From positions 348,861 to 412,860 of the forward strand of contig NZ_JH556658.1 in the NCBI RefSeq assembly GCF_000179595.2: 64,000 nt of DNA, written 5' to 3'. The position numbers were made by a program, and so were the translations under genes. Positions 1 through 64,000 of the stretch are shown in pieces. The notes under the pieces were generated by a model that was not told where the DNA came from, did not search any database, and was given only the letters and a program-made list of their open reading frames with translations. Source of the stretch: Acetivibrio cellulolyticus CD2 (GTDB taxonomy: Bacteria > Bacillota > Clostridia > Acetivibrionales > Acetivibrionaceae). The number at the start of each line of letters is the position of its first letter. Position 1 is the first letter of the stretch.

Positions 1-1
1 A

Positions 2-745
2 GAACTGTACAGTACTCCGAGTATAGAAGAATTATGTGAAAGATTGCAGTATGCAGCAAGAAATAGGTTGTTTGCAGTTATAACCGGTGATGTTGGAACA
101 GGAAAAACAACAGCGCTAAGAAAGTTAGTAGATAGCCTTGATATCAATCGTTACAAGGTAATGTACATAAGTGATTCATCTTTAACACCAAGAAATTTCT
201 ACTGGGAGGTATTAAACCAACTAGGTTGCGAAGCAAAATTTTACAGAGGAGATGCAAAACGTCAGTTAACCCGTGAGCTATCGAACCTCATAGAAACACA
301 AAAGAGGATACCAGTGATAATATCAGACGAAGCACATCTTTTATCAAGAGAAATGCTAGAGGAAGTACGGTTTCTCTTAAACTTTAAGATGGATTCATAC
401 AATCCAATGAGTTTAATTCTAGCGGGACAGAGTGAACTTAGAGATGTTCTGAAAAAACAGATATATGAGGCAATATGCCAAAGGATAGATATACGTTATC
501 ACCTTACCCCTTACGATCGGCAACAAACCGGAGAATACATCAAAAAGCATCTTGAATATGCAGGAGAAACCAGGGATATATTTACCGAGAAGGCTATTGG
601 CGAAATTTATGACTATTCTCATGGAGTAGCAAGGAAAATCAATAAAGTATGTATAGCCTGCCTGATGCACGCAGCACAAAGGCAAACAAAGTTGATAGAT
701 GATCATGTAGTAAGGCTCATAATTGAAGATGAATTCAATTGGTAA
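2..745 (+). CDS. ExeA/TniB-type AAA+ transposition ATPase, 5' end outside window
   Basis: AAA+ ATPase of the ExeA/TniB/IstB kind that assists a DDE transposase in target selection. A Walker A motif (GDVGTGKTT) lies near the start, a Walker B-like DEAH in VIISDEAHLL follows, then a sensor-type GQSEL stretch and the arginine-rich C-terminal lid (SHGVARKINKVC). The frame is open to the window edge: a TTG at 44 is a possible start, but in-frame codons from base 2 read ELYSTPSIEELCERL, which looks like the normal N-terminus of this family, so the true start is upstream. The partner transposase should lie just left of the window. Family is clear from motifs; the exact IS family is not assigned. Confidence 0.85.
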   Translation, partial: ELYSTPSIEELCERLQYAARNRLFAVITGDVGTGKTTALRKLVDSLDINRYKVMYISDSSLTPRNFYWEVLNQLGCEAKFYRGDAKRQLTRELSNLIETQKRIPVIISDEAHLLSREMLEEVRFLLNFKMDSYNPMSLILAGQSELRDVLKKQIYEAICQRIDIRYHLTPYDRQQTGEYIKKHLEYAGETRDIFTEKAIGEIYDYSHGVARKINKVCIACLMHAAQRQTKLIDDHVVRLIIEDEFNW

Positions 746-752
746 TTAATTA

Positions 753-779
753 CCCTGTTCGGTGAAGTATCGGACAGGG
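753..779. repeat. Short inverted repeat after the transposition ATPase
   Basis: CCCTGTTCG (753-761) faces CGGACAGGG (771-779), nine pairs with one G-U and a nine-base loop. It begins seven bases after the ATPase stop codon. There is no T-run, so it is a poor terminator. It could be part of the right end of the insertion sequence or an RNA structure. The role is inferred from position only. Confidence 0.4.
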
Positions 780-782
780 TTA

Positions 783-1487
783 ATGAGCAAAATATACGGA
801 CACAAAATTTGGGCAAAGAGCGGTCAAACAGACCGAGCAGCGACAGTTATCGCAAATTTGCATGATAGAAAAAATATTTCATTTTCTATTATTGGTGATA
901 AATTTGGAATGACACCTATAAATGTTACTCGTTATTACAGAGCATTTAAAGCACTCGAGCAAATGAAAAACGATGAAGAGTATGGTCAGTATGCAAATCC
1001 TAAGTTTTTCACTCTTTTTGAAGAGATGATAAAAAAGACAGTTCTTAAAGAGTGGTTAGGTTGGCGAGAACAAACTTTTAAGTTTGATAATATTATAAAT
1101 CTCCATGAAATTTATAAAATGATTCTATGTGGTGAAAAAAATATTGAATCAGAATTGCGTCGCAAAAATGGAATTACCAACCCTGGGGATATGAGGAATT
1201 TTGCTGCATTAAAGGAATATGAAGTTTCAGGAAAGGACAACTTATATTTTTCAAAAGTTGTTAATGATGAACTTGATACAGAGACAGCACTTCACTTGTT
1301 AAAAAGAAATCAGGATGTATCAGATTGGAATAATGAAGCACAAAATTTTTTAGAAACTCTTAATCAGATTCCTAGAAAGAAGTTGCTGAATTTTACATTA
1401 GCTGAAATACAACTTATTGATAAAATAATTAATGAACTAAAAAGTCTTCGAGATGATGTTCAACGTGTAAACCCTGACTTAGCTTAG
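783..1487 (+). CDS. ParB-like protein, probably 5'-truncated
   Basis: About 234 residues from the ATG at 783 (a GTG at 762 is in frame). The first 65 residues resemble the helix-turn-helix part that follows the ParB/sulfiredoxin nuclease fold in ParB-type proteins (ISFSIIGDKFGMTPINVTRYYRAF), and the remainder is helical. The usual N-terminal ParB/Srx domain of roughly 100 residues is absent and no good ribosome binding site precedes either start. The gene begins immediately after the end of the transposition ATPase, so loss of its 5' part by the insertion is the simplest reading. It is followed 18 bases later by the Mrr-like nuclease and was probably co-transcribed with it. Family call is moderate; truncation is inference. 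Confidence 0.5.
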   Translation: MSKIYGHKIWAKSGQTDRAATVIANLHDRKNISFSIIGDKFGMTPINVTRYYRAFKALEQMKNDEEYGQYANPKFFTLFEEMIKKTVLKEWLGWREQTFKFDNIINLHEIYKMILCGEKNIESELRRKNGITNPGDMRNFAALKEYEVSGKDNLYFSKVVNDELDTETALHLLKRNQDVSDWNNEAQNFLETLNQIPRKKLLNFTLAEIQLIDKIINELKSLRDDVQRVNPDLA

Positions 1488-1505
1488 TGGTTAGGAGGAA
1501 TCTAA

Positions 1506-2477
1506 TTGAGAAACGAAGATTTAAAAAAGCTAATTGTAGATATGGGAAGCAATATTTCATGTGATTTAAGACCAATAAGATTAAAAGAGTATATACAAAA
1601 TTATCTGATAAGTAAGGGATTTAGTGAGATTCAATCATATGAACTTGTTGGGGAAGAATGTATAATTGATAAGAAAATTATGTTGCAATCTCCCACAAAT
1701 AGTGAAGTTGAAGAGGATGCGATAGGCAAATTACTATTTGACAAATTCTTTAATGGACTTAAAGATATTATTCAAAAACAAATATCAAAAAGAATTATTC
1801 CATCTTTTGAATTGATAGAATACCCACTATCTAGAGAAGTTTATATTAAGGGATTTAGCATTCCAGATGTAAACGATGATGCACTTAAAACAAAATTAAG
1901 AAATGTTTCAAGACATTTAGATACAATAAATACACTATTGTATAATCTTGAACCATACGAATTTGAGAAATTCTGTAAAAAGTTTCTTTTGTTAGTTGGT
2001 GTTAATGAAAGTAATGTAACTAAACGTTCAGGAGATGACGGCATTGACTTTTGGGGCTATGCAGACATGTTTGAATATAATTCTGAATTATTTATCTACT
2101 CAGAAATAGCAGAACAGTTGGTTGATTTTCATCAAAATGGGAAAAAGTTTAGAGTAAAAATTATTGGACAAGCTAAACGATATAAAAGCGATAATTTAAT
2201 CTCACCAAGTGAAATTCGAGAGTTATTAGGAAGCTACTATCTTGAGAGGAGTAATTCTACAAGCCTGGGTACAAATGGGAAACTTGCAGAACCTGTAGTT
2301 GGGACATTTATAACTACATCGCATTTTGAACCTGGAGCTATAAAAACAGCAGAAAGAACAGGAATTGTTTTGTTTAGTGGTTATGAGGTTTCGATTCTAT
2401 TGTTGTTAAAGGGGATAGGACTAAATTCTAATAATATATTCAATAAAGATAAATTTTTAGAGTGGTTGTCTATGTAA
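1506..2477 (+). CDS. Mrr-type restriction endonuclease
   Basis: Predicted PD-(D/E)XK nuclease of 323 residues, cutting modified or foreign DNA. The C-terminal half carries the Mrr-type catalytic block: an acidic helix (EPYEFEKFCKKF, about residue 150), then KRSGDDGIDFWG (about 178-189, catalytic Asp) and IIGQAKRYK (about 220-228, the QxK element). About 35 residues separate the last two, more than in simple Mrr proteins. The N-terminal 140 residues are not recognised and may be a DNA-sensing domain. TTG start at 1506 is supported by AGGAGG at 1494-1499. It converges on dndA, 27 bases away on the other strand. No dndFGH restriction genes are present, so this is the best candidate for the restriction arm of the Dnd locus; that link is inference. 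Confidence 0.75.
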   Translation: MRNEDLKKLIVDMGSNISCDLRPIRLKEYIQNYLISKGFSEIQSYELVGEECIIDKKIMLQSPTNSEVEEDAIGKLLFDKFFNGLKDIIQKQISKRIIPSFELIEYPLSREVYIKGFSIPDVNDDALKTKLRNVSRHLDTINTLLYNLEPYEFEKFCKKFLLLVGVNESNVTKRSGDDGIDFWGYADMFEYNSELFIYSEIAEQLVDFHQNGKKFRVKIIGQAKRYKSDNLISPSEIRELLGSYYLERSNSTSLGTNGKLAEPVVGTFITTSHFEPGAIKTAERTGIVLFSGYEVSILLLLKGIGLNSNNIFNKDKFLEWLSM

Positions 2478-2504
2478 CAGGATATTAGAAACAGAATTTA
2501 CATG

Positions 2505-3713
2505 CTATGCAAATTCTGTTTCTAATATCTTGATAAATTCAGCAAGAATATTGTTTGTAGTATTTTTTGTAAGTGATATCCTAACAGTATTCCTAGTGGT
2601 ATTTCCTCTATCAATAGCAGCAAGCACATAAGAAGGTTCATCAGCGGAACAAGCTGACCCTGTTGAAATTGCAACAGAATCCTTTATCTTTTTAATAAGC
2701 AACTCATTATTAACTCCTGGAATAGTGACACTAATCACTCCAGGGATTTTTTGCTCCGTGTGCCCATTAAACTCTACATTTGGATTTGCGTTTTTTAAAG
2801 CATCTTTGAACTGCTTTTCCAACTCCATTATTTTTGGCAAATAGCTATCCATATCCCTCAGAGCGATTTCAGCTGCCTTACCAAATCCAACAATATTATG
2901 AACGCAATGAGTACCAGCTCTATAACCGTCTTCTTGGCTACCTCCATGAATTAAAGCAGTCATAGCAGGCTTCAATCCATAATTACCTTTCCTGATATAG
3001 CAAGCCCCAATCCCTTTTGGACCATATAGTTTATGTGCGGAAAATGATAGAAAATCAACAGGTACGTCCTTTACATCTATCTTAACTTTCCCCAATATCT
3101 GAGTTGCATCAGAATGAAACAGTACTCCTTTTGATTTACACAAAGCAGCTAAATCAATAATAGGGTTTAGAGTTCCAATTTCATTATTGCCCCAAATTAA
3201 AGACACTAAGGTAGTTGTACTTTTAATTGCATTTTCCAAAACATCAGCTTCAACCTGTCCATATCCATTTACAGGAAGAAAACTAACCTCATAACCTCTA
3301 TCTATTTTACGCTCAACTTTCTTCCCGGGCTTCAACCTATTTCGTTCCTTATTTGTCAAAGCATCTTCATATCCAGCTAAAAATTTACATGGCCGTAGTA
3401 CTGATTTATGCTCTGTAACTGAAGTTATAATATGATTTCCTTTATTCTCGACATATTTTTTATAGTCTGCAACACCTTTAATTATCATGTTGTTACTTTC
3501 AGAAGCACAGCTTGTAAAAATAATTTCATCAGGATCAGCGTTTATAAGCCGTGCAATCTTTTCACGACTTTCTTCAACGGCTTTTCTAGCGTTTTCAGCT
3601 AAGATATAATACTTACTGGATGGGTTACCATATTCCTCAGTTAAGTAAGGCAGCATAGCATCTTTTACTTCAGGATCAATGGGGGTAGTTGCACTGTTGT
3701 CAAGATATATCAT
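2505..3713 (-). CDS. dndA: Cysteine desulfurase DndA
   Basis: PLP-dependent class V aminotransferase-fold enzyme of 402 residues that takes sulfur from cysteine to supply DNA phosphorothioation. Visible are the N-terminal YLDNSATTP, the PLP lysine in SFSAHKLYGPKG and the mobile active-site cysteine in STGSACSADEPS. An insertion around residues 115-140 (NKERNRLKPGKKVERK) is longer than in housekeeping IscS/NifS. It is the last gene of the minus-strand dnd operon and its ATG overlaps the 3' end of dndE by four bases. In many dnd loci the desulfurase is elsewhere or replaced by host IscS; here it sits in the operon. Family very sure; DndA role from context. Confidence 0.92.
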   Translation of the reverse strand: MIYLDNSATTPIDPEVKDAMLPYLTEEYGNPSSKYYILAENARKAVEESREKIARLINADPDEIIFTSCASESNNMIIKGVADYKKYVENKGNHIITSVTEHKSVLRPCKFLAGYEDALTNKERNRLKPGKKVERKIDRGYEVSFLPVNGYGQVEADVLENAIKSTTTLVSLIWGNNEIGTLNPIIDLAALCKSKGVLFHSDATQILGKVKIDVKDVPVDFLSFSAHKLYGPKGIGACYIRKGNYGLKPAMTALIHGGSQEDGYRAGTHCVHNIVGFGKAAEIALRDMDSYLPKIMELEKQFKDALKNANPNVEFNGHTEQKIPGVISVTIPGVNNELLIKKIKDSVAISTGSACSADEPSYVLAAIDRGNTTRNTVRISLTKNTTNNILAEFIKILETEFA

Positions 3714-4084
3714 ATCGCTTCACCTTCCAAACCTGCAAGATAAGAAATGAAATCTTTTGAGAACCTAAACTCATTATATAGCATTTGTGCACCTCTATCT
3801 ATATGAGCTTTAACATATTTTGGGAAGTAGTCTTCATCTTTTAAATGATCGCCACAGTGCATCTCAATTAGGCATTTAAACATAACATCATATTTACCTG
3901 TTATAGTTTGTTTATTTAAGTCTAACCCATTGGTATCTGTATCAAATTTCAAGCTTTCTACATCACCTTTCAAAGATAAAGCTATTGATAGCTTAGCAAG
4001 AGCAAAAGGTTGCAAATTAACTCTTTTAGCTAAGTCCTCGTAAATTTCCATTGTTCTTTTTGATGTTTTTAATCTAAATATCAT
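3710..4084 (-). CDS. dndE: DNA sulfur modification protein DndE
   Basis: Small (124-residue) DndE protein of the phosphorothioation complex, reported in the family to bind nicked DNA. The sequence starts MIFRLKTSKRTMEIYEDLAKR and has the helical LQPFALAKLSIALSL segment and a conserved-looking CGDHL near residue 77. The gene lies between dndD and dndA with four-base overlaps on both sides, the usual position. Recognition rests on length, context and N-terminal pattern rather than on a catalytic motif. Confidence 0.88.
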   Translation of the reverse strand: MIFRLKTSKRTMEIYEDLAKRVNLQPFALAKLSIALSLKGDVESLKFDTDTNGLDLNKQTITGKYDVMFKCLIEMHCGDHLKDEDYFPKYVKAHIDRGAQMLYNEFRFSKDFISYLAGLEGEAI

Positions 4085-6273
4085 GATACCACCTCAAAAA
4101 AGTATTTCTCTTCAACATTTGTGCAATATTCTGCATCTGAATATGTAATCAAAAATTCTTTTGAAACATATGGTTTAATTAAGGCATAGTATTCATTATT
4201 TATTTCTTCATCTGTTGAAAGAATCATCACCTGACTGCTCAAAGTAGGGAAGAAAGATGTAGTTATTCTCTCTCTATGAATGCTGTCAATTCTAGCGTAC
4301 GGAGTATCAATGACAAATGGGATTTTATTATTTGACATTTTTATCAATGCCCAGTACAAAGACATTATATATATTTGCTGTTCTCCTTTTGAAAAGCCTT
4401 TTATATCAACTTTAACTGGCAGTTCAAACATTTGATCAGCAGGCAGGTTTGATAGAACCTTTTCTAATTCGGACTTTTTACTGATATTTAATGCTTTCAA
4501 TAATGTATCAACACATTGAGTACCCATTTGACCTTCAAAAGCTTCCATTCCAATTTTAGTTAGCATTGTTTCTAAAGTGCTTACTGACTGGATATTTCTT
4601 CTATACAGTGTAACATTAAAATTACTGTCTATATCAATGCTATGAATATAGTCTTTTTTAGCAATTAGCTGTTTAAACATGAACATGAAATTTTCTTTAA
4701 CAATATCTAGCTTTTTATTAACCAATACCGGAATATAATTTGCTAAAAGCTTACTTGCATTATCACATAAAGCAATAATTGATTTTTCCTTTCTCGAACT
4801 TGCAAGAATCTCGCGTGCTTTTTTTAGTTTTGATTCAAGTTCTGATACATTTTTATATAGATTGTCTATTTGTATTTCTGTTTTTCCTTTTTCAACAAAA
4901 GCATCATTTAATTGAGCTTTAGTAATATCTATTTCCTTTGTGAAATTTAATATCATTTCATCATTTTTTTCGCAAGCTTCAAGTTTCTTTCTTAGATTTT
5001 GAGCTTTAGCGATAGATTTCTTTATTTCTGCTTTACAATTTTTAACCTGTTCAGAATTAATTTCTTCTAAATCTTTGATTAAGGTTAGTGTATCGTTTTC
5101 ATCATCATGAGATAAATAATGAATAGGCTTAAATTGGGTTAAATCAAAATCAGGTTTTATTTTATCATCTATATGTTTCGCAAGTACCGAAGAGAAAGAG
5201 TTGGTTGTATTATTATTGTGTTCATCAACTATTCTAATTTTTGAATTAGCTATTTCATCGTTAATAACTTGCTTTAAAAAGTCTTCATTTAGGGAATCCT
5301 TTATAGCAATGTATTTTTGGTACTTATTTTCCTTTATTATCTGAGATTTAACGTCTTGAACAAGGTCTTTTACCAAAAGAAACGGCAATTGATTATTTGC
5401 ATAATCCTTCAACCATTCATTTTTCTCTTCTCTAAATTTTTCTTCCTTGGAAATATCGTTTCTGTACTTCGCCACTTCTTGAGCTAATAATCCCCCGGCT
5501 TTTCTAAACTCCTTTTCCAGTTGAGCAAGTTTTTCATTAAGGTTCTTAATTTCATTTTCTATAGATATAAGTTTTTCTTTTTCGGTATCAAGCAATGTTT
5601 TATTCTTTTCAAATTCTTCGGATAAGGTTGATACATTTTTTTCATCCTCATCTAAATGTACGGAACTTCCTTTGCTGTGGATTCTTTTAAAGTTGCTATG
5701 CATTATATCGAATGTATCATAACCACAAAGCAATAGAAGTGCATCACGTAAATTCTTAGAAGAATTACCATCTAGAAAGAAGTCACTGATTTTTTCACCA
5801 TCAAAGAAGAATAGATCAAAAAGCTGTGGTGGTATTAACGTTTTTAAGAAGTTTTCAAATCTATCATGGTCTTCTTCAGATAGATTAATTCCGTTTCTTG
5901 TAACGCTGAATGATTCAACAAGTTTTTGATCTTCATATTTCCATTTTCTTATCAATTTATAGGAGGACAATTCTCTTTCTTCTTCTAAAATGAATTCAAG
6001 TGTAACGTATGTATTTACATTTTTTTTGCTTAATGAATTTTTGTTTATTAGTCTCTTAACTCTTCTATAATAGCTGGAACTAGTTGTGTCATAACCTAAT
6101 GCCAAGGGACCATATAAACCAATTTTAATGGCAGTAAATAAGGTGGTTTTCCCAGCACCATTTTTTCCACCAACCAGTATGACATTTTTATTTGTATCAT
6201 TGATCGATATATCAAATAATACTTCTCCGTCAAAGGATCCAAAATTACAAAGACCAATTCTATTTATTATCAT
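4081..6273 (-). CDS. dndD: DNA sulfur modification protein DndD, SMC-like ATPase
   Basis: SMC/Rad50-like ATPase of 730 residues that couples nucleotide hydrolysis to phosphorothioate modification, probably by nicking or remodelling DNA. Walker A is GGKNGAGKTT near residue 35. A long charged coiled-coil region fills about residues 210-510. The C-terminal lobe has the signature-like FSKGEQQIYIMSLYWAL and Walker B IPFVIDTPYARID. A FFFDGEKI segment near residue 155 is typical of DndD. Its end overlaps dndE by four bases and its start overlaps the 3' end of dndC by 14 bases, indicating translational coupling. Confidence 0.93.
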   Translation of the reverse strand: MIINRIGLCNFGSFDGEVLFDISINDTNKNVILVGGKNGAGKTTLFTAIKIGLYGPLALGYDTTSSSYYRRVKRLINKNSLSKKNVNTYVTLEFILEEERELSSYKLIRKWKYEDQKLVESFSVTRNGINLSEEDHDRFENFLKTLIPPQLFDLFFFDGEKISDFFLDGNSSKNLRDALLLLCGYDTFDIMHSNFKRIHSKGSSVHLDEDEKNVSTLSEEFEKNKTLLDTEKEKLISIENEIKNLNEKLAQLEKEFRKAGGLLAQEVAKYRNDISKEEKFREEKNEWLKDYANNQLPFLLVKDLVQDVKSQIIKENKYQKYIAIKDSLNEDFLKQVINDEIANSKIRIVDEHNNNTTNSFSSVLAKHIDDKIKPDFDLTQFKPIHYLSHDDENDTLTLIKDLEEINSEQVKNCKAEIKKSIAKAQNLRKKLEACEKNDEMILNFTKEIDITKAQLNDAFVEKGKTEIQIDNLYKNVSELESKLKKAREILASSRKEKSIIALCDNASKLLANYIPVLVNKKLDIVKENFMFMFKQLIAKKDYIHSIDIDSNFNVTLYRRNIQSVSTLETMLTKIGMEAFEGQMGTQCVDTLLKALNISKKSELEKVLSNLPADQMFELPVKVDIKGFSKGEQQIYIMSLYWALIKMSNNKIPFVIDTPYARIDSIHRERITTSFFPTLSSQVMILSTDEEINNEYYALIKPYVSKEFLITYSDAEYCTNVEEKYFFEVVS

Positions 6274-7663
6274 CTTTAATTCCTTCTTTTACGTTGTTAT
6301 AATGGAGCCAATTTTCTTTCAATATCTTTTCAAAGCTTTCTTTTAAAACAGGTTTCCTTGTAATGAACTTATTATTGTTAACTGATATAATCAGTTTACT
6401 CATTAATTCAAACTCAACGTTATATTCCTGACAATATTGTTTTAATTCTTCAATAACATCGTCATCATATATAGGCTTTTTATATTTATCCCAATCGAGT
6501 TCAATTCCTTTAACTTCTTTATATGTATCTACAAGCATTCTTCTTGAAAGGTCACCTTCATTATCCCATAATTCATCTATTTTTTTTAGTTCATCAAGAG
6601 TTATTAGCTTTATACCTGCTTCTCTTTCAACTATGTTTTCTGTTTCAAGAAGCTTTTTTAGAATTATTCTTCGACCATAAAGTGTAAATGGACCAAATCC
6701 TCTACTTCCATCACCTTTTTCATAAACATTACCATCTCTACGTTTTGTATCTCTCATGGTTGGGTCATTTCTTACACTAAGTAACCAAGTCCTAAATTCA
6801 CGTAATGGTATAAGCCAATCTTCACCACTTTCAATAAATCCTTTTAGAGATTTATCTACCTTAACCATAGTACAAACCCAACACCCAAACCTTGTATTAC
6901 CACACGTAGGCATGTCTTTGTCTTTTTTTGTATCAGTGATAGTAAATGGACATTCTCCGCCGTCTTCATTTTTGTACAATGATAGTAAGTAATTATTATC
7001 TGAACCCCATGGAGAAATACCGTTATTAGTGTTTAATAAAACATTCCATACATCTTCAGTTGTTAATTCAGTTATAGGATTATATACATAAGCATCTTCA
7101 ATAACTTCGTGCTTGTTTAAAAGTTTACCAACAATTTTTCTTCCTTCAATTCTTCTGGCCCTAGCAATACTTTCGGCTTTTCTAACACCTAAAAGAACTA
7201 CAACTCCGCCATCGGATTCAACTTTTTCTTTTATAAATCTATTTGATGGATTAATTTTTAATCTATCTGTACACCATCTAAATCCTGGTGGTTCAGGGGT
7301 AGGGTAACCAAGTCCTATTACCAGTGACCAGAATGTATCTTCCAATTTTGGGTGTACCATTTCTGCATAAATAGGTAAGTCCTGGTCTCTTGAGCTTTGT
7401 TTAATCATATCTGACATTTTCTTTAAATAGTCTATCACTATAGGATTTTCAACCATTGTGTCAGATGAAACAATATAAATGGGTTTAACCCTTTTTTCTC
7501 TAGGAAGTCTTTGCATCATTTGAAATACCAATTGACAAACGGTTGTTGAATCTTTGCCTCCACTAAAGCCGATTACCCAAGGCTTTAGATCATGAAGATA
7601 CACAGATTCGATTTCATCCAAAATATCATTTATTGAATTTTCTTCAAAATAACTATTACTCAT
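6260..7663 (-). CDS. dndC: DNA sulfur modification protein DndC, PAPS-reductase-like
   Basis: Iron-sulfur, PP-loop ATP pyrophosphatase of the PAPS reductase family, 467 residues. It activates the DNA backbone and receives sulfur mobilised by DndA. Visible motifs are the PP-loop GFSGGKDSTT (about 32-41), the PAPS-reductase-like GFRWCTDRLKI, and a cysteine cluster (CGNTRFGCWVCTMV) that fits a 4Fe-4S cluster with one more cysteine upstream (GGECPF). It follows dndB by 13 bases. Confidence 0.95.
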   Translation of the reverse strand: MSNSYFEENSINDILDEIESVYLHDLKPWVIGFSGGKDSTTVCQLVFQMMQRLPREKRVKPIYIVSSDTMVENPIVIDYLKKMSDMIKQSSRDQDLPIYAEMVHPKLEDTFWSLVIGLGYPTPEPPGFRWCTDRLKINPSNRFIKEKVESDGGVVVLLGVRKAESIARARRIEGRKIVGKLLNKHEVIEDAYVYNPITELTTEDVWNVLLNTNNGISPWGSDNNYLLSLYKNEDGGECPFTITDTKKDKDMPTCGNTRFGCWVCTMVKVDKSLKGFIESGEDWLIPLREFRTWLLSVRNDPTMRDTKRRDGNVYEKGDGSRGFGPFTLYGRRIILKKLLETENIVEREAGIKLITLDELKKIDELWDNEGDLSRRMLVDTYKEVKGIELDWDKYKKPIYDDDVIEELKQYCQEYNVEFELMSKLIISVNNNKFITRKPVLKESFEKILKENWLHYNNVKEGIKDDNK

Positions 7664-7676
7664 TTGTTTTATCCAC

Positions 7677-8753
7677 CTAATAAATTAATGTGTCTTCCAG
7701 TGTTTTTTCTTCAGAATTCAATTCATAACCTAATAACTCTTTTATCTTGTTATATGTAAGTTTTATAGCTGTTGTATTTTTATTTATTTTGCCATTTGAT
7801 GTTATTACTCGGCCTGTCCAATCTTTAACATTTGATCTACTCCAGTCAATTTTATTAAGACAGCTGATTTTATCAGAATAATCTTTGATTCCATTTTGAT
7901 AAAAGTAATTTCCCAAATGTCCTAAAGCAATTAAAACTACACCATGAGCATTTATAAAGTTCTTTCTGCATTCATAAGCACTAAGCTTTTTAGACTTTAC
8001 CTGATTCCATTCATAAATGGTGTTGCACAGTAAATTCCAATACTCTAAAACAAACTTCTCATCATTTTTACTTAAAATATCTCCACGTTTTTTACTTATA
8101 ATACAGCTTATAGAACTATAAATGTTTGTTAAAGTGAAAAGCTTAGGTGAAAACTTTGATAAATTATCGGCTTCTTTATCTGTAAATTGCTTTAATAATG
8201 GGATTTCATCCAATACCTTTTTAACCAACAATGATAGTTGGTCTCTACTGTCGTATAAAATACCAATTGATTTTGTAGTGTTTTTAGCATGCTTATTTAA
8301 GTCCGCAAACATTTGCTGACTTCTTACTAGGCCTTTATCCTTAAAAAATACAACCGATATTGTTTCCTTTTCAAGTTCAGGATTTAATTTAAGAGCTTCT
8401 TCTATTGCTGCTCTTCGATGTTGACCGTCATTTATAAGGAATTTAGCGTCCATGGAAATATCAAGTTTACCCAAATCCATATCCATATATGATTCAAAAG
8501 ACATTTCTCCATCAACTGATGCAGTGAGGGAAGAGAAAACATAGTCTTCCGGATTATCAATAATGTAATCAGTGATTTCGGGAATTCTTGTTGTATTTAA
8601 TGTTCTTTGAGCCCTATATTCAGGAGGTAAATCAATTTCAGAAGTCTGAAATATTTTAGAAATAACTCGTAAAGGGCACATTGCTACATAATATTCTTTT
8701 TTTGCTTGTATCCCTTTAATTGCAGGGAATGAAAAAGTGAATTTTGAAGTCAT
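7677..8753 (-). CDS. dndB: DndB, DGQHR-domain protein
   Basis: First gene of the dnd operon, 358 residues. DndB is dispensable for sulfur insertion in characterised systems but shapes site selectivity and represses the operon; a DNA-binding repressor role has been described in Salmonella. The diagnostic DGQHR motif is present as INDGQHRRAAIEEAL (about 107-121). The ATG lies just below a short palindrome and a sigma-A promoter, so autoregulation is plausible here. The rest of the protein is helical without other motifs I can name. Confidence 0.9.
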   Translation of the reverse strand: MTSKFTFSFPAIKGIQAKKEYYVAMCPLRVISKIFQTSEIDLPPEYRAQRTLNTTRIPEITDYIIDNPEDYVFSSLTASVDGEMSFESYMDMDLGKLDISMDAKFLINDGQHRRAAIEEALKLNPELEKETISVVFFKDKGLVRSQQMFADLNKHAKNTTKSIGILYDSRDQLSLLVKKVLDEIPLLKQFTDKEADNLSKFSPKLFTLTNIYSSISCIISKKRGDILSKNDEKFVLEYWNLLCNTIYEWNQVKSKKLSAYECRKNFINAHGVVLIALGHLGNYFYQNGIKDYSDKISCLNKIDWSRSNVKDWTGRVITSNGKINKNTTAIKLTYNKIKELLGYELNSEEKTLEDTLIY

Positions 8754-8763
8754 GATATTCCTC

Positions 8764-8773
8764 TACGTACGTA
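8764..8773. promoter_or_regulatory. TACGTACGTA palindrome in dnd leader
   Basis: Perfect 10-bp palindrome 11 bases upstream of the dndB start, between the promoter and the coding region. It contains the TACG/CGTA half-sites reported for the Salmonella DndB operator, but without the ten-base spacer between them. A DndB operator is an inference. Confidence 0.35.
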
Positions 8774-8790
8774 AAATTTATTTCTACTTA

Positions 8791-8819
8791 AGTATATTTA
8801 AACTATGGTATTGAGTCAA
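8791..8819 (-). promoter_or_regulatory. Sigma-A promoter of dndBCDEA with overlapping palindrome
   Basis: Read on the minus strand, TTGACT (8819-8814) and TATACT (8796-8791) are separated by exactly 17 bp, close to consensus. A 15-bp dyad, GTATTGA-N-TCAATAC (8808-8822), covers the -35 box and is well placed for a repressor. Transcription would start about 30 bp upstream of the dndB ATG. Promoter is seen in sequence; operator function is inference. Confidence 0.65.
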
Positions 8820-8822
8820 TAC

Positions 8823-9331
8823 ATAATTTGAAAGTTTTATTAGGCTATTATTGACGTAATATCTTTTTATGACATAACTGAATTTAAAAAAGAAATACAG
8901 GTCATTTGACGTTTGATAAGGTTTAGGGGTACAGGAATAAAGTGGTTTAAATTTGTAAAGTGATATGGTAAAATACTGGTAGGATTCTGAAATAGCCTTG
9001 ATTAAGAGGTTACATATTGTTTTTTGAGTAAGTTAAAAGCAAACGAAGATGAATTGTACTACTAAAATTAATAATGTGGGAGTTGGTGAACAAAAGTTAT
9101 TTTCAGCCAAAGTAAATATATTTATAGTATCAAAAGTAGTCATTTTACTTGAAAATTAATATGTGCATCCTAATATAAACGATAGAATAATTGGTGTAAT
9201 GTATACTCATGTATTGAATTATTTTAAGTGTTGGATAGGTTCGGAATGAATAAAAATGATAAACTATAAAGTACTTGCAAGTTAACATAGATAAACTGTA
9301 TTTCTTTACTATCAAGTGAGGAGGTAGAAGT
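8823..9331. other. AT-rich divergent spacer
   Basis: About 500 bp between the divergent dnd operon and the next plus-strand cassette. I see no convincing ORF, hairpin or repeat apart from a good ribosome binding site (GAGGAGG, 9318-9324) for the following gene. Confidence 0.4.
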
Positions 9332-10987
9332 ATGCTTACTGTTGAACAGTATATTTTACAAATGAAGAAAAAGGACAAGATTGATGAATTTAATTTCCAG
9401 AACCATGCTGAAAATATGACTACTGTAATTAAGTATGTTATGGATTACTTTAATAACTACCTTAATCCTGAAGCTTATGATTATGAAAATATTAAAGTCG
9501 AACAAACTCTTTTGAAAATAAGTGAAGAAATTGGAAACTCATATCCTAAAAGTAAAGATTTTATACTTCGGTATTATAAAGAATATAAAAGTCGTATAGA
9601 TCGGACATTAAAAAAGTACATATCTGATTTGAGATATTATGAGTTATTTTACTGCGAAGAAGACTATGAAAACGCAGTTAATTCATTTTGTAATAGCCCA
9701 AAAGTAAAAGGAACAGGTGTAGAAAATTATAAAGATGATTTGGTATTACTAGTGCAAGAGATTAAAGATAATGAAACTGAAAAGCCTTCCTTCTCAAGCT
9801 ATATATACCTTGATGATTTGTTAATAGGCTGGGTTAAGAGTATATATATAGAATATAAAGTAAACGTAGTTCGATTTGTAGAAGACTATATGTGGAAATA
9901 TAATGAACGGTATATTGAAAGAAAATATGATAGCAAATCTGAAACGCATTATCGCATTAATAGATATAATCACAGATACAACAATAATCCCTTTTCAATT
10001 GATGAAGTGTACCAAGAGAATTGTAACCGTCCTTTTATCGAAGGGAAAAAAGGTGAACTGGAAATGCTCATGATGTACAATTGGATATTTGATAATGTAG
10101 AAGATTCGGATTACTGGTCTGAGTATGTTAATCTTTGTGTTTCAACTGGAAGAGTCAAAATAGTAAAAAACATTAATGCTCTGTTTCCTGTTAAAGTAAA
10201 AGATATTGCTTACCCGCCAGATGTTCAGTGCAGTAAATCATTTATCGAAACATATAATGGTTTCATTAATAATGATCCAGGAACATCATATATTCTCCGG
10301 CTATCATATAATAAGGACAATGATATTATATGGAAGGATGAGAAGGAATTATCGAACGTAATAATTAATTTGCATGAAGCTTTTTCAAAATACCGACCTC
10401 CTGCTGTTATAGAGATTTTTCCGCCGATAGTATCAAACAATTATGGGGAAGAAGATTTTTTTCAAAAATATAATATATTAGAAAAAGCCATGAAAAAATA
10501 TACTGATTTGAAAATCGTTATGATCAATGCTCCTGAGAGGCACTATTCAAAACCCAAATACTTGATGCAGACAGTTGAAGATATATTAAATATAAGAAAG
10601 ACAGTCAAAGAGAGAAAATATCATATGAAACTTGTAATTGATATTCCTTCGCTTTTTAAAAAGAAATGCTATGGGCATGAATTAGAAGAGAAATTGGACA
10701 AGTTAAGTGAAATAAGAAATTGCATATTAGGAATTCACTTGTCTAACATTCATGATGTTTATAGCATTTTTAGCGAAATAAGAAAAGAAGACGATGTATA
10801 CTTAAATACATATGGTTACCATAAGTATTCGGATTTTCTTGGAGGTATCTCTGCACTTTTCAATGATAATATATGCCGTTATTTTGTTCCGGAAAGTATA
10901 GTCAGCAGAGAGGATCTTGAAGAGCTTGTTGATGTCCTTCTCAGGGGTGGATTCTCATTTTGCGTAGAGGAGCAAAAGTATGTATAA
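9332..10987 (+). CDS. Unrecognised 551-residue protein, possible TIM-barrel C-terminus
   Basis: I do not recognise this family. The N-terminal 270 residues are helical and rich in charged and tyrosine residues. From about residue 310 alternating strands and helices appear (SYILRLSYNKD, PAVIEIFPPIV, LKIVMINAPERHY, MKLVIDIPSLF, CILGIHLSNIHD, VYLNTYGYH), a rhythm like a TIM barrel of the sugar-isomerase/endonuclease IV type, with histidines and acids at strand ends. No signal peptide or membrane segment is seen. ATG at 9332 has GAGGAGG at ideal distance. Its last eight bases overlap the next gene, so the two are translationally coupled. Position between dnd and a reverse transcriptase suggests a defence role; that is inference. 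Confidence 0.6.
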   Translation: MLTVEQYILQMKKKDKIDEFNFQNHAENMTTVIKYVMDYFNNYLNPEAYDYENIKVEQTLLKISEEIGNSYPKSKDFILRYYKEYKSRIDRTLKKYISDLRYYELFYCEEDYENAVNSFCNSPKVKGTGVENYKDDLVLLVQEIKDNETEKPSFSSYIYLDDLLIGWVKSIYIEYKVNVVRFVEDYMWKYNERYIERKYDSKSETHYRINRYNHRYNNNPFSIDEVYQENCNRPFIEGKKGELEMLMMYNWIFDNVEDSDYWSEYVNLCVSTGRVKIVKNINALFPVKVKDIAYPPDVQCSKSFIETYNGFINNDPGTSYILRLSYNKDNDIIWKDEKELSNVIINLHEAFSKYRPPAVIEIFPPIVSNNYGEEDFFQKYNILEKAMKKYTDLKIVMINAPERHYSKPKYLMQTVEDILNIRKTVKERKYHMKLVIDIPSLFKKKCYGHELEEKLDKLSEIRNCILGIHLSNIHDVYSIFSEIRKEDDVYLNTYGYHKYSDFLGGISALFNDNICRYFVPESIVSREDLEELVDVLLRGGFSFCVEEQKYV

Positions 10988-12284
10988 TGAAGATGATTTT
11001 CTTAATGAAAGGGAAAAACTATACAATGAGGTATGGAATGAGCCAATGACGACAGTTGCAAAGCGTTATGGCTTATCTGATAATGGATTGCGAAAAAGGT
11101 GCATTAAGCTTGAAATACCTTTACCGCCTGTGGGGCATTGGGCAAAACTCCAAGCAGGTAAAGAATCGGTTCCGAAGCCTAAATTGCCACCTATAAAAAT
11201 AATTAAGCAATCTATAAATATAGAGGATAAAAAACATATTATCGAAATTAAAGATATTTCAAACATACCAGACAGCAAGCTTGAGGTTTTGGATGGAATG
11301 GAGCTTCTGACTCTGGAATCAAAAGAAAGGTTTATTCAATGGTGTGAAAAAATTCAAGTTCCTAAACAAATTGATAATTATAACAAATTAATAATTGAAT
11401 ATCAAAAAGAAAATCAATATAGAAAAGCAAGAGATGAAGAACATAAATTCCATGATATTTTTAGATACACCGATTTCTTTTGGTCTATCCAGCATAAAAC
11501 GCCATATCGCGAAAATATAGCTGTTTTGCCGATATCAGTCTCAGAAAAACAAATCAACCGGGCACTGAGAATAATAGATACTTTGATCAATTTGGTTAGT
11601 GAACTAGGTGGAAAGATAATTATTAATCATGGTAATAAGGACAATGCCATATTCATGGTTTTTAATCATGAATTTTCTTTTGAAATGAGTGAAATCATGA
11701 TTAAGCAAAGATCTAAATTGCTGGATTATAAGGAAAGTAGTATATATACAGAATTCAAACCAATGTATGAAAAGATGTATAGTGGGTTGCTGAAAATTGA
11801 TTTTGTTGAGCAGCTTAACAATCAGTCTAGAGAAAAATGCTACAAAAGGCTATGCTTTCAAGATTCTTCAAAAGAACTGCTTGAAAAGCAACTGGGTGAA
11901 ATATTCATATCTTTGTTCAAAATTGCAAATGAAGCGTCGATTGCTAGATATATTTCACAGCGGGAATATGAAAAAAGAAGGAAGGAAGAGAAGCGGCTTT
12001 ACGAGATTGAAGCAGAGAACTTAAAAGAAAAACAAAGAATAGAAGCGAAAAACCAACAACGAATTAAATTTAATCAGGATATAGATCGCCATATTGAAGA
12101 ATGGTTTAAATATCAGAATCTAAAGAAATATATCAATGACCTAAATGAGTTACTGCCAACGATAGCTGATCCGGAATCAAAGGAAATAATCGAGGACTAT
12201 CTTTTGCTCTTAAGAGATAAAGCAGAGAAAGTTAATCCTATTAATGATATTATAAAAGAAATAAAATTGCTTCAAGATGAATAA
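10980..12284 (+). CDS. Unrecognised 434-residue protein with N-terminal HTH-like module and coiled coil
   Basis: The first 65 residues contain a recurring helix-turn-helix-like module (REKLYNEVWNEP..TVAKRYGLSDNGLRKRCIKLEIPLPPVGHWAKLQAGK) that I have seen at the start of otherwise uncharacterised bacterial proteins; it looks DNA-binding. Residues about 100-250 are mixed. Residues 320-430 are a long, lysine/glutamate-rich helix (REYEKRRKEEKRLYEIEAENLKEK) likely to form a coiled coil. Catalytic motifs are not evident. The start overlaps the previous gene by eight bases, so the pair is one functional unit, perhaps a sensor plus an effector. Function unknown. Confidence 0.6.
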   Translation: MYNEDDFLNEREKLYNEVWNEPMTTVAKRYGLSDNGLRKRCIKLEIPLPPVGHWAKLQAGKESVPKPKLPPIKIIKQSINIEDKKHIIEIKDISNIPDSKLEVLDGMELLTLESKERFIQWCEKIQVPKQIDNYNKLIIEYQKENQYRKARDEEHKFHDIFRYTDFFWSIQHKTPYRENIAVLPISVSEKQINRALRIIDTLINLVSELGGKIIINHGNKDNAIFMVFNHEFSFEMSEIMIKQRSKLLDYKESSIYTEFKPMYEKMYSGLLKIDFVEQLNNQSREKCYKRLCFQDSSKELLEKQLGEIFISLFKIANEASIARYISQREYEKRRKEEKRLYEIEAENLKEKQRIEAKNQQRIKFNQDIDRHIEEWFKYQNLKKYINDLNELLPTIADPESKEIIEDYLLLLRDKAEKVNPINDIIKEIKLLQDE

Positions 12285-12464
12285 AATTAAAAATAGAGTA
12301 AGTGCAGAGAAGTCATACCCATAGATTATAACAAAGAAATAAACCAGAGCTCTGATGGGCTATAAAATGGTTTTGCATATACATATACAATCTATTTGAC
12401 ACTAAACCTGGAATCGTGACTTAATAATTCAAACGGTAGTGTTTATAACTAATTATTCTGTTTT

Positions 12465-12493
12465 TTGACAATTATTCGTTATAGTGATATAAT
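12465..12493 (+). promoter_or_regulatory. Consensus sigma-A promoter for ncRNA / reverse transcriptase
   Basis: TTGACA (12465-12470) and TATAAT (12488-12493) with a 17-bp spacer: a perfect housekeeping promoter. It predicts a start near 12500, about 315 bases before the reverse transcriptase ATG. Such a strong promoter driving a long untranslated stretch suggests that the leader itself is a functional RNA. Confidence 0.8.
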
Positions 12494-12499
12494 AAAATT

Positions 12500-12800
12500 G
12501 CCTTATGTTATGACATAGGGGACGAGGATTGTTGTCAACTCCTGAAGGTAATTATTTACTAATTCTTTCAGAGCTGAAACCAGTTTGATAATTACGATTA
12601 TCCACATAATTGTTTCTATTAAACTCCTTTCCTTATATTCTATTATACTATAGATATATATTGAACGTATAAAGGATAGCTGGTTCAAACACAAAAGTAC
12701 TTATGTACTTACTTCTCATGGTTAGTAACAAATTAATACCAAGTTGGGTTATACCTATCAGCAAGGAGATGCTATCCCTCGCACTGATAGGTATTACGCT
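12500..12800 (+). ncRNA. Candidate structured ncRNA partner of the reverse transcriptase
   Basis: About 300 nt with no plus-strand ORF of note between a perfect promoter and the reverse transcriptase. Hairpins seen are CCTTATGT/ACATAGGG with a four-base loop right at the predicted 5' end (12501-12520), AAGTAC/GTACTT (12695-12710) and a perfect 11-bp stem ATACCTATCAG/CTGATAGGTAT (12751-12761 with 12784-12794) just before the ribosome binding site, without the T-run of a terminator. A further ACCAG/CTGGT pairing (about 12579 and 12680) may close a long middle domain. Size and position resemble the ncRNA upstream of DRT2-type reverse transcriptases. Homology to that class is not shown. Confidence 0.5.
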
Positions 12801-12814
12801 ATATTGAGGTGAAA

Positions 12815-14170
12815 ATGACTCTTCAAGAATGGGTGCAAAAAAACCAAAAAGCAAAGAGATATGCACATTTTGATAAAAGAGTATCTTTAAAAAAGATTTT
12901 GACTTATATTAGTGAGCCGGATAATATAAGTCATCATGGGTTCTATCCATTTATTCATTATACAAAAGTATTTAATAAGTATAGTAATGGTAAAATAAAG
13001 AAGAAAGAAAGAGAGCTTAATTACTCTGCACATATTGATAGATACATTTATTCTTATTATGGATTTTTACTAAATCAAAAATATAATGATAGAGTTTTTC
13101 AAGATGGGCTAAATGATGTTTCTTTAGCTTACAGAGATAATTTAGGAAAGAATAATATTCACTTTGCAAAAAGTGCTGTAGATAAAATCCGAGAAATAGG
13201 AAAATGTTATATTATCGTAGGCGATTTTACAAACTTTTTTGATCAGTTAGATCATAAGTACCTCAAAGATATGCTATGTGATTTATTACAAGTCAAATTG
13301 TTGCCAGATGATTATTATGCTGTATTTAAAAATATAACGAAGTACTCAAAATGGGAATTGATTGACATCCTAAATTATTATGGACTAGCTGTTAATGAAA
13401 AAGGAATAAAAGAACTAAATGAAAAACATGTTGTTTTTACTTTAAAGGAATTCAAAAGATTAAAAAAGATAGATCAAAACAATCCCAAACCTAATAAAAA
13501 TAATTATGGAATTCCGCAAGGCTCAGCAATTAGTGCGGTATTATCAAATATTTATATGCTTAAATGCGATAAAATCCTCAATGATTATGTAAAAAAATAT
13601 AATGGACTATACATGCGATATAGCGATGATTTTATTATTGTATTACCTAAGATAACAGAAGACGTATTTAAGGATCAATTTCAATATATAAACACAACTA
13701 TAAAATCAATACCTTACCTTATATTACAACCAGATAAGACTCAAGTTTTCTGCTATACGGATACTTGTTTAATTAGTTGCAATACTTTAGTAATGCCAGA
13801 TATTCAGAATAGACAAAATAGAATTAATTATCTAGGGTTTACATTTGACGGTAAAGAAGTTACGATAAGAGATAAAACGATTACAAAATATTACTATCGA
13901 ATGTATAGAAAGCTAAAAACAATAGTAAAAAATAATGGAATAACAAAAAATGGGAACCGGATTAGTTGCGAAAATGTTTATTATAAATATTCTAGTAAAG
14001 GCGCTCGGATAATAAAAGAAAATGGACAACAAAAGAATAGAGGAAACTTTATTACATATGTGCAAAGAGCTGAAAAAATTTGGGGACCTGAAGAACCTAT
14101 TAATAGATCCACTAAAAATCATTTGTTAAAAATTCGAAGACAGTTGGATAAATTAAAACAAAATGGCTAA
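12815..14170 (+). CDS. Stand-alone reverse transcriptase, DRT/UG-like
   Basis: Reverse transcriptase of about 451 residues. An N-terminal HFDKRVS precedes the palm. Motif A is YIIVGDFTNFFDQLDH, motif B is YGIPQGSAISAVLSNIYM, and the catalytic box is YMRYSDDFIIV; a thumb-like C-terminus follows INYLGFTF. There is no maturase or HNH domain and no intron structure is evident, so it is not a group II intron protein. Single-gene architecture, a defence-island setting and a promoter-driven non-coding leader favour an antiviral DRT-type enzyme. I cannot assign the class from memory. ATG at 12815 is chosen over the GTG at 12809 because GAGGTG (12806-12811) then serves as its ribosome binding site. 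Confidence 0.85.
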   Translation: MTLQEWVQKNQKAKRYAHFDKRVSLKKILTYISEPDNISHHGFYPFIHYTKVFNKYSNGKIKKKERELNYSAHIDRYIYSYYGFLLNQKYNDRVFQDGLNDVSLAYRDNLGKNNIHFAKSAVDKIREIGKCYIIVGDFTNFFDQLDHKYLKDMLCDLLQVKLLPDDYYAVFKNITKYSKWELIDILNYYGLAVNEKGIKELNEKHVVFTLKEFKRLKKIDQNNPKPNKNNYGIPQGSAISAVLSNIYMLKCDKILNDYVKKYNGLYMRYSDDFIIVLPKITEDVFKDQFQYINTTIKSIPYLILQPDKTQVFCYTDTCLISCNTLVMPDIQNRQNRINYLGFTFDGKEVTIRDKTITKYYYRMYRKLKTIVKNNGITKNGNRISCENVYYKYSSKGARIIKENGQQKNRGNFITYVQRAEKIWGPEEPINRSTKNHLLKIRRQLDKLKQNG

Positions 14171-14185
14171 ATTGATGTATAAATG

Positions 14186-14228
14186 TCTGGTAGCTCATCA
14201 ACATTATGTCATGTTGGCAGCTACCAGA
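14186..14228 (+). terminator. Long hairpin between reverse transcriptase and argS
   Basis: TCTGGTAGCT (14186-14195) pairs perfectly with AGCTACCAGA (14219-14228), and CAACAT/ATGTTG pair inside the loop. The plus strand then reads TATTTTGC, a weak T-run. It lies between two convergent genes, so it may terminate both or protect the 3' end of the reverse transcriptase message. Confidence 0.55.
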
Positions 14229-14242
14229 TATTTTGCAATTGC

Positions 14243-15940
14243 CTACATTCTTTCAGGGCATTCTATTCCTAATAAGGACATTCCGTTTTTTACAACAATT
14301 TTTACAGCTTTGCAAAGAGCTATCCTGGAATACTTTAATTCATCTTCACTGCTTAAAATGGGGTTGAAATGATAAAATTTGTTATAGCTTTGAACAAGAT
14401 CAATAAGGTACTTTGAAATAATCGAAGGTTCATATTCATTTGAAGCACTTTCTACAATGTCAGGAAATTTTGCTAAAAGTTTTACAACATCATATGAATC
14501 TCCTTCTGCTAAAAGGCTGTAGTTTATACCCAAATCTTCTGAGTTTTCTACCTTTTTTATAACACTACAGATCCTAGCGTAAGTATACTGAATGTAACAA
14601 GAAGTCTCTCCCTCAAAGTTTAATACCTTTTCCCAAGCAAAGACTGAGTCCTTTATTCTTTTGTTCTTCAGTGCACTGAATTTTATAGCTCCGATCCCAA
14701 CCATTCTGGAAACTTCCTCTTTGCCTTCAAGTTCAGGGTTTTTTTCTTCTATAATTGCCAGTGCTTTTGACACGGCTTCGCTCAAAACATCATCCAAAAA
14801 TACAGCCGTCCCTTGTCGTGTACCCATAGAGCTACTTTCAAGACTTATCATTCCATTAGCAACATGAACAAGGTTTTCAGCCCATGGATATCCCATTTTT
14901 TCTATAACCTTAAAAAGCTGCTGGAAATGTAAATTCTGCTGTGTAGCAACACAATATAAAATTTTATGGAAATCATATGTTTCCTTTCGATAAAATATTG
15001 CTGCCAAGTCACGAGTTGCATACAAAGTAGCACCATCGCTTCGCAAAATAATGCAAGGTGGCATATTAAATTCAGATAAGTCAACAATATGTGCTCCTTG
15101 GCTTTCCTGAAGCAAGCCTTTCTCTTTTAGTTCATTAATAACGGGCTCCATCTTATCATTAAAAAAGCTCTCTCCATTCCATGAATCAAAGTCTATTTTC
15201 AAGACACCAAGTATTCTTTTAAACTCAGAAATACTGATATCCCTAAACCACTTCCATAGCTTTACGTATTCATCTTTTCCATCTTCTATAGCTTTAAATG
15301 CAGCCCTTCCTTCATCATCCAAGCTCTTATCTATTTTTGCTTCTTTGTGAAATTTAACGTAAATCTTAACAAGCTCTTTAATAGGATTTTTCTCAATTTC
15401 AGCGTTGTTACCCCATTTTTTATAAGCAACAATCAATTTTCCGAATTGTGTTCCCCAATCTCCTAAATGGTTAATTCCAACACAATTATATCCTAGGAAT
15501 TTGAAGATTTTATAAAGTGAATTTCCTATAACAGTTGTAGGTAAATGGCCTATATGAAAAGGTTTTGCAATATTTGTTGCACAATAATCGAGGACTATGT
15601 TTTTTCCTTTACCAACATCAGAACTACCAAAGTTTTCTCCCTGCTCTTGAATCTTCTTAAGGACAATAGTAGTGAAATTAACCTTCTCTGCATAAAAGTT
15701 AAGATATCCACCAATGACACAGATTTTTTCTATACACTCAGGCTTAGTTATTTTATCTGCCAACTCTCCGGCAATTATATGGGGTGCTTTTCTTAGCGTT
15801 TTGGAGAGCTGAAAGCATGGAAAGGAATAGTCGCCCATATCATCATTGGGAGGTATTTCAATCAATCTTTCTATTTCATTTTTATCTAAATTCACATGAT
15901 TTAAAATAGCGTTTATAACTTCTTCTTTTATTGTTTTCAT
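14243..15940 (-). CDS. argS: Arginyl-tRNA synthetase
   Basis: Class I aminoacyl-tRNA synthetase, 565 residues, charging tRNA-Arg in the cytoplasm. The N-terminal tRNA-D-loop domain precedes the HIGH signature (AKPFHIGHLPTT, about residue 124). The GTRQGT segment fits the later catalytic loop, and the DALR-type anticodon domain with the usual SLL/ERM C-terminus is intact. It is preceded by an arginine-type T-box leader, so its expression should rise when tRNA-Arg is uncharged. As a housekeeping gene it marks the right border of the defence island. Confidence 0.96.
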   Translation of the reverse strand: MKTIKEEVINAILNHVNLDKNEIERLIEIPPNDDMGDYSFPCFQLSKTLRKAPHIIAGELADKITKPECIEKICVIGGYLNFYAEKVNFTTIVLKKIQEQGENFGSSDVGKGKNIVLDYCATNIAKPFHIGHLPTTVIGNSLYKIFKFLGYNCVGINHLGDWGTQFGKLIVAYKKWGNNAEIEKNPIKELVKIYVKFHKEAKIDKSLDDEGRAAFKAIEDGKDEYVKLWKWFRDISISEFKRILGVLKIDFDSWNGESFFNDKMEPVINELKEKGLLQESQGAHIVDLSEFNMPPCIILRSDGATLYATRDLAAIFYRKETYDFHKILYCVATQQNLHFQQLFKVIEKMGYPWAENLVHVANGMISLESSSMGTRQGTAVFLDDVLSEAVSKALAIIEEKNPELEGKEEVSRMVGIGAIKFSALKNKRIKDSVFAWEKVLNFEGETSCYIQYTYARICSVIKKVENSEDLGINYSLLAEGDSYDVVKLLAKFPDIVESASNEYEPSIISKYLIDLVQSYNKFYHFNPILSSEDELKYSRIALCKAVKIVVKNGMSLLGIECPERM

Positions 15941-15974
15941 AATCCTTCCACTCCTTATACGCTAAAAGTTAAAA

Positions 15975-16200
15975 TAAAAAACTCCTATCTCAAATAGAGA
16001 CGGAGTTGCCGTGGTACCACTCTGATTGGTGTATATACTAATAGACACCCACTCATATCTTTATCGCAGATATACGTTTCCCATACTATTATTTCAAGGA
16101 AATTCTCCCTGGCTCTCTTCATAATTTTCTTGTTATCAGGCTTACACCAGACCCTGACTCGCTTAAACAATAAAAACTATTACTCTCCAGATCATCGAAT
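15975..16200 (-). promoter_or_regulatory. T-box leader of argS
   Basis: On the minus strand the T-box core GTGGTACCAC (16020-16011) is followed by a terminator of AACTCC..TCTC paired with GAGA..GGAGTT (16007-15980) and a run of Ts. Upstream, to about 16200, is a stem I-like segment (AGCGAGTCAGGG, GGTGTAAGCCTG). Uncharged tRNA pairing with the T-box bulge should favour the antiterminator. The specifier codon was not located with certainty; arginine is inferred from argS. Confidence 0.9.
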
Positions 16201-16415
16201 TACAATATTGATAATTTTAAATATTATATTGCAAACTTCGATAATAATCAATATAAATTTTGCAGCTTATTCGAAATACACAGCAACAATAAAGAACTGT
16301 ATAAACCAAATTAATCGTAAATCTATCATTGTAGAAAGTACAGCAGCCTTCTTTTTATTTATAAGATCATCTAATTTCATTTTATCACCATGGAAAAAAT
16401 TTGGTTAGTGATTGA

Positions 16416-16832
16416 TTATTCAGTTGTGTCTTCAATATATTTCTTAGGAACAAACTTCTTGTTATTATCCTTGGCCCTCCAATACAATTCTGTTATTGCT
16501 CTAAAAACTTTTTCCTTATCGTCCTCATTTAATTCAGTACAGGCAAAAAGACCGCCAACTTCTTCAACCAGTTTTTTTGCATCTTTTTTTCTACTAGAAC
16601 CGTATTTTTCTGATGCTTCCTGAATGAAATTAGCTTTTTCGGTCATAAGTTCTTCAATTGTTGTATTTAGTACCTTACAGAGTCTATTTAGGATAGAAAC
16701 ATCTTTTGGATAACGTTTATTGCTTTCATAGTTTTGAATAGAACGTAAGGAAAGTCCGGCATTATTAGCTAATTCTTGTTGGCTCATTCCAGCAATAGTT
16801 CTTAACTCCTTAATTTTGTCACCAAATAACAT
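16416..16832 (-). CDS. XRE-family transcriptional regulator
   Basis: Regulator of 138 residues with an N-terminal lambda-Cro-type helix-turn-helix (IKELRTIAGMSQQELANNAGLSLRSIQNYESNKRYP, residues about 7-43) and an acidic C-terminal half. It reads away from a short region containing two copies of GCAACARYGTTCG that are likely its operators, and from a divergent promoter. Together with the ImmR/ImmA pair next to it, it looks like part of the control region of a decayed mobile element. Confidence 0.85.
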   Translation of the reverse strand: MLFGDKIKELRTIAGMSQQELANNAGLSLRSIQNYESNKRYPKDVSILNRLCKVLNTTIEELMTEKANFIQEASEKYGSSRKKDAKKLVEEVGGLFACTELNEDDKEKVFRAITELYWRAKDNNKKFVPKKYIEDTTE

Positions 16833-16866
16833 ACAATTTACTCCTTCATTATATAAAACTTATAAC

Positions 16867-16948
16867 GCAACAGTGTTCGTGCTATTGTATTGACAAGCTA
16901 ACAATAGTATCTGCATAATACAAATTATATCATATGCAACAACGTTCG
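16867..16948. promoter_or_regulatory. Paired operator motifs around a divergent promoter
   Basis: GCAACAGTGTTCG (16867-16879) and GCAACAACGTTCG (16936-16948) share 11 of 13 bases. Between them lies a plus-strand promoter TTGACA (16890-16895), 18-bp spacer, CATAAT (16914-16919). The arrangement suits an XRE repressor controlling its own gene and the divergent transcript. Motif and promoter are seen; the binding protein is inferred. Confidence 0.5.
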
Positions 16949-16960
16949 CATTAAATGTAT

Positions 16961-17024
16961 CATTTTATTAAAATAAATGTCAATAAGTAAATTCATGGAG
17001 GTAAACTATGCGAAAAGAAAGTAA
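16961..17024 (+). repeat. 64-bp direct repeat, copy A
   Basis: Matches 18398-18461 at 60 of 64 positions, with the last 36 bases identical. Both copies contain the ribosome binding site TGGAGG and the start of an ORF beginning MRKES. It shows that the small regulator-like gene was duplicated. Confidence 0.8.
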
Positions 17025-17094
17025 TGAGGTTTTTTACAACGACTTATATACTGAAGGTATTCCAAGCTCTTTTATCAAGAAATTTACCAAATAA
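17008..17094 (+). pseudogene. Internally deleted copy of the 18445-19020 gene
   Basis: A 28-codon ORF that starts like the downstream gene (MRKES, then FYNDL against FYSDL) and ends like it (TEGIPSSFIK against VEGIPSFFYQ). About 160 codons in between are missing, so it is a deletion derivative retaining both ends. The ribosome binding site and promoter are intact, so a short peptide could still be made. Confidence 0.75.
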
Positions 17095-17130
17095 ACATGG
17101 TTTGTTTGCCAATAATGGCAATTATAAATC

Positions 17131-17661
17131 TTAATAAAATTTATGGTATTTTGGTTTTCTTCGAGTAGAAATAATGCCAATTTTTGATTTTTGAATTGCT
17201 ATGACTTCTTCTGATACAAGAAATATATCCGATAGCTGCTGGTTAGTGCTTCTTTTACAATTATGCAGCCTTGAAAGAGGAACAAGGAAATGGGACGCAA
17301 ATTCATCTGCTTCATCCTCAAGAGTGGCTTTATTAATGGATTTATCTTTTAGTAGCTCAAAATGGCCAAGTTCAATATGCCCAATTTCATGAGCTAATGA
17401 AAAATTCAGCCTTTTCTTTAACAGGGGAGTATTTCTACGGGAATTAATAATAATGACAGTAATATCAAATTTGTCATGCAGGTAAGAGACAATATCTGCA
17501 TCAGCACTAGGACCAAAATCCATATATCGGATAATACATTTGTCTTTATAGCTGTTCTTTAAAACTTCTTCTGCATTAATATAAGAGATCCTTATTTTCA
17601 GGTGTTTGCGTGTTTCCCATGCTTTATTCTTAATAAAATTAAAACGATTTGAATCAATCAT
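17131..17661 (-). CDS. ImmA/IrrE-type metallopeptidase
   Basis: Predicted zinc protease of 176 residues, the anti-repressor partner of an ImmR-type repressor in integrative elements and prophages. The HExxH site is clear (FSLAHEIGHIELGHF, about residue 86), and a downstream acidic cluster (LEDEADEFASHFLVP) supplies the third zinc ligand and the family signature. Its start overlaps the end of the XRE gene 17654-18031 by eight bases, the standard immR-immA layout. After a DNA-damage or crowding signal it would cleave the repressor. Confidence 0.9.
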   Translation of the reverse strand: MIDSNRFNFIKNKAWETRKHLKIRISYINAEEVLKNSYKDKCIIRYMDFGPSADADIVSYLHDKFDITVIIINSRRNTPLLKKRLNFSLAHEIGHIELGHFELLKDKSINKATLEDEADEFASHFLVPLSRLHNCKRSTNQQLSDIFLVSEEVIAIQKSKIGIISTRRKPKYHKFY

Positions 17662-18031
17662 TCTTACTATCTTTCTCCTTCAAAAACCTTTCCATTTCAA
17701 AGGCTGCATATTCCCTGAGCCTTTTTCTGACTTCATCTGGCAAAACCTTTGCTCTGCACATTTCTATAAGAAAGTCAGGGTCTACCCGGTACATTTCTTC
17801 TGCTTCTGCCATTTCTTTTTTTTCCTCTGTTTTACGGGTATTAGAACGCATTAGCATATAATCTATTGTACAATCAAAAATTTGAGCTAATTTATTCAAG
17901 GTGTCAGTATCGGGATCTCTGTCACTAGTTTCGTAGGAACCGACTGAACGTTCGGATAAACCAATCATTTTACCTAATTCTTCTTGAGTAAACCCCAACT
18001 CTTTACGGAGCTCTCTTATCCTATTCTTCAT
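17654..18031 (-). CDS. ImmR-like XRE repressor
   Basis: XRE repressor of about 125 residues with an N-terminal helix-turn-helix (IRELRKELGFTQEELGKMIGLSERSVGSYE) and a helical C-terminus ending KDSKND. The start at 18031 is chosen because AAGGAGAG sits seven bases before it; an upstream in-frame start at 18064 lacks such a site. Coupled to the ImmA-like protease. Two GCAC-N5-GTGC palindromes upstream are its likely operators. Confidence 0.85.
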   Translation of the reverse strand: MKNRIRELRKELGFTQEELGKMIGLSERSVGSYETSDRDPDTDTLNKLAQIFDCTIDYMLMRSNTRKTEEKKEMAEAEEMYRVDPDFLIEMCRAKVLPDEVRKRLREYAAFEMERFLKEKDSKND

Positions 18032-18089
18032 TTTCATCTCTCCTTGTTTACCATTATAACACATCCAATATATTTTTCAATAAAATAGA

Positions 18090-18153
18090 GCACTTTTGGT
18101 GCAGTTAATCCAGCATAGGACTATAGTACTATATACATTCGCACAATAAGTGC
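18090..18153. promoter_or_regulatory. Two GCAC-N5-GTGC palindromes
   Basis: Identical dyads with different spacers lie at 18090-18102 and 18141-18153, 51 bp apart centre to centre, upstream of the ImmR-like gene. Two identical-arm palindromes at a near-integral number of helical turns are a good candidate operator pair for that repressor. Confidence 0.55.
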
Positions 18154-18168
18154 GGTAAAATAATAAAA

Positions 18169-18180
18169 GAACACATGTTC
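18169..18180. promoter_or_regulatory. LexA/DinR-like box
   Basis: GAAC-ACAT-GTTC matches the core of the Gram-positive SOS box (CGAAC-N4-GTTCG), with A and T instead of C and G outside. It sits between the divergent repressor and regulator-like genes, where SOS control of a mobile element would make sense. Single short site, so moderate to low confidence. Confidence 0.4.
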
Positions 18181-18235
18181 TGTCAGCGAATAACTTTAGT
18201 GTTTATTTAGAGATTGTGAAATATGAGGTGGGTAA

Positions 18236-18405
18236 ATGTTTGAAGTGAATAATATGATAGCTGAAGTATGTGGAACATATCAGCTTGAAAACTAGATGGC
18301 AAAGCGTATCGTAATGCCAAAGAACTTCTTAAAGTATATTCAAAAGTGGTTTGGAGCTTAAATTAAAATGTTGAAGATTTAAAAGAAGAAAATAAATCAT
18401 TTTAA
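18236..18405 (+). pseudogene. Frameshifted fragment related to the 18445 gene
   Basis: After a ribosome binding site (GAGGTGGG, 18225-18232) a 19-codon ORF ends in TAG, and a shifted frame continues with DGKAYRNAKELLKVYSKVVWSLN. The stretch LLKVYSKVVWS resembles LLLEIYRPVVWS in the intact gene just downstream. It is probably the decayed 5' part of a second paralogue. Confidence 0.5.
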
Positions 18406-18461
18406 TAAAACAAATGTTAATAGGTAAATTCATGGAGGTAAACTATGCGAAAAGAAAGTAA
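18398..18461 (+). repeat. 64-bp direct repeat, copy B
   Basis: Second copy of the repeat at 16961-17024 (60 of 64 identical). It carries the ribosome binding site and first codons of the intact gene 18445-19020. Confidence 0.8.
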
Positions 18462-19020
18462 AGTAATGAGGCAATGTACACTTTTTTACAGCGACTTAAA
18501 TATTGACCGGTCGACAGTTTTACATAAAACAAAATTACTTTTAGAAATATATCGTCCTGTTGTTTGGTCTACTCAAAATCGGTTTAATCAAGTATCTGAA
18601 AATGCTGCATGCTACTATAGCAAAAATTTAGAACAGGCATTGGAGTATCTTGAAAATTTTGCACCTGAAATTGAAAGGGATAAGTTTAATCAAAAGGTAT
18701 ACTCTTTTTTTGAAACACATTGGCTGATATCAATAATAGATTCTGCAATGAGTAAAATATTTCAGTATCCTGATAATGGCAAACTGTATCATGAAATACT
18801 GGTTAAACAGTACATGACTGTTATTAAGTATTCGGAGCAAGAAATGTTGGAACTATTACATATGGAGCGGAGCACTTATTATGATAAAAAAAGAGAAGCT
18901 ATTGACCTTTTTGCAATTTGTTTATGGGGCTATACCATTCCAGCAATGAAAGGAATAATTGATGGTCAAGAAGTTGAAGGTATTCCAAGCTTTTTCTATC
19001 AATCCTCAAACCCCGACTAA
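18445..19020 (+). CDS. Small regulator-like protein of mobile-element type
   Basis: Helical protein of 191 residues that I cannot name with certainty. The C-terminal third (VIKYSEQEMLELLHMERSTYYDKKREAIDLFAICLWG) looks like a sigma region 4 or ArpU-like helix-turn-helix, as found in late-gene activators of prophages and integrative elements. One deleted and one frameshifted relative lie within 1.5 kb upstream, so this is the surviving copy. ATG at 18445 has TGGAGG nine bases before. It diverges from the ImmR/ImmA pair. Confidence 0.6.
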   Translation: MRKESKVMRQCTLFYSDLNIDRSTVLHKTKLLLEIYRPVVWSTQNRFNQVSENAACYYSKNLEQALEYLENFAPEIERDKFNQKVYSFFETHWLISIIDSAMSKIFQYPDNGKLYHEILVKQYMTVIKYSEQEMLELLHMERSTYYDKKREAIDLFAICLWGYTIPAMKGIIDGQEVEGIPSFFYQSSNPD

Positions 19021-19121
19021 ATCCCAACTATGCCCCGAGCCTATTCCTACTGATTTCAAATATACAAGCTGATATACTGGCTATGCTGGTGGATTGTGTT
19101 ATAAATTGAACAGTATCAACT

Positions 19122-19156
19122 ATCCTCAAATTCTATAAGGGTTTGGGGATTTTTTT
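19122..19156 (+). terminator. Rho-independent terminator
   Basis: ATCCTCAAA (19122-19130) pairs with TTTGGGGAT (19142-19150) with one G-U, followed by seven Ts. It lies 100 bp after the regulator-like gene and should end its transcript. The rest of 19021-19342 holds no ORF I trust. Confidence 0.75.
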
Positions 19157-19342
19157 ATGCATTAATTCAAAGTAAATATGTGGCAAATGAGGCTGGATGC
19201 GATTGATTTCACTTCCGGTCTTTTTTTATGCCTGAAATCAGGAGTCGGCAATATGAAAAGATGGGAGCCATACAACAACCATTATCCGTGATTTCCAAGT
19301 TTTGTTTATCAGCTATCGAGACAAAATTTTGGAGGTTTTAAG

Positions 19343-19771
19343 ATGGATAATGAAAAGAAGTTTTATTTAAGAGTAGGCCAAATTGTAGAAGAAGTGTCGG
19401 AGGAAATCTATAAAGAGTACTACAAAATGCAAAGGAGAGAGCGATATTTAGAAGAACGGGATTTAGCACACGGAAAGTTCTTATATTCGCAGTTTGATAA
19501 TGTTTATGAAGATGTTTTAGGAGAAGAGCTGCTTAAAGACAGCACTAGAGAAAATGTATGTGATTCTGTAGTTACAAAGGTAATGATAGAAAAACTGAGA
19601 AAAAGCCTGGAGCTTCTTAATAAGGAGGAAATAGGGTTAATAATCAACTTATTTTATATGGGCAAAAGTCAACGCCAATTTTCAAGAGAGATCGGTATTC
19701 CGGTGATGACGATAAATAGTAGAAAAGAAAGTATTTTAAAGAAGCTTAGAAAATATATGGGCACTAAATAA
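19343..19771 (+). CDS. Sigma-70-like (region 4) protein
   Basis: Protein of 142 residues whose last 60 residues match sigma factor region 4 in pattern (ELLNKEEIGLIINLFYMGKSQRQFSREIGIPVMTINSRKESILKKLRKYM). There is no convincing region 2, so it is closer to the small sigma-like proteins of conjugative transposons than to a full sigma factor. GGAGG precedes the ATG. It is the last gene before the B12-controlled nrdD unit. Confidence 0.7.
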   Translation: MDNEKKFYLRVGQIVEEVSEEIYKEYYKMQRRERYLEERDLAHGKFLYSQFDNVYEDVLGEELLKDSTRENVCDSVVTKVMIEKLRKSLELLNKEEIGLIINLFYMGKSQRQFSREIGIPVMTINSRKESILKKLRKYMGTK

Positions 19772-19817
19772 TTACCACAGATAGAATAATGAGGAATTAG
19801 ATATTTTAAATTGCAAA

Positions 19818-19846
19818 TTGACACAATATATTGTATATGATAATAT
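19818..19846 (+). promoter_or_regulatory. Sigma-A promoter of nrdDG
   Basis: TTGACA (19818-19823), a 17-bp spacer and TAATAT (19841-19846). The predicted start is just before the cobalamin riboswitch. A NrdR-like box fills the spacer. Confidence 0.75.
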
Positions 19847-19867
19847 TTAAACAACAAAATATTGAAG
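19821..19867. promoter_or_regulatory. Pair of NrdR-like boxes
   Basis: Box 1 (19821-19836, ACACAATATATTGTAT) fits the NrdR consensus acaCwAtATaTwGtgt at 15 of 16 positions. Box 2 (19852-19867) keeps the core CwAnATaTwG. The boxes are 31 bp apart, three helical turns, which is the spacing typical of NrdR pairs. NrdR is the ATP/dATP-sensing repressor of ribonucleotide reductase genes; its own gene is not in the window. Confidence 0.65.
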
Positions 19868-20040
19868 TGATACTGGTGCTGTACATAAAGTACGGCTTAA
19901 AAGAGAAACAGGTGAAAATCCTGTACGGTCCCGCCGCTGTAATGGGGAGAATTTTCACAGAGTCCACTGGAGTTATCCGGGAAGGAGTGGAAATTCTATG
20001 AACCAGAGTCAGAAGACCTGCCTGTATTATGCACTGCAAC
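19868..20040 (+). promoter_or_regulatory. Cobalamin riboswitch of nrdDG
   Basis: B12 riboswitch core features are present in order: the purine-rich AAAGAGAAACAGGTGAAAATCCTG region, the CGCCGCTGTAA core, the GTCCACTGG segment and the near-invariant AGAAGACCTGCCTG at the 3' side. A terminator follows 50 bp later. Adenosylcobalamin binding should switch off the downstream B12-independent reductase. Confidence 0.93.
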
Positions 20041-20089
20041 TCTACGGACGATAGGGGGGTAAGAAGCTAAAAATAAATTATGTATCGAT

Positions 20090-20119
20090 AGCCTCTTGAC
20101 ACTTTGTCTGGAGGCTTTA
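20090..20119 (+). terminator. Riboswitch terminator before nrdD
   Basis: AGCCTC (20090-20095) pairs with GAGGCT (20111-20116), then TTAATATT. The T-run is modest. It is the probable expression platform of the upstream riboswitch. Confidence 0.65.
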
Positions 20120-20192
20120 ATATTCAGCTCTTTCGAAGAAAATGAAAGAGGCAAAAACATTAAACGTAGATTAGAAAGAAGGATGGGTATAT

Positions 20193-22505
20193 ATGATAAC
20201 AAAAATAAAAAAACGCGATGGAAGAGAAGTGCCATTTAATATTGAGAAGATTGCCAATGCTATATTCAAAGCTGCAAGTGCCACAGGAGGACATGATTAT
20301 GAATCTGCACTCTCGCTAGCAGAAAAAGTTGTTGATTCTATTGAAAAGGAAATGGATAAAAAGGTTCCTTCTGTGGAGGAAATCCAGGATTCAGTTGAGA
20401 AAGTTCTGATAGATACTGGCCACGTCCGTACTGCAAAGGCGTTTATCCTATATAGGGCAGATAGGACTCGTGTCCGCGAAATGAATACCCGCCTTATGAA
20501 GATTTATGAGGACTTAACCTTCAAGGAAGCAAAAGATAATGATATGAAGCGTGAAAATGCAAACATAGACGGAGATACTGCCATGGGAACGATGCTTAAG
20601 TACGGTTCTGAGGGTGCAAAGCAGTTTTATGAAATGTATGTGCTCAAGCCCGAGCATTCTTTGGCACATAAAGAGGGAGATATACATATTCATGACATGG
20701 ACTTTTTGACGTTGACCACAACCTGCTGCCAGATTGATATAGATAAGCTGTTTCAAAATGGATTTTGTACTGGGCATGGGTATTTGAGGGAGCCAAACGA
20801 CATTCAGAGTTATTCTGCCCTTGCCTGCATAGCAATACAGTCAAACCAGAATGACCAGCATGGAGGCCAAAGCATACCGAATTTTGATTACAATATGGCC
20901 CCTGGAGTATCAAAAACATACATTAAGCTTTACAGGCAAAACCTTGCGAAAGCACTTAGACTTCTTGCAAACATTGATGATGCTGCTAAAAAGGTGAGAA
21001 CCATATGTGAAACTATCAAGGAAAGGCATGGTATGGTTCCTTCGATAAGCAATCTTGAGAAATATAGTGAGTATGAAGCTGAATTGCTGGCCGAGCTGGT
21101 CAAAGATGAGGATATAATTAAAAAGGCACATTCCTTTGCTGTCGAGAGTGCCGAAATAGAGACTGACAGGAGTACATACCAAGCGATGGAGGCTTTTGTG
21201 CATAACCTCAATACCATGCACAGCAGGGCAGGAGCACAGATACCCTTCAGCTCAATTAACTATGGTATGGATACATCCCCCGAAGGTAGGCTGGTGATTA
21301 AAAATCTGCTGTTGGCAACAGAAGCAGGACTTGGAAATGGAGAGACACCTATTTTTCCTATTCACATATTTAAGGTCAAAGAAGGCATAAATTACAATCC
21401 AGGCGAGCCTAACTACGATTTATTTAAATTAGCATGTAGGGTCAGTGCTAAAAGGCTTTTTCCCAATTTCTCCTTTATTGACGCACCTTTCAACCTGAAA
21501 TATTACAAACCTGGGCATCCAGAAACAGAGATAGCCTATATGGGTTGCCGTACACGTGTTATGGGAAATGTATATGATCCTTCAAGGGAAATTATAAATG
21601 GGAGAGGCAATTTAAGTTTTACTACAATTAATCTGCCAAGAATAGCACTAAAGGCTAAAGGAAGTAAAAGTGATTTCCTTATGGAACTTGATAGCAAAAT
21701 TGACCTTGTAATTAACCAGCTTCTCGAAAGATTTGAAATACAGGCACAAAAAAAGGTTAAGAACTTCCCGTTTCTTATGGGACAGGGGATATGGATAGAC
21801 TCAGACCAGCTAGGGCCAGAAGATGAAGTAAGAGAGGTTCTAAAACACGGCACCTTGTCAATGGGCTTTATTGGGCTTGCGGAGTGCCTTAAAGCTCTAT
21901 GCGGCAAGCATCATGGAGAATCAAAAGAGGCCCAGTCACTTGGGCTTGAGATAATAACGCATATGAGAAAACGTATGGATGAAGCAAGTCAGAAATATAT
22001 GATGAATTTTACGCTTCTTGCAACTCCGGCAGAAGGCCTTTCAGGTCGTTTTATTAAAATGGACAAGGAAATTTTCGGAGAAATTGAAGGTATTACTGAC
22101 AAGGAGTATTATACAAACAGTTTTCACATACCTGTGTATTATGAAATTGGTATGTTTGATAAAATACGTCTTGAAGCACCGTACCATGAGCTTACAAATG
22201 CAGGTCACATTACATACGTTGAGATGGATGGAGATCCGTTACAAAACTTAGAGGCGTTTGAGAAGGTGGTTCGTTGTATGAAAGAGTCAGGTATTGGTTT
22301 TGGTGCAATCAATCACCCTGTAGACCGTGACCCACTTTGCGGATACACAGGAATTATCGGTGATGAATGCCCATCATGTGGAAGGGTAGAAGGCGACGAA
22401 AAATTTGAGAGGATAAGAAGGATTACCGGTTACCTTGTAGGAACCTTAGAACGCTTTAATGATGCGAAAAAAGCCGAGGTAAGGGACCGTGTAAAGCATT
22501 CTTGA
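20193..22505 (+). CDS. nrdD: Anaerobic ribonucleoside-triphosphate reductase
   Basis: Class III reductase, 770 residues, making dNTPs from NTPs with a glycyl radical. An ATP-cone allosteric domain occupies about residues 1-95. The barrel follows with CCQIDIDKLF and HGGQSIPNFDY, typical of NrdD. Near the C-terminus a zinc-binding cysteine set (DPLCGYTG.., DECPSCGR) precedes the glycyl-radical loop (ITGYLVGTLERFNDAKKAEV), which reads TGYLVG rather than the common CGYLG. Activated by NrdG, 125 bp downstream. Control by a riboswitch and NrdR boxes is visible upstream. Confidence 0.95.
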   Translation: MITKIKKRDGREVPFNIEKIANAIFKAASATGGHDYESALSLAEKVVDSIEKEMDKKVPSVEEIQDSVEKVLIDTGHVRTAKAFILYRADRTRVREMNTRLMKIYEDLTFKEAKDNDMKRENANIDGDTAMGTMLKYGSEGAKQFYEMYVLKPEHSLAHKEGDIHIHDMDFLTLTTTCCQIDIDKLFQNGFCTGHGYLREPNDIQSYSALACIAIQSNQNDQHGGQSIPNFDYNMAPGVSKTYIKLYRQNLAKALRLLANIDDAAKKVRTICETIKERHGMVPSISNLEKYSEYEAELLAELVKDEDIIKKAHSFAVESAEIETDRSTYQAMEAFVHNLNTMHSRAGAQIPFSSINYGMDTSPEGRLVIKNLLLATEAGLGNGETPIFPIHIFKVKEGINYNPGEPNYDLFKLACRVSAKRLFPNFSFIDAPFNLKYYKPGHPETEIAYMGCRTRVMGNVYDPSREIINGRGNLSFTTINLPRIALKAKGSKSDFLMELDSKIDLVINQLLERFEIQAQKKVKNFPFLMGQGIWIDSDQLGPEDEVREVLKHGTLSMGFIGLAECLKALCGKHHGESKEAQSLGLEIITHMRKRMDEASQKYMMNFTLLATPAEGLSGRFIKMDKEIFGEIEGITDKEYYTNSFHIPVYYEIGMFDKIRLEAPYHELTNAGHITYVEMDGDPLQNLEAFEKVVRCMKESGIGFGAINHPVDRDPLCGYTGIIGDECPSCGRVEGDEKFERIRRITGYLVGTLERFNDAKKAEVRDRVKHS

Positions 22506-22552
22506 CAAAATGAATTATCATAACAATAGCTAAGAAATAAGTTACTACTCTG

Positions 22553-22608
22553 AATAACGAAAAAATTTGATATTCTGGTGATATCAATATAAAATGTTTT
22601 TCGTTATT
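22553..22608. repeat. Inverted repeat between nrdD and nrdG
   Basis: AATAACGAAAAA (22553-22564) and TTTTTCGTTATT (22597-22608) form a perfect 12-bp stem; GATAT/ATATC pair inside. It occupies the gap before the nrdG ribosome binding site. It could attenuate or stabilise the message; no function is established. Confidence 0.6.
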
Positions 22609-22630
22609 CCTTAGTAAGCGAGGAGAAAAT

Positions 22631-23185
22631 ATGGTTGGAAAAATCAGAATTGCCGGAATAGTAAAGGAATCCATTGTTGATGGACCAGGAATAAGGTATG
22701 TTGTGTTTGCACAAGGTTGTAAACACAACTGCCCTGGTTGTCATAATCCCGAAACTCATTCTTTTAATGGGGGCATTCTTGTAGAAATTGAAGATTTGAT
22801 ACAGCAAATGAAGCAAAATCCTCTTATTGATGGTATCACCCTAAGTGGAGGTGATCCGTTCGAACAGGCAGAAGGTTTCGGAGAGCTGGCAATAAGGGCT
22901 AAAGAGCAAGGGTATAGTGTTATGACTTATACAGGATATACATTTGAGTATATACTGAAAAATATGGAGTCAGTAGAGGGCTGGAGGAAACTCCTTACTA
23001 ATACAGATATTCTTGTGGATGGCAGATTTGATATAGACAAAAAGAGTCTGGAGTTAAAACATAGAGGATCATACAATCAAAGGATAATTGATGTTAAGCA
23101 ATCAATTGATTTGACTGATGCAATGTACTACTCTGGAAATGTTTGTGAAGCAGCACCTATTGTGCAATTGCAGCCGGAGTATTAA
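22631..23185 (+). CDS. nrdG: Anaerobic ribonucleotide reductase activating protein
   Basis: Radical SAM activase of 184 residues that generates the glycyl radical on NrdD. The 4Fe-4S ligands are in GCKHNCPGCHN (CxxxxCxxC as written, about residues 30-40), preceded by the family signature VDGPGIRYVVFAQG. The SAM-binding GGDPF follows near residue 74. Ribosome binding site GAGGAGA lies just upstream. Co-transcribed with nrdD. Confidence 0.95.
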   Translation: MVGKIRIAGIVKESIVDGPGIRYVVFAQGCKHNCPGCHNPETHSFNGGILVEIEDLIQQMKQNPLIDGITLSGGDPFEQAEGFGELAIRAKEQGYSVMTYTGYTFEYILKNMESVEGWRKLLTNTDILVDGRFDIDKKSLELKHRGSYNQRIIDVKQSIDLTDAMYYSGNVCEAAPIVQLQPEY

Positions 23186-23243
23186 AAAAATAGGTGTTTA
23201 TTATTAGAGTAAAGCCTAAATTGTACAAATGAGGTGTACATAA

Positions 23244-24152
23244 ATGACGTTACAGCAGTTGAAATATGCAATAGAAATTGCTAAATGGGGTTCGATAAAC
23301 ATTGCCGCAAAAAAACTATTTATTACTCAGCCCAGTCTCTCCAATGCAATCAGAGAGCTTGAAGAGGAACTGAACATTGTTGTTTTTGAACGTACCAACA
23401 GAGGGATAAGTGTTACTGCTGATGGAGTTGAGTTCTTAGGCTATGCAAGACAGGTTATTGAACAGACAGAATTGCTAGAAAAGAGATACTTTAACGCAAA
23501 GCCATCACCTCAGCACTTTTCTGTATCGACTCAACATTATGCCTTTGCGGTAAATGCGTTTGTAGACTTGATTAAAGAATACAGTATTGATGAGTATGAA
23601 TTCAATCTAAGGGAGACAAAAACATATGAAATTATTGAGGATGTTAAAAACCTCCGAAGTGAAATAGGGATTTTATACATCAATGATTTCAATTCAAAGG
23701 TTTTAAATAAACTGTTTAAAGAAAACAAACTAAAATTTACAGAGCTGTTTATTGCAAAACCACATGTTTTTATAAGCACAAGTAATCCGCTTTCTAGCCG
23801 CAAAAAAGTTACACTTGGGGATTTGGAAGAATACCCGTATTTGTCCTTTGAACAAGGTGAATATAATTCCTTCTATTTCTCAGAAGAGATTTTAAGCACA
23901 CTTTCCCATAAGAAAAGCATAAGGGTGAGTGATAGGGCGACACTTTTCAACTTGCTGATCGGATTAAACGGCTATACTATTTCAACTGGAGTTATAAGCT
24001 CAGACTTGAACGGAACGGATATCATTGCTGTACCTTTAGATATTGACGATCGTATTACAATAGGCTGGATTTCACACAGTAACGTGGCATTAAGCCAGCT
24101 TGCCACAAAATACATTGAGGCACTTTACAAAGCGATTCAAGGTATTTACTGA
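23244..24152 (+). CDS. LysR-family regulator, probable activator of metE
   Basis: LysR-type regulator of 302 residues. N-terminal winged helix (LQQLKYAIEIAKWGSINIAAKKLFITQPSLSNAIRELEEEL, residues 3-43) and a periplasmic-binding-like effector domain (about 90-300). It precedes metE by about 110 bp in the same direction, with a TATAG-rich repeat region between, which suggests a MetR/CmbR-like role in sulfur amino acid control. The effector is unknown. Confidence 0.9.
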   Translation: MTLQQLKYAIEIAKWGSINIAAKKLFITQPSLSNAIRELEEELNIVVFERTNRGISVTADGVEFLGYARQVIEQTELLEKRYFNAKPSPQHFSVSTQHYAFAVNAFVDLIKEYSIDEYEFNLRETKTYEIIEDVKNLRSEIGILYINDFNSKVLNKLFKENKLKFTELFIAKPHVFISTSNPLSSRKKVTLGDLEEYPYLSFEQGEYNSFYFSEEILSTLSHKKSIRVSDRATLFNLLIGLNGYTISTGVISSDLNGTDIIAVPLDIDDRITIGWISHSNVALSQLATKYIEALYKAIQGIY

Positions 24153-24158
24153 CGTTTG

Positions 24159-24227
24159 CTATAGATTTTTCCTATAATGGGCTATAGTATTTTGGAGTTA
24201 CTCTATAGGATATATCCTTTGATATAA
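24159..24227 (+). promoter_or_regulatory. LysR operator repeats and metE promoter
   Basis: CTATAG or its complement recurs at 24159-24164, 24182-24187 and 24203-24208, with CCTATAA at 24171-24177. A good -10 (TATAAT, 24222-24227) follows, but its -35 is poor and overlaps the last repeat, the pattern of an activator-dependent promoter. No B12 riboswitch is present between here and metE. Confidence 0.6.
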
Positions 24228-24260
24228 TTGTTTTTAATAATTATGAAAGGATATGATGAA

Positions 24261-26546
24261 ATGAGAAGTTCAATTATTGGTTATCCGCGAATAGGCAAAC
24301 AGCGTGAGCTGAAATTTAGTATAGAGGGTTATTTTAAAGGAGCTGTGTTCTTAGAAAAGCTTAAGGAAGATGCTTGGAAAATAAGGCGTGAGCAATGGGC
24401 TGCATTAGCTGACAGTGGACTTGATTTTATCCCCTCCAATGACTTTTCTTTTTATGATGGAATGCTGGATATGGCGGCTTCATTAAATGCAATTCCAGAA
24501 AGCTACAAAGCACTGGAGCTTGACAGCCTGAATACATATTTTGCAATGGCCAGAGGGTATCAAGGAGAAAAGGGCGACGTAAAGGCACTTCCAATGAAAA
24601 AGTGGTTTAACACAAATTATCACTATATTGTTCCTGCAATTGATGATGATACTCAAATCAAGCTCAATGGGGAGGACATTTTTGCATATTACAGTGAGGC
24701 CCTTGATGCTGGTATTAAAACAAAGCCTGTAATTATTGGGCCCTTTACCTTTCTTAAATTGGCAGATTACAAAGGAAAGAAAAAGCTTAAGGATTTTGTA
24801 GCAGATACAGTTACGGCTTACTGTGAAATTATCACAAGGCTGAATGAATTAGGTGCAGAATGGATTCAAATCGATGAGCCAATTTTAGTCACTGATTTAA
24901 ATGTAGCAGATGTAGAGACATTTACAGCTATCTATACTGAATTATTAAAGCATAAGCATGACCTTAAGGTGTTAATTCAAACATACTTCGGGGATGTCAG
25001 GGATTGTTACCGTGAAATCATCTCTTTGCCATTTGATGGTATCGGACTGGATTTTGTAGAAGGCAGCAATTCTCTCGATTTGGTCAGGGATAATGGATTT
25101 TCAAAGGATACAGTTTTATTTGCAGGTATTGTAAATGGCAAAAACATATGGAAAAATAGCTACTTAAAATCCCTGAAGACGTTAAATGACCTTTCACAAT
25201 ATGTAGAAAAGAAAAATATAGTGATTAATACTTCCTGCTCTTTATTGCATGTACCATATACATTAAAAAACGAAAAGGAATTATCGGAAAGCTATAAGGC
25301 ACGTTTTGCATTTGCAGAGGAAAAGCTGACAGAACTCACAGAATTAAAAGCATTGTTCGGAGACGAAAACTATCTTTCAAATGAAAATTACTGCAATAAT
25401 CTTGCCCTATTTACAAGTAAAGCAAACAGCACGAATGAAGAAGTCAAGGGAAAAATGACCGCCTTGACCGAAAAGGATTTCACAAGGCAGCCTGTTTTCA
25501 ATGAAAGAGCAAAGCTTCACAAGGACTTCTTTAAACTGCCATTGCTGCCAACTACTACAATAGGCTCATTTCCTCAGACCGCAGAGGTAAAAGCCAATAG
25601 AGCAAAGCTAAAAAAAGGTGAGATTACACAAGCTCAGTATGAAGAGAATGTAAAGAGAAAAATAGAAGAATGCATAGCCCTTCAAGAGGAAATCGGTATT
25701 GATGTTTTGGTACATGGCGAATTTGAACGCAATGACATGGTAGAATATTTTGGAGAGCATTTAAATGGCTATTTATTTACCCGTAATGCCTGGGTTCAGT
25801 CATATGGCACTCGATGTGTAAAGCCTCCGATAATTTGGGGAGATGTTTCAAGGAGTGAGCCGATAACAGTTGAATACTTAAAGTTTGCACAAAGCTTGAC
25901 AAAAAAGCCTGTCAAGGGGATGCTCACAGGTCCTGTAACCATTCTGAACTGGTCCTTCCCGCGTGAGGATATTTCGTTAAAAGAAATGGCCTTTCAAATT
26001 GCACTGGCAATAAAAGAAGAGGTTTCTGACCTTGAGTCAAATGGCATTAACATAATTCAAATTGATGAGGCTGCACTGAAGGAGAAGCTTCCGATAAGGA
26101 GAGCAGACTGGCACAGTGAGTATTTAGACTGGGCAATTCCGGCATTCCGTCTTGTCCATAGTGGTGTTAAAGCAACCACACAAATCCATACACATATGTG
26201 CTATAGTGAATTTGTAGAAATTGTTAAAGACATTGATGCCATGGATGCTGATGTTATTTCTTTTGAGGCGTCCCGCTCGAACCTTACAATTATTGATGCG
26301 TTAAATAAGAATAATTTTATTACAGCAGTGGGACCTGGTGTTTATGATATACACTCTCCAAGAGTTCCGGAGGTTGAAGAAATAATTAGTGCCATAAATG
26401 CCATGCTTGAAAAATTAAAGTCTGATAAACTATGGGTAAATCCTGATTGTGGTTTGAAAACTAGGGGTGTTGATGAAACTATAGCAAGCCTGAAAAATCT
26501 TGTGTCTGCTGCAAAAGCCGTAAGAGAAAAATTGGGGAATAAGTAA
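24261..26546 (+). CDS. metE: Cobalamin-independent methionine synthase
   Basis: Zinc enzyme of 761 residues that methylates homocysteine with 5-methyl-tetrahydropteroyl-triglutamate without B12. Two duplicated barrel domains are seen: the N-terminal SSIIGYPRIGKQRELK and the C-terminal PTTTIGSFPQTAEVK. Zinc ligands are in TQIHTHMCYSEF and NPDCGLKTR. Start at 24261 chosen because AAAGGA lies about ten bases before; an in-frame ATG at 24228 would fall just after the -10 box. Adjoins metF directly. Confidence 0.96.
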   Translation: MRSSIIGYPRIGKQRELKFSIEGYFKGAVFLEKLKEDAWKIRREQWAALADSGLDFIPSNDFSFYDGMLDMAASLNAIPESYKALELDSLNTYFAMARGYQGEKGDVKALPMKKWFNTNYHYIVPAIDDDTQIKLNGEDIFAYYSEALDAGIKTKPVIIGPFTFLKLADYKGKKKLKDFVADTVTAYCEIITRLNELGAEWIQIDEPILVTDLNVADVETFTAIYTELLKHKHDLKVLIQTYFGDVRDCYREIISLPFDGIGLDFVEGSNSLDLVRDNGFSKDTVLFAGIVNGKNIWKNSYLKSLKTLNDLSQYVEKKNIVINTSCSLLHVPYTLKNEKELSESYKARFAFAEEKLTELTELKALFGDENYLSNENYCNNLALFTSKANSTNEEVKGKMTALTEKDFTRQPVFNERAKLHKDFFKLPLLPTTTIGSFPQTAEVKANRAKLKKGEITQAQYEENVKRKIEECIALQEEIGIDVLVHGEFERNDMVEYFGEHLNGYLFTRNAWVQSYGTRCVKPPIIWGDVSRSEPITVEYLKFAQSLTKKPVKGMLTGPVTILNWSFPREDISLKEMAFQIALAIKEEVSDLESNGINIIQIDEAALKEKLPIRRADWHSEYLDWAIPAFRLVHSGVKATTQIHTHMCYSEFVEIVKDIDAMDADVISFEASRSNLTIIDALNKNNFITAVGPGVYDIHSPRVPEVEEIISAINAMLEKLKSDKLWVNPDCGLKTRGVDETIASLKNLVSAAKAVREKLGNK

Positions 26547-27518
26547 GTGTACATAGATATAACGAAAGGAAAGATTCAAGAAGATTTGCCGCATGAGGAT
26601 ATTGTTTATCATGAGAAGACTGTTGAAGCTCAAATAAAAGAATCTGTTGCTGAAAATCCGCTATTAAAAAAGATCAGCATGGGTAAAAAAATAATTGCAG
26701 TGGAATTAGACCCGCCGATGGATACGGATATTGACTTTTTTGTGAAAAGTGCCATAAAGCTGAAAGAACACGGAGTGGATACGATAACTATAGCAGACTG
26801 CCCTGTTGCAAGTGCTAGAGTTGACAGTAGCTTGCTTGCCTGTAAGCTGAAAAGGGAGTTTGATATTACGGTTATACCTCATATGACCTGCCGTGATAGG
26901 AATATAAACGCTACAAAAGCACTGCTTTTAGGATTAAATATTGAAGGAGTGAACAATGTGCTAGTGGTAACGGGCGATCCTATTCCGACTGCACAACGTG
27001 ATGAAGTAAAGGCAATGTTCAGCTTCAATTCAGCAGTGTTAGCAAACTACATAACTAATTTGAATGAAACAACCTTCTCTACTCCCTTTAATATATGTGC
27101 AGCTTTAAATGTAAATGCAAGAAATTTTAAGCATCAACTGGATTATGCAAAAAAGAAAATTGAAAGCGGAGTTTCAATGTTTTTGACACAGCCTGTTTTG
27201 ACCAAACAGGCTGTTGATAATCTTATTTTGGCTAGAAAAGAATTAAAGTGCAGAATTTTAGGAGGAATTATTCCTATTGTAAGTTACAAGAATGCGTGCT
27301 TTATGAATAATGAAATATCTGGAATAAGCATATCTGAGGAAATTATTGAAAGCTACAGGGATATTTCCAAAGAAGAGGCCAGTGAGCTTGCTGTCAGGAT
27401 ATCTGTTCAATTTGCAAAAGAGATTGAACCTTTTGTGGATGGTTATTATATTATGACTCCGTTTAAAAGAATTGATATTGTAACAAAAATTATCGGCACA
27501 TTATTAAGGAAGGGCTGA
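26547..27518 (+). CDS. metF: Methylenetetrahydrofolate reductase
   Basis: FAD-dependent barrel enzyme of 323 residues supplying methyl-tetrahydrofolate to MetE. Motifs VVTGDPIP, the catalytic-type VELDPPMDTD and FLTQPVL fit the family. The first 40 residues are a short extension compared with E. coli MetF. The GTG start directly follows the metE stop with no gap, so translation is coupled. Confidence 0.9.
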   Translation: MYIDITKGKIQEDLPHEDIVYHEKTVEAQIKESVAENPLLKKISMGKKIIAVELDPPMDTDIDFFVKSAIKLKEHGVDTITIADCPVASARVDSSLLACKLKREFDITVIPHMTCRDRNINATKALLLGLNIEGVNNVLVVTGDPIPTAQRDEVKAMFSFNSAVLANYITNLNETTFSTPFNICAALNVNARNFKHQLDYAKKKIESGVSMFLTQPVLTKQAVDNLILARKELKCRILGGIIPIVSYKNACFMNNEISGISISEEIIESYRDISKEEASELAVRISVQFAKEIEPFVDGYYIMTPFKRIDIVTKIIGTLLRKG

Positions 27519-27888
27519 AATTACTTCGGATTTTTCCACATGGTTGTTCGTTTCGCTAACGCTTGACTGCTCGCCTATGCAACCTAGGCCTGTTTGGGTC
27601 AAATAAGGCTTTAAGTGAAATTATAGGTGAAGTCATGTTTTCAGCAGTCCTAAACAACGGAAAGACAACTTAAGTAGGCTTCAAACCTTGATTAATTTGT
27701 AAGAACAAGCCATGAAATGGTGCCGTAAGGAGCGGCTATATTTATGGCTTTTATTTTTAAATAGCGAGTCTGGATACGAGGATTTGGGCTATTTTGGTTC
27801 CTGCATAATGTGTACTCCAAACTGTTGTCAATACTTATTAGGTAAAGTAAAATATAGAATAATTATATGTTGTAGAAGGAATGAAAAA
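27519..27888. other. Non-coding spacer, nothing recognised
   Basis: 370 bp between metF and the next gene. An in-frame extension of the downstream ORF covers part of it (from 27712), but its cysteine- and tryptophan-rich translation does not resemble a protein N-terminus. I see no clear promoter, riboswitch or terminator. Confidence 0.4.
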
Positions 27889-29193
27889 ATGAGTAACAAA
27901 ATAGCAAGGATTATAAGTGGAAGTATTGCCGAAGAATTGGAGATAGAAACCGGAGATATATTAGTTAGCATAAACGGTACGGAAATCAGAGATATAATAG
28001 ATTATAAGTTTCTTTTGGCAGATGACTATCTGGAAGTTGAGATAGAAAAGAAAAATGGTGAGCTTTGGACTCTTGAAGTTGAAAAAGAATATGAAGAGGA
28101 TCTGGGAATAGAATTTGAAAAAGAGATTATGGACGAGGCTCGGAGTTGTCGTAATAATTGCCTTTTCTGTTTTATTGACCAGCTTCCGAAGGGAATGCGT
28201 AAAAGCCTGTATTTTAAGGATGATGATTCAAGATTATCTTTTCTTCAAGGGAATTTTGTGACCTTAACGAATATGACTGACGAGGATATTGACAGGATTA
28301 TCAGGTATAGAATCTGTCCTATAAATATTTCAGTGCATACAACCAATCCTGACCTTAGAATAAAGATGCTAAAAAACAGATTTGCGGGAGATGTATATAC
28401 AAGACTTCAAAAATTGGCGGCTGCAGGCATTATGATGAACTGTCAAATTGTATTGTGCCCCGGCTACAATAATGGAGAAGAATTGATTAAAACAGTCAAT
28501 GACTTATATAAGCTGTATCCTTCTGTTGAAAATGTCGCAGCAGTGCCGGTCGGGGTTACCAGACATAGAAAAAATTTAAATGAAATAACCTTATATAATG
28601 CTAAAAGTGCTAAAGATGAAATTGATAACGTTAGCGAATTTCAGCAAAAAGCTATAAAGGAGATTGGAACTCCATTCATTAGGCTGGCTGATGAATTTTA
28701 TGTGATGTCAGGAACTGAAATTCCGGATACTCAATTCTATGGAGAATTTGAACAGATAGAAGACGGGATAGGTATGATCAGATTTTTTAGAGACAGTATC
28801 AGTAAAAGTCTAAAATCTCTTAAACTGGAAGGTAAAGGTTCGTTTACTTTGATTACAGGTGTTTCAGCATATAATGAAATACTGTGGGCTGCAAAAGCCA
28901 TTGAAGAAAGAAATGACAAGGTTAAGATCAGGGTTCATAAAATTATAAATTATTTTTTTGGTGAAACAATTACTGTAGCTGGTTTGCTGACTGGACAGGA
29001 TATTATGAAACAAATTCAAGTTGATAGTGTTTTAGATTATATAATAATGCCAAGGAATATGTTTAAAGCCGGAGAAAATATAATGCTGGATGACGTTACT
29101 ACCGATGACCTCGAAAAGCATTTTGGGAAAAAGATATTAATATGTGATTGTACAGGTGAAGATTTAATAGAGCTTATTAATGATCATATTTAA
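27889..29193 (+). CDS. PDZ/radical-SAM-like FeS protein, DUF512 family
   Basis: Protein of 434 residues. A small PDZ-like domain (RIISGSIAEELEIETGDILVSINGTEI, residues about 5-35) is followed by a cysteine set CRNNCLFCFIDQLPKG of radical SAM type and a DUF512 C-terminal domain ending with the ICDCTGEDLIEL segment. The family is widespread in Clostridia and is of unknown reaction. Start at 27889 chosen for the AGAAGGA site just before it. Confidence 0.85.
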   Translation: MSNKIARIISGSIAEELEIETGDILVSINGTEIRDIIDYKFLLADDYLEVEIEKKNGELWTLEVEKEYEEDLGIEFEKEIMDEARSCRNNCLFCFIDQLPKGMRKSLYFKDDDSRLSFLQGNFVTLTNMTDEDIDRIIRYRICPINISVHTTNPDLRIKMLKNRFAGDVYTRLQKLAAAGIMMNCQIVLCPGYNNGEELIKTVNDLYKLYPSVENVAAVPVGVTRHRKNLNEITLYNAKSAKDEIDNVSEFQQKAIKEIGTPFIRLADEFYVMSGTEIPDTQFYGEFEQIEDGIGMIRFFRDSISKSLKSLKLEGKGSFTLITGVSAYNEILWAAKAIEERNDKVKIRVHKIINYFFGETITVAGLLTGQDIMKQIQVDSVLDYIIMPRNMFKAGENIMLDDVTTDDLEKHFGKKILICDCTGEDLIELINDHI

Positions 29194-29332
29194 TCAGGAG
29201 ACAGGGAATTACTCCTAATATACTATGCGTTTAATAATAAAATAAATTAAATTAAATTATAAAGGTGTCGGTGATGGAGTTGCATTGAAATCTAAAACCG
29301 ATATTTATTTGCTAAAAATGGAGTGAAAAATT

Positions 29333-29896
29333 ATGATAGATAAAGAACGTGTGAAAAAAGCTATTACAGAAATTCTTATTGCTATTGGAGAAAACCCGGA
29401 CAGAGAAGGACTTGTAGAAACACCGGAACGTGTTGCAAATATGTATACAGAAATTTTTGCAGGGCTTTATAATGACCCTAAACAACTGGTAAAAATATTT
29501 CATGAGGATAACCATGAAGAAATGGTAATGATAAGAGATATACCATTATATTCTGTTTGTGAACATCATCTTTTACCTTTTGTAGGGGTTGCCCATGTGG
29601 CTTATATACCTAGGAATGGTAAGGTCATAGGAATTAGCAAGCTTGCAAGAATTGTAGATATTGTTGCAAAAAAACCGCAACTTCAGGAAAGGATTACAAG
29701 AGAAGTTGCTGATATTCTTATGGATACGCTTACTCCACTGGGAGTTGCTGTTGTAGTTGAAGCAGAACATCTATGTATGACAATGAGGGGGATAAAGAAG
29801 CCAGGATCTAAAACTATTACATCAGCTCTAAGAGGAAATATAAAAACTGATGCAAGAACCAGATCAGAGTTAATGGCACTTATAAATGGAAAGTAA
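29333..29896 (+). CDS. folE: GTP cyclohydrolase I
   Basis: Makes 7,8-dihydroneopterin triphosphate from GTP, first step to folates (and, in some bacteria, queuosine). 187 residues, usual length. Zinc and active-site residues are in [20 protein letters not shown] and in [16 protein letters not shown]. It stands alone, before the tandem riboswitches; folate supply links loosely to metEF. Confidence 0.96.
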
Positions 29897-30004
29897 TATC
29901 TTTGTGAATCAAAGTTCTCTAATGTAAGATAAAGCTTAAAAATATATTGATAAAACTGAGCCTCTAGTATATTATATAAGTTGGTTGAAAACTAAATATA
30001 TAAA

Positions 30005-30175
30005 ACAGGTGCCTATACAGTTCTAAATAGGTGAAAAGGAAAGTCGGGTAAAGCCCGCGCGGTCACGCCGCTGTAAAAGTGGAGTTCTCCATTTATGCCA
30101 CTGGGAAACTGGGAAGGTTTGGAGAATGATGATGCTTGAGCCAGAAGACCTGCCTGTTTTGTTACACCAATTACT
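30005..30175 (+). promoter_or_regulatory. Cobalamin riboswitch 1 of the cob operon
   Basis: All core blocks are visible: ACAGGTGCC at the start, GTGAAAAGGAAAGTCGGGTAAAGCCCG, the CGCCGCTGTAA core, ATGCCACTGGGAAACTGGGAAGG and the terminal AGAAGACCTGCCTG. It is followed by its own terminator at 30232-30264, with no gene before the second riboswitch. Confidence 0.94.
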
Positions 30176-30231
30176 CTACGAGCGATAGGGGGTGCTGTGT
30201 ATGCTTACACTGAATTATTTGTATATACATG

Positions 30232-30264
30232 ACCTCTTGACTATTTAAGTTGAGAGGTTTTTTA
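30232..30264 (+). terminator. Terminator of riboswitch 1
   Basis: ACCTCT (30232-30237) pairs with AGAGGT (30253-30258), followed by six to seven Ts: a clean intrinsic terminator 55 bp after riboswitch 1. Confidence 0.85.
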
Positions 30265-30357
30265 ATTTGTATAAGAACATAATTATTTGTTAAGAATTAA
30301 TCAGAATGAAGAGTAAAAATGTTAACATGAATATTGCTAAAAATCAAATACTATTTT

Positions 30358-30558
30358 AAGTGTTCTCCTAGGCGTATGGCCTTGGAGAAAGGATAGGGGA
30401 ATCGGGTGCAAATCCCGAACGGAACCGCCGCTGTAAGCACTTAAGCGTATGCTCGTCGATGAAAGTCGGTCACTGGGAAACTGGGAAGGCAGAGCATATG
30501 CTGCAGGAGAAATATTCCTATAAGTGTAAGTCAGAAGACCTGCTTGAATTTGACTTAC
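30358..30558 (+). promoter_or_regulatory. Cobalamin riboswitch 2 of the cob operon
   Basis: Second B12 element, 183 bp after the first: GGAGAAAGGATAGGGGAATCGGGTGCAAATCCCG in two blocks, CGCCGCTGTAA core, GTCACTGGGAAACTGGGAAGG, terminal CAGAAGACCTGCTTG. A peripheral stem (AGCGTATGCTC with GAGCATATGCT) is longer than in riboswitch 1. Directly upstream of cbiQ. Confidence 0.94.
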
Positions 30559-30595
30559 CCACTGATCGGTGGAGGGACTGAATTTTTACAGAAAT

Positions 30596-30635
30596 ACGGC
30601 TGTAACAATATATAATTGTTATGGCCGTTTTTATA
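30596..30635 (+). terminator. Terminator of riboswitch 2
   Basis: ACGGC-TG-TAACAAT (30596-30609) pairs with ATTGTTA-TG-GCCGT (30615-30628), followed by a T-run. The ATG at 30621 lies inside this hairpin, which is why the cbiQ start is placed downstream at 30675. Confidence 0.85.
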
Positions 30636-30674
30636 TTTTATCCAAATGACTTGAGGAAGGGGGGAATTCGAGAG

Positions 30675-31577
30675 GTGGAAAAATGGATTGTCTTATGTAC
30701 TATGATACTTCTGCCCGTAATTATATATGAGGTGAAGCATCGGGACAGGCACAGGCATGTCGGCAGTGCACATGAACACCGGCACGGTATCAGACATAAA
30801 CACGGAGCGTTGATTTCCATTGATTATTTCGCTTATTCCTCTAAAATCAGACAATGGAATGCCACATTAAAGGTCATTCTATCAATATTGACAATTATTT
30901 TGTGCATACTACTGAACAATGTTTATGTTTCAATTGTTGTGATTTTTTCAATGGCCTATCTGGTCATTAAGGTTGGTGGACTTGGGTTCCATGATTATTT
31001 GTCAATACTGACTGTACCACTGGCATTTATTCTGCTCAGCATTCTGGCCATTGTTGTTGATTTTTCTGGTCAGCCTGTGGGTGAATACCGCTTGTATTTC
31101 GGATTGGGTTATCTATATACCACGAAGGCAATGCTTAAGGGCGGTGTTTTTCTGATGCTTAAGATCATTGCGGCAATTAGTGCTCTGCAGTTGATGATTT
31201 TGACAACCCCATCCTCTGAAATTATTTCTGTAATGAGGAAAACACGTTTGCCAAATGATTTTATTGATCTGATGAATATGATATACCGGTATATTTTTAT
31301 TTTGCTGGATGTATTCGCCAGGATGAAAAACGCAGCAGAATCCCGTTTGGGATATCGTGATTTTAGAACCTCTTGTTATACGTTTGGCAACGGCGCGAGC
31401 AATATGCTCGTCTTATCGTTGAAAAAGGCAGATGCTTATTATGACGCGATGGAGGCCAGATGCTATGATGGAGAGTTGAGGTTCCTTGAGGAAGATAAAA
31501 AAGCGGAAATCAAGCTGATTATTTTGGCGACGGTATATATAATGTATTTGCTTCTGCTGTGGTACCTGACAAGATAA
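30675..31577 (+). CDS. cbiQ: Cobalt ECF transporter transmembrane protein CbiQ
   Basis: T-component of the CbiMNQO cobalt importer, about 300 residues, with five or six membrane segments and the family coupling motif region (AAESRLGYRDFRT and ADAYYDAMEARCYDG). The GTG start at 30675 follows AGGAAGGGGG at about ten bases; the in-frame ATG at 30621 is in the terminator hairpin. A histidine-rich stretch with eight histidines lies between residues 20 and 42, unusual for CbiQ and possibly metal-binding. First gene of the cob operon. Confidence 0.9.
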   Translation: MEKWIVLCTMILLPVIIYEVKHRDRHRHVGSAHEHRHGIRHKHGALISIDYFAYSSKIRQWNATLKVILSILTIILCILLNNVYVSIVVIFSMAYLVIKVGGLGFHDYLSILTVPLAFILLSILAIVVDFSGQPVGEYRLYFGLGYLYTTKAMLKGGVFLMLKIIAAISALQLMILTTPSSEIISVMRKTRLPNDFIDLMNMIYRYIFILLDVFARMKNAAESRLGYRDFRTSCYTFGNGASNMLVLSLKKADAYYDAMEARCYDGELRFLEEDKKAEIKLIILATVYIMYLLLLWYLTR

Positions 31578-31590
31578 ACGGAGGACTTTT

Positions 31591-32445
31591 ATGAAGAATA
31601 CAGTTTTAAAAGTGGAGAATCTCCACTATGTATATGGGAATGGAAAGGCCGCACTGGAAGGTGTCAGCGTTGAAATATACGAAGGTGAGAAAATTGCCGT
31701 CATCGGGGCTAATGGTTCAGGAAAATCTACATTTTTCCTGAATATTAACGGTGTCTATGCCCCAACGCACGGAAACATCATTTTTAGGGGGATTCCCGTC
31801 AGCAAAAAGAATTTGAACGAGCTGCGTAAAAACGTCGGAATAGTCTTTCAAGATGCGGACAACCAGATTATTGCTTCAACGGTCCGGGCGGAAGTGAGCT
31901 TCGGTCCGATGAATTTAAAGCTTCCGAAGGAGGTAGTGATAAATCAGGTAAACAAAGCACTGGCCTATATGAACCTCTCGGGGTTCGAGGATCGACCGCC
32001 GCACTATTTGAGCGGAGGGGAAAAGAAACGTGTAAGTATTGCCGATATTGTGGCGATGGAACCAGAGGTGATGATTTTTGACGAACCGACATCATCACTG
32101 GACCCCATGAACGCCATGATGCTGGAGGAAGTTTTGCAAAAGTTGGGGGGTGAGGATAAGACCGTAATGATTTCCACCCATGATGTGGATTTCACTTATA
32201 GGTGGGCTGAACGCGTTCTTGTTTTCTGTAGCGGGAAAATCATTGCCGACGGAACGCCGCTTGAGATATTTTGTAATTCGGAGATTTTAAAACAGGCAAA
32301 TTTGAAAAAGCCAGTCATGCTGGATGTCTATGATATGCTTGTGAGAAAAAAGATTCTACCAGACACGCAGGCATATCCAAAAAAAACGCAGGAATTAAAA
32401 GATGTATTGGACAATAACTATTTGATTTCAGATGATTTGAGCTAA
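31591..32445 (+). CDS. cbiO: Cobalt ECF transporter ATPase CbiO
   Basis: ABC ATPase of 284 residues energising cobalt uptake. Walker A GANGSGKST, Q-loop VFQDADNQI, signature YLSGGEKKRV, Walker B VMIFDEPTSSLD and the H-loop histidine (STHDVD) are all present. It follows cbiQ by 13 bases. ECF-type order Q-O-M-N is unusual compared with M-N-Q-O. Confidence 0.96.
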   Translation: MKNTVLKVENLHYVYGNGKAALEGVSVEIYEGEKIAVIGANGSGKSTFFLNINGVYAPTHGNIIFRGIPVSKKNLNELRKNVGIVFQDADNQIIASTVRAEVSFGPMNLKLPKEVVINQVNKALAYMNLSGFEDRPPHYLSGGEKKRVSIADIVAMEPEVMIFDEPTSSLDPMNAMMLEEVLQKLGGEDKTVMISTHDVDFTYRWAERVLVFCSGKIIADGTPLEIFCNSEILKQANLKKPVMLDVYDMLVRKKILPDTQAYPKKTQELKDVLDNNYLISDDLS

Positions 32446-32467
32446 AATTACAAACAAGGAGGATTAT

Positions 32468-33214
32468 ATGAAAAATAATAAAAAGATTATGATTACTATT
32501 TCTGTTGCCATTGCAATTATTTTTGGGATCATACCAACCGGTAGTGCAATGCACATCATGGAGGGCTACTTACCTCCAAAGTTCTGTATTATGTGGGGTG
32601 TTTTATCTATCCCGTTTTTGGTAGCGGGTTGGTTTTCCATTAAGAAAACCTTAACAGAACATCGTAAATCAATTACGATTCTTGCCATGGCCGGAGCATT
32701 TGTTTTTGTTATTTCGTCTCTAAAGATTCCATCTGTAACGGGAAGCTGTTCACATATGACAGGAACGGGGTTAGGTGCAATCTTATTCGGTGCAAGTGCT
32801 ACCAGTATCTTAGGGCTTATTGTGCTGATCTTTCAGGCTATCCTACTCGCACATGGAGGTCTCACAAGCCTTGGTGCCAATACGTTTTCCATGGGCATAG
32901 CGGGTCCGCTTGTTTCGCTCGGTATCTACAAGCTGTGCAAAGCACTGAAGGTCAACAAATTTGTTGGGGTTTTCCTCGCAGCGTTTATCGGTGATCTATT
33001 CACCTACTGTGTCACCAGCGTTCAGCTGGCACTCGCCTATCCGTCAGCTCAGGGTGGCGTCGCTGCTTCAGTGGTTAAATTCCTGACGGTTTTTGCACCG
33101 ACACAGTTGCCTCTTGCTATCGTTGAAGGCATTTTGACTGTTCTTATCATAATGGGTCTTGAAACGTACGCAAAGTCAGAGTTAACAGATATTGGATTTG
33201 CAAAGGAGGCGTGA
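32468..33214 (+). CDS. cbiM: Cobalt transport substrate-specific protein CbiM
   Basis: S-component of the cobalt importer, 248 residues. A hydrophobic N-terminus (signal-like, about residues 8-27) leads to the metal-binding segment GSAMHIMEGYLPP that is released as the mature N-terminus in this family. Six or so membrane helices follow, with the conserved SCSHMTGTGLGA loop and GGLTSLGANTFSMGIAGP. Ribosome binding site AAGGAGG precedes the ATG. Confidence 0.96.
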   Translation: MKNNKKIMITISVAIAIIFGIIPTGSAMHIMEGYLPPKFCIMWGVLSIPFLVAGWFSIKKTLTEHRKSITILAMAGAFVFVISSLKIPSVTGSCSHMTGTGLGAILFGASATSILGLIVLIFQAILLAHGGLTSLGANTFSMGIAGPLVSLGIYKLCKALKVNKFVGVFLAAFIGDLFTYCVTSVQLALAYPSAQGGVAASVVKFLTVFAPTQLPLAIVEGILTVLIIMGLETYAKSELTDIGFAKEA

Positions 33215-33218
33215 GAAA

Positions 33219-33539
33219 ATGAAAAATAAGAGAAGCACAGTTATTATTTTATTAGTCATTGTAATATTGATTGCACTGGTGCCGTTATTCACCTTAAAGG
33301 GTGCACAGTTTGGCGGATCTGACTCCGCAGGCAGCGATATGGTCAACCAGATTACAGGTGGTGAATATAAGCCTTGGTTTACGCCTCTTATGGAAACATG
33401 GATCGGAGGAGAGCTGCCGAGCGAAATGGAAAGCTTCTTCTTCTGTGTCCAAACAGGAATTGGCGTTGGTATAATCGCTTTCTTGATGGGAAGATTTGTA
33501 GAAAGAAAAAAGAAGGAAGATGAGAATACAGCAAGATAA
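33219..33539 (+). CDS. cbiN: Cobalt transport protein CbiN
   Basis: Small accessory subunit (106 residues) with two membrane segments flanking an external loop, as in CbiN. The loop contains FGGSDSAGSDMVNQI and EYKPWFTPLMETW, typical of the family. ATG at 33219 is chosen because AAAGGAGG precedes it; it lies four bases after the cbiM stop. Confidence 0.9.
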   Translation: MKNKRSTVIILLVIVILIALVPLFTLKGAQFGGSDSAGSDMVNQITGGEYKPWFTPLMETWIGGELPSEMESFFFCVQTGIGVGIIAFLMGRFVERKKKEDENTAR

Positions 33540-33569
33540 AGATTTTATGCTGCTTTGTTGGGAGAGAGT

Positions 33570-34754
33570 ATGAGCATATCACAAAAGGATATAAAAGACA
33601 AAAGTGTTGACAGCGAAAAACAAAGAGAATATATGGTTAAGTCAGGGAAAAAACTACGGTTGGGATATACTACCGGAAGTTGTGCTGCTGCGGCTGCAAA
33701 GGCTAGTGCTATTATGTTGCTGGAAAAGCGTGAAGTCAAACAAGTCAAATTGCTACTTCCGAATGGGGGAGAGCTTGACCTGGAAATTGGAGATATTGTA
33801 ATCAATGACAAAGCCGCAAGTTGTTGTGTTATAAAGGATGCTGGAGATGACCCTGACATAACTGATGGGATTAAAATATATGCAAAAGTAAGAAAAACCC
33901 AAAGCAACATAATTATTGATGGAGGGGTTGGTGTCGGTAAAGTAACTGGGGCAGGCTTACCATGCAAAGTAGGTGAAGCAGCCATCAACCCCGGGCCTAA
34001 AAAAATGATAGCAACGGCTCTTTTAGAAGTTGCTCAACTGTATGGATATGAAGGTGGTTTTGAAGTAGAAATATTTGTACCACAAGGACAGGAAATAGCA
34101 AAGAAAACCTTTAACGAAAGACTTGGAATTATGGGCGGAATTTCAATTTTGGGAACTACGGGTATTGTAGAGCCCATGAGCGAAAGCTCCTTGATTGAAA
34201 CAATCAAACTTGAATTGGGAATAAAGAAGCAAAACGGGCAAAAGGTGTCGTTTGTTGCACCGGGCAATTATGGACTTGATTTTGCCAGAGAACATTTGGG
34301 AATTGATATAAACAGTGCTGTCAAATGCTCCAATTATATAGGCGAGGCCTTAGATCATGCACTTTATCTGGGATTTGAAAAGCTTCTGTTGGTTGGGCAC
34401 ATAGGCAAGCTTGTTAAAATTGCAGCAGGGGTCATGAATACCCATTCAAAAATTGCTGACTGCCGCAATGAAATATTTGCAGCTCACTGTGCTTTGATGG
34501 GTGCAAATAGGGAAACCGTTGAAAAAGTTATGAATGCAAAGACAACTAATGAGATACATGATATTTTAACGCTTCAGAGTTTGTCTCAAAAAGTATATGA
34601 AAGCATATTAAAAAAGATTATATTTCATTTAAATTATCGTGTCATGAACAAAATGCAAATAGAGGTAGTTGTATTTTCTAATGAGATTGGTGTACTTATG
34701 CAGACGGATAATGCGGCAATATTGATTAATGAGTTAAAGGAGACAAAGCTTTGA
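33570..34754 (+). CDS. cbiD: Cobalt-precorrin-5B (C1)-methyltransferase
   Basis: Anaerobic-pathway enzyme methylating C1 of the corrin ring, 394 residues from the ATG at 33570. The family signature LRLGYTTGSCAAAAAKA lies near residue 30, and further glycine-rich stretches (GDDPDITDG, GVGKVTGAGLPCKVGEAAINPGP) follow. The ribosome binding site (GGAGAG) is rather close to this ATG. Its stop overlaps the cbiL start by four bases. Confidence 0.95.
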   Translation: MSISQKDIKDKSVDSEKQREYMVKSGKKLRLGYTTGSCAAAAAKASAIMLLEKREVKQVKLLLPNGGELDLEIGDIVINDKAASCCVIKDAGDDPDITDGIKIYAKVRKTQSNIIIDGGVGVGKVTGAGLPCKVGEAAINPGPKKMIATALLEVAQLYGYEGGFEVEIFVPQGQEIAKKTFNERLGIMGGISILGTTGIVEPMSESSLIETIKLELGIKKQNGQKVSFVAPGNYGLDFAREHLGIDINSAVKCSNYIGEALDHALYLGFEKLLLVGHIGKLVKIAAGVMNTHSKIADCRNEIFAAHCALMGANRETVEKVMNAKTTNEIHDILTLQSLSQKVYESILKKIIFHLNYRVMNKMQIEVVVFSNEIGVLMQTDNAAILINELKETKL

Positions 34755-35431
34755 AAGGAATACTTTATGGAGTAGGAGTTGGGCCGGGAGATAAAAAATT
34801 ACTCACAATACTGGCGGTAGAGACTTTAAAGAATGCTGATATGATTGTGGTCCCTGACACAGGAGGGGAAAAAACTGCTTTAAATATTGTGAGTGAATAC
34901 ATTGAAGGCAAGAAGCTAATGTATTGCAGTATGCCGATGACAAGAGATGCAGCAAGTTTACAGGAGAGTCATAGAAACAGTGCTGAATTGATTTGTGCCC
35001 AACTGGATAAAGGTTTGAATCTGGCTTTTATTACATTGGGTGACCCTACAATCTATTCGACATATATCTACGTACACAGGCTGGTGATTGAGAAAGGTTA
35101 TCAAGCAAGAATTATAAATGGAATCCCGTCCTTTTGTGCAGCAGCTGCAAAGCTGGGAATTTCACTGTGTGACGGAAAGGAGGCACTTCACATTATTCCT
35201 GCTTCTTATGAGGGTGTGGACAAGCTTCTTGCTTTAGATGGAAACAAGGTGCTTATGAAAAGCGGGAAAAGCATTTTAAATATTAAGGATAAGTTAAAAA
35301 AACATAATCTGCTCAGCAATGCCAAAATGGTGGAATGCTGCTATATGGAAAACGAGAAAATTTATGATGATCTTGAGAACTTGAATGAGAATAGCAGTTA
35401 TTTTTCGATAATTGTAGTTAAAGGAGATTAA
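34751..35431 (+). CDS. cbiL: Cobalt-precorrin-2 C20-methyltransferase
   Basis: SAM-dependent tetrapyrrole methylase of 226 residues acting at C20. N-terminal YGVGVGPGDKKLLT and the central LGDPTIYSTYIYV are the family's SAM-binding loops; IPSFCAAAAKLGISL is typical of CbiL. TTG start overlaps cbiD by four bases; cbiF follows two bases after the stop. Confidence 0.95.
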   Translation: MKGILYGVGVGPGDKKLLTILAVETLKNADMIVVPDTGGEKTALNIVSEYIEGKKLMYCSMPMTRDAASLQESHRNSAELICAQLDKGLNLAFITLGDPTIYSTYIYVHRLVIEKGYQARIINGIPSFCAAAAKLGISLCDGKEALHIIPASYEGVDKLLALDGNKVLMKSGKSILNIKDKLKKHNLLSNAKMVECCYMENEKIYDDLENLNENSSYFSIIVVKGD

Positions 35432-35433
35432 AC

Positions 35434-36192
35434 ATGGTTTATTTTATTGGTGCAGGGCCTGGGGCTGTTGATTTGATTACTGTGAGGGGATGCGAGCTTT
35501 TAAAGAAGGCGGATGTTGTTATATATGCAGGTTCCCTGGTAAACCCTGAGTTGCTTTCTTATACAAAAACTGGCTGCAAGATTTATAACAGTGCTTCCAT
35601 GACGTTGGAAGAGGTTGTAGAAGTTATTGTTAAATTTGATGCCCAGGATAAGATAGTTGTAAGGCTACACACAGGTGATCCAAGTATTTACGGAGCAATC
35701 AGAGAGCAGATGGATCTGTTGGATAAAAATAATATTGAGTATTGTGTAGTCCCTGGTGTTAGCTCATTTTGCGGAGCTGCATCAGTATTAAATGCCGAAT
35801 ATACTTTGCCGGATATAAGCCAGACGGTGGTACTTTCAAGGATGGAAGGCAGAACACCTGTGCCACCGGACGAGGATATTGTCAAGCTTGCTTCTCATAA
35901 AGCATCCATGGTGTTGTTTTTAACCTCATCCATGATTGAACCGTTAAGTAAAAAGCTTGTTGAGGGTGGTTATAAAGCTGAAACGCCAGCCGCCATTGTT
36001 TACAAGGCAACCTGGCCCGACCAGAAAATAATACGCACAACGGTTGAAAATCTTCATAAAAGTGCTATGGAGAATAACATATCTAAAACGGCACTGATAC
36101 TGGTTGGAGATTTTCTATCCTGTGAATATGGTCGCTCGAAACTGTATGACAGCAGTTTTACTCATGAATTCAGGAAGGCGAAGCAGGAATGA
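35434..36192 (+). CDS. cbiF: Cobalt-precorrin-4 C11-methyltransferase
   Basis: SAM-dependent methylase of 252 residues adding the C11 methyl group. VYFIGAGPGAVDLITVRG, LHTGDPSIYGAI and GVSSFCGAASVL are the expected motifs. Overlaps cbiG by an ATGA-type four-base junction. Confidence 0.95.
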   Translation: MVYFIGAGPGAVDLITVRGCELLKKADVVIYAGSLVNPELLSYTKTGCKIYNSASMTLEEVVEVIVKFDAQDKIVVRLHTGDPSIYGAIREQMDLLDKNNIEYCVVPGVSSFCGAASVLNAEYTLPDISQTVVLSRMEGRTPVPPDEDIVKLASHKASMVLFLTSSMIEPLSKKLVEGGYKAETPAAIVYKATWPDQKIIRTTVENLHKSAMENNISKTALILVGDFLSCEYGRSKLYDSSFTHEFRKAKQE

Positions 36193-37226
36193 AAATAACC
36201 TTGGTTGCTTTTACAAAAAAAGGAGCAAATATTTGCTTGAAGTTAACTAACTGCTTGAGAGAAAAAGGTCATCAGACAACAGGCTTCTCAAAGTGCAATT
36301 GCCATGATTTGAACCTTCTTGAAAACAATCTTTATGACTTTACAAAAAAAGCATTTGAAACAAGCAGTGCAATTGTTTTTGTTGGAGCTATAGGTATAGC
36401 TGTTAGAGCTATAGCACCATTTATAATATCAAAGGCTCAAGACCCAGCAGTTATAGTAGTAGATGAATTAGGAGAACATGTTATACCTATTTTATCAGGA
36501 CATCTGGGGGGTGCAAATGAGTTGGCGATAGACCTTGCAGAATTATTAGAGGGGAAGGCTGTAATCACAACTGCAACTGATATTAATAATGTGTTTTCTG
36601 TGGATATATGGGCTAAAAAACATGATCTTCATATTGATAATATTGAAAACATTAAGCATATATCATCAGCTATATTAAATGGTCAGAAAATGGGATTTTA
36701 CTGCGACTTTCCTGTAGACGGAGGGTTGCCCATTTTTTTAACAAATGAGAATGCCGATGCAGGAATTTATATTTATAACTCCACAGGCAGCAAGCGGAAT
36801 ACTCTTCCTTTTCAAAACACATTATTTATGAGACCTAGACAGTTCATTGTGGGGATAGGTTGCCGAAAAGGAACTGAAAAGGGCATTTTGGAAGAAGTTT
36901 TTTTAGAAACATTGTCCAAACTGAGTATTTTACCATGTTTAGTAAAAAGTGTTGCAACAATCGACATAAAGAAAGAAGAAAATGCTATTACCTATTTATG
37001 TGAAAAATACCGCTATGAGCTTAAAGTATATAATAGTGAGGAGCTTTCTAAGGTAAAGGGAGATTTTACTGCGTCAGAATTTGTACGAAGCGTTACCGGA
37101 GTAGATAATGTATGTGAGAGAGCGGCGTATCTTGCAAGTGATGCCGGAGAGTTTGTCCTCAGGAAAACAGTTGAGAGAGGTATTACAATTGCGGTTGCAG
37201 TTAAAAGCTGGAGGTGTAGCTTTTGA
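36189..37226 (+). CDS. cbiG: Cobalt-precorrin-5A hydrolase CbiG
   Basis: Opens the delta-lactone of cobalt-precorrin-5A, releasing acetaldehyde. 345 residues with an N-terminal domain (FVGAIGIAVRAIAPFI, HVIPILSGHLGGANELA) and a C-terminal CbiG/CobE domain starting at IVGIGCRKGTEKG and ending with the TGVDNVCERAAYLAS and TIAVAVK stretches. Overlaps both neighbours by four bases. Confidence 0.95.
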   Translation: MKITLVAFTKKGANICLKLTNCLREKGHQTTGFSKCNCHDLNLLENNLYDFTKKAFETSSAIVFVGAIGIAVRAIAPFIISKAQDPAVIVVDELGEHVIPILSGHLGGANELAIDLAELLEGKAVITTATDINNVFSVDIWAKKHDLHIDNIENIKHISSAILNGQKMGFYCDFPVDGGLPIFLTNENADAGIYIYNSTGSKRNTLPFQNTLFMRPRQFIVGIGCRKGTEKGILEEVFLETLSKLSILPCLVKSVATIDIKKEENAITYLCEKYRYELKVYNSEELSKVKGDFTASEFVRSVTGVDNVCERAAYLASDAGEFVLRKTVERGITIAVAVKSWRCSF

Positions 37227-38242
37227 ATATAATCATGGCGGGGATAGATTACCACTGTGCCAGTGTTGAAATCAGAGAGAAAGTAGGCTTTGTGCCGGGC
37301 GAAATAAGAAAGCTGCTTACAAGGATGAAAGAAAAAAGCAGTGTTTCCGGGGTAGCAATGGTATCAACTTGTAACCGTACCGAAGTTTATTTTTCATATG
37401 ACCAATGTGAGAATATCGATCCGGTTGGAATATTCTGTGATGCAGCAGAGCTCAATGAAGATGAAATTAAAAAGTATTTTTACATAAAGAATGGAGAAGC
37501 CGCAGTGGTTTATCTTTTCGAGCTGGCCTGCGGCATACACTCAATGATTTTTGGAGAAGACCAGATCATTACTCAGGTAAAGGGTGCTATTTGTATTGCA
37601 AACGAAGTGATGGCAAGCGATGCAATCTTAAACACCCTATTCAGGTGTGCAGTAACTTGTGCAAAGAAGGTTAAGACGAGTCTTGTGTTAAGTACTGTTT
37701 CTCCTTCAGTTGCAAGTCAGACAGTACAATTTTTAAGTGATTACCTTTCAAATAATAGGAAAAGTAGAGCCTTGGTAATTGGAAATGGAATAGTGGGAAG
37801 GAAAGTATGCGAAGAATTGCTGATGAAGAAATGTGAGGTCTTTTTAACACTTAGACAGTATCATAAAATTCAAAATATAATTATTCCCTCGGGATGCAAA
37901 ACCATAAATTATGATGAAAGATGTCGGCTTCTTTCCCAAATTGACATTTTAATAAGTGCGACATCCAGCCCACACCAGACAATCACTTATGACATGATCA
38001 GAAGCTGCTCACCTAGACCAAGGTATATTATTGATTTGGCTGTGCCAAGAGATATTGACCCGGAAGTTAAGAATATTGAAGGCATAATCTACTGCAATAT
38101 TGATACTCTTGGTGAAATTGCACTAAAGGATAATACAAAAGAAATAGCAGCTATGAGGGTGCTGATTGAAGATCATATGGAAAAGTTCAAAAAATGGATT
38201 TTCCATAGAGAGAAATTTTTATCAGATTGTTACCGCAACTAA
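37223..38242 (+). CDS. hemA: Glutamyl-tRNA reductase, short form
   Basis: NADPH enzyme giving glutamate-1-semialdehyde from glutamyl-tRNA, first step of tetrapyrrole synthesis. The catalytic cysteine is in MVSTCNRTEVYF; FGEDQIITQVK and the NADP-binding VIGNGIVGRKV also fit. It is only 339 residues; the roughly 80-100-residue C-terminal dimerisation domain of usual HemA is largely missing. No frame disruption is seen downstream, so the short form seems natural. TTG start overlaps cbiG by four bases (ATG at 37235 is an alternative). Confidence 0.92.
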   Translation: MNIIMAGIDYHCASVEIREKVGFVPGEIRKLLTRMKEKSSVSGVAMVSTCNRTEVYFSYDQCENIDPVGIFCDAAELNEDEIKKYFYIKNGEAAVVYLFELACGIHSMIFGEDQIITQVKGAICIANEVMASDAILNTLFRCAVTCAKKVKTSLVLSTVSPSVASQTVQFLSDYLSNNRKSRALVIGNGIVGRKVCEELLMKKCEVFLTLRQYHKIQNIIIPSGCKTINYDERCRLLSQIDILISATSSPHQTITYDMIRSCSPRPRYIIDLAVPRDIDPEVKNIEGIIYCNIDTLGEIALKDNTKEIAAMRVLIEDHMEKFKKWIFHREKFLSDCYRN

Positions 38243-38281
38243 ATCACGAAAGGTTATTAAGCGGACAAGGAGAAAAATAGC

Positions 38282-39016
38282 ATGATATATATTATTGGTT
38301 TGGGACCGGGAGAGCATGAACAGATAACTCCCATGGCACTGGAAGCATTAAAAAATAGCGAAGTCATTGCCGGATATAACGTATATATAGAAATAATAAG
38401 GGATTTGGTAAAGGACAAAGAAATTCTTGAAACACCTATGATGCAGGAAGTGGATAGGTGCAGGATGGCGGCATATGCTGCCAAAGGCAAAAAAAATGTT
38501 GCACTTGTATCAAGCGGTGATGCTGGGATTTACGGAATGGCAGCTCTGATGTTTGAGGTATGTCAACAGCTTGGAATAGATGAAGAAATAAAGGTAATAG
38601 CCGGGATTACTGCGGCAAGCTCCGCTGCTGCAGTGCTGGGAGCTCCGCTTACACATGATTTCGCCGTTATTTCATTGAGTAACCTCCTAACGCCATGGGA
38701 AGATATAGAAAAGAGGCTTGACCTGTCATCTAAGGCTGGTTTTGTAATAGCTTTATACAACCCATCCAGTAAAAAAAGGGTTGATTTTTTAAAAAAGGCT
38801 TGTGAAATAATTATGAAAAATATCAGTGAGGATACTATGTGTGGTTATGTGAAAAATATTGGACGTGAGGGGCAAACCTACAAAATTCTGACCCTTGGGG
38901 AACTGAGGGATGAGAGTGTAGATATGTTCACTACTATTATTATAGGAAACTCTTCAACGAAAGTAATAAACGGAAAGCTGGTAACTCCAAGGGGCTACAG
39001 TCTGGAAGGCAGGTAG
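38282..39016 (+). CDS. cbiH: Cobalt-precorrin-3B C17-methyltransferase
   Basis: SAM-dependent methylase of 244 residues performing C17 methylation and ring contraction. IIGLGPGEHEQITPMA, SSGDAGIYGMA, GITAASSAAAVLGAPLTHDF and FVIALYNPSSKKR are typical of CbiH/CobJ. A 39-bp gap separates it from hemA. Confidence 0.95.
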   Translation: MIYIIGLGPGEHEQITPMALEALKNSEVIAGYNVYIEIIRDLVKDKEILETPMMQEVDRCRMAAYAAKGKKNVALVSSGDAGIYGMAALMFEVCQQLGIDEEIKVIAGITAASSAAAVLGAPLTHDFAVISLSNLLTPWEDIEKRLDLSSKAGFVIALYNPSSKKRVDFLKKACEIIMKNISEDTMCGYVKNIGREGQTYKILTLGELRDESVDMFTTIIIGNSSTKVINGKLVTPRGYSLEGR

Positions 39017-39022
39017 TGTTTT

Positions 39023-40240
39023 ATGGAAAGAATTGTTGTTTTTGCTGGAACAAACGAAGGAAGAAAATTATGTGAATTTTTAGCCGAAAGAGGCGTTGCG
39101 GTTACGGCAGTTGTTGCCACTGAATACGGCTCTTTGGTCATGCCTGACATGCCTTTCTTAACAGTAAGGGAAGGCAGACTTTCACTTGAGGAAATTTCCG
39201 AACTGATTAGAGATTATGATTTTGTTGTGGATGCGACACATCCTTATGCAAGAGTTATTTCCGAAAACATAAAGCAAGCGGTTTTATTTCAGGCAAAAAA
39301 AATGCTAAGGGTAGTAAGGCCTTCACTTGAATATGAAAATGTTATAGAGTGTGGCGATATCAGTGATGCTTGCAGATATTTGAATGAAACTTCAGGCAAT
39401 ATTTTGGTAACAACAGGGAGTAAGGAGCTTATACCATATACAACTATAGATAGCTATAGGCAGAGAGTTTTTTTGAGGGTACTGCCTACTGTAGAAGCTA
39501 TCAACGCTTGCTGCAGTTTGGGCTTTCGTGCAACAAACATTATATGTATGCAGGGCCCTTTTAGCGAAAATATGAACAAGGCAACAATGGAGCAAATTGA
39601 TGCAAAATTCCTTGTGACAAAGGAGACCGGAAAAAGCGGAGGCTTTATGGAAAAGCTTTCTGCAGCAAAGCAGTTGGGTATAAAGGTAGTTTTAATCGGC
39701 AGACCTTATAGAGAAGAGGGCATTACCCTTGAAGAGGCTCAAAGCTTTTTTGAAAAGGAATTGAGATTAGTCAAAAAGCTTCTTTCTCATTTTCCCATGT
39801 TTTTTAATTTAAAAAACAAAAAAGTTGTTGTTGTGGGAGGGGGAAGGGTAGCAACAAGGAGAATTGAAGTTTTGACCCGTTTTGATGCCCGTATTACTGT
39901 GGTTGCTCCCCAAAGCAGTGAAAGGCTCCATGCTTTGCATAATGAGAATAAGCTGGAAATGGTTGAAAGAAACTATGAGTCAGACGATATAAAGGATGCC
40001 TTTATGGTTATTGCAGCGACAAACAGCAGAGAAATAAATGAAAAGATTTTTTCAGATGCCCGCCTAAGAGGTGCTTTTGTAAATATAGCCGATCAAAAAG
40101 AACAATGTGATTTCTATTTTCCTTCAATATTTGAAGATGAGGAAGTTATAGGCGGGTTGATTTCAAAGGAAGGTAATAATCACACTGCTGTAAAAGAAAA
40201 AGCTTCGAGAATTAGAGCTTATTTGAGCAAAGGGAGGTAG
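39023..40240 (+). CDS. cbiJ-sirC: Fusion: cobalt-precorrin-6A reductase + precorrin-2 dehydrogenase
   Basis: 405-residue fusion. Residues about 1-245 are CbiJ (VVFAGTNEGRKLCEFL, DFVVDATHPYA, LVTKETGKSGG), reducing the precorrin-6A ring with NAD(P)H. Residues about 250-405 are a SirC/Met8-like NAD dehydrogenase (FFNLKNKKVVVVGGGRVATRRIEVL, FMVIAATNSREIN, FYFPSIFEDEEVIGGLISKEG) that makes sirohydrochlorin from precorrin-2, without a chelatase or methylase domain. So one polypeptide covers an early and a late step. The reading frame is continuous, so the fusion is real in this sequence. Confidence 0.9.
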   Translation: MERIVVFAGTNEGRKLCEFLAERGVAVTAVVATEYGSLVMPDMPFLTVREGRLSLEEISELIRDYDFVVDATHPYARVISENIKQAVLFQAKKMLRVVRPSLEYENVIECGDISDACRYLNETSGNILVTTGSKELIPYTTIDSYRQRVFLRVLPTVEAINACCSLGFRATNIICMQGPFSENMNKATMEQIDAKFLVTKETGKSGGFMEKLSAAKQLGIKVVLIGRPYREEGITLEEAQSFFEKELRLVKKLLSHFPMFFNLKNKKVVVVGGGRVATRRIEVLTRFDARITVVAPQSSERLHALHNENKLEMVERNYESDDIKDAFMVIAATNSREINEKIFSDARLRGAFVNIADQKEQCDFYFPSIFEDEEVIGGLISKEGNNHTAVKEKASRIRAYLSKGR

Positions 40241-40245
40241 GGGCT

Positions 40246-41127
40246 ATGAAAACTATACGGGTAGGAAGCAGGGACAGTAAGCTTGCTATCATTCAGTCAC
40301 AAATGGTCATGGATGCTATTAAAAGCTATGACAGCAACATAAAAACAGAATTAATCACAATGAAAACCACTGGTGATAAAATTCTTGATGTAACTCTTGA
40401 TAAAATAGGTGGTAAGGGCTTGTTTGTAAAAGAGTTGGATGAGGCACTGATAAATGGAGAGGTTGATATAACCGTTCACAGTTATAAGGATATGCCCATG
40501 CAAATTGACGAAGACCTTCCGGTGGTGGCTTTATCTACGAGGGAAGATGAACGGGATGTATTGATTCTCCCTAAAGGACAGACCTTTAGTGATAAACCTG
40601 TTGGTTGCTCGAGTGAGAGAAGAACTATGCAGCTAAAGGAGCTTGGATTTGAAAACATTAAACCTCTAAGAGGCAATGTTATAACCAGGCTTAAGAAGCT
40701 TGATGATGGTGAGTATAGTGCTATTGTACTGGCTGCTGCGGGAATAAAACGTCTTGGACTTGAAGAACGAATCAGCAGGTATTTCACAGTTGATGAAATA
40801 ATGCCTGCGGCATGCCAGGGAATAATTGCAGTGCAGGCGAGAAAAGGCGAAGACACCAGTTATTTGAGATGTTTTCACAGCTATGCCTCACAAGTCATAT
40901 CAGAAGCAGAAAGAGCTTTTATAACTGCTTTGAATGGCGGGTGCTCATCTCCGGTTGCTGCTTATGCTTATCTTGACAAGGATATTTTGGTATTGAACGG
41001 ACTTTATGTAGATAAAGAAAACAAAATAGCGGTACGAGGATCACAGCATGGTACTCCTGCTCAGGCAGCTGTGCTTGGTGAGGAGCTTGCAAACAGACTA
41101 AAGGAAAGGGGTGTGACCATGATATGA
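40246..41127 (+). CDS. hemC: Hydroxymethylbilane synthase
   Basis: Porphobilinogen deaminase, 293 residues. VGSRDSKLAIIQSQMV, HSYKDMP and the dipyrromethane-cofactor cysteine in LNGGCSSPVAAYA are present. Ends in a four-base overlap with the next gene. Confidence 0.96.
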   Translation: MKTIRVGSRDSKLAIIQSQMVMDAIKSYDSNIKTELITMKTTGDKILDVTLDKIGGKGLFVKELDEALINGEVDITVHSYKDMPMQIDEDLPVVALSTREDERDVLILPKGQTFSDKPVGCSSERRTMQLKELGFENIKPLRGNVITRLKKLDDGEYSAIVLAAAGIKRLGLEERISRYFTVDEIMPAACQGIIAVQARKGEDTSYLRCFHSYASQVISEAERAFITALNGGCSSPVAAYAYLDKDILVLNGLYVDKENKIAVRGSQHGTPAQAAVLGEELANRLKERGVTMI

Positions 41128-42653
41128 AAAAGGGATTTGTGGCTTTAGTTGGTACCGGACCCGGGGATATAGGCCTTTTGACGTTACGGGGCATGGAGTA
41201 TATACAAAGAGCCGAAGTTGTTCTATATGACCGCTTGGTTTCGGAAGAAATTCTTGAGCTTGTGCCTTTTGATGCAAAAAAAATTGATGTGGGCAAAGAA
41301 AGCAGTAACCATTCGGTTCCTCAAGAAAAAATTAATCAAATGCTGCTTGATGAAGCTTTAAAAGGAAAGCTGACTGTCAGGCTTAAAGGAGGAGATCCAT
41401 TTTTATTCGGACGGGGTGGTGAAGAACTTGAGATGCTTATAGAAAACAATATTCCTTTTGAAGTGGTGCCGGGAATTACATCAGCAATCTCAGTACCTGC
41501 ATATGCCGGAATACCTGTTACACACAGGGATTTTTGCAGTAGCGTACATATTATCACCGGTCACAAGAAGAATAACACCGAACTGGATATAAACTTCAAG
41601 GCTCTTGTAGCTTTAGATGGAACATTGGTATTTATGATGAGCGTTTCTTCCTTGAAACAGATCCTTGATGGATTAATGGGTGCAGGTATGAATAAAAACA
41701 TGCCGGCTGCTATTATTGAAAATGGAACAAGAGCTTACCAGAGGAAAATTGTAGGAACAGTTGAAAACCTGTTTGAGAAGGCTGAAGAAGAGAAAATCAA
41801 GTCACCTTCTGTTGTTGTTATAGGAGGGGTATGCCTTTTGAACGAAAGCTTGGACTGGTTTTCAAACAGGCCCCTCTCAGGTAAGAAAGTAATTGTAACC
41901 AGACCAAAGATATCAGGTGGTACATTAAGCTCAAAACTTAAGGAGCTTGGTGCAGACGTTATTGACTACCCTTGTATAGAGATATGTGAAATTAAGAAAA
42001 ACAGCCGGCTTGAGCGAGTACTAAACCATATTGAGTCATTTGACTGGCTTGTTTTTACAAGCAAAAACGGTGTAAGCCTATTCTTTGATTATTTAAGACA
42101 GCTGAAAAAGGACTTTAGAGTACTATCCGGTTTAAAGATCGCCGCAATTGGAAGTCAGACTGCTCTAACGCTTTCTGATTATGGAATTATAGCTGATTTC
42201 GTCCCTGAAATTTATGACGGAACACATCTGGCTGAAGGTTTGTGTAAAATAACCGGAGCTCACGAAAAAATTCTTCTTGCACGTGCTCAGGATGGAAACA
42301 CTGAAATAATAGACATTCTTGACACAAATGGCAGACAATATGAAGATGTTCCAATTTATAAAACAATATATGCCAATCCGGGAAGTCAGCGGATTGAAGC
42401 GTTGATTCGCGATAATCCGGATATATATGCCACATTTACAAGTGCTTCAACGGTTGAAGGATTTGTAAAGTCGGGAGACAATTTTGATTTAAATAATATT
42501 ACTGGTATTTGTATTGGAAAACAAACTGCAAAAGCTGCAAAAAAGTATGGGATAAAGCATTATATTTCTTGCGAAGCAACAATAGAAAGTATGCTTAAAA
42601 AGCTGAAGGAGGTTCAGGATGAGCACAATAAGACCACGAAGGCTGAGAAGTGA
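41124..42653 (+). CDS. cobA-hemD: Fusion: uroporphyrinogen-III C-methyltransferase / uroporphyrinogen-III synthase
   Basis: 509 residues. The first 245 are the SAM methylase CobA making precorrin-2 (VALVGTGPGDIGLLTLRG, LYDRLVSEEIL, RLKGGDPFLFGRGGEE, VVPGITSAISVPAYAGIPVTHR). From about residue 252 a HemD domain follows (LSGKKVIVTRPKISGG, WLVFTSKNGVSLF, ATFTSASTVEGFV). The fusion is common in Clostridia. Its 3' end overlaps hemB by 35 bases, more than any other junction here. Confidence 0.95.
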   Translation: MKKGFVALVGTGPGDIGLLTLRGMEYIQRAEVVLYDRLVSEEILELVPFDAKKIDVGKESSNHSVPQEKINQMLLDEALKGKLTVRLKGGDPFLFGRGGEELEMLIENNIPFEVVPGITSAISVPAYAGIPVTHRDFCSSVHIITGHKKNNTELDINFKALVALDGTLVFMMSVSSLKQILDGLMGAGMNKNMPAAIIENGTRAYQRKIVGTVENLFEKAEEEKIKSPSVVVIGGVCLLNESLDWFSNRPLSGKKVIVTRPKISGGTLSSKLKELGADVIDYPCIEICEIKKNSRLERVLNHIESFDWLVFTSKNGVSLFFDYLRQLKKDFRVLSGLKIAAIGSQTALTLSDYGIIADFVPEIYDGTHLAEGLCKITGAHEKILLARAQDGNTEIIDILDTNGRQYEDVPIYKTIYANPGSQRIEALIRDNPDIYATFTSASTVEGFVKSGDNFDLNNITGICIGKQTAKAAKKYGIKHYISCEATIESMLKKLKEVQDEHNKTTKAEK

Positions 42654-43599
42654 TTTGAATATTCGTAATATGGTAAGGGAGACTAGAATCTCATCAAAAT
42701 CACTGATCCTTCCTTTGTTTATAAAGGAAGGAAGCAGCATAAAAGAGCCAATAGTTACACTTGAAGGACATTCCTATTACAGTCCTGACACTGTACAGGA
42801 AGGAATTGAGCAGGCCCTTGCCTGTAATATAAAAACAGTCCTGCTGTTTGGTATACCCAAAGAGAAGGATGACATAGGAAGCGGTGCATACTGTGAAAAT
42901 GGTGTGGTTCAGCAGGCTGTCAGGCATATAAAAGCAATGTATCCTGGTGTTACGGTCATTACTGATGTATGCATGTGTGAGTATACTTCAAATGGCCATT
43001 GCGGAATTGTTGAGAACGATCGAGTTGTTAATGATGTAAGTCTTCCTTATATTGCAAAAATAGCACTTTCCCATGTTAAAGCAGGAGCAGATATGGTTGC
43101 TCCCTCAGATATGATGGACAAAAGGGTTAAAGCTATAAGGAAAATTCTTGATGATAATGGCTTTTATGAGACTCCCATCATGTCTTACGCTGTCAAGTAC
43201 TCATCAGCCTTTTACGGCCCTTTCAGGGATGTTGCAAAGTCAGCTCCTTCCTTTGGGGACAGAAAAACTTATCAAATGGACTATCACAACAGGCGTGAGG
43301 CACTTAGGGAAGCTTTGCTGGATATTGAGGAGGGTGCGGATATATTGATGGTAAAGCCTGCAATGTCTTATCTTGACATTGTGAGGGAGCTTAGGGATAA
43401 TACCCAAAGCCCCATATGTGCTTACAGCGTCAGCGGAGAATACGCTATGATTAAAAGTGCTGCACAAAAGGGATACATTGATGAATATGCAGCTATGTGT
43501 GAAAGTGCAGCTGGTGTTTTTCGTGCAGGGGCGGACATGCTTATTTCCTATTATGCGAAGGAATTGTCAAAAGCAATTGAAAAAGGAGATATTGGATGA
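42619..43599 (+). CDS. hemB: Delta-aminolevulinic acid dehydratase
   Basis: Porphobilinogen synthase, 326 residues. Zinc-type cysteine set is visible as [16 protein letters not shown], with catalytic lysines in [13 protein letters not shown] and [11 protein letters not shown]. The start with AAGGAGG ahead lies inside cobA-hemD. Confidence 0.96.
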
Positions 43600-44891
43600 T
43601 GAACAGCAATTTGTATAAAAGGGCTTTGAAGGTTATGCCTGGAGGGGTGAATAGCCCTGTAAGGTCATTTAAGGCAGTAGGCGGTGAGCCTGTCTTTATT
43701 AAAAGGGCTGAGGGGTCTAAGATTTACGATGTTGAAGGCAGGGAATATATTGATTATGTTTGCTCATGGGGGCCTATGATATTAGGACACAACCATCCTG
43801 AGATAGCTAAAAGTGTTATGGAAGCCGCCGGAAACGGACTTAGCTTTGGAGCACCCACAGAAAATGAAGTGATTATGGCAGAACTTATTACTTCAATTGT
43901 TCCGGGCATTGATATGGTCAGGATGGTAAACAGCGGAACAGAAGCAGTGATGAGTGCTATAAGGCTGGCAAGAGCATTTACCGGAAGAGGGAAAATTATA
44001 AAGTTTGAAGGCTGCTACCATGGACATAGTGACAGCATGCTTGTAAAAGCAGGTTCAGGAGCACTTACCCTATCACATCCTGACAGTCTTGGTGTAACGG
44101 AGGAATTTGCCAGGAATGCACTGATTGCAGATTATAATGACATAGAAAGTGTAAACAGGCTGTTTGAACAAAACAAAGGAGAGGTTGCAGCAGTTATTAT
44201 TGAACCGGTTGCGGCCAATATGGGTGTTGTCTGTCCGCGGAAAGGATTTCTTGCAGAGCTTAAGGCGGTTTGCGACAAAAATGGTGCACTTTTGATTTTT
44301 GACGAAGTTATAACAGGCTTCAGGCTATCCTTAAGTGGGGCACAAGAATATTTCAATGTAAAAGCTGATATTGTAACCTTTGGCAAAATCATCGGAGGGG
44401 GAATGCCTGTAGGTGCTTATGGAGCGAGAAGGGAAATTATGGAGCTTGTAGCCCCCTTGGGTGGCATGTATCAGGCTGGGACGCTTTCAGGAAATCCAAT
44501 TGCTATGGCTGCCGGAATTGCACAATTGACAATACTTAAAGAGCAGCAGGAAATATATGAGAAAATAGAAAAGCTTGCGATAATGCTTGAGAAAGGCTTT
44601 AATGAGATAGCAGAACAGCTTGAAATTCCAATCTGTGTAAACAGGGTTGCTTCTCTGGTATGTGTATTTTTCACTAAAGAGGCTGTGGTTGATTTCAAGA
44701 CAGCAAAAACGAGCAATACAAAGCTATTTGCAAAATTCTTTAAACTTATGTTGGAGAATGGAATTAATCTGGCACCTGCACAATTTGAGGCAATGTTTGT
44801 GAGTGCCGCACACTCAAAGGAAGATATTGAGAAAACACTTGCAGCTGCAAGAAAATCATTAAGTTTAATAAAAGAAGGAGAGGATTTTTAA
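43596..44891 (+). CDS. hemL: Glutamate-1-semialdehyde 2,1-aminomutase
   Basis: PLP enzyme of 431 residues giving 5-aminolevulinate. [32 protein letters not shown], the acid of FDEVITGFR and the PLP lysine in [19 protein letters not shown] are present. Overlaps hemB by four bases and abuts cbiX. Confidence 0.96.
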
Positions 44892-45254
44892 ATGAGAGGT
44901 ATATTGATACTGGCACATGGAAGCAGAGAAAAGTCAACGGAGAATACTTTACAGGAGGTAGTTGGGAATCTCAAGGGAATCTACTGCGAAGATGTTATTG
45001 AAACGGCGTATTTGCAATTCTCAAGTTTGGATTTGAAAGCCGGACTGGATAATTTAAGAGAAAAGGGAATATCGGATATTGTAGTTATACCATATTTCCT
45101 ATTTGATGGTGTTCATATTAGAGAGGACATTCCAAAGGAAATTGACGATTATCTTAAAGAGAACAGTAATGTAAGAATAACCATGGGAAAAACTCTGGGT
45201 GCTGATAAAAGACTGGCAGAAATACTAGCAGACAGAATAAGAGAAGCAATATGA
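44892..45254 (+). CDS. cbiX: Sirohydrochlorin cobaltochelatase, short CbiX type
   Basis: Inserts cobalt into sirohydrochlorin. Only 120 residues, so the small homodimeric CbiXS form. The histidine of ILILAHGSREKST and that of PYFLFDGVHIREDIP are the metal-site residues. Starts at the base after the hemL stop and overlaps cbiET by four bases. Confidence 0.93.
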   Translation: MRGILILAHGSREKSTENTLQEVVGNLKGIYCEDVIETAYLQFSSLDLKAGLDNLREKGISDIVVIPYFLFDGVHIREDIPKEIDDYLKENSNVRITMGKTLGADKRLAEILADRIREAI

Positions 45255-46450
45255 AAAAGGAAGTATTTATAATAGGAAGCGGACCTGGAGATATTAAAGA
45301 ACTTACACAAGAGGCGTTAGAATTAATTGCCTCCTGTGATGAGATTTATTCTTTTGGCAGAATTGGTGAACTATTCCACAGTCTTAGGGATAATATTATA
45401 AAATGCTCCATTGTAGATATTGAAGATAGGATTAATCATTCTTCTAAGGCAAAAATAGGAATACTGGTTTCAGGTGATGTGGGCTTTTTCAGTATGGCAA
45501 AAACTCTTTCTGAAAAATTGGACGGTAAATACTCTGTTCATCTGATATGTGGAGTCAGTAGTTTACAATACTTTTGTGCCAAATTAAAAATAGACTATGA
45601 AAACGTCAAGGTAGTAAGTTTGCACGGTAGAAACGCAAACCTGCCTGGTAGTATTGCTTATAACAGATATACATTTGTGCTGACCGGAGGAGAGAATAAT
45701 GCTTCGTATGTGCTTAAGGATTTGGTCAAAAAAGGGCTATCAGGAATAAGGGTTGCAGCAGGAGAAATGCTCTCAATGGTTCAGGAAAGGATCATAATAG
45801 GTACTGTTGAAGAACTGTCGGAAATGGTTTTTAGCAGTTTAACCGTATTGCTCTTTGAAAATGAAAATTATAAAAGTAAGGAAAATGCTCTTTTTGACAG
45901 GGAGTTTATGAGAAATGAAACGCCTATGACTAAACAAGAGGTTAGGTGGGTCAGTATAAATATGCTTGAAATAAACCCGTGTGACATTTTGTTTGATATT
46001 GGTGCGGGAAGTGGTTCTGTTGCTGTAGAAATGGGACGAAAAGCTTATGATGGGCTTGTTTTTGCAATAGAGAAAGAGCAGTCTGCATTTGAGTTGCTTG
46101 AAAAAAACAGGAGTGCTCTTGGTGCGTTAAATGTTATACCAGTTTTTGGGGAAGCGAGTGAGGAAATGCAAAAGCTTCCGATTCCTGATAAAGCCTTTAT
46201 CGGTGGAAGTAGTGGAAACCTCAATTGTATCATTAAATACCTGTATCAAATAAATTCGGAGATAAAATTAGTAATTACAGCAATAACAATTGAGACACTT
46301 GGCATGGCTATGGCTGTGCTCAAGGAAATTGATTTTCATGCGGAGGTTGTCTGTTTAAATAGTGCAAGAAACAAAACTATTGGAGAATATAATCTTATGA
46401 TGGCCAATAATCCCGTTTATATTATCAGAGGTACTGCAAATGAAAAATAA
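45251..46450 (+). CDS. cbiET: Fusion: cobalt-precorrin-7 C5- and cobalt-precorrin-6B C15-methyltransferase
   Basis: 399 residues. The N-terminal CbiE methylase (VFIIGSGPGDIKELT, VSGDVGFFSMAK, GVSSLQYFCAKL) spans about 1-205; the C-terminal CbiT decarboxylating methylase begins near ETPMTKQEVRWVSI with the SAM loop FDIGAGSGSVAVEM. The bifunctional form corresponds to CobL of the aerobic pathway. Overlaps cbiA by 11 bases. Confidence 0.94.
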   Translation: MKKEVFIIGSGPGDIKELTQEALELIASCDEIYSFGRIGELFHSLRDNIIKCSIVDIEDRINHSSKAKIGILVSGDVGFFSMAKTLSEKLDGKYSVHLICGVSSLQYFCAKLKIDYENVKVVSLHGRNANLPGSIAYNRYTFVLTGGENNASYVLKDLVKKGLSGIRVAAGEMLSMVQERIIIGTVEELSEMVFSSLTVLLFENENYKSKENALFDREFMRNETPMTKQEVRWVSINMLEINPCDILFDIGAGSGSVAVEMGRKAYDGLVFAIEKEQSAFELLEKNRSALGALNVIPVFGEASEEMQKLPIPDKAFIGGSSGNLNCIIKYLYQINSEIKLVITAITIETLGMAMAVLKEIDFHAEVVCLNSARNKTIGEYNLMMANNPVYIIRGTANEK

Positions 46451-47810
46451 TAAAATCAACAGGATAATGATTGCAGGAACAAACAGTGGGTGTGGAAAAA
46501 CAACCGTTACATGTGCTGTTTTAAAAGCTTTAATAAAAAGAGGATTGAAAGTGGCTTCTTTTAAGTGCGGGCCTGATTATATCGATCCTATGTTTCATAG
46601 TGAGATTATTGGTACAAAATCGAGAAATATAGATTTGTTTTTATGTGGTGAAAAGCCCTCAAAATATCTTTTTGCCCAAAACAGCAAAAATACTGACATT
46701 TCAGTCATTGAAGGAGTAATGGGTTTTTATGATGGAGTAGGTGCGAATACCTGTGATAACTCATCCTGGGACATTTCAAACAAATTTGGTATTCCTGTTG
46801 TTCTGGTGGTTAATTGCAAGGGTGCTGCCATATCTGTTGCTGCAATGATCAAGGGGTATCTGGACTTTTATAAAAATAACATAACAGCTGTAATTCTCAA
46901 TAATGTCTCCAAGCATATGTTTCAAATATATAAAGAAATGATTGAAAGCAGCCTTGACATTAAGGTAATCGGCTATATGCCGTATGAACCTGATGCGGTT
47001 ATTGAGAGTCGTCATTTAGGGCTTGTTACTGCAAAGGAAATTGATTCATTGCAGGGGAAAATTGAATTGCTTGCCCAAATAGCTGAAGAAACCATTAACA
47101 TTGATTTGTTAGCAGACATAGCAAATAATACGGCTTCTTTTGACTATGAAGAAATAGAAATTGAAAAAACTACAAACGTAAATATTGCAGTTGCCAGAGA
47201 CAAGGCCTTTTGCTTTTACTACGAGGATAGCTTAGAGCTGCTTATGAAAATGGGTGCAAAGCTGATTGACTTTTCGCCCCTTAAAGATCCGTGTCTGCCT
47301 GAAGATGTTGACGGCTTGATTCTAGGTGGGGGATATCCGGAACTGTATCTTGAAAAACTGAACAGGAACATTGGAATATTAAATGACATAAAAGCTGCAT
47401 GGAAGAACAACATTCCGATTTATGCAGAGTGCGGCGGTTATATGTATTTAGGAAGAGAAATCAACACCCATTCTATGACAGGAATTATTGATATGAATTG
47501 TGAAATGACTAAAAAGCTGCAAAACTTTGGTTATATTATTTTAACTGCGAAAGAGGACACATTACTGATGGATTATCAGGAAAGAGTATGTGCTCACGAA
47601 TTCCATTACTCTAAAAGCGATGGAAAATTAGGATGCCTGACAGCAGAAAAAGCAAGCGGGAAAACATGGGAAGCAGGGTACTGTAAAGACAATATTTTTG
47701 CTCTTTATCCCCATATCCATTTCTGGGGGAATATCAATATGGCAAAACGATTTATCAGAAAATGTGAGGAATACAGAAAAAATAAAGGAATAGGTATGAG
47801 GGTAAAATGA
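46440..47810 (+). CDS. cbiA: Cobyrinic acid a,c-diamide synthase
   Basis: Glutamine-dependent amidotransferase of 456 residues. N-terminal P-loop IAGTNSGCGKTTVT, central ATPase domain, and a class I glutamine amidotransferase domain from about 250 with the nucleophile in IYAECGGYMYLG. LILGGGYPEL marks the second domain. Confidence 0.95.
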   Translation: MKNNKINRIMIAGTNSGCGKTTVTCAVLKALIKRGLKVASFKCGPDYIDPMFHSEIIGTKSRNIDLFLCGEKPSKYLFAQNSKNTDISVIEGVMGFYDGVGANTCDNSSWDISNKFGIPVVLVVNCKGAAISVAAMIKGYLDFYKNNITAVILNNVSKHMFQIYKEMIESSLDIKVIGYMPYEPDAVIESRHLGLVTAKEIDSLQGKIELLAQIAEETINIDLLADIANNTASFDYEEIEIEKTTNVNIAVARDKAFCFYYEDSLELLMKMGAKLIDFSPLKDPCLPEDVDGLILGGGYPELYLEKLNRNIGILNDIKAAWKNNIPIYAECGGYMYLGREINTHSMTGIIDMNCEMTKKLQNFGYIILTAKEDTLLMDYQERVCAHEFHYSKSDGKLGCLTAEKASGKTWEAGYCKDNIFALYPHIHFWGNINMAKRFIRKCEEYRKNKGIGMRVK

Positions 47811-47961
47811 TTCTAAAGCCTTTACAAAAATATTTGCAATGACAGCCTAATATGGTAATGTGACAATTTCAGGGGACTTGACAATACATATTGCAGAATA
47901 GCAGCCAAGTGCCGGGAAGATAATGAAAAGCTATTGGGGGCATTAAGAGAGATGATGAAAA
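47811..47961. other. Largest internal gap of the cob operon
   Basis: 151 bp between cbiA and cbiP. A TTGACA occurs at 47878-47883, but no good -10 is found at 16-18 bp, so a secondary promoter is only possible. No riboswitch features are present. Confidence 0.3.
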
Positions 47962-49464
47962 ATGGCTAAAGCAATAATGATACAGGGAACAACCTCAAAT
48001 GCGGGGAAAAGTCTTATAACTGCCGGGCTATGCCGCATTTTAGCACAGGATGGACTTAAGGTGGCACCATTCAAATCGCAGAATATGGCACTAAATTCTT
48101 TTATCACCGAGGATGGACTAGAAATGGGGAGAGCACAGGTTGTGCAGGCTGAGGCGGCGTATAAAAAGCCTGATATAAGGATGAATCCTATTTTGTTGAA
48201 GCCTACAAGCGACAAAGGTGCACAGGTTATCGTAAATGGCGAGGTTATTGGAAATTTGAATGCTATGGATTATTATAAAAACAAAACAAAATATATTCCG
48301 GAAATAATGAAAAGCTATAGCTCGCTTGTAAATGAGAATGATATTATTGTGATTGAGGGGGCAGGTAGTCCGGCAGAAATAAACTTAAAAGAAAATGACA
48401 TTGTCAATATGGGTATGGCAAAGATGGCAAATGCACCTGTTTTAATTGTAGGTGATATTGACAGGGGCGGAGTTTTTGCATCCCTTTACGGAACCTATAT
48501 GCTGCAGGATGAGACCGAAAGAAAGTACATCAAAGGAAATATAATCAATAAGTTCAGGGGAGATGTCAAGATACTCGAACCGGGGCTTAAAATGCTTGAA
48601 GCTCTTATTCCTGTTCCGACAATTGGTGTTGTTCCTTATTTGAATCTGAAAATAGACGATGAAGATAGCTTTTCCGATGTTTTTCACAACAATGGCATTG
48701 TATCTGATGTTGATATAGGTGTTATAAGGTTACCTAAAATATCGAATTTTACAGACTTTAACGCTTTTGATATAGCACTTGGGATTAAAGTTAGGTATAT
48801 TTCGGATGTAAAAGAGTTTAGAAATCCTGATTTACTTATATTGCCAGGTACAAAGAACACCATTGAAGACTTGAAATGGCTTAGAGAAAGTGGACTTGAA
48901 GCAGAGATATTGAAATATGCGAGTAAGGGAGATCCGGTGTTTGGAATATGTGGAGGCTTTCAAATGCTTTGCAAAACTCTGAAAGATCCTCATAATGTTG
49001 AGGGTGGAGGCGAGATTAAGGGTTTAGGCCTTATTGATGCTGATACAATATTCGAAAGAGAAAAGACCAGAACAAGGGTCACTGGTACTTTTTTAAACTC
49101 AGGTGGTATCTTTGCTGCACTTAACAGCATAAGCTTTGAAGGTTATGAAATACATATGGGAATAACAAAGACAGAGGGCTTTTTATCAAAGTTAAAAAGC
49201 TTTGACGGACGGGAAAAAACAGACGGAATATGCCAGGGAAACGTCTATGGAAGCTATGTTCACGGTATTTTTGACAGTGAAGAGGTTTTAATCCCGATGA
49301 TAAAAGCTTTATACAACAAGAAGGGACTAAAATACAATGAAACTTCCACAGTTGATATAAAAGCACATAAACAAAATGAATACAACAAATTAGCAACCGA
49401 GCTTCGGAAATCACTTGATATGGAGTATATTTATAAAATCATTGGAGATGGTATTAGTTTATGA
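47962..49464 (+). CDS. cbiP: Cobyric acid synthase
   Basis: Glutamine-dependent amidotransferase of 500 residues amidating four side chains of adenosyl-cobyrinic acid diamide. [21 protein letters not shown] is the dethiobiotin-synthetase-like P-loop; the amidotransferase nucleophile is in [20 protein letters not shown] holds the histidine. Overlaps cobO by four bases. Confidence 0.96.
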
Positions 49465-49985
49465 GAGGGCTTATTCATATTTATTGCGGTGACGGTAAAG
49501 GCAAAACAACTGCAGCGTTAGGTCTTGCATTGCGTGCTAGTGGCAGCGGTTATACGGTAATTCTGGCTCAGTTTTTAAAGTCACGGATTACAAGCGAGTT
49601 GAATGTTTTAAACAAAATGGAAAGGGTAGTGGTTTTAAGGGGTGAAAAGCCGGGCAAATTTACATGGAATTTAAGTGAGGAGGAGAAAACAGAACTGAAA
49701 AGAGAAAACAACAGAATCTTTGAAAAAGCAATTTCTTATATAGAAGAAGATAAAAAAACGCTTGTAATATTTGATGAGATTATAGGAGCAATTGAAAAAA
49801 ACCTTATTGATAGAGAAGTTGTATTGGATTACCTGAAAACTAAACCGCTCTTGGCTGAAGTAGTTTTCACAGGCAGAAACCCTGATAAGGAACTTCTCAG
49901 CTTGGCGGATTATGTTTCCGAAATCAAAAAAGTAAAGCATCCGTTTGATAGAGGCATTAAAGCAAGAGAGGGGATTGAATGTTGA
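49461..49985 (+). CDS. cobO: Cob(I)yrinic acid a,c-diamide adenosyltransferase
   Basis: BtuR/CobO-family adenosyltransferase of 174 residues. P-loop [14 protein letters not shown], then [10 protein letters not shown] and [14 protein letters not shown] typical of the family. In the operon it supplies the adenosyl form needed by CbiP. Overlaps cbiC by seven bases. Confidence 0.94.
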
Positions 49986-50614
49986 TGAATAACTATAAAC
50001 CTAATGAAATTGAAAAGAAAAGCTTTGAAATAATAACTGAGGAAATGGGCAAGATTGAGCTGGATGAGAATGTTTTACCTATTGTTAAGAGAGTAATTCA
50101 TACTACTGCAGATTTTGATTACTTACATAATCTTTGCTTTTCAGAAAATGTTATTAATACGGCGCTTGAAGCCATTAAAAGTGGTACGGATATTGTGACA
50201 GACACAAACATGGCATTGTCAGGAATAAACAAGGCGGCTCTTGCTAAAGCCGGTGGAAGGGTATATTGCTTTATGGCGGATGAAGATGTTGCAAAGAGGG
50301 CGATAGAGCAAAACTCAACTCGTGCATGTGCATCTATGGAAAAGGCAGCAGAATTGGGAAAGCCGCTTATTTTTGCTGTAGGCAATGCACCAACTGCTCT
50401 TATTAAACTGGATGAACTGGTAAGGAATAATAAAATAAAGCCTGCTTTGATTATTGGTGTTCCGGTAGGCTTTGTAAATGTTGTTGATTCAAAAGAGCTT
50501 ATTATGAAAAGCGGTGTGCCATATATTGTTGCAAGAGGTCGAAAAGGAGGAAGCAACGTAGCTGCTGCTATTGTAAATGCTCTTTTATATATGGCGTTTC
50601 CACGTGAAAATTAA
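49979..50614 (+). CDS. cbiC: Cobalt-precorrin-8 methylmutase
   Basis: Moves the C11 methyl to C12 to give cobyrinic acid. 211 residues; catalytic histidine in VIHTTADFDY, then DTNMALSGINK and the C-terminal ARGRKGGSNVAAAIVNALL. Last recognisable gene of the cob operon; a stem CTGCTA/TAGCAG follows at about 50637 but lacks a T-run, so the terminator is unclear. Confidence 0.95.
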   Translation: MLMNNYKPNEIEKKSFEIITEEMGKIELDENVLPIVKRVIHTTADFDYLHNLCFSENVINTALEAIKSGTDIVTDTNMALSGINKAALAKAGGRVYCFMADEDVAKRAIEQNSTRACASMEKAAELGKPLIFAVGNAPTALIKLDELVRNNKIKPALIIGVPVGFVNVVDSKELIMKSGVPYIVARGRKGGSNVAAAIVNALLYMAFPREN

Positions 50615-50766
50615 GAAAGTTTTTGAATTCTATTATGCTGCTATAGCTTTAGCAGTCATTGAAACATGCTAGAAAAGTCAATTAACTAAATGCCGAGATT
50701 ATGATATATTAATCTACAGTAATTAAAGTCACGAAGGTTTTTGTAATTCATAAAAAAGTTTATCTA

Positions 50767-51033
50767 TTAACTTTGGGACGAACCTGAAGAGGATGCTACA
50801 TAGGGCAGCTCTTTTTTAGGTTTTGTGCTATTCCTTGAATTGGTGCTATCGGTACGCTCGTACGGTTTGTAACCAAGATGTTGATCCACCTCAGCCTCTA
50901 AAATGCTTTGGATATTACCCCCTAGCAGATTTTTTAATGTTTCTTGAACATCTTCAGCAGACTGGATGTTGTACTCTTGGACCAATGCTGAAAGTCCTAC
51001 GGAAGGTTTTGAATCATTCGTTATCTGCATCAT
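50767..51033 (-). pseudogene. N-terminal fragment of an IS256-family transposase
   Basis: About 75 residues match the start of IS256 transposases (LSALVQEYNIQSAEDVQETL..LGGNIQSILEAEVDQHLGYKPYERTDSTNSRN). The frame then runs into unrelated codons and stops, so about 80 percent of the gene, including the DDE site, is missing. Its start overlaps the end of the regulator fragment on its left border in the same orientation. Confidence 0.85.
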
Positions 51034-51437
51034 TTGCTAGCTTCAGATTTTTTCTTGTTTTCTAAATAGTGCTTCTTCATACATTCAAAGCTTATATCAC
51101 TAATGTCATGTTCTATCTTGCATGAATCTTGATAGGCAGTCGCTTCATCAACACCTAGTACCATCAAAAAATTAGCAATAATAATATGTCGTTCATACAT
51201 ACGTTCCGCGATTTTGCTACCTTTATCAGTCAACGTAATAAAACCGTTATCATCCATTTCAATAAACCCATTTTCGCGGAATTGCTTCATTACTACACTC
51301 ACGGAGTATGTATAGTTTTTATTTGGAGGCAGAGGGATGAAATACACATGGCTTGAAGAATATTGTCTTTCTAAGAAGGGCGTTGTAAAAGAATACAAAC
51401 CCGAATGGGATGCAACAAGGTATATGATTAAAGACAA
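51030..51437 (-). pseudogene. 5'-truncated MntR/DtxR-family regulator
   Basis: From about residue 43 the ORF matches the second half of the helix-turn-helix and the dimerisation domain of a DtxR/MntR regulator (YSVSVVMKQFRENGFIEMDDNGFITLTDKGSKIAERMYERH, then LGVDEATAYQDSCKIEHDIS). The first 42 residues are the opposite strand of the adjoining YjbR-like fragment and not regulator sequence. The first DNA-binding helices are therefore lost, and it should be non-functional. Confidence 0.75.
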
Positions 51438-51600
51438 AATATTTGTGCTTCAAGGTGGTCCTAATGCAGTATTAATGGTCTCTTCAGCTTTCCTCATTCA
51501 GACTCAGGCAGCGGCATGGTTTATTAAGGCAAACCGAAGATTGACTCTTTTTTCGGCCAAGGATCAATCAGTAAATGCAAAAGAAGGAATATGGATCTAG
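51337..51600 (+). pseudogene. MmcQ/YjbR-family fragment
   Basis: The first 40 residues (MKYTWLEEYCLSKKGVVKEYKPEWDATRY..DKIFVLQGG) look like the start of an MmcQ/YjbR-like protein, which is normally about 115 residues. After GG the frame continues with unrelated sequence to 87 residues. Overlaps the truncated regulator on the other strand, so a deletion or rearrangement joined the two. Confidence 0.55.
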
Positions 51601-51609
51601 GTATAAATT

Positions 51610-51641
51610 AAGGTCTGAACCCATGCCCGGAATCAGACCTT
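51610..51641. terminator. Bidirectional terminator
   Basis: AAGGTCTGA (51610-51618) and TCAGACCTT (51633-51641) form a perfect nine-bp stem with A and T tracts outside. It sits between the convergent YjbR fragment and the SDR gene. Confidence 0.75.
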
Positions 51642-51651
51642 TTGATTAATA

Positions 51652-52410
51652 TTAAACCGATGTATATCCGCCATCAACTTTTATATTCTGACCGGTAATA
51701 TAGGAAGCTTCATCACTTGCAAGGAAAATAGCGGCAGGGTTTAATTCGCCTTCATTGCCATAACGCCCAAGCGGGACAGATGATTTCATGAAATTGGTAA
51801 ATGCTTCGGTTTTTAATGTATCAATAGTCAATTCTGTTTCAAAGTATCCGGGGCTAATAGCATTGCAGGTAATATTATATTTGGCTAATTCAGCTGCGAC
51901 AGCTCTAGTAAAGTTAATAACGCCACCTTTGGATGAATGATATGCGACCGTATCCATGACAGTATTACCAACCTGTCCATATATGGAAGCGATATTAATA
52001 ATTCGGCCATATTTGTTTTCAACCATATTTTTTGAGAATGCTCTTGTTACTTTGAATACACTGGTTAAATCTGCATCGATGGTGAAGTTCCAGTCATCAT
52101 CGGTCATATCCAGTATGCCTGCGTTTCTTGCGGCTCCTGCGTTATTGACCAGAATATCTACTTTTCCATACTCTTTAATTGCAGCTTCAGCTGCTTTGTT
52201 TACATCTTCCGTTTTGGTAACATCACATTGTATGGGCAGGCACCTGACTCCTTTAGACATGAAATCAGCAGCTATTGCCTCCAGTCTTTCAATTCTTCTA
52301 GCCATGAGAACCAAATCGGCACCCTGCCCCGCAAAACCATGCACCATCTGAAGACCTAAACCTGAAGAAGCCCCTGTCACTACAACTACGCGATTTTTTA
52401 GCGAAAACAT
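51652..52410 (-). CDS. Short-chain dehydrogenase/reductase
   Basis: Classical SDR of 252 residues, NAD(P)-dependent. Nucleotide loop TGASSGLGLQM (about 12-22), NNAGAARNAG, catalytic Ser region IINIASIYGQVG, YHSSKGG (Tyr and Lys) and the C-terminal SYITGQNIKVDGGYTSV. Similar to FabG and gluconate 5-dehydrogenase types; substrate unknown. ATG at 52410 is chosen for the AGGAGG just upstream instead of the in-frame ATG at 52458. Intact in a region of gene fragments. Confidence 0.9.
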   Translation of the reverse strand: MFSLKNRVVVVTGASSGLGLQMVHGFAGQGADLVLMARRIERLEAIAADFMSKGVRCLPIQCDVTKTEDVNKAAEAAIKEYGKVDILVNNAGAARNAGILDMTDDDWNFTIDADLTSVFKVTRAFSKNMVENKYGRIINIASIYGQVGNTVMDTVAYHSSKGGVINFTRAVAAELAKYNITCNAISPGYFETELTIDTLKTEAFTNFMKSSVPLGRYGNEGELNPAAIFLASDEASYITGQNIKVDGGYTSV

Positions 52411-52684
52411 AGTATCCCTCCTAAAAACACAAACGATTATTATTAATTTATCAAACAAATAATAGCATTTGCCTTAAGCTAATACTATTCGTTCAATGAA
52501 TACTAATTATTAATACCCATTTAGTTAGGATTTATATCATGGAATTCCATGTGATTTTTTATGGGGTGAAATATAATGATTATGCAATAAATGTAAAAAG
52601 AATATTGGAAAATAGTGTGTTACTTTTACAATTAAAATGAGACTAAGGAATCCGCCGAAATCTGTTGAACGTATAGTGCCTTTT

Positions 52685-53050
52685 TTATTTATTGGTAGTT
52701 TCCAACGCGTGTTTGTCTAAAACAGTTATACCTTTCGGGGTTAACTTAATAATTCCTTGCCTTTGCATATTCGATAATTCCCTTGATATAGAAGGACGTG
52801 TACTTCCAATAAGATCAGCAATATCAGACCTTGTATGCCTGCATTTCAAATCCAGGCTTTTTTGCTTTTGGCTTTCATCCAGCAGATAACACGACAGCCT
52901 TTGGCGGATTGTGCGATGAGAAAGCATTTTGACTTTTCTGTTCAGATAAATAATTCTTTCAGACAGGCTTTTGATTAAATTCCTCTGGAAATTATGGCCT
53001 TTTTCGCATAATTCGAGAATATCTGTAGACGATGGCTGTTTATTCAGCAA
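52685..53050 (-). pseudogene. C-terminal fragment of a Crp/Fnr-family regulator
   Basis: 121 codons covering the dimer helix and winged helix (SHRTIRQRLSCYLLDES, RSDIADLIGSTRPSISRELSNMQRQGIIKL). The N-terminal cyclic-nucleotide-like domain (about 110 residues) is missing. In-frame sequence upstream runs only a few more codons (ETGIVLLNK) into the end of the hydrogenase gene before a stop, so the gene was probably cut at that junction. A minimal functional DNA-binding protein cannot be excluded. Confidence 0.65.
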
Positions 53051-53052
53051 GA

Positions 53053-54435
53053 CTATTCCCGTTTCAGCAGCTCAGAAACATGCCTGTTTTGAACGATCTC
53101 TTCGATAGAATGGATACCCGATTGTCTGAGTACTATCATTACGTTCATATTATCAAAAGGTGTCAGGATATATGAATCCTCCCCAGTTTCGTTAACTATC
53201 CTTGTTGCCCTGTCTGCATCTATGTTTGTCTTCGGGCCACCGACACAGCCTCCCGAGCAACCCATGCCTTCTATGAAATTCGCGTCTATTTCTTCTCCCG
53301 CATTTAGCCTGTCCAAGAGCTCCTTACAGTTTTTAACGCCGTCGACGCGCTTCGATTTGAGCTTGATGACCCTGCTTGGTTCAAGCCTGTTGACGACAGT
53401 TTTTACTGAAAAGCTCACACCTCCTGTTTTTGCATAAAGCCTCCCACCTAGGGACGCCTGATCCTTTTCGTCGCCGGGAAGATCTTTCGGATGTATTTCG
53501 AGAGCGTTAAAGATCTCAGCAAGCTCTCTGAAATTAATTACGAAATCAATGGCTCCGTGCAGTTCAGGTTCGTTGATCTCAGCTTTTTTTGCTATGCATG
53601 GAGCGAAAAAGACGACTGCGGCGTCCTTGTACAATTCCTTTAGGAACCTGCCCGATGCGATCATGGGGGAGACTGATGGGGACATATGCCTATACATTTC
53701 TGGGTAGCCTTTCCTGGTCAGATTGAACCACACCGGGCAGCAGCAGCTGGTCAGGAAGAAATCTTTTTCTGTTTTGACGAGGCTGCTGAACTCGAACGCC
53801 TCGCGTATAGATAGAATATCTGCAAACATGGCGACTTCGATCATGTCTTCAAAGCCCATTACCCTGAAGGCTGATCTTAGCTGCCCCAAAGTTACATCTT
53901 CGCCGAACTGTCCAGCTATGGCAGGTGCAACTACGGCAAAAACCTTTCTGCTTTTGCTCTTCAGCAGGTCGATCAGCGGGATGAACTCGATCTTGTCGGC
54001 CAGTGCTCCGAAATCACAACTGACTACACATCCGCCGCAGCTCAGGCATTTATTGTTCTCAATGACGGGGCCTTCATTCCTTCTGTAGATCTGGGCCTCA
54101 TATTTGCAATGGCCGCTGCAGTCGGGGTCTTCGCAGTATTTGCAGGCACCGTCTATTTTCGCGATAATCGTTTCACCAACTGCTTCGGATTTCTTTACGA
54201 TATCAAGCTCGTCTGAGAACTCTCTGCCGCCCTTCGGATCCAGCCCCATCGCAATTCGGATATGATCCTTTATAAAAGGCAGATCCTGATCCGTAAAGTT
54301 ATATTTGACCCTGATATCATCAGCAAGCTTATTAAGATCGTCGGCAGTATTAAGGCGGTCGTTCCAATACATTTCTACGATCTCACCGAAAATTTTCATT
54401 CTTTTTTCCTGAAAACCGGCAAAGCGGTTGGCCAT
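53053..54435 (-). CDS. [FeFe]-hydrogenase-like iron-sulfur protein
   Basis: 460 residues. A helical N-terminal 100 residues precede two cysteine-rich clusters (CKYCEDPDCSGHC and NKCLSCGGCVVSCDFGAL), then the H-cluster domain: L1 LTSCCCPVWFNL, L2 FAPCIAKKAE and L3 FIEGMGCSGGCVGGP, so all four H-cluster cysteines are present. L2 has APC instead of the MPC seen in many catalytic enzymes and L3 lacks the usual triple glycine. It may be a catalytic or a sensory type. Codon use is visibly more GC-rich than in neighbours, which suggests horizontal transfer. A Crp/Fnr fragment lies immediately downstream. Confidence 0.85.
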   Translation of the reverse strand: MANRFAGFQEKRMKIFGEIVEMYWNDRLNTADDLNKLADDIRVKYNFTDQDLPFIKDHIRIAMGLDPKGGREFSDELDIVKKSEAVGETIIAKIDGACKYCEDPDCSGHCKYEAQIYRRNEGPVIENNKCLSCGGCVVSCDFGALADKIEFIPLIDLLKSKSRKVFAVVAPAIAGQFGEDVTLGQLRSAFRVMGFEDMIEVAMFADILSIREAFEFSSLVKTEKDFFLTSCCCPVWFNLTRKGYPEMYRHMSPSVSPMIASGRFLKELYKDAAVVFFAPCIAKKAEINEPELHGAIDFVINFRELAEIFNALEIHPKDLPGDEKDQASLGGRLYAKTGGVSFSVKTVVNRLEPSRVIKLKSKRVDGVKNCKELLDRLNAGEEIDANFIEGMGCSGGCVGGPKTNIDADRATRIVNETGEDSYILTPFDNMNVMIVLRQSGIHSIEEIVQNRHVSELLKRE

Positions 54436-54919
54436 AAAATATCACCCCGTCTTATGTAATGTGATTTGACATTTATAGATTGCCCAACAGATTTAAAAAT
54501 AACATATTGAACATGGGTTTGGCAACTATTTTAATATGATTTCAACGAAATAAGTAAACACAAAAATTTAACTAAAAAGTGAAAATAATTAGGGACTATC
54601 ATTTGTGTATTTTGCTATTTGAGTCTAGTAGTTTGTAAAGCTTCATTTGCTTTGCAAATCTACTTCTTCTGCTTGTGGTTCGCACACCAAGAAATTTAGT
54701 CTTTGTAGACCACTAGTCCCATTAGGTAGGTTCCGTTTTAATGATGATTATAGCAAATTTTCATTATTTTATATAGTAATAAATTGTCAATTAGCTATTA
54801 GTAAAAATGTTATAAGTTCTGTAAGTATTGATTTACTATCATAGTTATCTTCTGTTGTTCCCAGGTTATATCCAAAAGGAATAAAAATAAATTAAAAAAA
54901 CAAAAATTATTTCGTACAC
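54436..54919. other. Non-coding spacer with small hairpins
   Basis: No ORF is convincing. ATTTGC-TTT-GCAAAT (about 54647-54661) and GTCT/AGAC pairs occur just ahead of a strong plus-strand terminator, so a short plus-strand transcript may come from here. On the minus strand a stop-ended stretch ending CEPQAEEVDLQSK looks peptide-like but has no start. Confidence 0.35.
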
Positions 54920-54960
54920 CCCCCTCGCTTTTTCGGCTTAAAAGTGAGGGGGATTTTTTT
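54920..54960 (+). terminator. Strong intrinsic terminator
   Basis: CCCCCTCGCTTTT (54920-54932) pairs with AAAAGTGAGGGGG (54940-54952) in 13 pairs with one G-U, followed by seven Ts. It terminates plus-strand transcription, yet no plus-strand gene lies in the preceding 3.3 kb. Confidence 0.9.
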
Positions 54961-55029
54961 GCCCTTATTTTGTACTTTGAAAACTTAAAATACAGTATAT
55001 CAGGAAAACTACCTTTGCCACCAGAAGGG

Positions 55030-55310
55030 GAAGCAACAAAAAGCGGAGCGCTGTGACCTTTTAAAGAGTGAGCGAATTCATCCGGCTTAAAATAGTCTTT
55101 GGAAAGACTAATTGCGATGAAAGGCAAAGGGATAAATAATGATACTTCTGCCTTGAACGCTTCACCGCATTAGGCAGCCTGTAATGAATGACAGGATAAC
55201 GCTCATTTGGTTTGAGAACTTATAACCATGTCAGCTTATATGATGCTATTTCCAATAGCAACCTGATATATCCCCTTGGTTATCAGGGATGTTGAGAACA
55301 AATATGATAC
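55030..55310 (+). ncRNA. Candidate structured RNA upstream of the helicase gene
   Basis: A dense series of hairpins without an ORF: TAGTCTTT/AAAGACTA (about 55089-55106), CTGCCT/AGGCAG, CCTGT/ACAGG, CTCA/TGAG, TGCTATT-TCC-AATAGCA and CCTGAT/ATCAGG follow each other up to about 55290. Linkers are purine-rich and look conserved rather than random. It may be a non-coding RNA or a long leader of the helicase gene. Orientation is inferred from the downstream gene. I cannot match it to a named RNA family. Confidence 0.4.
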
Positions 55311-55336
55311 AAAATTTCTATTGTTAAATTTTATAT

Positions 55337-55411
55337 TTGACAGCAGATACTGTGGTGGACTTATAAAGAATTTAAATTCGATTATAGTCCATCACAGCAA
55401 TGTGCTGTCAA
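55337..55411. repeat. Long imperfect palindrome before the helicase gene
   Basis: Arms TTGACAGCA (55337-55345) and TGCTGTCAA (55403-55411) are perfect. After a short internal loop the pairing continues (CTGTGGTGGACT with AGTCCATCACAG) and the centre is the palindrome GAATTTAAATTC. Each arm reads inward as a -35-like TTGACA followed, 18-19 bp on, by TATAAA or TATAAT, so two facing promoter-like arrays are built into the dyad. It could be a regulatory site, a mobile-element end or a recombination site. Confidence 0.6.
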
Positions 55412-55439
55412 GTGTTAGAAATCTAAGGAGAGAATAAGG

Positions 55440-57746
55440 ATGTTTAAAATAGATACAAGTGAAGAAGCATTTATGCTATCATATTTTGAAAGGCACAGAG
55501 ATAAAAAGACTTACAGATACCTATTTACTTTTGATAAAAATTATATAATTGTAGTGAAAGAGAATAAAAGTATTAACAGTTATTTCGTCATATGCAGGGA
55601 TAAGGATTGTATAATTCCATTACTAAAAAGCAAAAAGGCGTATACAGACGAGTATAAAGATATATTAATTAATAGATTTACTTCAACATCTGATTATCAA
55701 GTAACACTTCCCGAAAACCCTAATACCATGATTGAATATATTTTTAAGAAATTAATGCCGGAAAGTGGCTTTAAAATAAGGGAGGAACAAATTGAGCTTT
55801 CTTTAAATATGTATACTGGAATTAAAAACAACTGTATTTCAATATGTGAAGCAGAAGTTGGAACGGGAAAGACTTATGCATATATTGTAGCAGCTGTGGT
55901 CTATGCATTGTATGAAAGGCAGAGTAGAAAAGGTATGGAAATTGAAGAATCCATTCCATGTGTAATCTCTACATCCAGTATCGATTTGCAGAATGCCATT
56001 ATTAATAATTATATTCCAACTTTATCAGAAATCTTATACAAAAACAGAGTCATAAAGTGTCCGTTAAGTGCAGTGCTAAGAAAAGGTAAAGAACATTACT
56101 TTTGTAAAATGAGGTACGAACGGTTAGTGGAATACTTAAGAAGCAGTAAAAAGACTGCTGATAGAGAGTTGTTAGAAAAACTTAACTCGTTCAATCTTGG
56201 AAATTCAATTGATTTAGATGAATACAAAGGATTAAAAAATCATATTGTGCAGAAAATTAATGTGCCAAAGAATTGTGAAAAAAGATGCCCTGCATTCAAG
56301 GAATGTGAGTACATAAAATACATGGAATATGTAAAACAACCTTTTCATGATTTTCAGGTATGCAACCACAATTATTATCTTGCTGATGCAGTCAAAAGAG
56401 CAAAAGGAAGACAAACACTGATTCCAGAACATTCAATTGAAATTATAGATGAAGCTCATAAATTAACAGATGCAGCAACGCAGATCCTTGGGAAAAGCTT
56501 TCAAAGTGAAGATATAACATTAATGACTAATATGATCAGGAGTATTCTGAAAGGTAAAAAAGCATATCTGAACTCAGCAAAACTCAAACTGGAAAGGTTA
56601 TGTGTATTGAGGACAAGATTTTTTAGGCACCTAATCTCTAAAAATAGAGAGATTATAGATGATGATATATCTCAAATAGCAGTTACAATTGACCTTTGTG
56701 AAAAAGAAATCCTTGTTGAAATGCTTTTACAAATCAGCAATATTAAAGATTATTGCTCCACTGATATTTCTAAAAGTAGAGAATTAGGAATGATGGTTTT
56801 AGAAATAGAGCAACAGATTGAAAATATATTAAAAACCAATGATGTCTTATATTGGCTTGAGAATCCTGGAAGTGAAAGTCTTGTAGCAGTTTGTTGTATT
56901 CCTATTGATTTGGAGTATCAATTATATCAAGTGTTATGGAGAAATGGAATTCCTAAAATTGTGACCTCAGGAACATTGTCTGATGATATAGGATTTGACT
57001 ATTTTAAACGCAATACAGGGATAGATTTGATAACATCAAGTAAAACAAGTGAAATAAGCTATCTATCACCATTTGATTACAATAAAAATGCTTTGCTATA
57101 TATAAGTCAAAAGGTGCCATTTCCAGACAAACAATGTGAAGAATACATTAAAGCTGTTGCAGAGGAGATTATAAACCTTGTTGATGCGACTTGTGGCCAT
57201 ACCGTTATTTTATTTACATCGTATACTTTGTTATCAAAGGTTTATGAGTTAGCAAGAAGTAGAATCAAATATCCTCTTTTAAAAATGGACAAAAGTCAAA
57301 AGAACATTGTAGACGCTTTTAAAAATAGCGGAAACGGTGTTCTTTTTGCTACAGGCTCTTTTTGGGAAGGAGTGGATTGTCCTGGTGATATTTTATCTTC
57401 TCTGATTATTGTGAATTTACCATTTCCTATACCTTCACCCATTGTAGAATACAAAAAAGAACAATTTGATACCATGGAAGAATTTATTGATACTATAGTG
57501 TTTCCAGAAATGATAATCAAATTGAAGCAGGGAATGGGAAGATTGATTCGATGTGAAACAGATACCGGGATTATAGCCGTTCTGGATTTTAGGGTTAGTA
57601 AAAACGGCAAGTATAGGAAGCGGGTACTGAAAGCTTTGAGCCATTTTGAAGTAACAGATTCAATTGATGATGTAAGAGATTTCATTGGAAAAGTGAAGGA
57701 AGAGTGTTATTTCAAAGACGATGGCATTAATTGGGGTGGCCAATGA
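55440..57746 (+). CDS. DinG/XPD-family helicase
   Basis: Superfamily 2 DNA helicase of 768 residues. Walker A EAEVGTGKTYAY near residue 140, four FeS-type cysteines in the HYFCKMRYE..NCEKRCPAFKECEYI region, DEAH box IIEIIDEAHKL near 335, and late motifs GVLFATGSFWEGVDCPGD and KQGMGRLIRCETDTG. The first 110 residues are not a DEDD exonuclease, unlike Bacillus DinG. ATG has AAGGAGAG ahead. It reads toward the recombinase and may belong to the same element; defence or repair roles are both possible. Confidence 0.88.
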   Translation: MFKIDTSEEAFMLSYFERHRDKKTYRYLFTFDKNYIIVVKENKSINSYFVICRDKDCIIPLLKSKKAYTDEYKDILINRFTSTSDYQVTLPENPNTMIEYIFKKLMPESGFKIREEQIELSLNMYTGIKNNCISICEAEVGTGKTYAYIVAAVVYALYERQSRKGMEIEESIPCVISTSSIDLQNAIINNYIPTLSEILYKNRVIKCPLSAVLRKGKEHYFCKMRYERLVEYLRSSKKTADRELLEKLNSFNLGNSIDLDEYKGLKNHIVQKINVPKNCEKRCPAFKECEYIKYMEYVKQPFHDFQVCNHNYYLADAVKRAKGRQTLIPEHSIEIIDEAHKLTDAATQILGKSFQSEDITLMTNMIRSILKGKKAYLNSAKLKLERLCVLRTRFFRHLISKNREIIDDDISQIAVTIDLCEKEILVEMLLQISNIKDYCSTDISKSRELGMMVLEIEQQIENILKTNDVLYWLENPGSESLVAVCCIPIDLEYQLYQVLWRNGIPKIVTSGTLSDDIGFDYFKRNTGIDLITSSKTSEISYLSPFDYNKNALLYISQKVPFPDKQCEEYIKAVAEEIINLVDATCGHTVILFTSYTLLSKVYELARSRIKYPLLKMDKSQKNIVDAFKNSGNGVLFATGSFWEGVDCPGDILSSLIIVNLPFPIPSPIVEYKKEQFDTMEEFIDTIVFPEMIIKLKQGMGRLIRCETDTGIIAVLDFRVSKNGKYRKRVLKALSHFEVTDSIDDVRDFIGKVKEECYFKDDGINWGGQ

Positions 57747-57844
57747 ACTTTGCCTTAGATTTATAATCTGTAGCTAGGGTTAATCAACTAGAACTAAAAC
57801 TTTTCATATGATGTTTTGTAAGGTGATTTAAAAGGGGTTATATT

Positions 57845-57997
57845 ATGATAATATCAAATAATAAAATTGAGTTAACTGAAGAAGAGAAGGATAATTTCAA
57901 ACGTCAGTTAAAAAAGGGCATTTTATATCAGTTACATAAAGAAAAACTTCTCACTAATGAGCAACTAAAGCAAGTAATAAATTCACTAGAAAACTAA
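57845..57997 (+). CDS. 50-residue SHOCT-like protein
   Basis: Small charged helical protein (starts MIISNNKIELTEEEK; QLHKEKLLTNEQLKQVINSLEN at the end, the pattern of a SHOCT-type module). It lies 75 bases upstream of a large serine recombinase; small proteins of this kind are often seen next to such recombinases. AAAGGGG precedes the ATG. Function unknown. Confidence 0.6.
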   Translation: MIISNNKIELTEEEKDNFKRQLKKGILYQLHKEKLLTNEQLKQVINSLEN

Positions 57998-58003
57998 ATT
58001 TAC

Positions 58004-58032
58004 TTGCACATCATACTTTTTTATAATATAGT
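58004..58032 (+). promoter_or_regulatory. Probable promoter of the recombinase
   Basis: TTGCAC (58004-58009), 17-bp spacer, TATAGT (58027-58032), about 40 bp before the recombinase ATG. Confidence 0.5.
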
Positions 58033-58072
58033 GTAGTTGATTGTGTAATTTTAATTAAAGGTGGATGTACAT

Positions 58073-59674
58073 ATGAAGACAAGGGTAGTTGCGTATTGTC
58101 GAGTTTCTACAGATAAAGAAGACCAGCAGAACTCATTTGAGAGTCAAAAAAGGTATTTTGAAGAATATATAAAAGCAAATGAGAACTGGGACTTCATTGA
58201 CATTTATGCTGATGAAGGCATAAGCGGAACATCTGTTGAAAAACGAGAAGACTTTAAAAGGATGATTGAAGATGCTAAGGATAGAAAATTTGATTTAGTT
58301 CTGACTAAAGAAATTGCTAGATTTGCAAGAAATACTAAGGATAGTCTTGAATATACCCGTAAATTAAAGAAAATGGGTATTGGTGTTTTCTTTACAATAG
58401 ATAATATAAATACACTTGATACTGATGGGGAATTAAGACTCACAATAATGTCTGCTTTAGCACAAGATGAGAGTAGAAGGACATCTGAGCGTGTAAAGTG
58501 GGGGCAGAAGAGAAGAATGGAGCAGGGTGTAGTATTTGGTAGAGAAGTATTTGGATATTATTTAGAGAAGGGTGTGTTGACTGTTAACCCTGAGGAAGCA
58601 GAAATTGTTAAGTTGATTTTTCATAAGTATTTTACTGAGGGTAAAGGAACACATACAATTGCTAAAGAACTATATGAGCAAGGAATAGCTACAAAAAGAA
58701 AAAATATCAGGTGGTCAAATGCTATGATCCTAAAAATGTTGAGGAATGAAAAGTATGTTGGCGACTTAGCTCAAAAAAAGACCTATACTCCGGATTTCTT
58801 AGACCATAAGAAGAAATATAATAAAGGTGAAGAAGAAATTGTTTATATTAAAGATCATCATGAAGCAATTATTGACAGAGATACTTGGAATGCTGCACAA
58901 GAAGAACTGAATAAAAGAACTACTTCAATTGAACAAAAAAGTAAATATAGCAATAGATATTGGTGTTCAGGCAAGATAATATGCGGTGAATGCAAAAGCA
59001 GATTTGTAAGCAGAACAAAAAAACTTAAAAATGGTCAGAAATATAAAGCATGGAGATGCATTGAGGCTGCAAATCATGGTAGTTTAAAAAATGATACCCA
59101 AGGTATACAAATAGGGTGCAATAATGGGAGTATAAATCACATTGTTTTGGGTATGATTGTTAATTTTGTTCTGCAATCAATAAATACAAATAAAGAACAG
59201 ATAATTGCAGAATTATTGCAGGAGATTAAAAAGTTAAACAAGCCTCAAAAAATTAGAAGTACAGAGCCTTTGAAAAATAAATTGACTGTGCTTAATAGTA
59301 AAAAACAAAAAGTTATTGATTCAATGATAGATGGAATTATTTCAAAAGATGATGTGGTGTTAATGAATAAAAAATATGATGCTGAAATTGATGCAATTAA
59401 GGCAGAGATTAAAAATATTGAGCAGGTCAATTTACTAAATGGCAAACAGGCAGACAATTTGCAAATATATGTTGATCGAATAAAATCAATAATGAATGAA
59501 ATGGATAGAACAGATATTGAAGAAGTATATAAAAAGATGGTTAACAAAATATATATGTTTAAGGAAAACATACTTGAAATATATTTAACATGTATACCTA
59601 CTCCTGTGAAACTAAGGTTTAGTAGTTCCGGAAAAAACGGGAACTATAGGATTGATTGTGAGTTTATTGAGTGA
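58073..59674 (+). CDS. Large serine recombinase
   Basis: Site-specific integrase/excisionase of about 533 residues. Resolvase domain with the nucleophilic serine in VAYCRVSTDKEDQ (about residue 11) and TKEIARFARNTKDSLEY, then the recombinase domain (FGREVFGYYLEKGVL..VKLIFHKYFTEGKGTHTIAKEL), a zinc-ribbon (CSGKIICGECKSRF..WRCIEA..GCNN) and a C-terminal coiled coil. ATG at 58073 follows AAAGGTGG. Its 3' end overlaps the broken cotJC by 11 bases, so the attachment site is right here. Full-length and apparently functional. Confidence 0.93.
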   Translation: MKTRVVAYCRVSTDKEDQQNSFESQKRYFEEYIKANENWDFIDIYADEGISGTSVEKREDFKRMIEDAKDRKFDLVLTKEIARFARNTKDSLEYTRKLKKMGIGVFFTIDNINTLDTDGELRLTIMSALAQDESRRTSERVKWGQKRRMEQGVVFGREVFGYYLEKGVLTVNPEEAEIVKLIFHKYFTEGKGTHTIAKELYEQGIATKRKNIRWSNAMILKMLRNEKYVGDLAQKKTYTPDFLDHKKKYNKGEEEIVYIKDHHEAIIDRDTWNAAQEELNKRTTSIEQKSKYSNRYWCSGKIICGECKSRFVSRTKKLKNGQKYKAWRCIEAANHGSLKNDTQGIQIGCNNGSINHIVLGMIVNFVLQSINTNKEQIIAELLQEIKKLNKPQKIRSTEPLKNKLTVLNSKKQKVIDSMIDGIISKDDVVLMNKKYDAEIDAIKAEIKNIEQVNLLNGKQADNLQIYVDRIKSIMNEMDRTDIEEVYKKMVNKIYMFKENILEIYLTCIPTPVKLRFSSSGKNGNYRIDCEFIE

Positions 59675-59888
59675 AAATAGTATGCCATTTTGATAACGAT
59701 ACACCTATATCGTTAAGAATTGCTTTTGCTTCATTCGTTGGCATGCTGAATCTTTGACTTAAATACCTTAAAGATGCAGCCAACTCGCCATCTGGTCCAC
59801 CATATTGAGTGATAACGTATTTTGCCATTTTAGGATTGGGTGCCTTAATTTTTACGGGGTACTCCAACTTCTTTTCATAAACCCACAT
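59664..59888 (-). pseudogene. cotJC: cotJC spore-coat catalase, 5' fragment split by insertion
   Basis: The first 62 residues are the N-terminus of the manganese-catalase-like coat protein CotJC (MWVYEKKLEYPVKIK, YGGPDGELAASLRYLSQRF, NEAKAILNDIG). After the GATATAGGT codons the expected TEELAHLE continuation is replaced by VSLSKWHTIFTQ and a stop, at the end of the recombinase gene. About 125 C-terminal residues are not in the window. The break is the likely attachment site of the recombinase element. Confidence 0.85.
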
Positions 59889-59932
59889 TTTATGACCTCC
59901 TGAAATTAGACTTTATTAAATGAATTAAACTG

Positions 59933-60181
59933 TCATTTTTCCCATGGCCAAGGGCTTTCAATCCACTGCCACGGATATCTGCTGGGGGTTAATTGAGCAA
60001 TTATAGGACCGTACAATCTTTCGTATTCGTGCCTTAACATAAGAGATCTTTGAACAGAATTGTTATATATTGCTATGGCATTTTGATCACATGGGTGTGT
60101 ATCGAGGTATAGAAGCAGATCGGTAACAGTAAAATCAGCAGCCATAACCTCTTTTAGTAAGTTTTCACGATTTTGATCCAT
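59933..60181 (-). CDS. cotJB: Spore coat protein CotJB
   Basis: 82-residue CotJB of the inner spore coat. DFTVTDLLLYLDTHPCDQNAI and LRHEYERLYGPI are the family core; the C-terminus ends WPWQWIESPWPWEK-like, tryptophan-rich. Between cotJA and the broken cotJC in one operon, expected to be read during sporulation in the mother cell (sigma-E in Bacillus). Confidence 0.93.
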   Translation of the reverse strand: MDQNRENLLKEVMAADFTVTDLLLYLDTHPCDQNAIAIYNNSVQRSLMLRHEYERLYGPIIAQLTPSRYPWQWIESPWPWEK

Positions 60182-60192
60182 TATGACACCTC

Positions 60193-60420
60193 CTAAGCAT
60201 CAACAGTATATTCAGGGTCTACACCATATGGTCTGTCAAGTTCGGGGAAAATAGTACCTGCGGCTAATCCCTTCATTGGTGGATAAATACTTACAAGGTT
60301 TTGAAACGGAACGTAAGCATGAGCAAGCAAAGGTACAGTCGGCATTGTTGCGGGCATAGTGCAAGGCGCATTGTTACTCTTATTGCTCATCATTCCGGCG
60401 TTTGAATTTGGATATAGCAT
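60193..60420 (-). CDS. cotJA: Spore coat protein CotJA
   Basis: 75-residue CotJA: LAHAYVPFQNLVSIYPPMKGLAAGTIFPELDRPY is the core found in the family. First gene of the cotJ operon; the ribosome binding site GAAGGAG is seen on the minus strand. No sigma-E promoter could be assigned with confidence upstream. Confidence 0.92.
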   Translation of the reverse strand: MLYPNSNAGMMSNKSNNAPCTMPATMPTVPLLAHAYVPFQNLVSIYPPMKGLAAGTIFPELDRPYGVDPEYTVDA

Positions 60421-60594
60421 CTTGAAACTCCTTCCAAATTGTTATTTTTATTAACATAATATTCGAATATAAGTTGAAATGTTCTTAAAGCCCGCACTTT
60501 TTTAAATACAATTATTTATAGTGCAAATGATAAAGATGGTGAAGTATAATAATGATATAGGAATAGTTAAAATATTACTTTGAAGGAGCAGAAA

Positions 60595-61425
60595 ATGGAT
60601 TCAACAATAAAGGTGTCTTTATGTCAGATGAAGGTAATTGACGACAAGGATATTAACATTGAAAAGGCAATCAAAATGATTGAAACATCTGCGAAGAATA
60701 ATGCTGATGTAGTAATATTGCCAGAGATGTTTAACTGCCCATATGATAACAGTAAATTCCGTGCTTATGCAGAGAACCTGGTAAATGGAAAGACAATAGA
60801 ATCCATATCAAAAGCGGCAAGAGAGTTTAAGGTTCACATAATTGCCGGTTCGATACCGGAACTTGCAGAAGAAAAACTATATAATACCTGTTTTGCTATA
60901 GATGATAATGGGAATACTATAGGAAGACATAGAAAGGTACACCTGTTTGATGTTAATATACCAGGTAAGATTGAGTTTAGAGAGTCGGATATGCTCGCTC
61001 CGGGAAATGATATTACAGTTGTTGATATAGGATGTTGTAAAATCGGCATTGCCATATGCTATGATGTAAGATTCCCGGAATTGTTCAGGCTTATGGCTCT
61101 AAAGGGAGCTCAAATGATAGTGATTCCAGCTGCCTTTAATATGACAACGGGGCCCCTTCATTGGGAACTTTTAATGAGGGCAAGAGCTGTAGATAATCAG
61201 GTTTTTATTGCAGCAGTATCACCTGCCAGAAATGAAAATGCTAATTATGTTGCCTATGGGAATTCAATGGTAGTGGATCCGTTTGCGGAAGTTCTGGTAC
61301 GCTTGGGAGGAGAAGAAGATATCTTGTATTCAAATATAGATCTTTCGAAGCTTACTAAAGTAAGAAATGAACTTCCTTTATTAAAGCACAGAAGAGAGGA
61401 TATATATGAAGTTTACGAAAAATAA
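60595..61425 (+). CDS. Nitrilase-superfamily amidase (omega-amidase-like)
   Basis: Carbon-nitrogen hydrolase of 276 residues. The Glu-Lys-Cys triad is visible: VVILPEMFNCPY, GRHRKVHLFD and GIAICYDVRFPELFR. FNMTTGPLHWELLMRARAVDNQVF is typical of Nit2/omega-amidase relatives, which deaminate alpha-ketoglutaramate. Start at 60595 chosen for GAAGGAG eight bases earlier. Confidence 0.9.
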   Translation: MDSTIKVSLCQMKVIDDKDINIEKAIKMIETSAKNNADVVILPEMFNCPYDNSKFRAYAENLVNGKTIESISKAAREFKVHIIAGSIPELAEEKLYNTCFAIDDNGNTIGRHRKVHLFDVNIPGKIEFRESDMLAPGNDITVVDIGCCKIGIAICYDVRFPELFRLMALKGAQMIVIPAAFNMTTGPLHWELLMRARAVDNQVFIAAVSPARNENANYVAYGNSMVVDPFAEVLVRLGGEEDILYSNIDLSKLTKVRNELPLLKHRREDIYEVYEK

Positions 61426-61473
61426 TGTTTAAAGAATAAGCTAAATATTAGTTGGTATATATAAAATTCATTC

Positions 61474-61502
61474 TTTACAGTTCATAATTCGTATGTTAAA
61501 AT
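61474..61502 (+). promoter_or_regulatory. Promoter of rpsO
   Basis: TTTACA (61474-61479), 17-bp spacer, TAAAAT (61497-61502). A leader of about 85 nt with possible pairing (GGTTCAAGG, CTACTTGGC) precedes rpsO and may be an S15 autoregulatory leader, which is known in several bacteria. Confidence 0.6.
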
Positions 61503-61593
61503 GTTTTAGGTAAAGTAAACCATTTGCTCGGTTCAAGGTTACTCCGTCCTTCTACTTGGCTAATGGCGATAAAATTTAAGGAGGATTTTTTAC

Positions 61594-61857
61594 ATGCAAA
61601 AAGAGTTAAAACAGGAAATAATCAATACTCACAAGCTTCATGAAGGTGACACAGGTTCACCTGAAGTTCAGATTGCAATTCTTACAGAAAGAATCAATCA
61701 TTTAACAGATCATTTAAAAGTTCACAAGAAAGACCATCACTCAAGAAGAGGTCTTTTAATGATGGTTGGTCAGAGAAGGGGATTGTTAAACTACCTTCAG
61801 AAGATTGATATCGCTAGATATCGTGTGATAATCGAGAAATTGAATATCAGGAAATAA
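61594..61857 (+). CDS. rpsO: Ribosomal protein S15
   Basis: 87-residue S15 of the 30S subunit, usual length. [52 protein letters not shown] is the family pattern (two halves shown joined by normal sequence). AAGGAGG precedes the ATG. Upstream of pnp as in many bacteria. Confidence 0.98.
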
Positions 61858-61862
61858 TGATG

Positions 61863-61890
61863 AGCGGAGTATTCCGCTCATTCTTTTAAT
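61863..61890 (+). terminator. Terminator after rpsO
   Basis: GAGCGGA (61863-61869)-GTAT-TCCGCTC (61874-61880) stem, then ATTCTTTT. Ends or attenuates rpsO transcription before pnp. Confidence 0.8.
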
Positions 61891-62049
61891 ATTGTAAAGG
61901 TAATTAGTTACCTTTATTTTTATAAACAGCGGTATATACTGTATTATATATTTTTGTATAATTCATAAATACAATAGTTTTTTATGTGGAATAATAAATG
62001 AAAAATTTACTTTTGAAGTGTTTAATATAAAATACAAGTACTACAGGCA

Positions 62050-62118
62050 TGTAGAAGGTAGATTGTACGGCAAATTCCAGTAGAGTATATCAATTTGCTG
62101 TAGAATCTACGTCCTACA
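62050..62118 (+). promoter_or_regulatory. Long stem-loop in the pnp leader
   Basis: Three nested perfect arms: TGTAG/CTACA (62050-62054 with 62114-62118), GTAGATT/AATCTAC (62058-62064 with 62104-62110) and GCAAATT/AATTTGC (62070-62076 with 62092-62098). A long duplex in the pnp leader is the substrate for RNase III and PNPase autoregulation in E. coli; the same role here is inferred. Confidence 0.7.
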
Positions 62119-62150
62119 GTCTGTGGTTAAGACAAGAGGAGGATAAACTG

Positions 62151-64000
62151 ATGCAAAATAGTTTTAGTATGGAATTAGCTGGACGCACTTTAGTGATTGA
62201 AACTGGAAAATTGGCTCAATTGTCTAATGGTTCAGTAATGGTAAGATATGGCGATACTGTAGTTCTATCAAATGCAACTGCTTCAGCAAAGCCAAGGGAA
62301 GGGATAGATTTCTTTCCTTTAAGCGTGGACTATGAAGAAAGATTGTATTCTGTAGGAAAGATTCCAGGTGGTTTTATTAAAAGGGAGGGTAAACCTTCCG
62401 AGAAGGCAATACTTACTTCGAGAGTAATTGATAGACCATTAAGACCACTATTTCCAAAAGATCTTAGAAATGATGTTGCACTGGTAAACACTGTTATGTC
62501 TGTAGATCAGGACAATTCGCCTGAAGTTGCTGCTCTTTTGGGAGCTTCAATGGCATTGTCAATTTCAGATATTCCGTTTAACGGTCCTGTAGGTGGTGTA
62601 ATATTAGGACTTGTTGATGGTAAAGTAGTAATAAATCCTGATGCAAAACAACGTGAAAAGAGTCAGATGTACGTTACTCTTGCGGCTACAAGAGAAAAAA
62701 TAGTCATGATTGAAGCTGGTGCAAATGAAGTACCTGATGATGTAATGCTTGATGCAATCAGGCAAGGACATCAGGAGATCAGGAAGATATGCGATTTTAT
62801 AGATAGTGTTGTAAAAGAAATTGGAAAGCCCAAATTCGAGTATAAATCTGCTGAGGTACCAGCCGAAATCTTTATGGCAGTCAAAGAATTTGGGTATGCA
62901 AGAATGAGAGAAGCTGTTCTCGCTGTGGACAAGCAGGTTAGAGATGAGAATATTGCAAAGCTTACTGAAGATACAAAAGCGCATCTTGCAGAAACCTTCC
63001 CAGAAATGGAATCTATCATTGATGAGGCATTGTACAAGCTGGAGAAGAAGGTTGTCAGAGAATATATTATGAAGGAAGGGAAAAGGGTAGATGGAAGAAG
63101 GTTGGATGAAATAAGACCTCTTTCCGCGGATGTTGGCCTTTTGCCTAGGGTTCATGGTTCAGGACTTTTCCAGAGGGGACAGACACAAGTTCTTACAATA
63201 GTTACTCTTGGGGCTTTGGGAGATGTTCAGGTGCTGGACGGAATCGAACTTGAAGAAACAAAAAGATATATGCATCATTATAATTTCCCTGGCTACAGTG
63301 TAGGAGAAGCCAAGACTTCAAGAGGTCCCGGAAGAAGAGAAATCGGGCATGGTGCATTGGCCGAAAGGGCACTTGAACCGGTTATTCCATCACAGGAAGA
63401 GTTTCCTTATACAATGAGACTTGTTTCTGAGGTATTAATGTCAAACGGATCAACTTCTCAGGGAAGTGTATGTGGTAGCACACTAGCTCTTATGGATGCA
63501 GGTGTACCTATCAAAAAGCCAGTTGCGGGTATTTCTGCCGGTTTGGTTGTTGATGAAGATGAACCTGGTAGATTTGTTACTTTCATGGATATACAGGGAA
63601 TAGAGGACTTCTTTGGGGATATGGACTTTAAAGTAGCTGGTACAAAAGACGGAATTACTGCAATTCAAGTAGATATAAAGGTTGATGGACTTACAGAAGA
63701 GATAGTAGAGCAGGCATTTGAATTGACCAGAAAAGGTCGTCTGCAAATTATAGATGATGTAATTTTAAAAGCAATTCCTGCGCCAAGAAAAGAAATGTCG
63801 AAATATGCGCCTAAGATTATTACTACTGCTATTAACCCTGATAAAATAAGAGATGTTATAGGACCTGGCGGTAAGATGATCAATAAAATAATTGCAGACA
63901 CAGGTGTAAAGATTGATATAGAAGATGACGGAAAAGTATTTATTTCGAGTTCAAATTCGCAGGCAGCGCAAAGGGCATTGATGATGATTGAAGGTATTGC
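62151..64000 (+). CDS. pnp: Polyribonucleotide nucleotidyltransferase, 3' end outside window
   Basis: PNPase, 3'-5' phosphorolytic RNA exonuclease. ATG at 62151 follows AGAGGAGG. The frame stays open to the window end, giving about 616 of the usual 700 residues. Visible: two RNase PH domains (the second with [22 protein letters not shown] and [19 protein letters not shown]) and most of the KH domain ([22 protein letters not shown]). The S1 domain lies beyond the window. Confidence 0.97.

Follow-up and report, generated by a model that had tools for sequence, protein, structure and literature searches.

We analysed a 64,000-nt stretch of the Acetivibrio cellulolyticus CD2 genome (the window; all positions refer to it), in which a reverse transcriptase (RT) gene follows a promoter and a structured leader. 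The RT gene lies on the plus strand at 12815–14170, starts with the ATG at 12815 and encodes 451 amino acids, with a YSDD catalytic box, read from the sequence, at residues 269–272 (13619–13630, plus strand). At E 0.01 the only Pfam domain of the protein was RVT_1, in agreement with the original prediction of a free-standing YSDD enzyme devoid of maturase or HNH parts. Among the PADLOC families the best was Drt2 (474 bits, E=1.3e-142), far ahead of the runner-up Drt9 (76 bits). The best NCBIfam family was the Drt2 equivalog NF041746, at 374.4 bits and below its cut-off of 390. At E 1e-5, three different PDB sequences matched, of which one is labelled RNA-dependent DNA polymerase and the others Drt2; the match to 9lje had E 2.3e-56 with 33% identity over the aligned part. 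We take 9c0i and 9lje (labelled Drt2 or polymerase) to be the DRT2 of Klebsiella pneumoniae. The length of Klebsiella DRT2 given in PMC12039810 agrees with the 425 residues of two of the PDB matches. Judged from these profile and database matches, the RT is a DRT2/UG2 enzyme, which supports the DRT2-like class that had been proposed from the letters alone.

An origin from a retron or a group II intron, with an unrelated structured leader, was considered, as both profiles match the RT weakly. The scores, 72 bits for the group II maturase RT profile (cut-off 300) and 42 bits for retron_St85_RT (cut-off 235), are far below the cut-offs and below that of Drt2 (374), and the RT is preceded by an RT-6, pseudoknotted RNA. 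Such a placement, named beforehand as evidence against a DRT2-type system, was not seen in the profile scores; we regard it as extremely improbable.

A conserved pseudoknotted RNA upstream of the RT gene

A promoter on the plus strand (12465–12493) consists of TTGACA (12465–12470) and TATAAT (12488–12493) separated by 17 nt. It scored 12/12, the only such score among the 10 promoter sites in 12200–14400, and the weaker sites in this interval are at chance level (14.8 per shuffle). The perfect promoter of the original prediction was thereby recovered, and its description of the leader as hairpin-rich and free of plus-strand open frames also held. The interval 12500–12806 folds with z = −4.08 (0 of 100 shuffles equal it), and from 12300 to the RT frame the plus strand has a single stop-to-stop frame of at least 40 codons (44 codons, 12673–12807).

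The 5′ end of the non-coding RNA (ncRNA) and the start of the predicted template match the Rfam family RT-6 (RF03027) at 12499–12570 on the plus strand (57.3 bits; gathering cut-off 46.7). This 75-position model spans the 5′ hairpin SL1 (12501–12520, plus strand), which was obtained by folding and is paired in the model, as well as the first ATTG copy and the antisense −35 element described below. At E 0.001, RT-6 was found in 7 of the 391 genomes of the class, with scores that exceed the cut-off in three. The four strongest matches, including that of the window, sit upstream of DRT2 RTs. The three weakest (L015–L017, 27–30 bits) lack an RT within ∼1.5 kb to either side (1.2 kb for one flank of L016) and were excluded. 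A literature search on RT-6 yielded no paper; the present assignment would tie this family to a mechanism.

We aligned the 3′ part of the RNA, the scaffold, from seven loci; an initial alignment also included L010 and L027, which proved too divergent and were omitted, and L042 and L045 were obtained only afterwards. The scored structure, which was picked out visually in the window and related loci and is hence biased towards them, has three helices on the plus strand. Helix 1 is a pseudoknot formed by GGATAGC (12674–12680) and GCTATCC (12771–12777), in which four of seven pairs changed on both sides and all cells are paired. Helix 2 (12681–12741) pairs TGGT (12681–12684) with ACCA (12738–12741), with one of four pairs changed on both sides and 92.9% of the cells paired. 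Helix 3 is the 11-bp hairpin at 12751–12794 (12751–12761/12784–12794), the loop of which contains the second pseudoknot strand. Noted previously as a perfect stem before the start codon, it also covaries (7 of 11 pairs changed on both sides).

Over the 22 pairs, 98.7% of the cells are paired and 12 pairs changed on both sides; each of these values was reached by 0 of 500 shuffles of the seven loci, which leave the kinship among the rows in place. When the partners were offset by 1–3 columns, pairing in this alignment fell to 32–51%. One of the five covariation measures, the number of further pair types, was matched by 9 of 500 shuffles. We concluded that the upstream RNA is conserved, with a covarying pseudoknot and 11-bp stem; a lack of conserved upstream structure in homologues, the other outcome named beforehand as refuting, was not seen over the seven loci.

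The 10-bp stem that had been placed after the gene is also present, as a hairpin at 14186–14228 on the plus strand (14186–14195/14219–14228; fold z = −7.08). It probably terminates transcription between the RT and the gene that converges on it. A terminator scan that needs a short loop and a T-run listed none at this hairpin.

A predicted 132-nt template unit that completes a promoter at its junctions

In Klebsiella DRT2, a template between two ACA motifs is copied into tandem cDNA, the junctions of which form a promoter with 17-bp spacing; the antisense stop-free frame is neo (PMC11100668, PMC12039810). ACA-bracketed templates have been studied or inferred for 42 close homologues of that system (PMC12039810). 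The 2024 preprint describes Neo as hard to annotate in divergent clades and raises alternative mechanisms there (PMC11100668).

In the window the predicted template is not bracketed by ACA but by ATTG. A scan for repeat-bounded units placed the predicted template at 12528–12659 on the plus strand (132 nt, equal to 44 codons), with one ATTG at its start (12528–12531) and the other, the alignment site, immediately 3′ of it (12660–12663). The predicted cDNA promoter lies on the minus strand, with the −35 TTGACA at 12533–12538 and the −10 TATAAT at 12642–12647. On the chromosome these elements are in the wrong order, TATAAT (12647–12642) preceding TTGACA (12538–12533). Joining the antisense 132-nt unit head to tail yields TTGACA-N17-TATAAT at each junction (12/12), and the 17-bp spacing exists only over the junction. 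The −10 is contained in a template hairpin (12639–12654, plus strand), found at this place in all six loci folded, L034, L042 and L045 being left out of this folding.

The three frames of the antisense unit hold 0, 10 and 3 stops. The minus-strand frame that had been reported as stop-free at 12503–12694 is open on the chromosome at 12506–12700, with a stop at 12503–12505. The check proposed for it, whether the copied unit is a multiple of three without stops, gave a predicted unit of 132 nt that is stop-free. The ncRNA has the features expected of the proposed template, a triplet unit without stops that creates a junction promoter, and would be reverse transcribed. The minus-strand hint of the original prediction is hereby made exact, and the unit limits, the junction promoter and the clade-specific handle (the short repeat bounding the template) are added here.

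Since the frame is open on the chromosome, it might be a linear antisense small gene (12506–12700) that overlaps the ncRNA by accident. However, with the −10 preceding the −35 on the minus strand, these elements give no chromosomal promoter; the 17-bp spacing is reached only on head-to-tail joining, and this arrangement recurs in relatives. Such a gene is highly improbable. Nor is the locus likely to be a decayed or inactive DRT2 copy. The RT is the sole match in its own 6.16 Mb genome and had no relative at E 1e-40 in two other genomes of the genus, which would suit decay. On the other hand, the RT is intact with its YSDD box, both promoters are perfect, the unit is open and the pseudoknot is paired, and we consider inactivity very unlikely.

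Next, we asked whether such a unit could arise by chance. The 450 nt upstream of 31 DRT2 RTs were scanned for repeats of at least three bases, 90–200 nt apart, that create a promoter with a spacer of 16–18; the scan was blind to length modulo three and to stops. In 18 of the 31 loci the top-ranked unit had no stop and a length divisible by three. The same outcome was obtained in 116 of 1860 shuffles (6%; binomial tail 1.9e-14) and, for tiles of the window, which are largely coding DNA, in 182 of 842 (22%; binomial tail 1.1e-5), these tails treating related loci as independent. None of 1000 shuffles of the window sequence reached the window score with an open frame. Seven of the 842 tiles equalled this score with an open top unit, and therefore the relatives carry much of the weight. 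Short handles are weak evidence singly because a three-base run is frequent by chance (a matching run in a 17-base spacer is expected for 20% of pairs with three bases and for 5% with four).

The window's clade consists of 16 tree rows (support 96/94) and L004, a partial RT that was counted for units and is absent from the trees; some of these 17 loci come from phage or viral contigs. L005 is from a Clostridia bacterium and L008 from a phage of Clostridioides. Including the window, 16 of the 17 have a first-ranked stop-free triplet unit (3e-10 against the tile rate). Before the counts, L001, L011–L014, L033 and L046 were dropped as duplicates of loci in the set, and L003 because it and L004 are the C- and N-terminal parts, respectively, of one locus. 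With a single protein as query, genome contigs yielded one relative and viral contigs none; an alignment used as query yielded six viral contigs. As a fresh test, four loci fetched later were scanned with the same settings, and all four gave such a unit: two with ATTG and the frame that reads the −35 as Leu-Thr (see below), and two with GTA or CGTATT and the Asp frame. A later tree placed them in the matching clades.

Signals for translation were also searched. On the minus strand we observed a possible neo ribosome-binding site, AGGAG (12624–12628), and an in-frame ATG as a possible start (12605–12607), 16 nt past AGGAG, which is a long spacing. The corresponding distance is 9 nt in both L042 and L045; L005 and L008 lack an in-frame ATG within the stretch searched. 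This search used preset periods and is hence no test of the period. The translation start is the weakest step of the proposed mechanism. In L007, L043 and L044 a possible neo ribosome-binding site lies 32 nt past the −10, the leader being longer than in the window's subclade.

These poor start signals in the window, the missing ATG in L005 and L008, and the fact that DRT9 and DRT10 make non-coding repeats (PMC12632851) would suit a DRT2-like RT and RNA whose product acts as DNA or RNA, the antisense frame being open by chance or composition. Against this, shuffling the unit leaves an open frame with a probability of 0.025 in the window and of 0.022–0.344 for the 11 other open units scored in its clade, the top unit has triplet length in all but one of the 17 clade loci, and the open frame is constant within each subclade. 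We consider a product acting as nucleic acid unlikely.

Handle and reading frame across the RT tree

We placed the predicted handles and frames on a tree of 35 RTs, rooted at the midpoint with no outgroup, in which 23 rows carry a frame label. The ACA handle occurs in L028–L030, the nearest relatives of the Klebsiella-type RT (58.5–61.7% identity). ATTG was found in the window, L009, L005, L006, L004, L042 and L045, and ATT in L002; whole or partial GTAT in L007, L008, L043, L044 and L032; TATT and TAT in L010 and L027, respectively; and others elsewhere. As read from these predicted units, the handle follows the tree, with GTAT marking a sister group of the ATTG loci. A reported TAA had raised the possibility that L002 is a broken copy; this was rejected, the TAA being the natural end of its RT.

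The window's subclade reads the −35 as TTG-ACA (Leu-Thr), while the other scored loci with open units read it as nTT-GAC (Asp). A single change accounts for this frame phase on the tree (support 93/99, and 95% of 200 bootstrap trees; none of 500 shuffles needed so few changes), with the label of Klebsiella assumed, that of L037 taken from its second-ranked unit and that of L034 from its least-stopped frame. Within each subclade the open frame is identical. The two frames are mutually exclusive: the Asp frame has 1–3 stops across the ten open Leu-Thr units, and the Leu-Thr frame has 3–8 across the six Asp units found in the window's clade. The open units of the window's clade would encode hydrophobic products (GRAVY 0.32 to 1.07 for 12 units, with no control set). 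The main split of the tree (100/97) separates the window's side from the Klebsiella side.

L034, which belongs to the same clade and has an intact RT and scaffold, breaks the pattern. The first-ranked unit of this locus, at 166 nt, is not divisible by three; the one bounded by ATTG, 147 nt long, contains one stop and a poor −10 and lacks both a ribosome-binding site and an in-frame ATG. A CTTATTG handle was tried for this locus and rejected (166 nt, stops in all frames), and L034 was kept as an exception. The template within the 450 bases upstream of this RT contains AT-rich near-repeats and gives the impression of decay or expansion.

Of the 31 loci, another twelve have no such unit at first rank, and none of them belongs to the window's clade. 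They include plasmids of lactobacillus, leuconostoc and enterococcus (L021, L022, L024 and L026) and L036 from the same phylum as the window; the remaining ones are L019, L023, L025, L031, L038, L040 and L041. An open unit appears at second or third rank in L023, L024 and L031. The first-ranked unit that places L037 among the 18 has a poor −10, TCGAAT, and the second-ranked 129-nt unit of this locus looks better. In L023, a Nitratidesulfovibrio plasmid, the second-ranked unit is open, 144 nt long and bounded by TTGA, with a 16-bp junction spacer; its product is hydrophilic (GRAVY −1.03), unlike those of the other open units scored.

From these data we consider it likely that DRT2 gene writing does not depend on ACA. 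Like an alignment region, the short direct repeat that serves as jump signal would drift from clade to clade (ACA, ATTG, GTAT and others), and the 17-bp junction promoter and the triplet unit would be fixed. The window's clade would have moved the whole repeat gene to another frame of the same promoter DNA, so that the residues spelled by the promoter would not be what makes Neo toxic.

Proposed mechanism and relation to known systems

We propose, with a probability of about 0.86, that the locus is an anti-phage system of the DRT2 type, in a clade distant from that of Klebsiella, and writes a 132-nt repeat gene by means of an ATTG handle. A single promoter would drive both an RNA of ∼300 nt and the RT, which would grip the RNA through the 3′ pseudoknot scaffold. 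The template would be copied from the second ATTG towards the first; the cDNA end complementary to the first copy could then re-pair with the second, and the 132-nt unit would be copied repeatedly. The exact jump nucleotide is not needed, because any jump inside the repeat yields the same product. When the product is turned double-stranded, each junction would complete TTGACA-N17-TATAAT, and the antisense transcript would encode a stop-free repeat of 44 mostly hydrophobic amino acids, the toxicity of which may arrest the infected cell. The RT class, the conserved RNA, the unit, the junction promoter and the open frame of this scheme are seen in the sequence. The RNA limits, copying, jumping, second strand, translation, toxicity and phage trigger are modelled on Klebsiella DRT2.

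With the K. pneumoniae DRT2 (UG2), as described in PMC12039810 and PMC11100668, the window shares the RT class, an upstream ncRNA with a 5′ hairpin, template and 3′ pseudoknot, an antisense unit that is stop-free and a multiple of three, and the TTGACA/TATAAT junction promoter with 17-bp spacing. The two differ in several respects: RT identity is 33%, the predicted jump signal is a clade-specific short repeat (ATTG versus ACA), the unit is 132 nt versus 120, and the −10 of the window sits in its own template hairpin. The frame relative to the −35 in the Klebsiella-like L028–L030 is unlike that of the window. Inspection by eye showed a basal stem (AAATGT/ACATTT) at the template edges in L030 and no complementary flanks in the window's clade. 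Gene writing by DRT2 is known; the ATTG handle and the other frame relative to the promoter, both predicted here, would be new. Neither neo in this clade nor an ATTG handle was described in the portion of the literature searched; the final journal version of the Tang paper, outside that search, may describe ACA-free handles.

DRT9 and DRT10 (the latter being RT_UG17) are likewise class 2 UG RTs that make repetitive cDNA from an ncRNA, but their products are homopolymer or tandem-repeat DNA and not a gene (PMC12632851). The Drt9 and RT_UG17 profiles score far lower on the window RT. Repeat addition via an alignment region would be shared with telomerase, a comparison drawn in PMC12039810; the second ATTG would be that region, and the unit is 132 nt versus 4–8 in telomerase.

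The DRT2 mechanism would be readable from sequence on both sides of the main tree split, with a different jump signal. The combination of a short repeat, a 17-bp junction promoter and a triplet unit may serve as a rule for finding hidden genes, the clade handles would provide natural variants for studying RT jumping, and the natural frame change bears on the action of Neo.

Further observations concern the neighbouring genes. A complete DNA phosphorothioation cluster, dndB-dndC-dndD-dndE-dndA, occupies 2505–8753 on the minus strand, with a Mrr-type nuclease (1506–2477, plus strand) and an AAA protein (44–745, plus strand) beyond it. The ncRNA promoter is 3.7 kb from the dnd cluster, and this proximity is compatible with a defence island. 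Between the dnd cluster and the DRT2 RNA lie two overlapping plus-strand genes (9332–12284; 551 and 434 amino acids) with no Pfam, NCBIfam or PADLOC match at E 0.01, which are possibly an uncharacterised defence pair. On the other side of the RT, the gene at 14243–15940 looks by eye like argS and is preceded by a T-box (15993–16204, minus strand). Farther away, tandem cobalamin riboswitches were found at 29990–30171 and 30341–30561 on the plus strand, and a third at 19857–20039.
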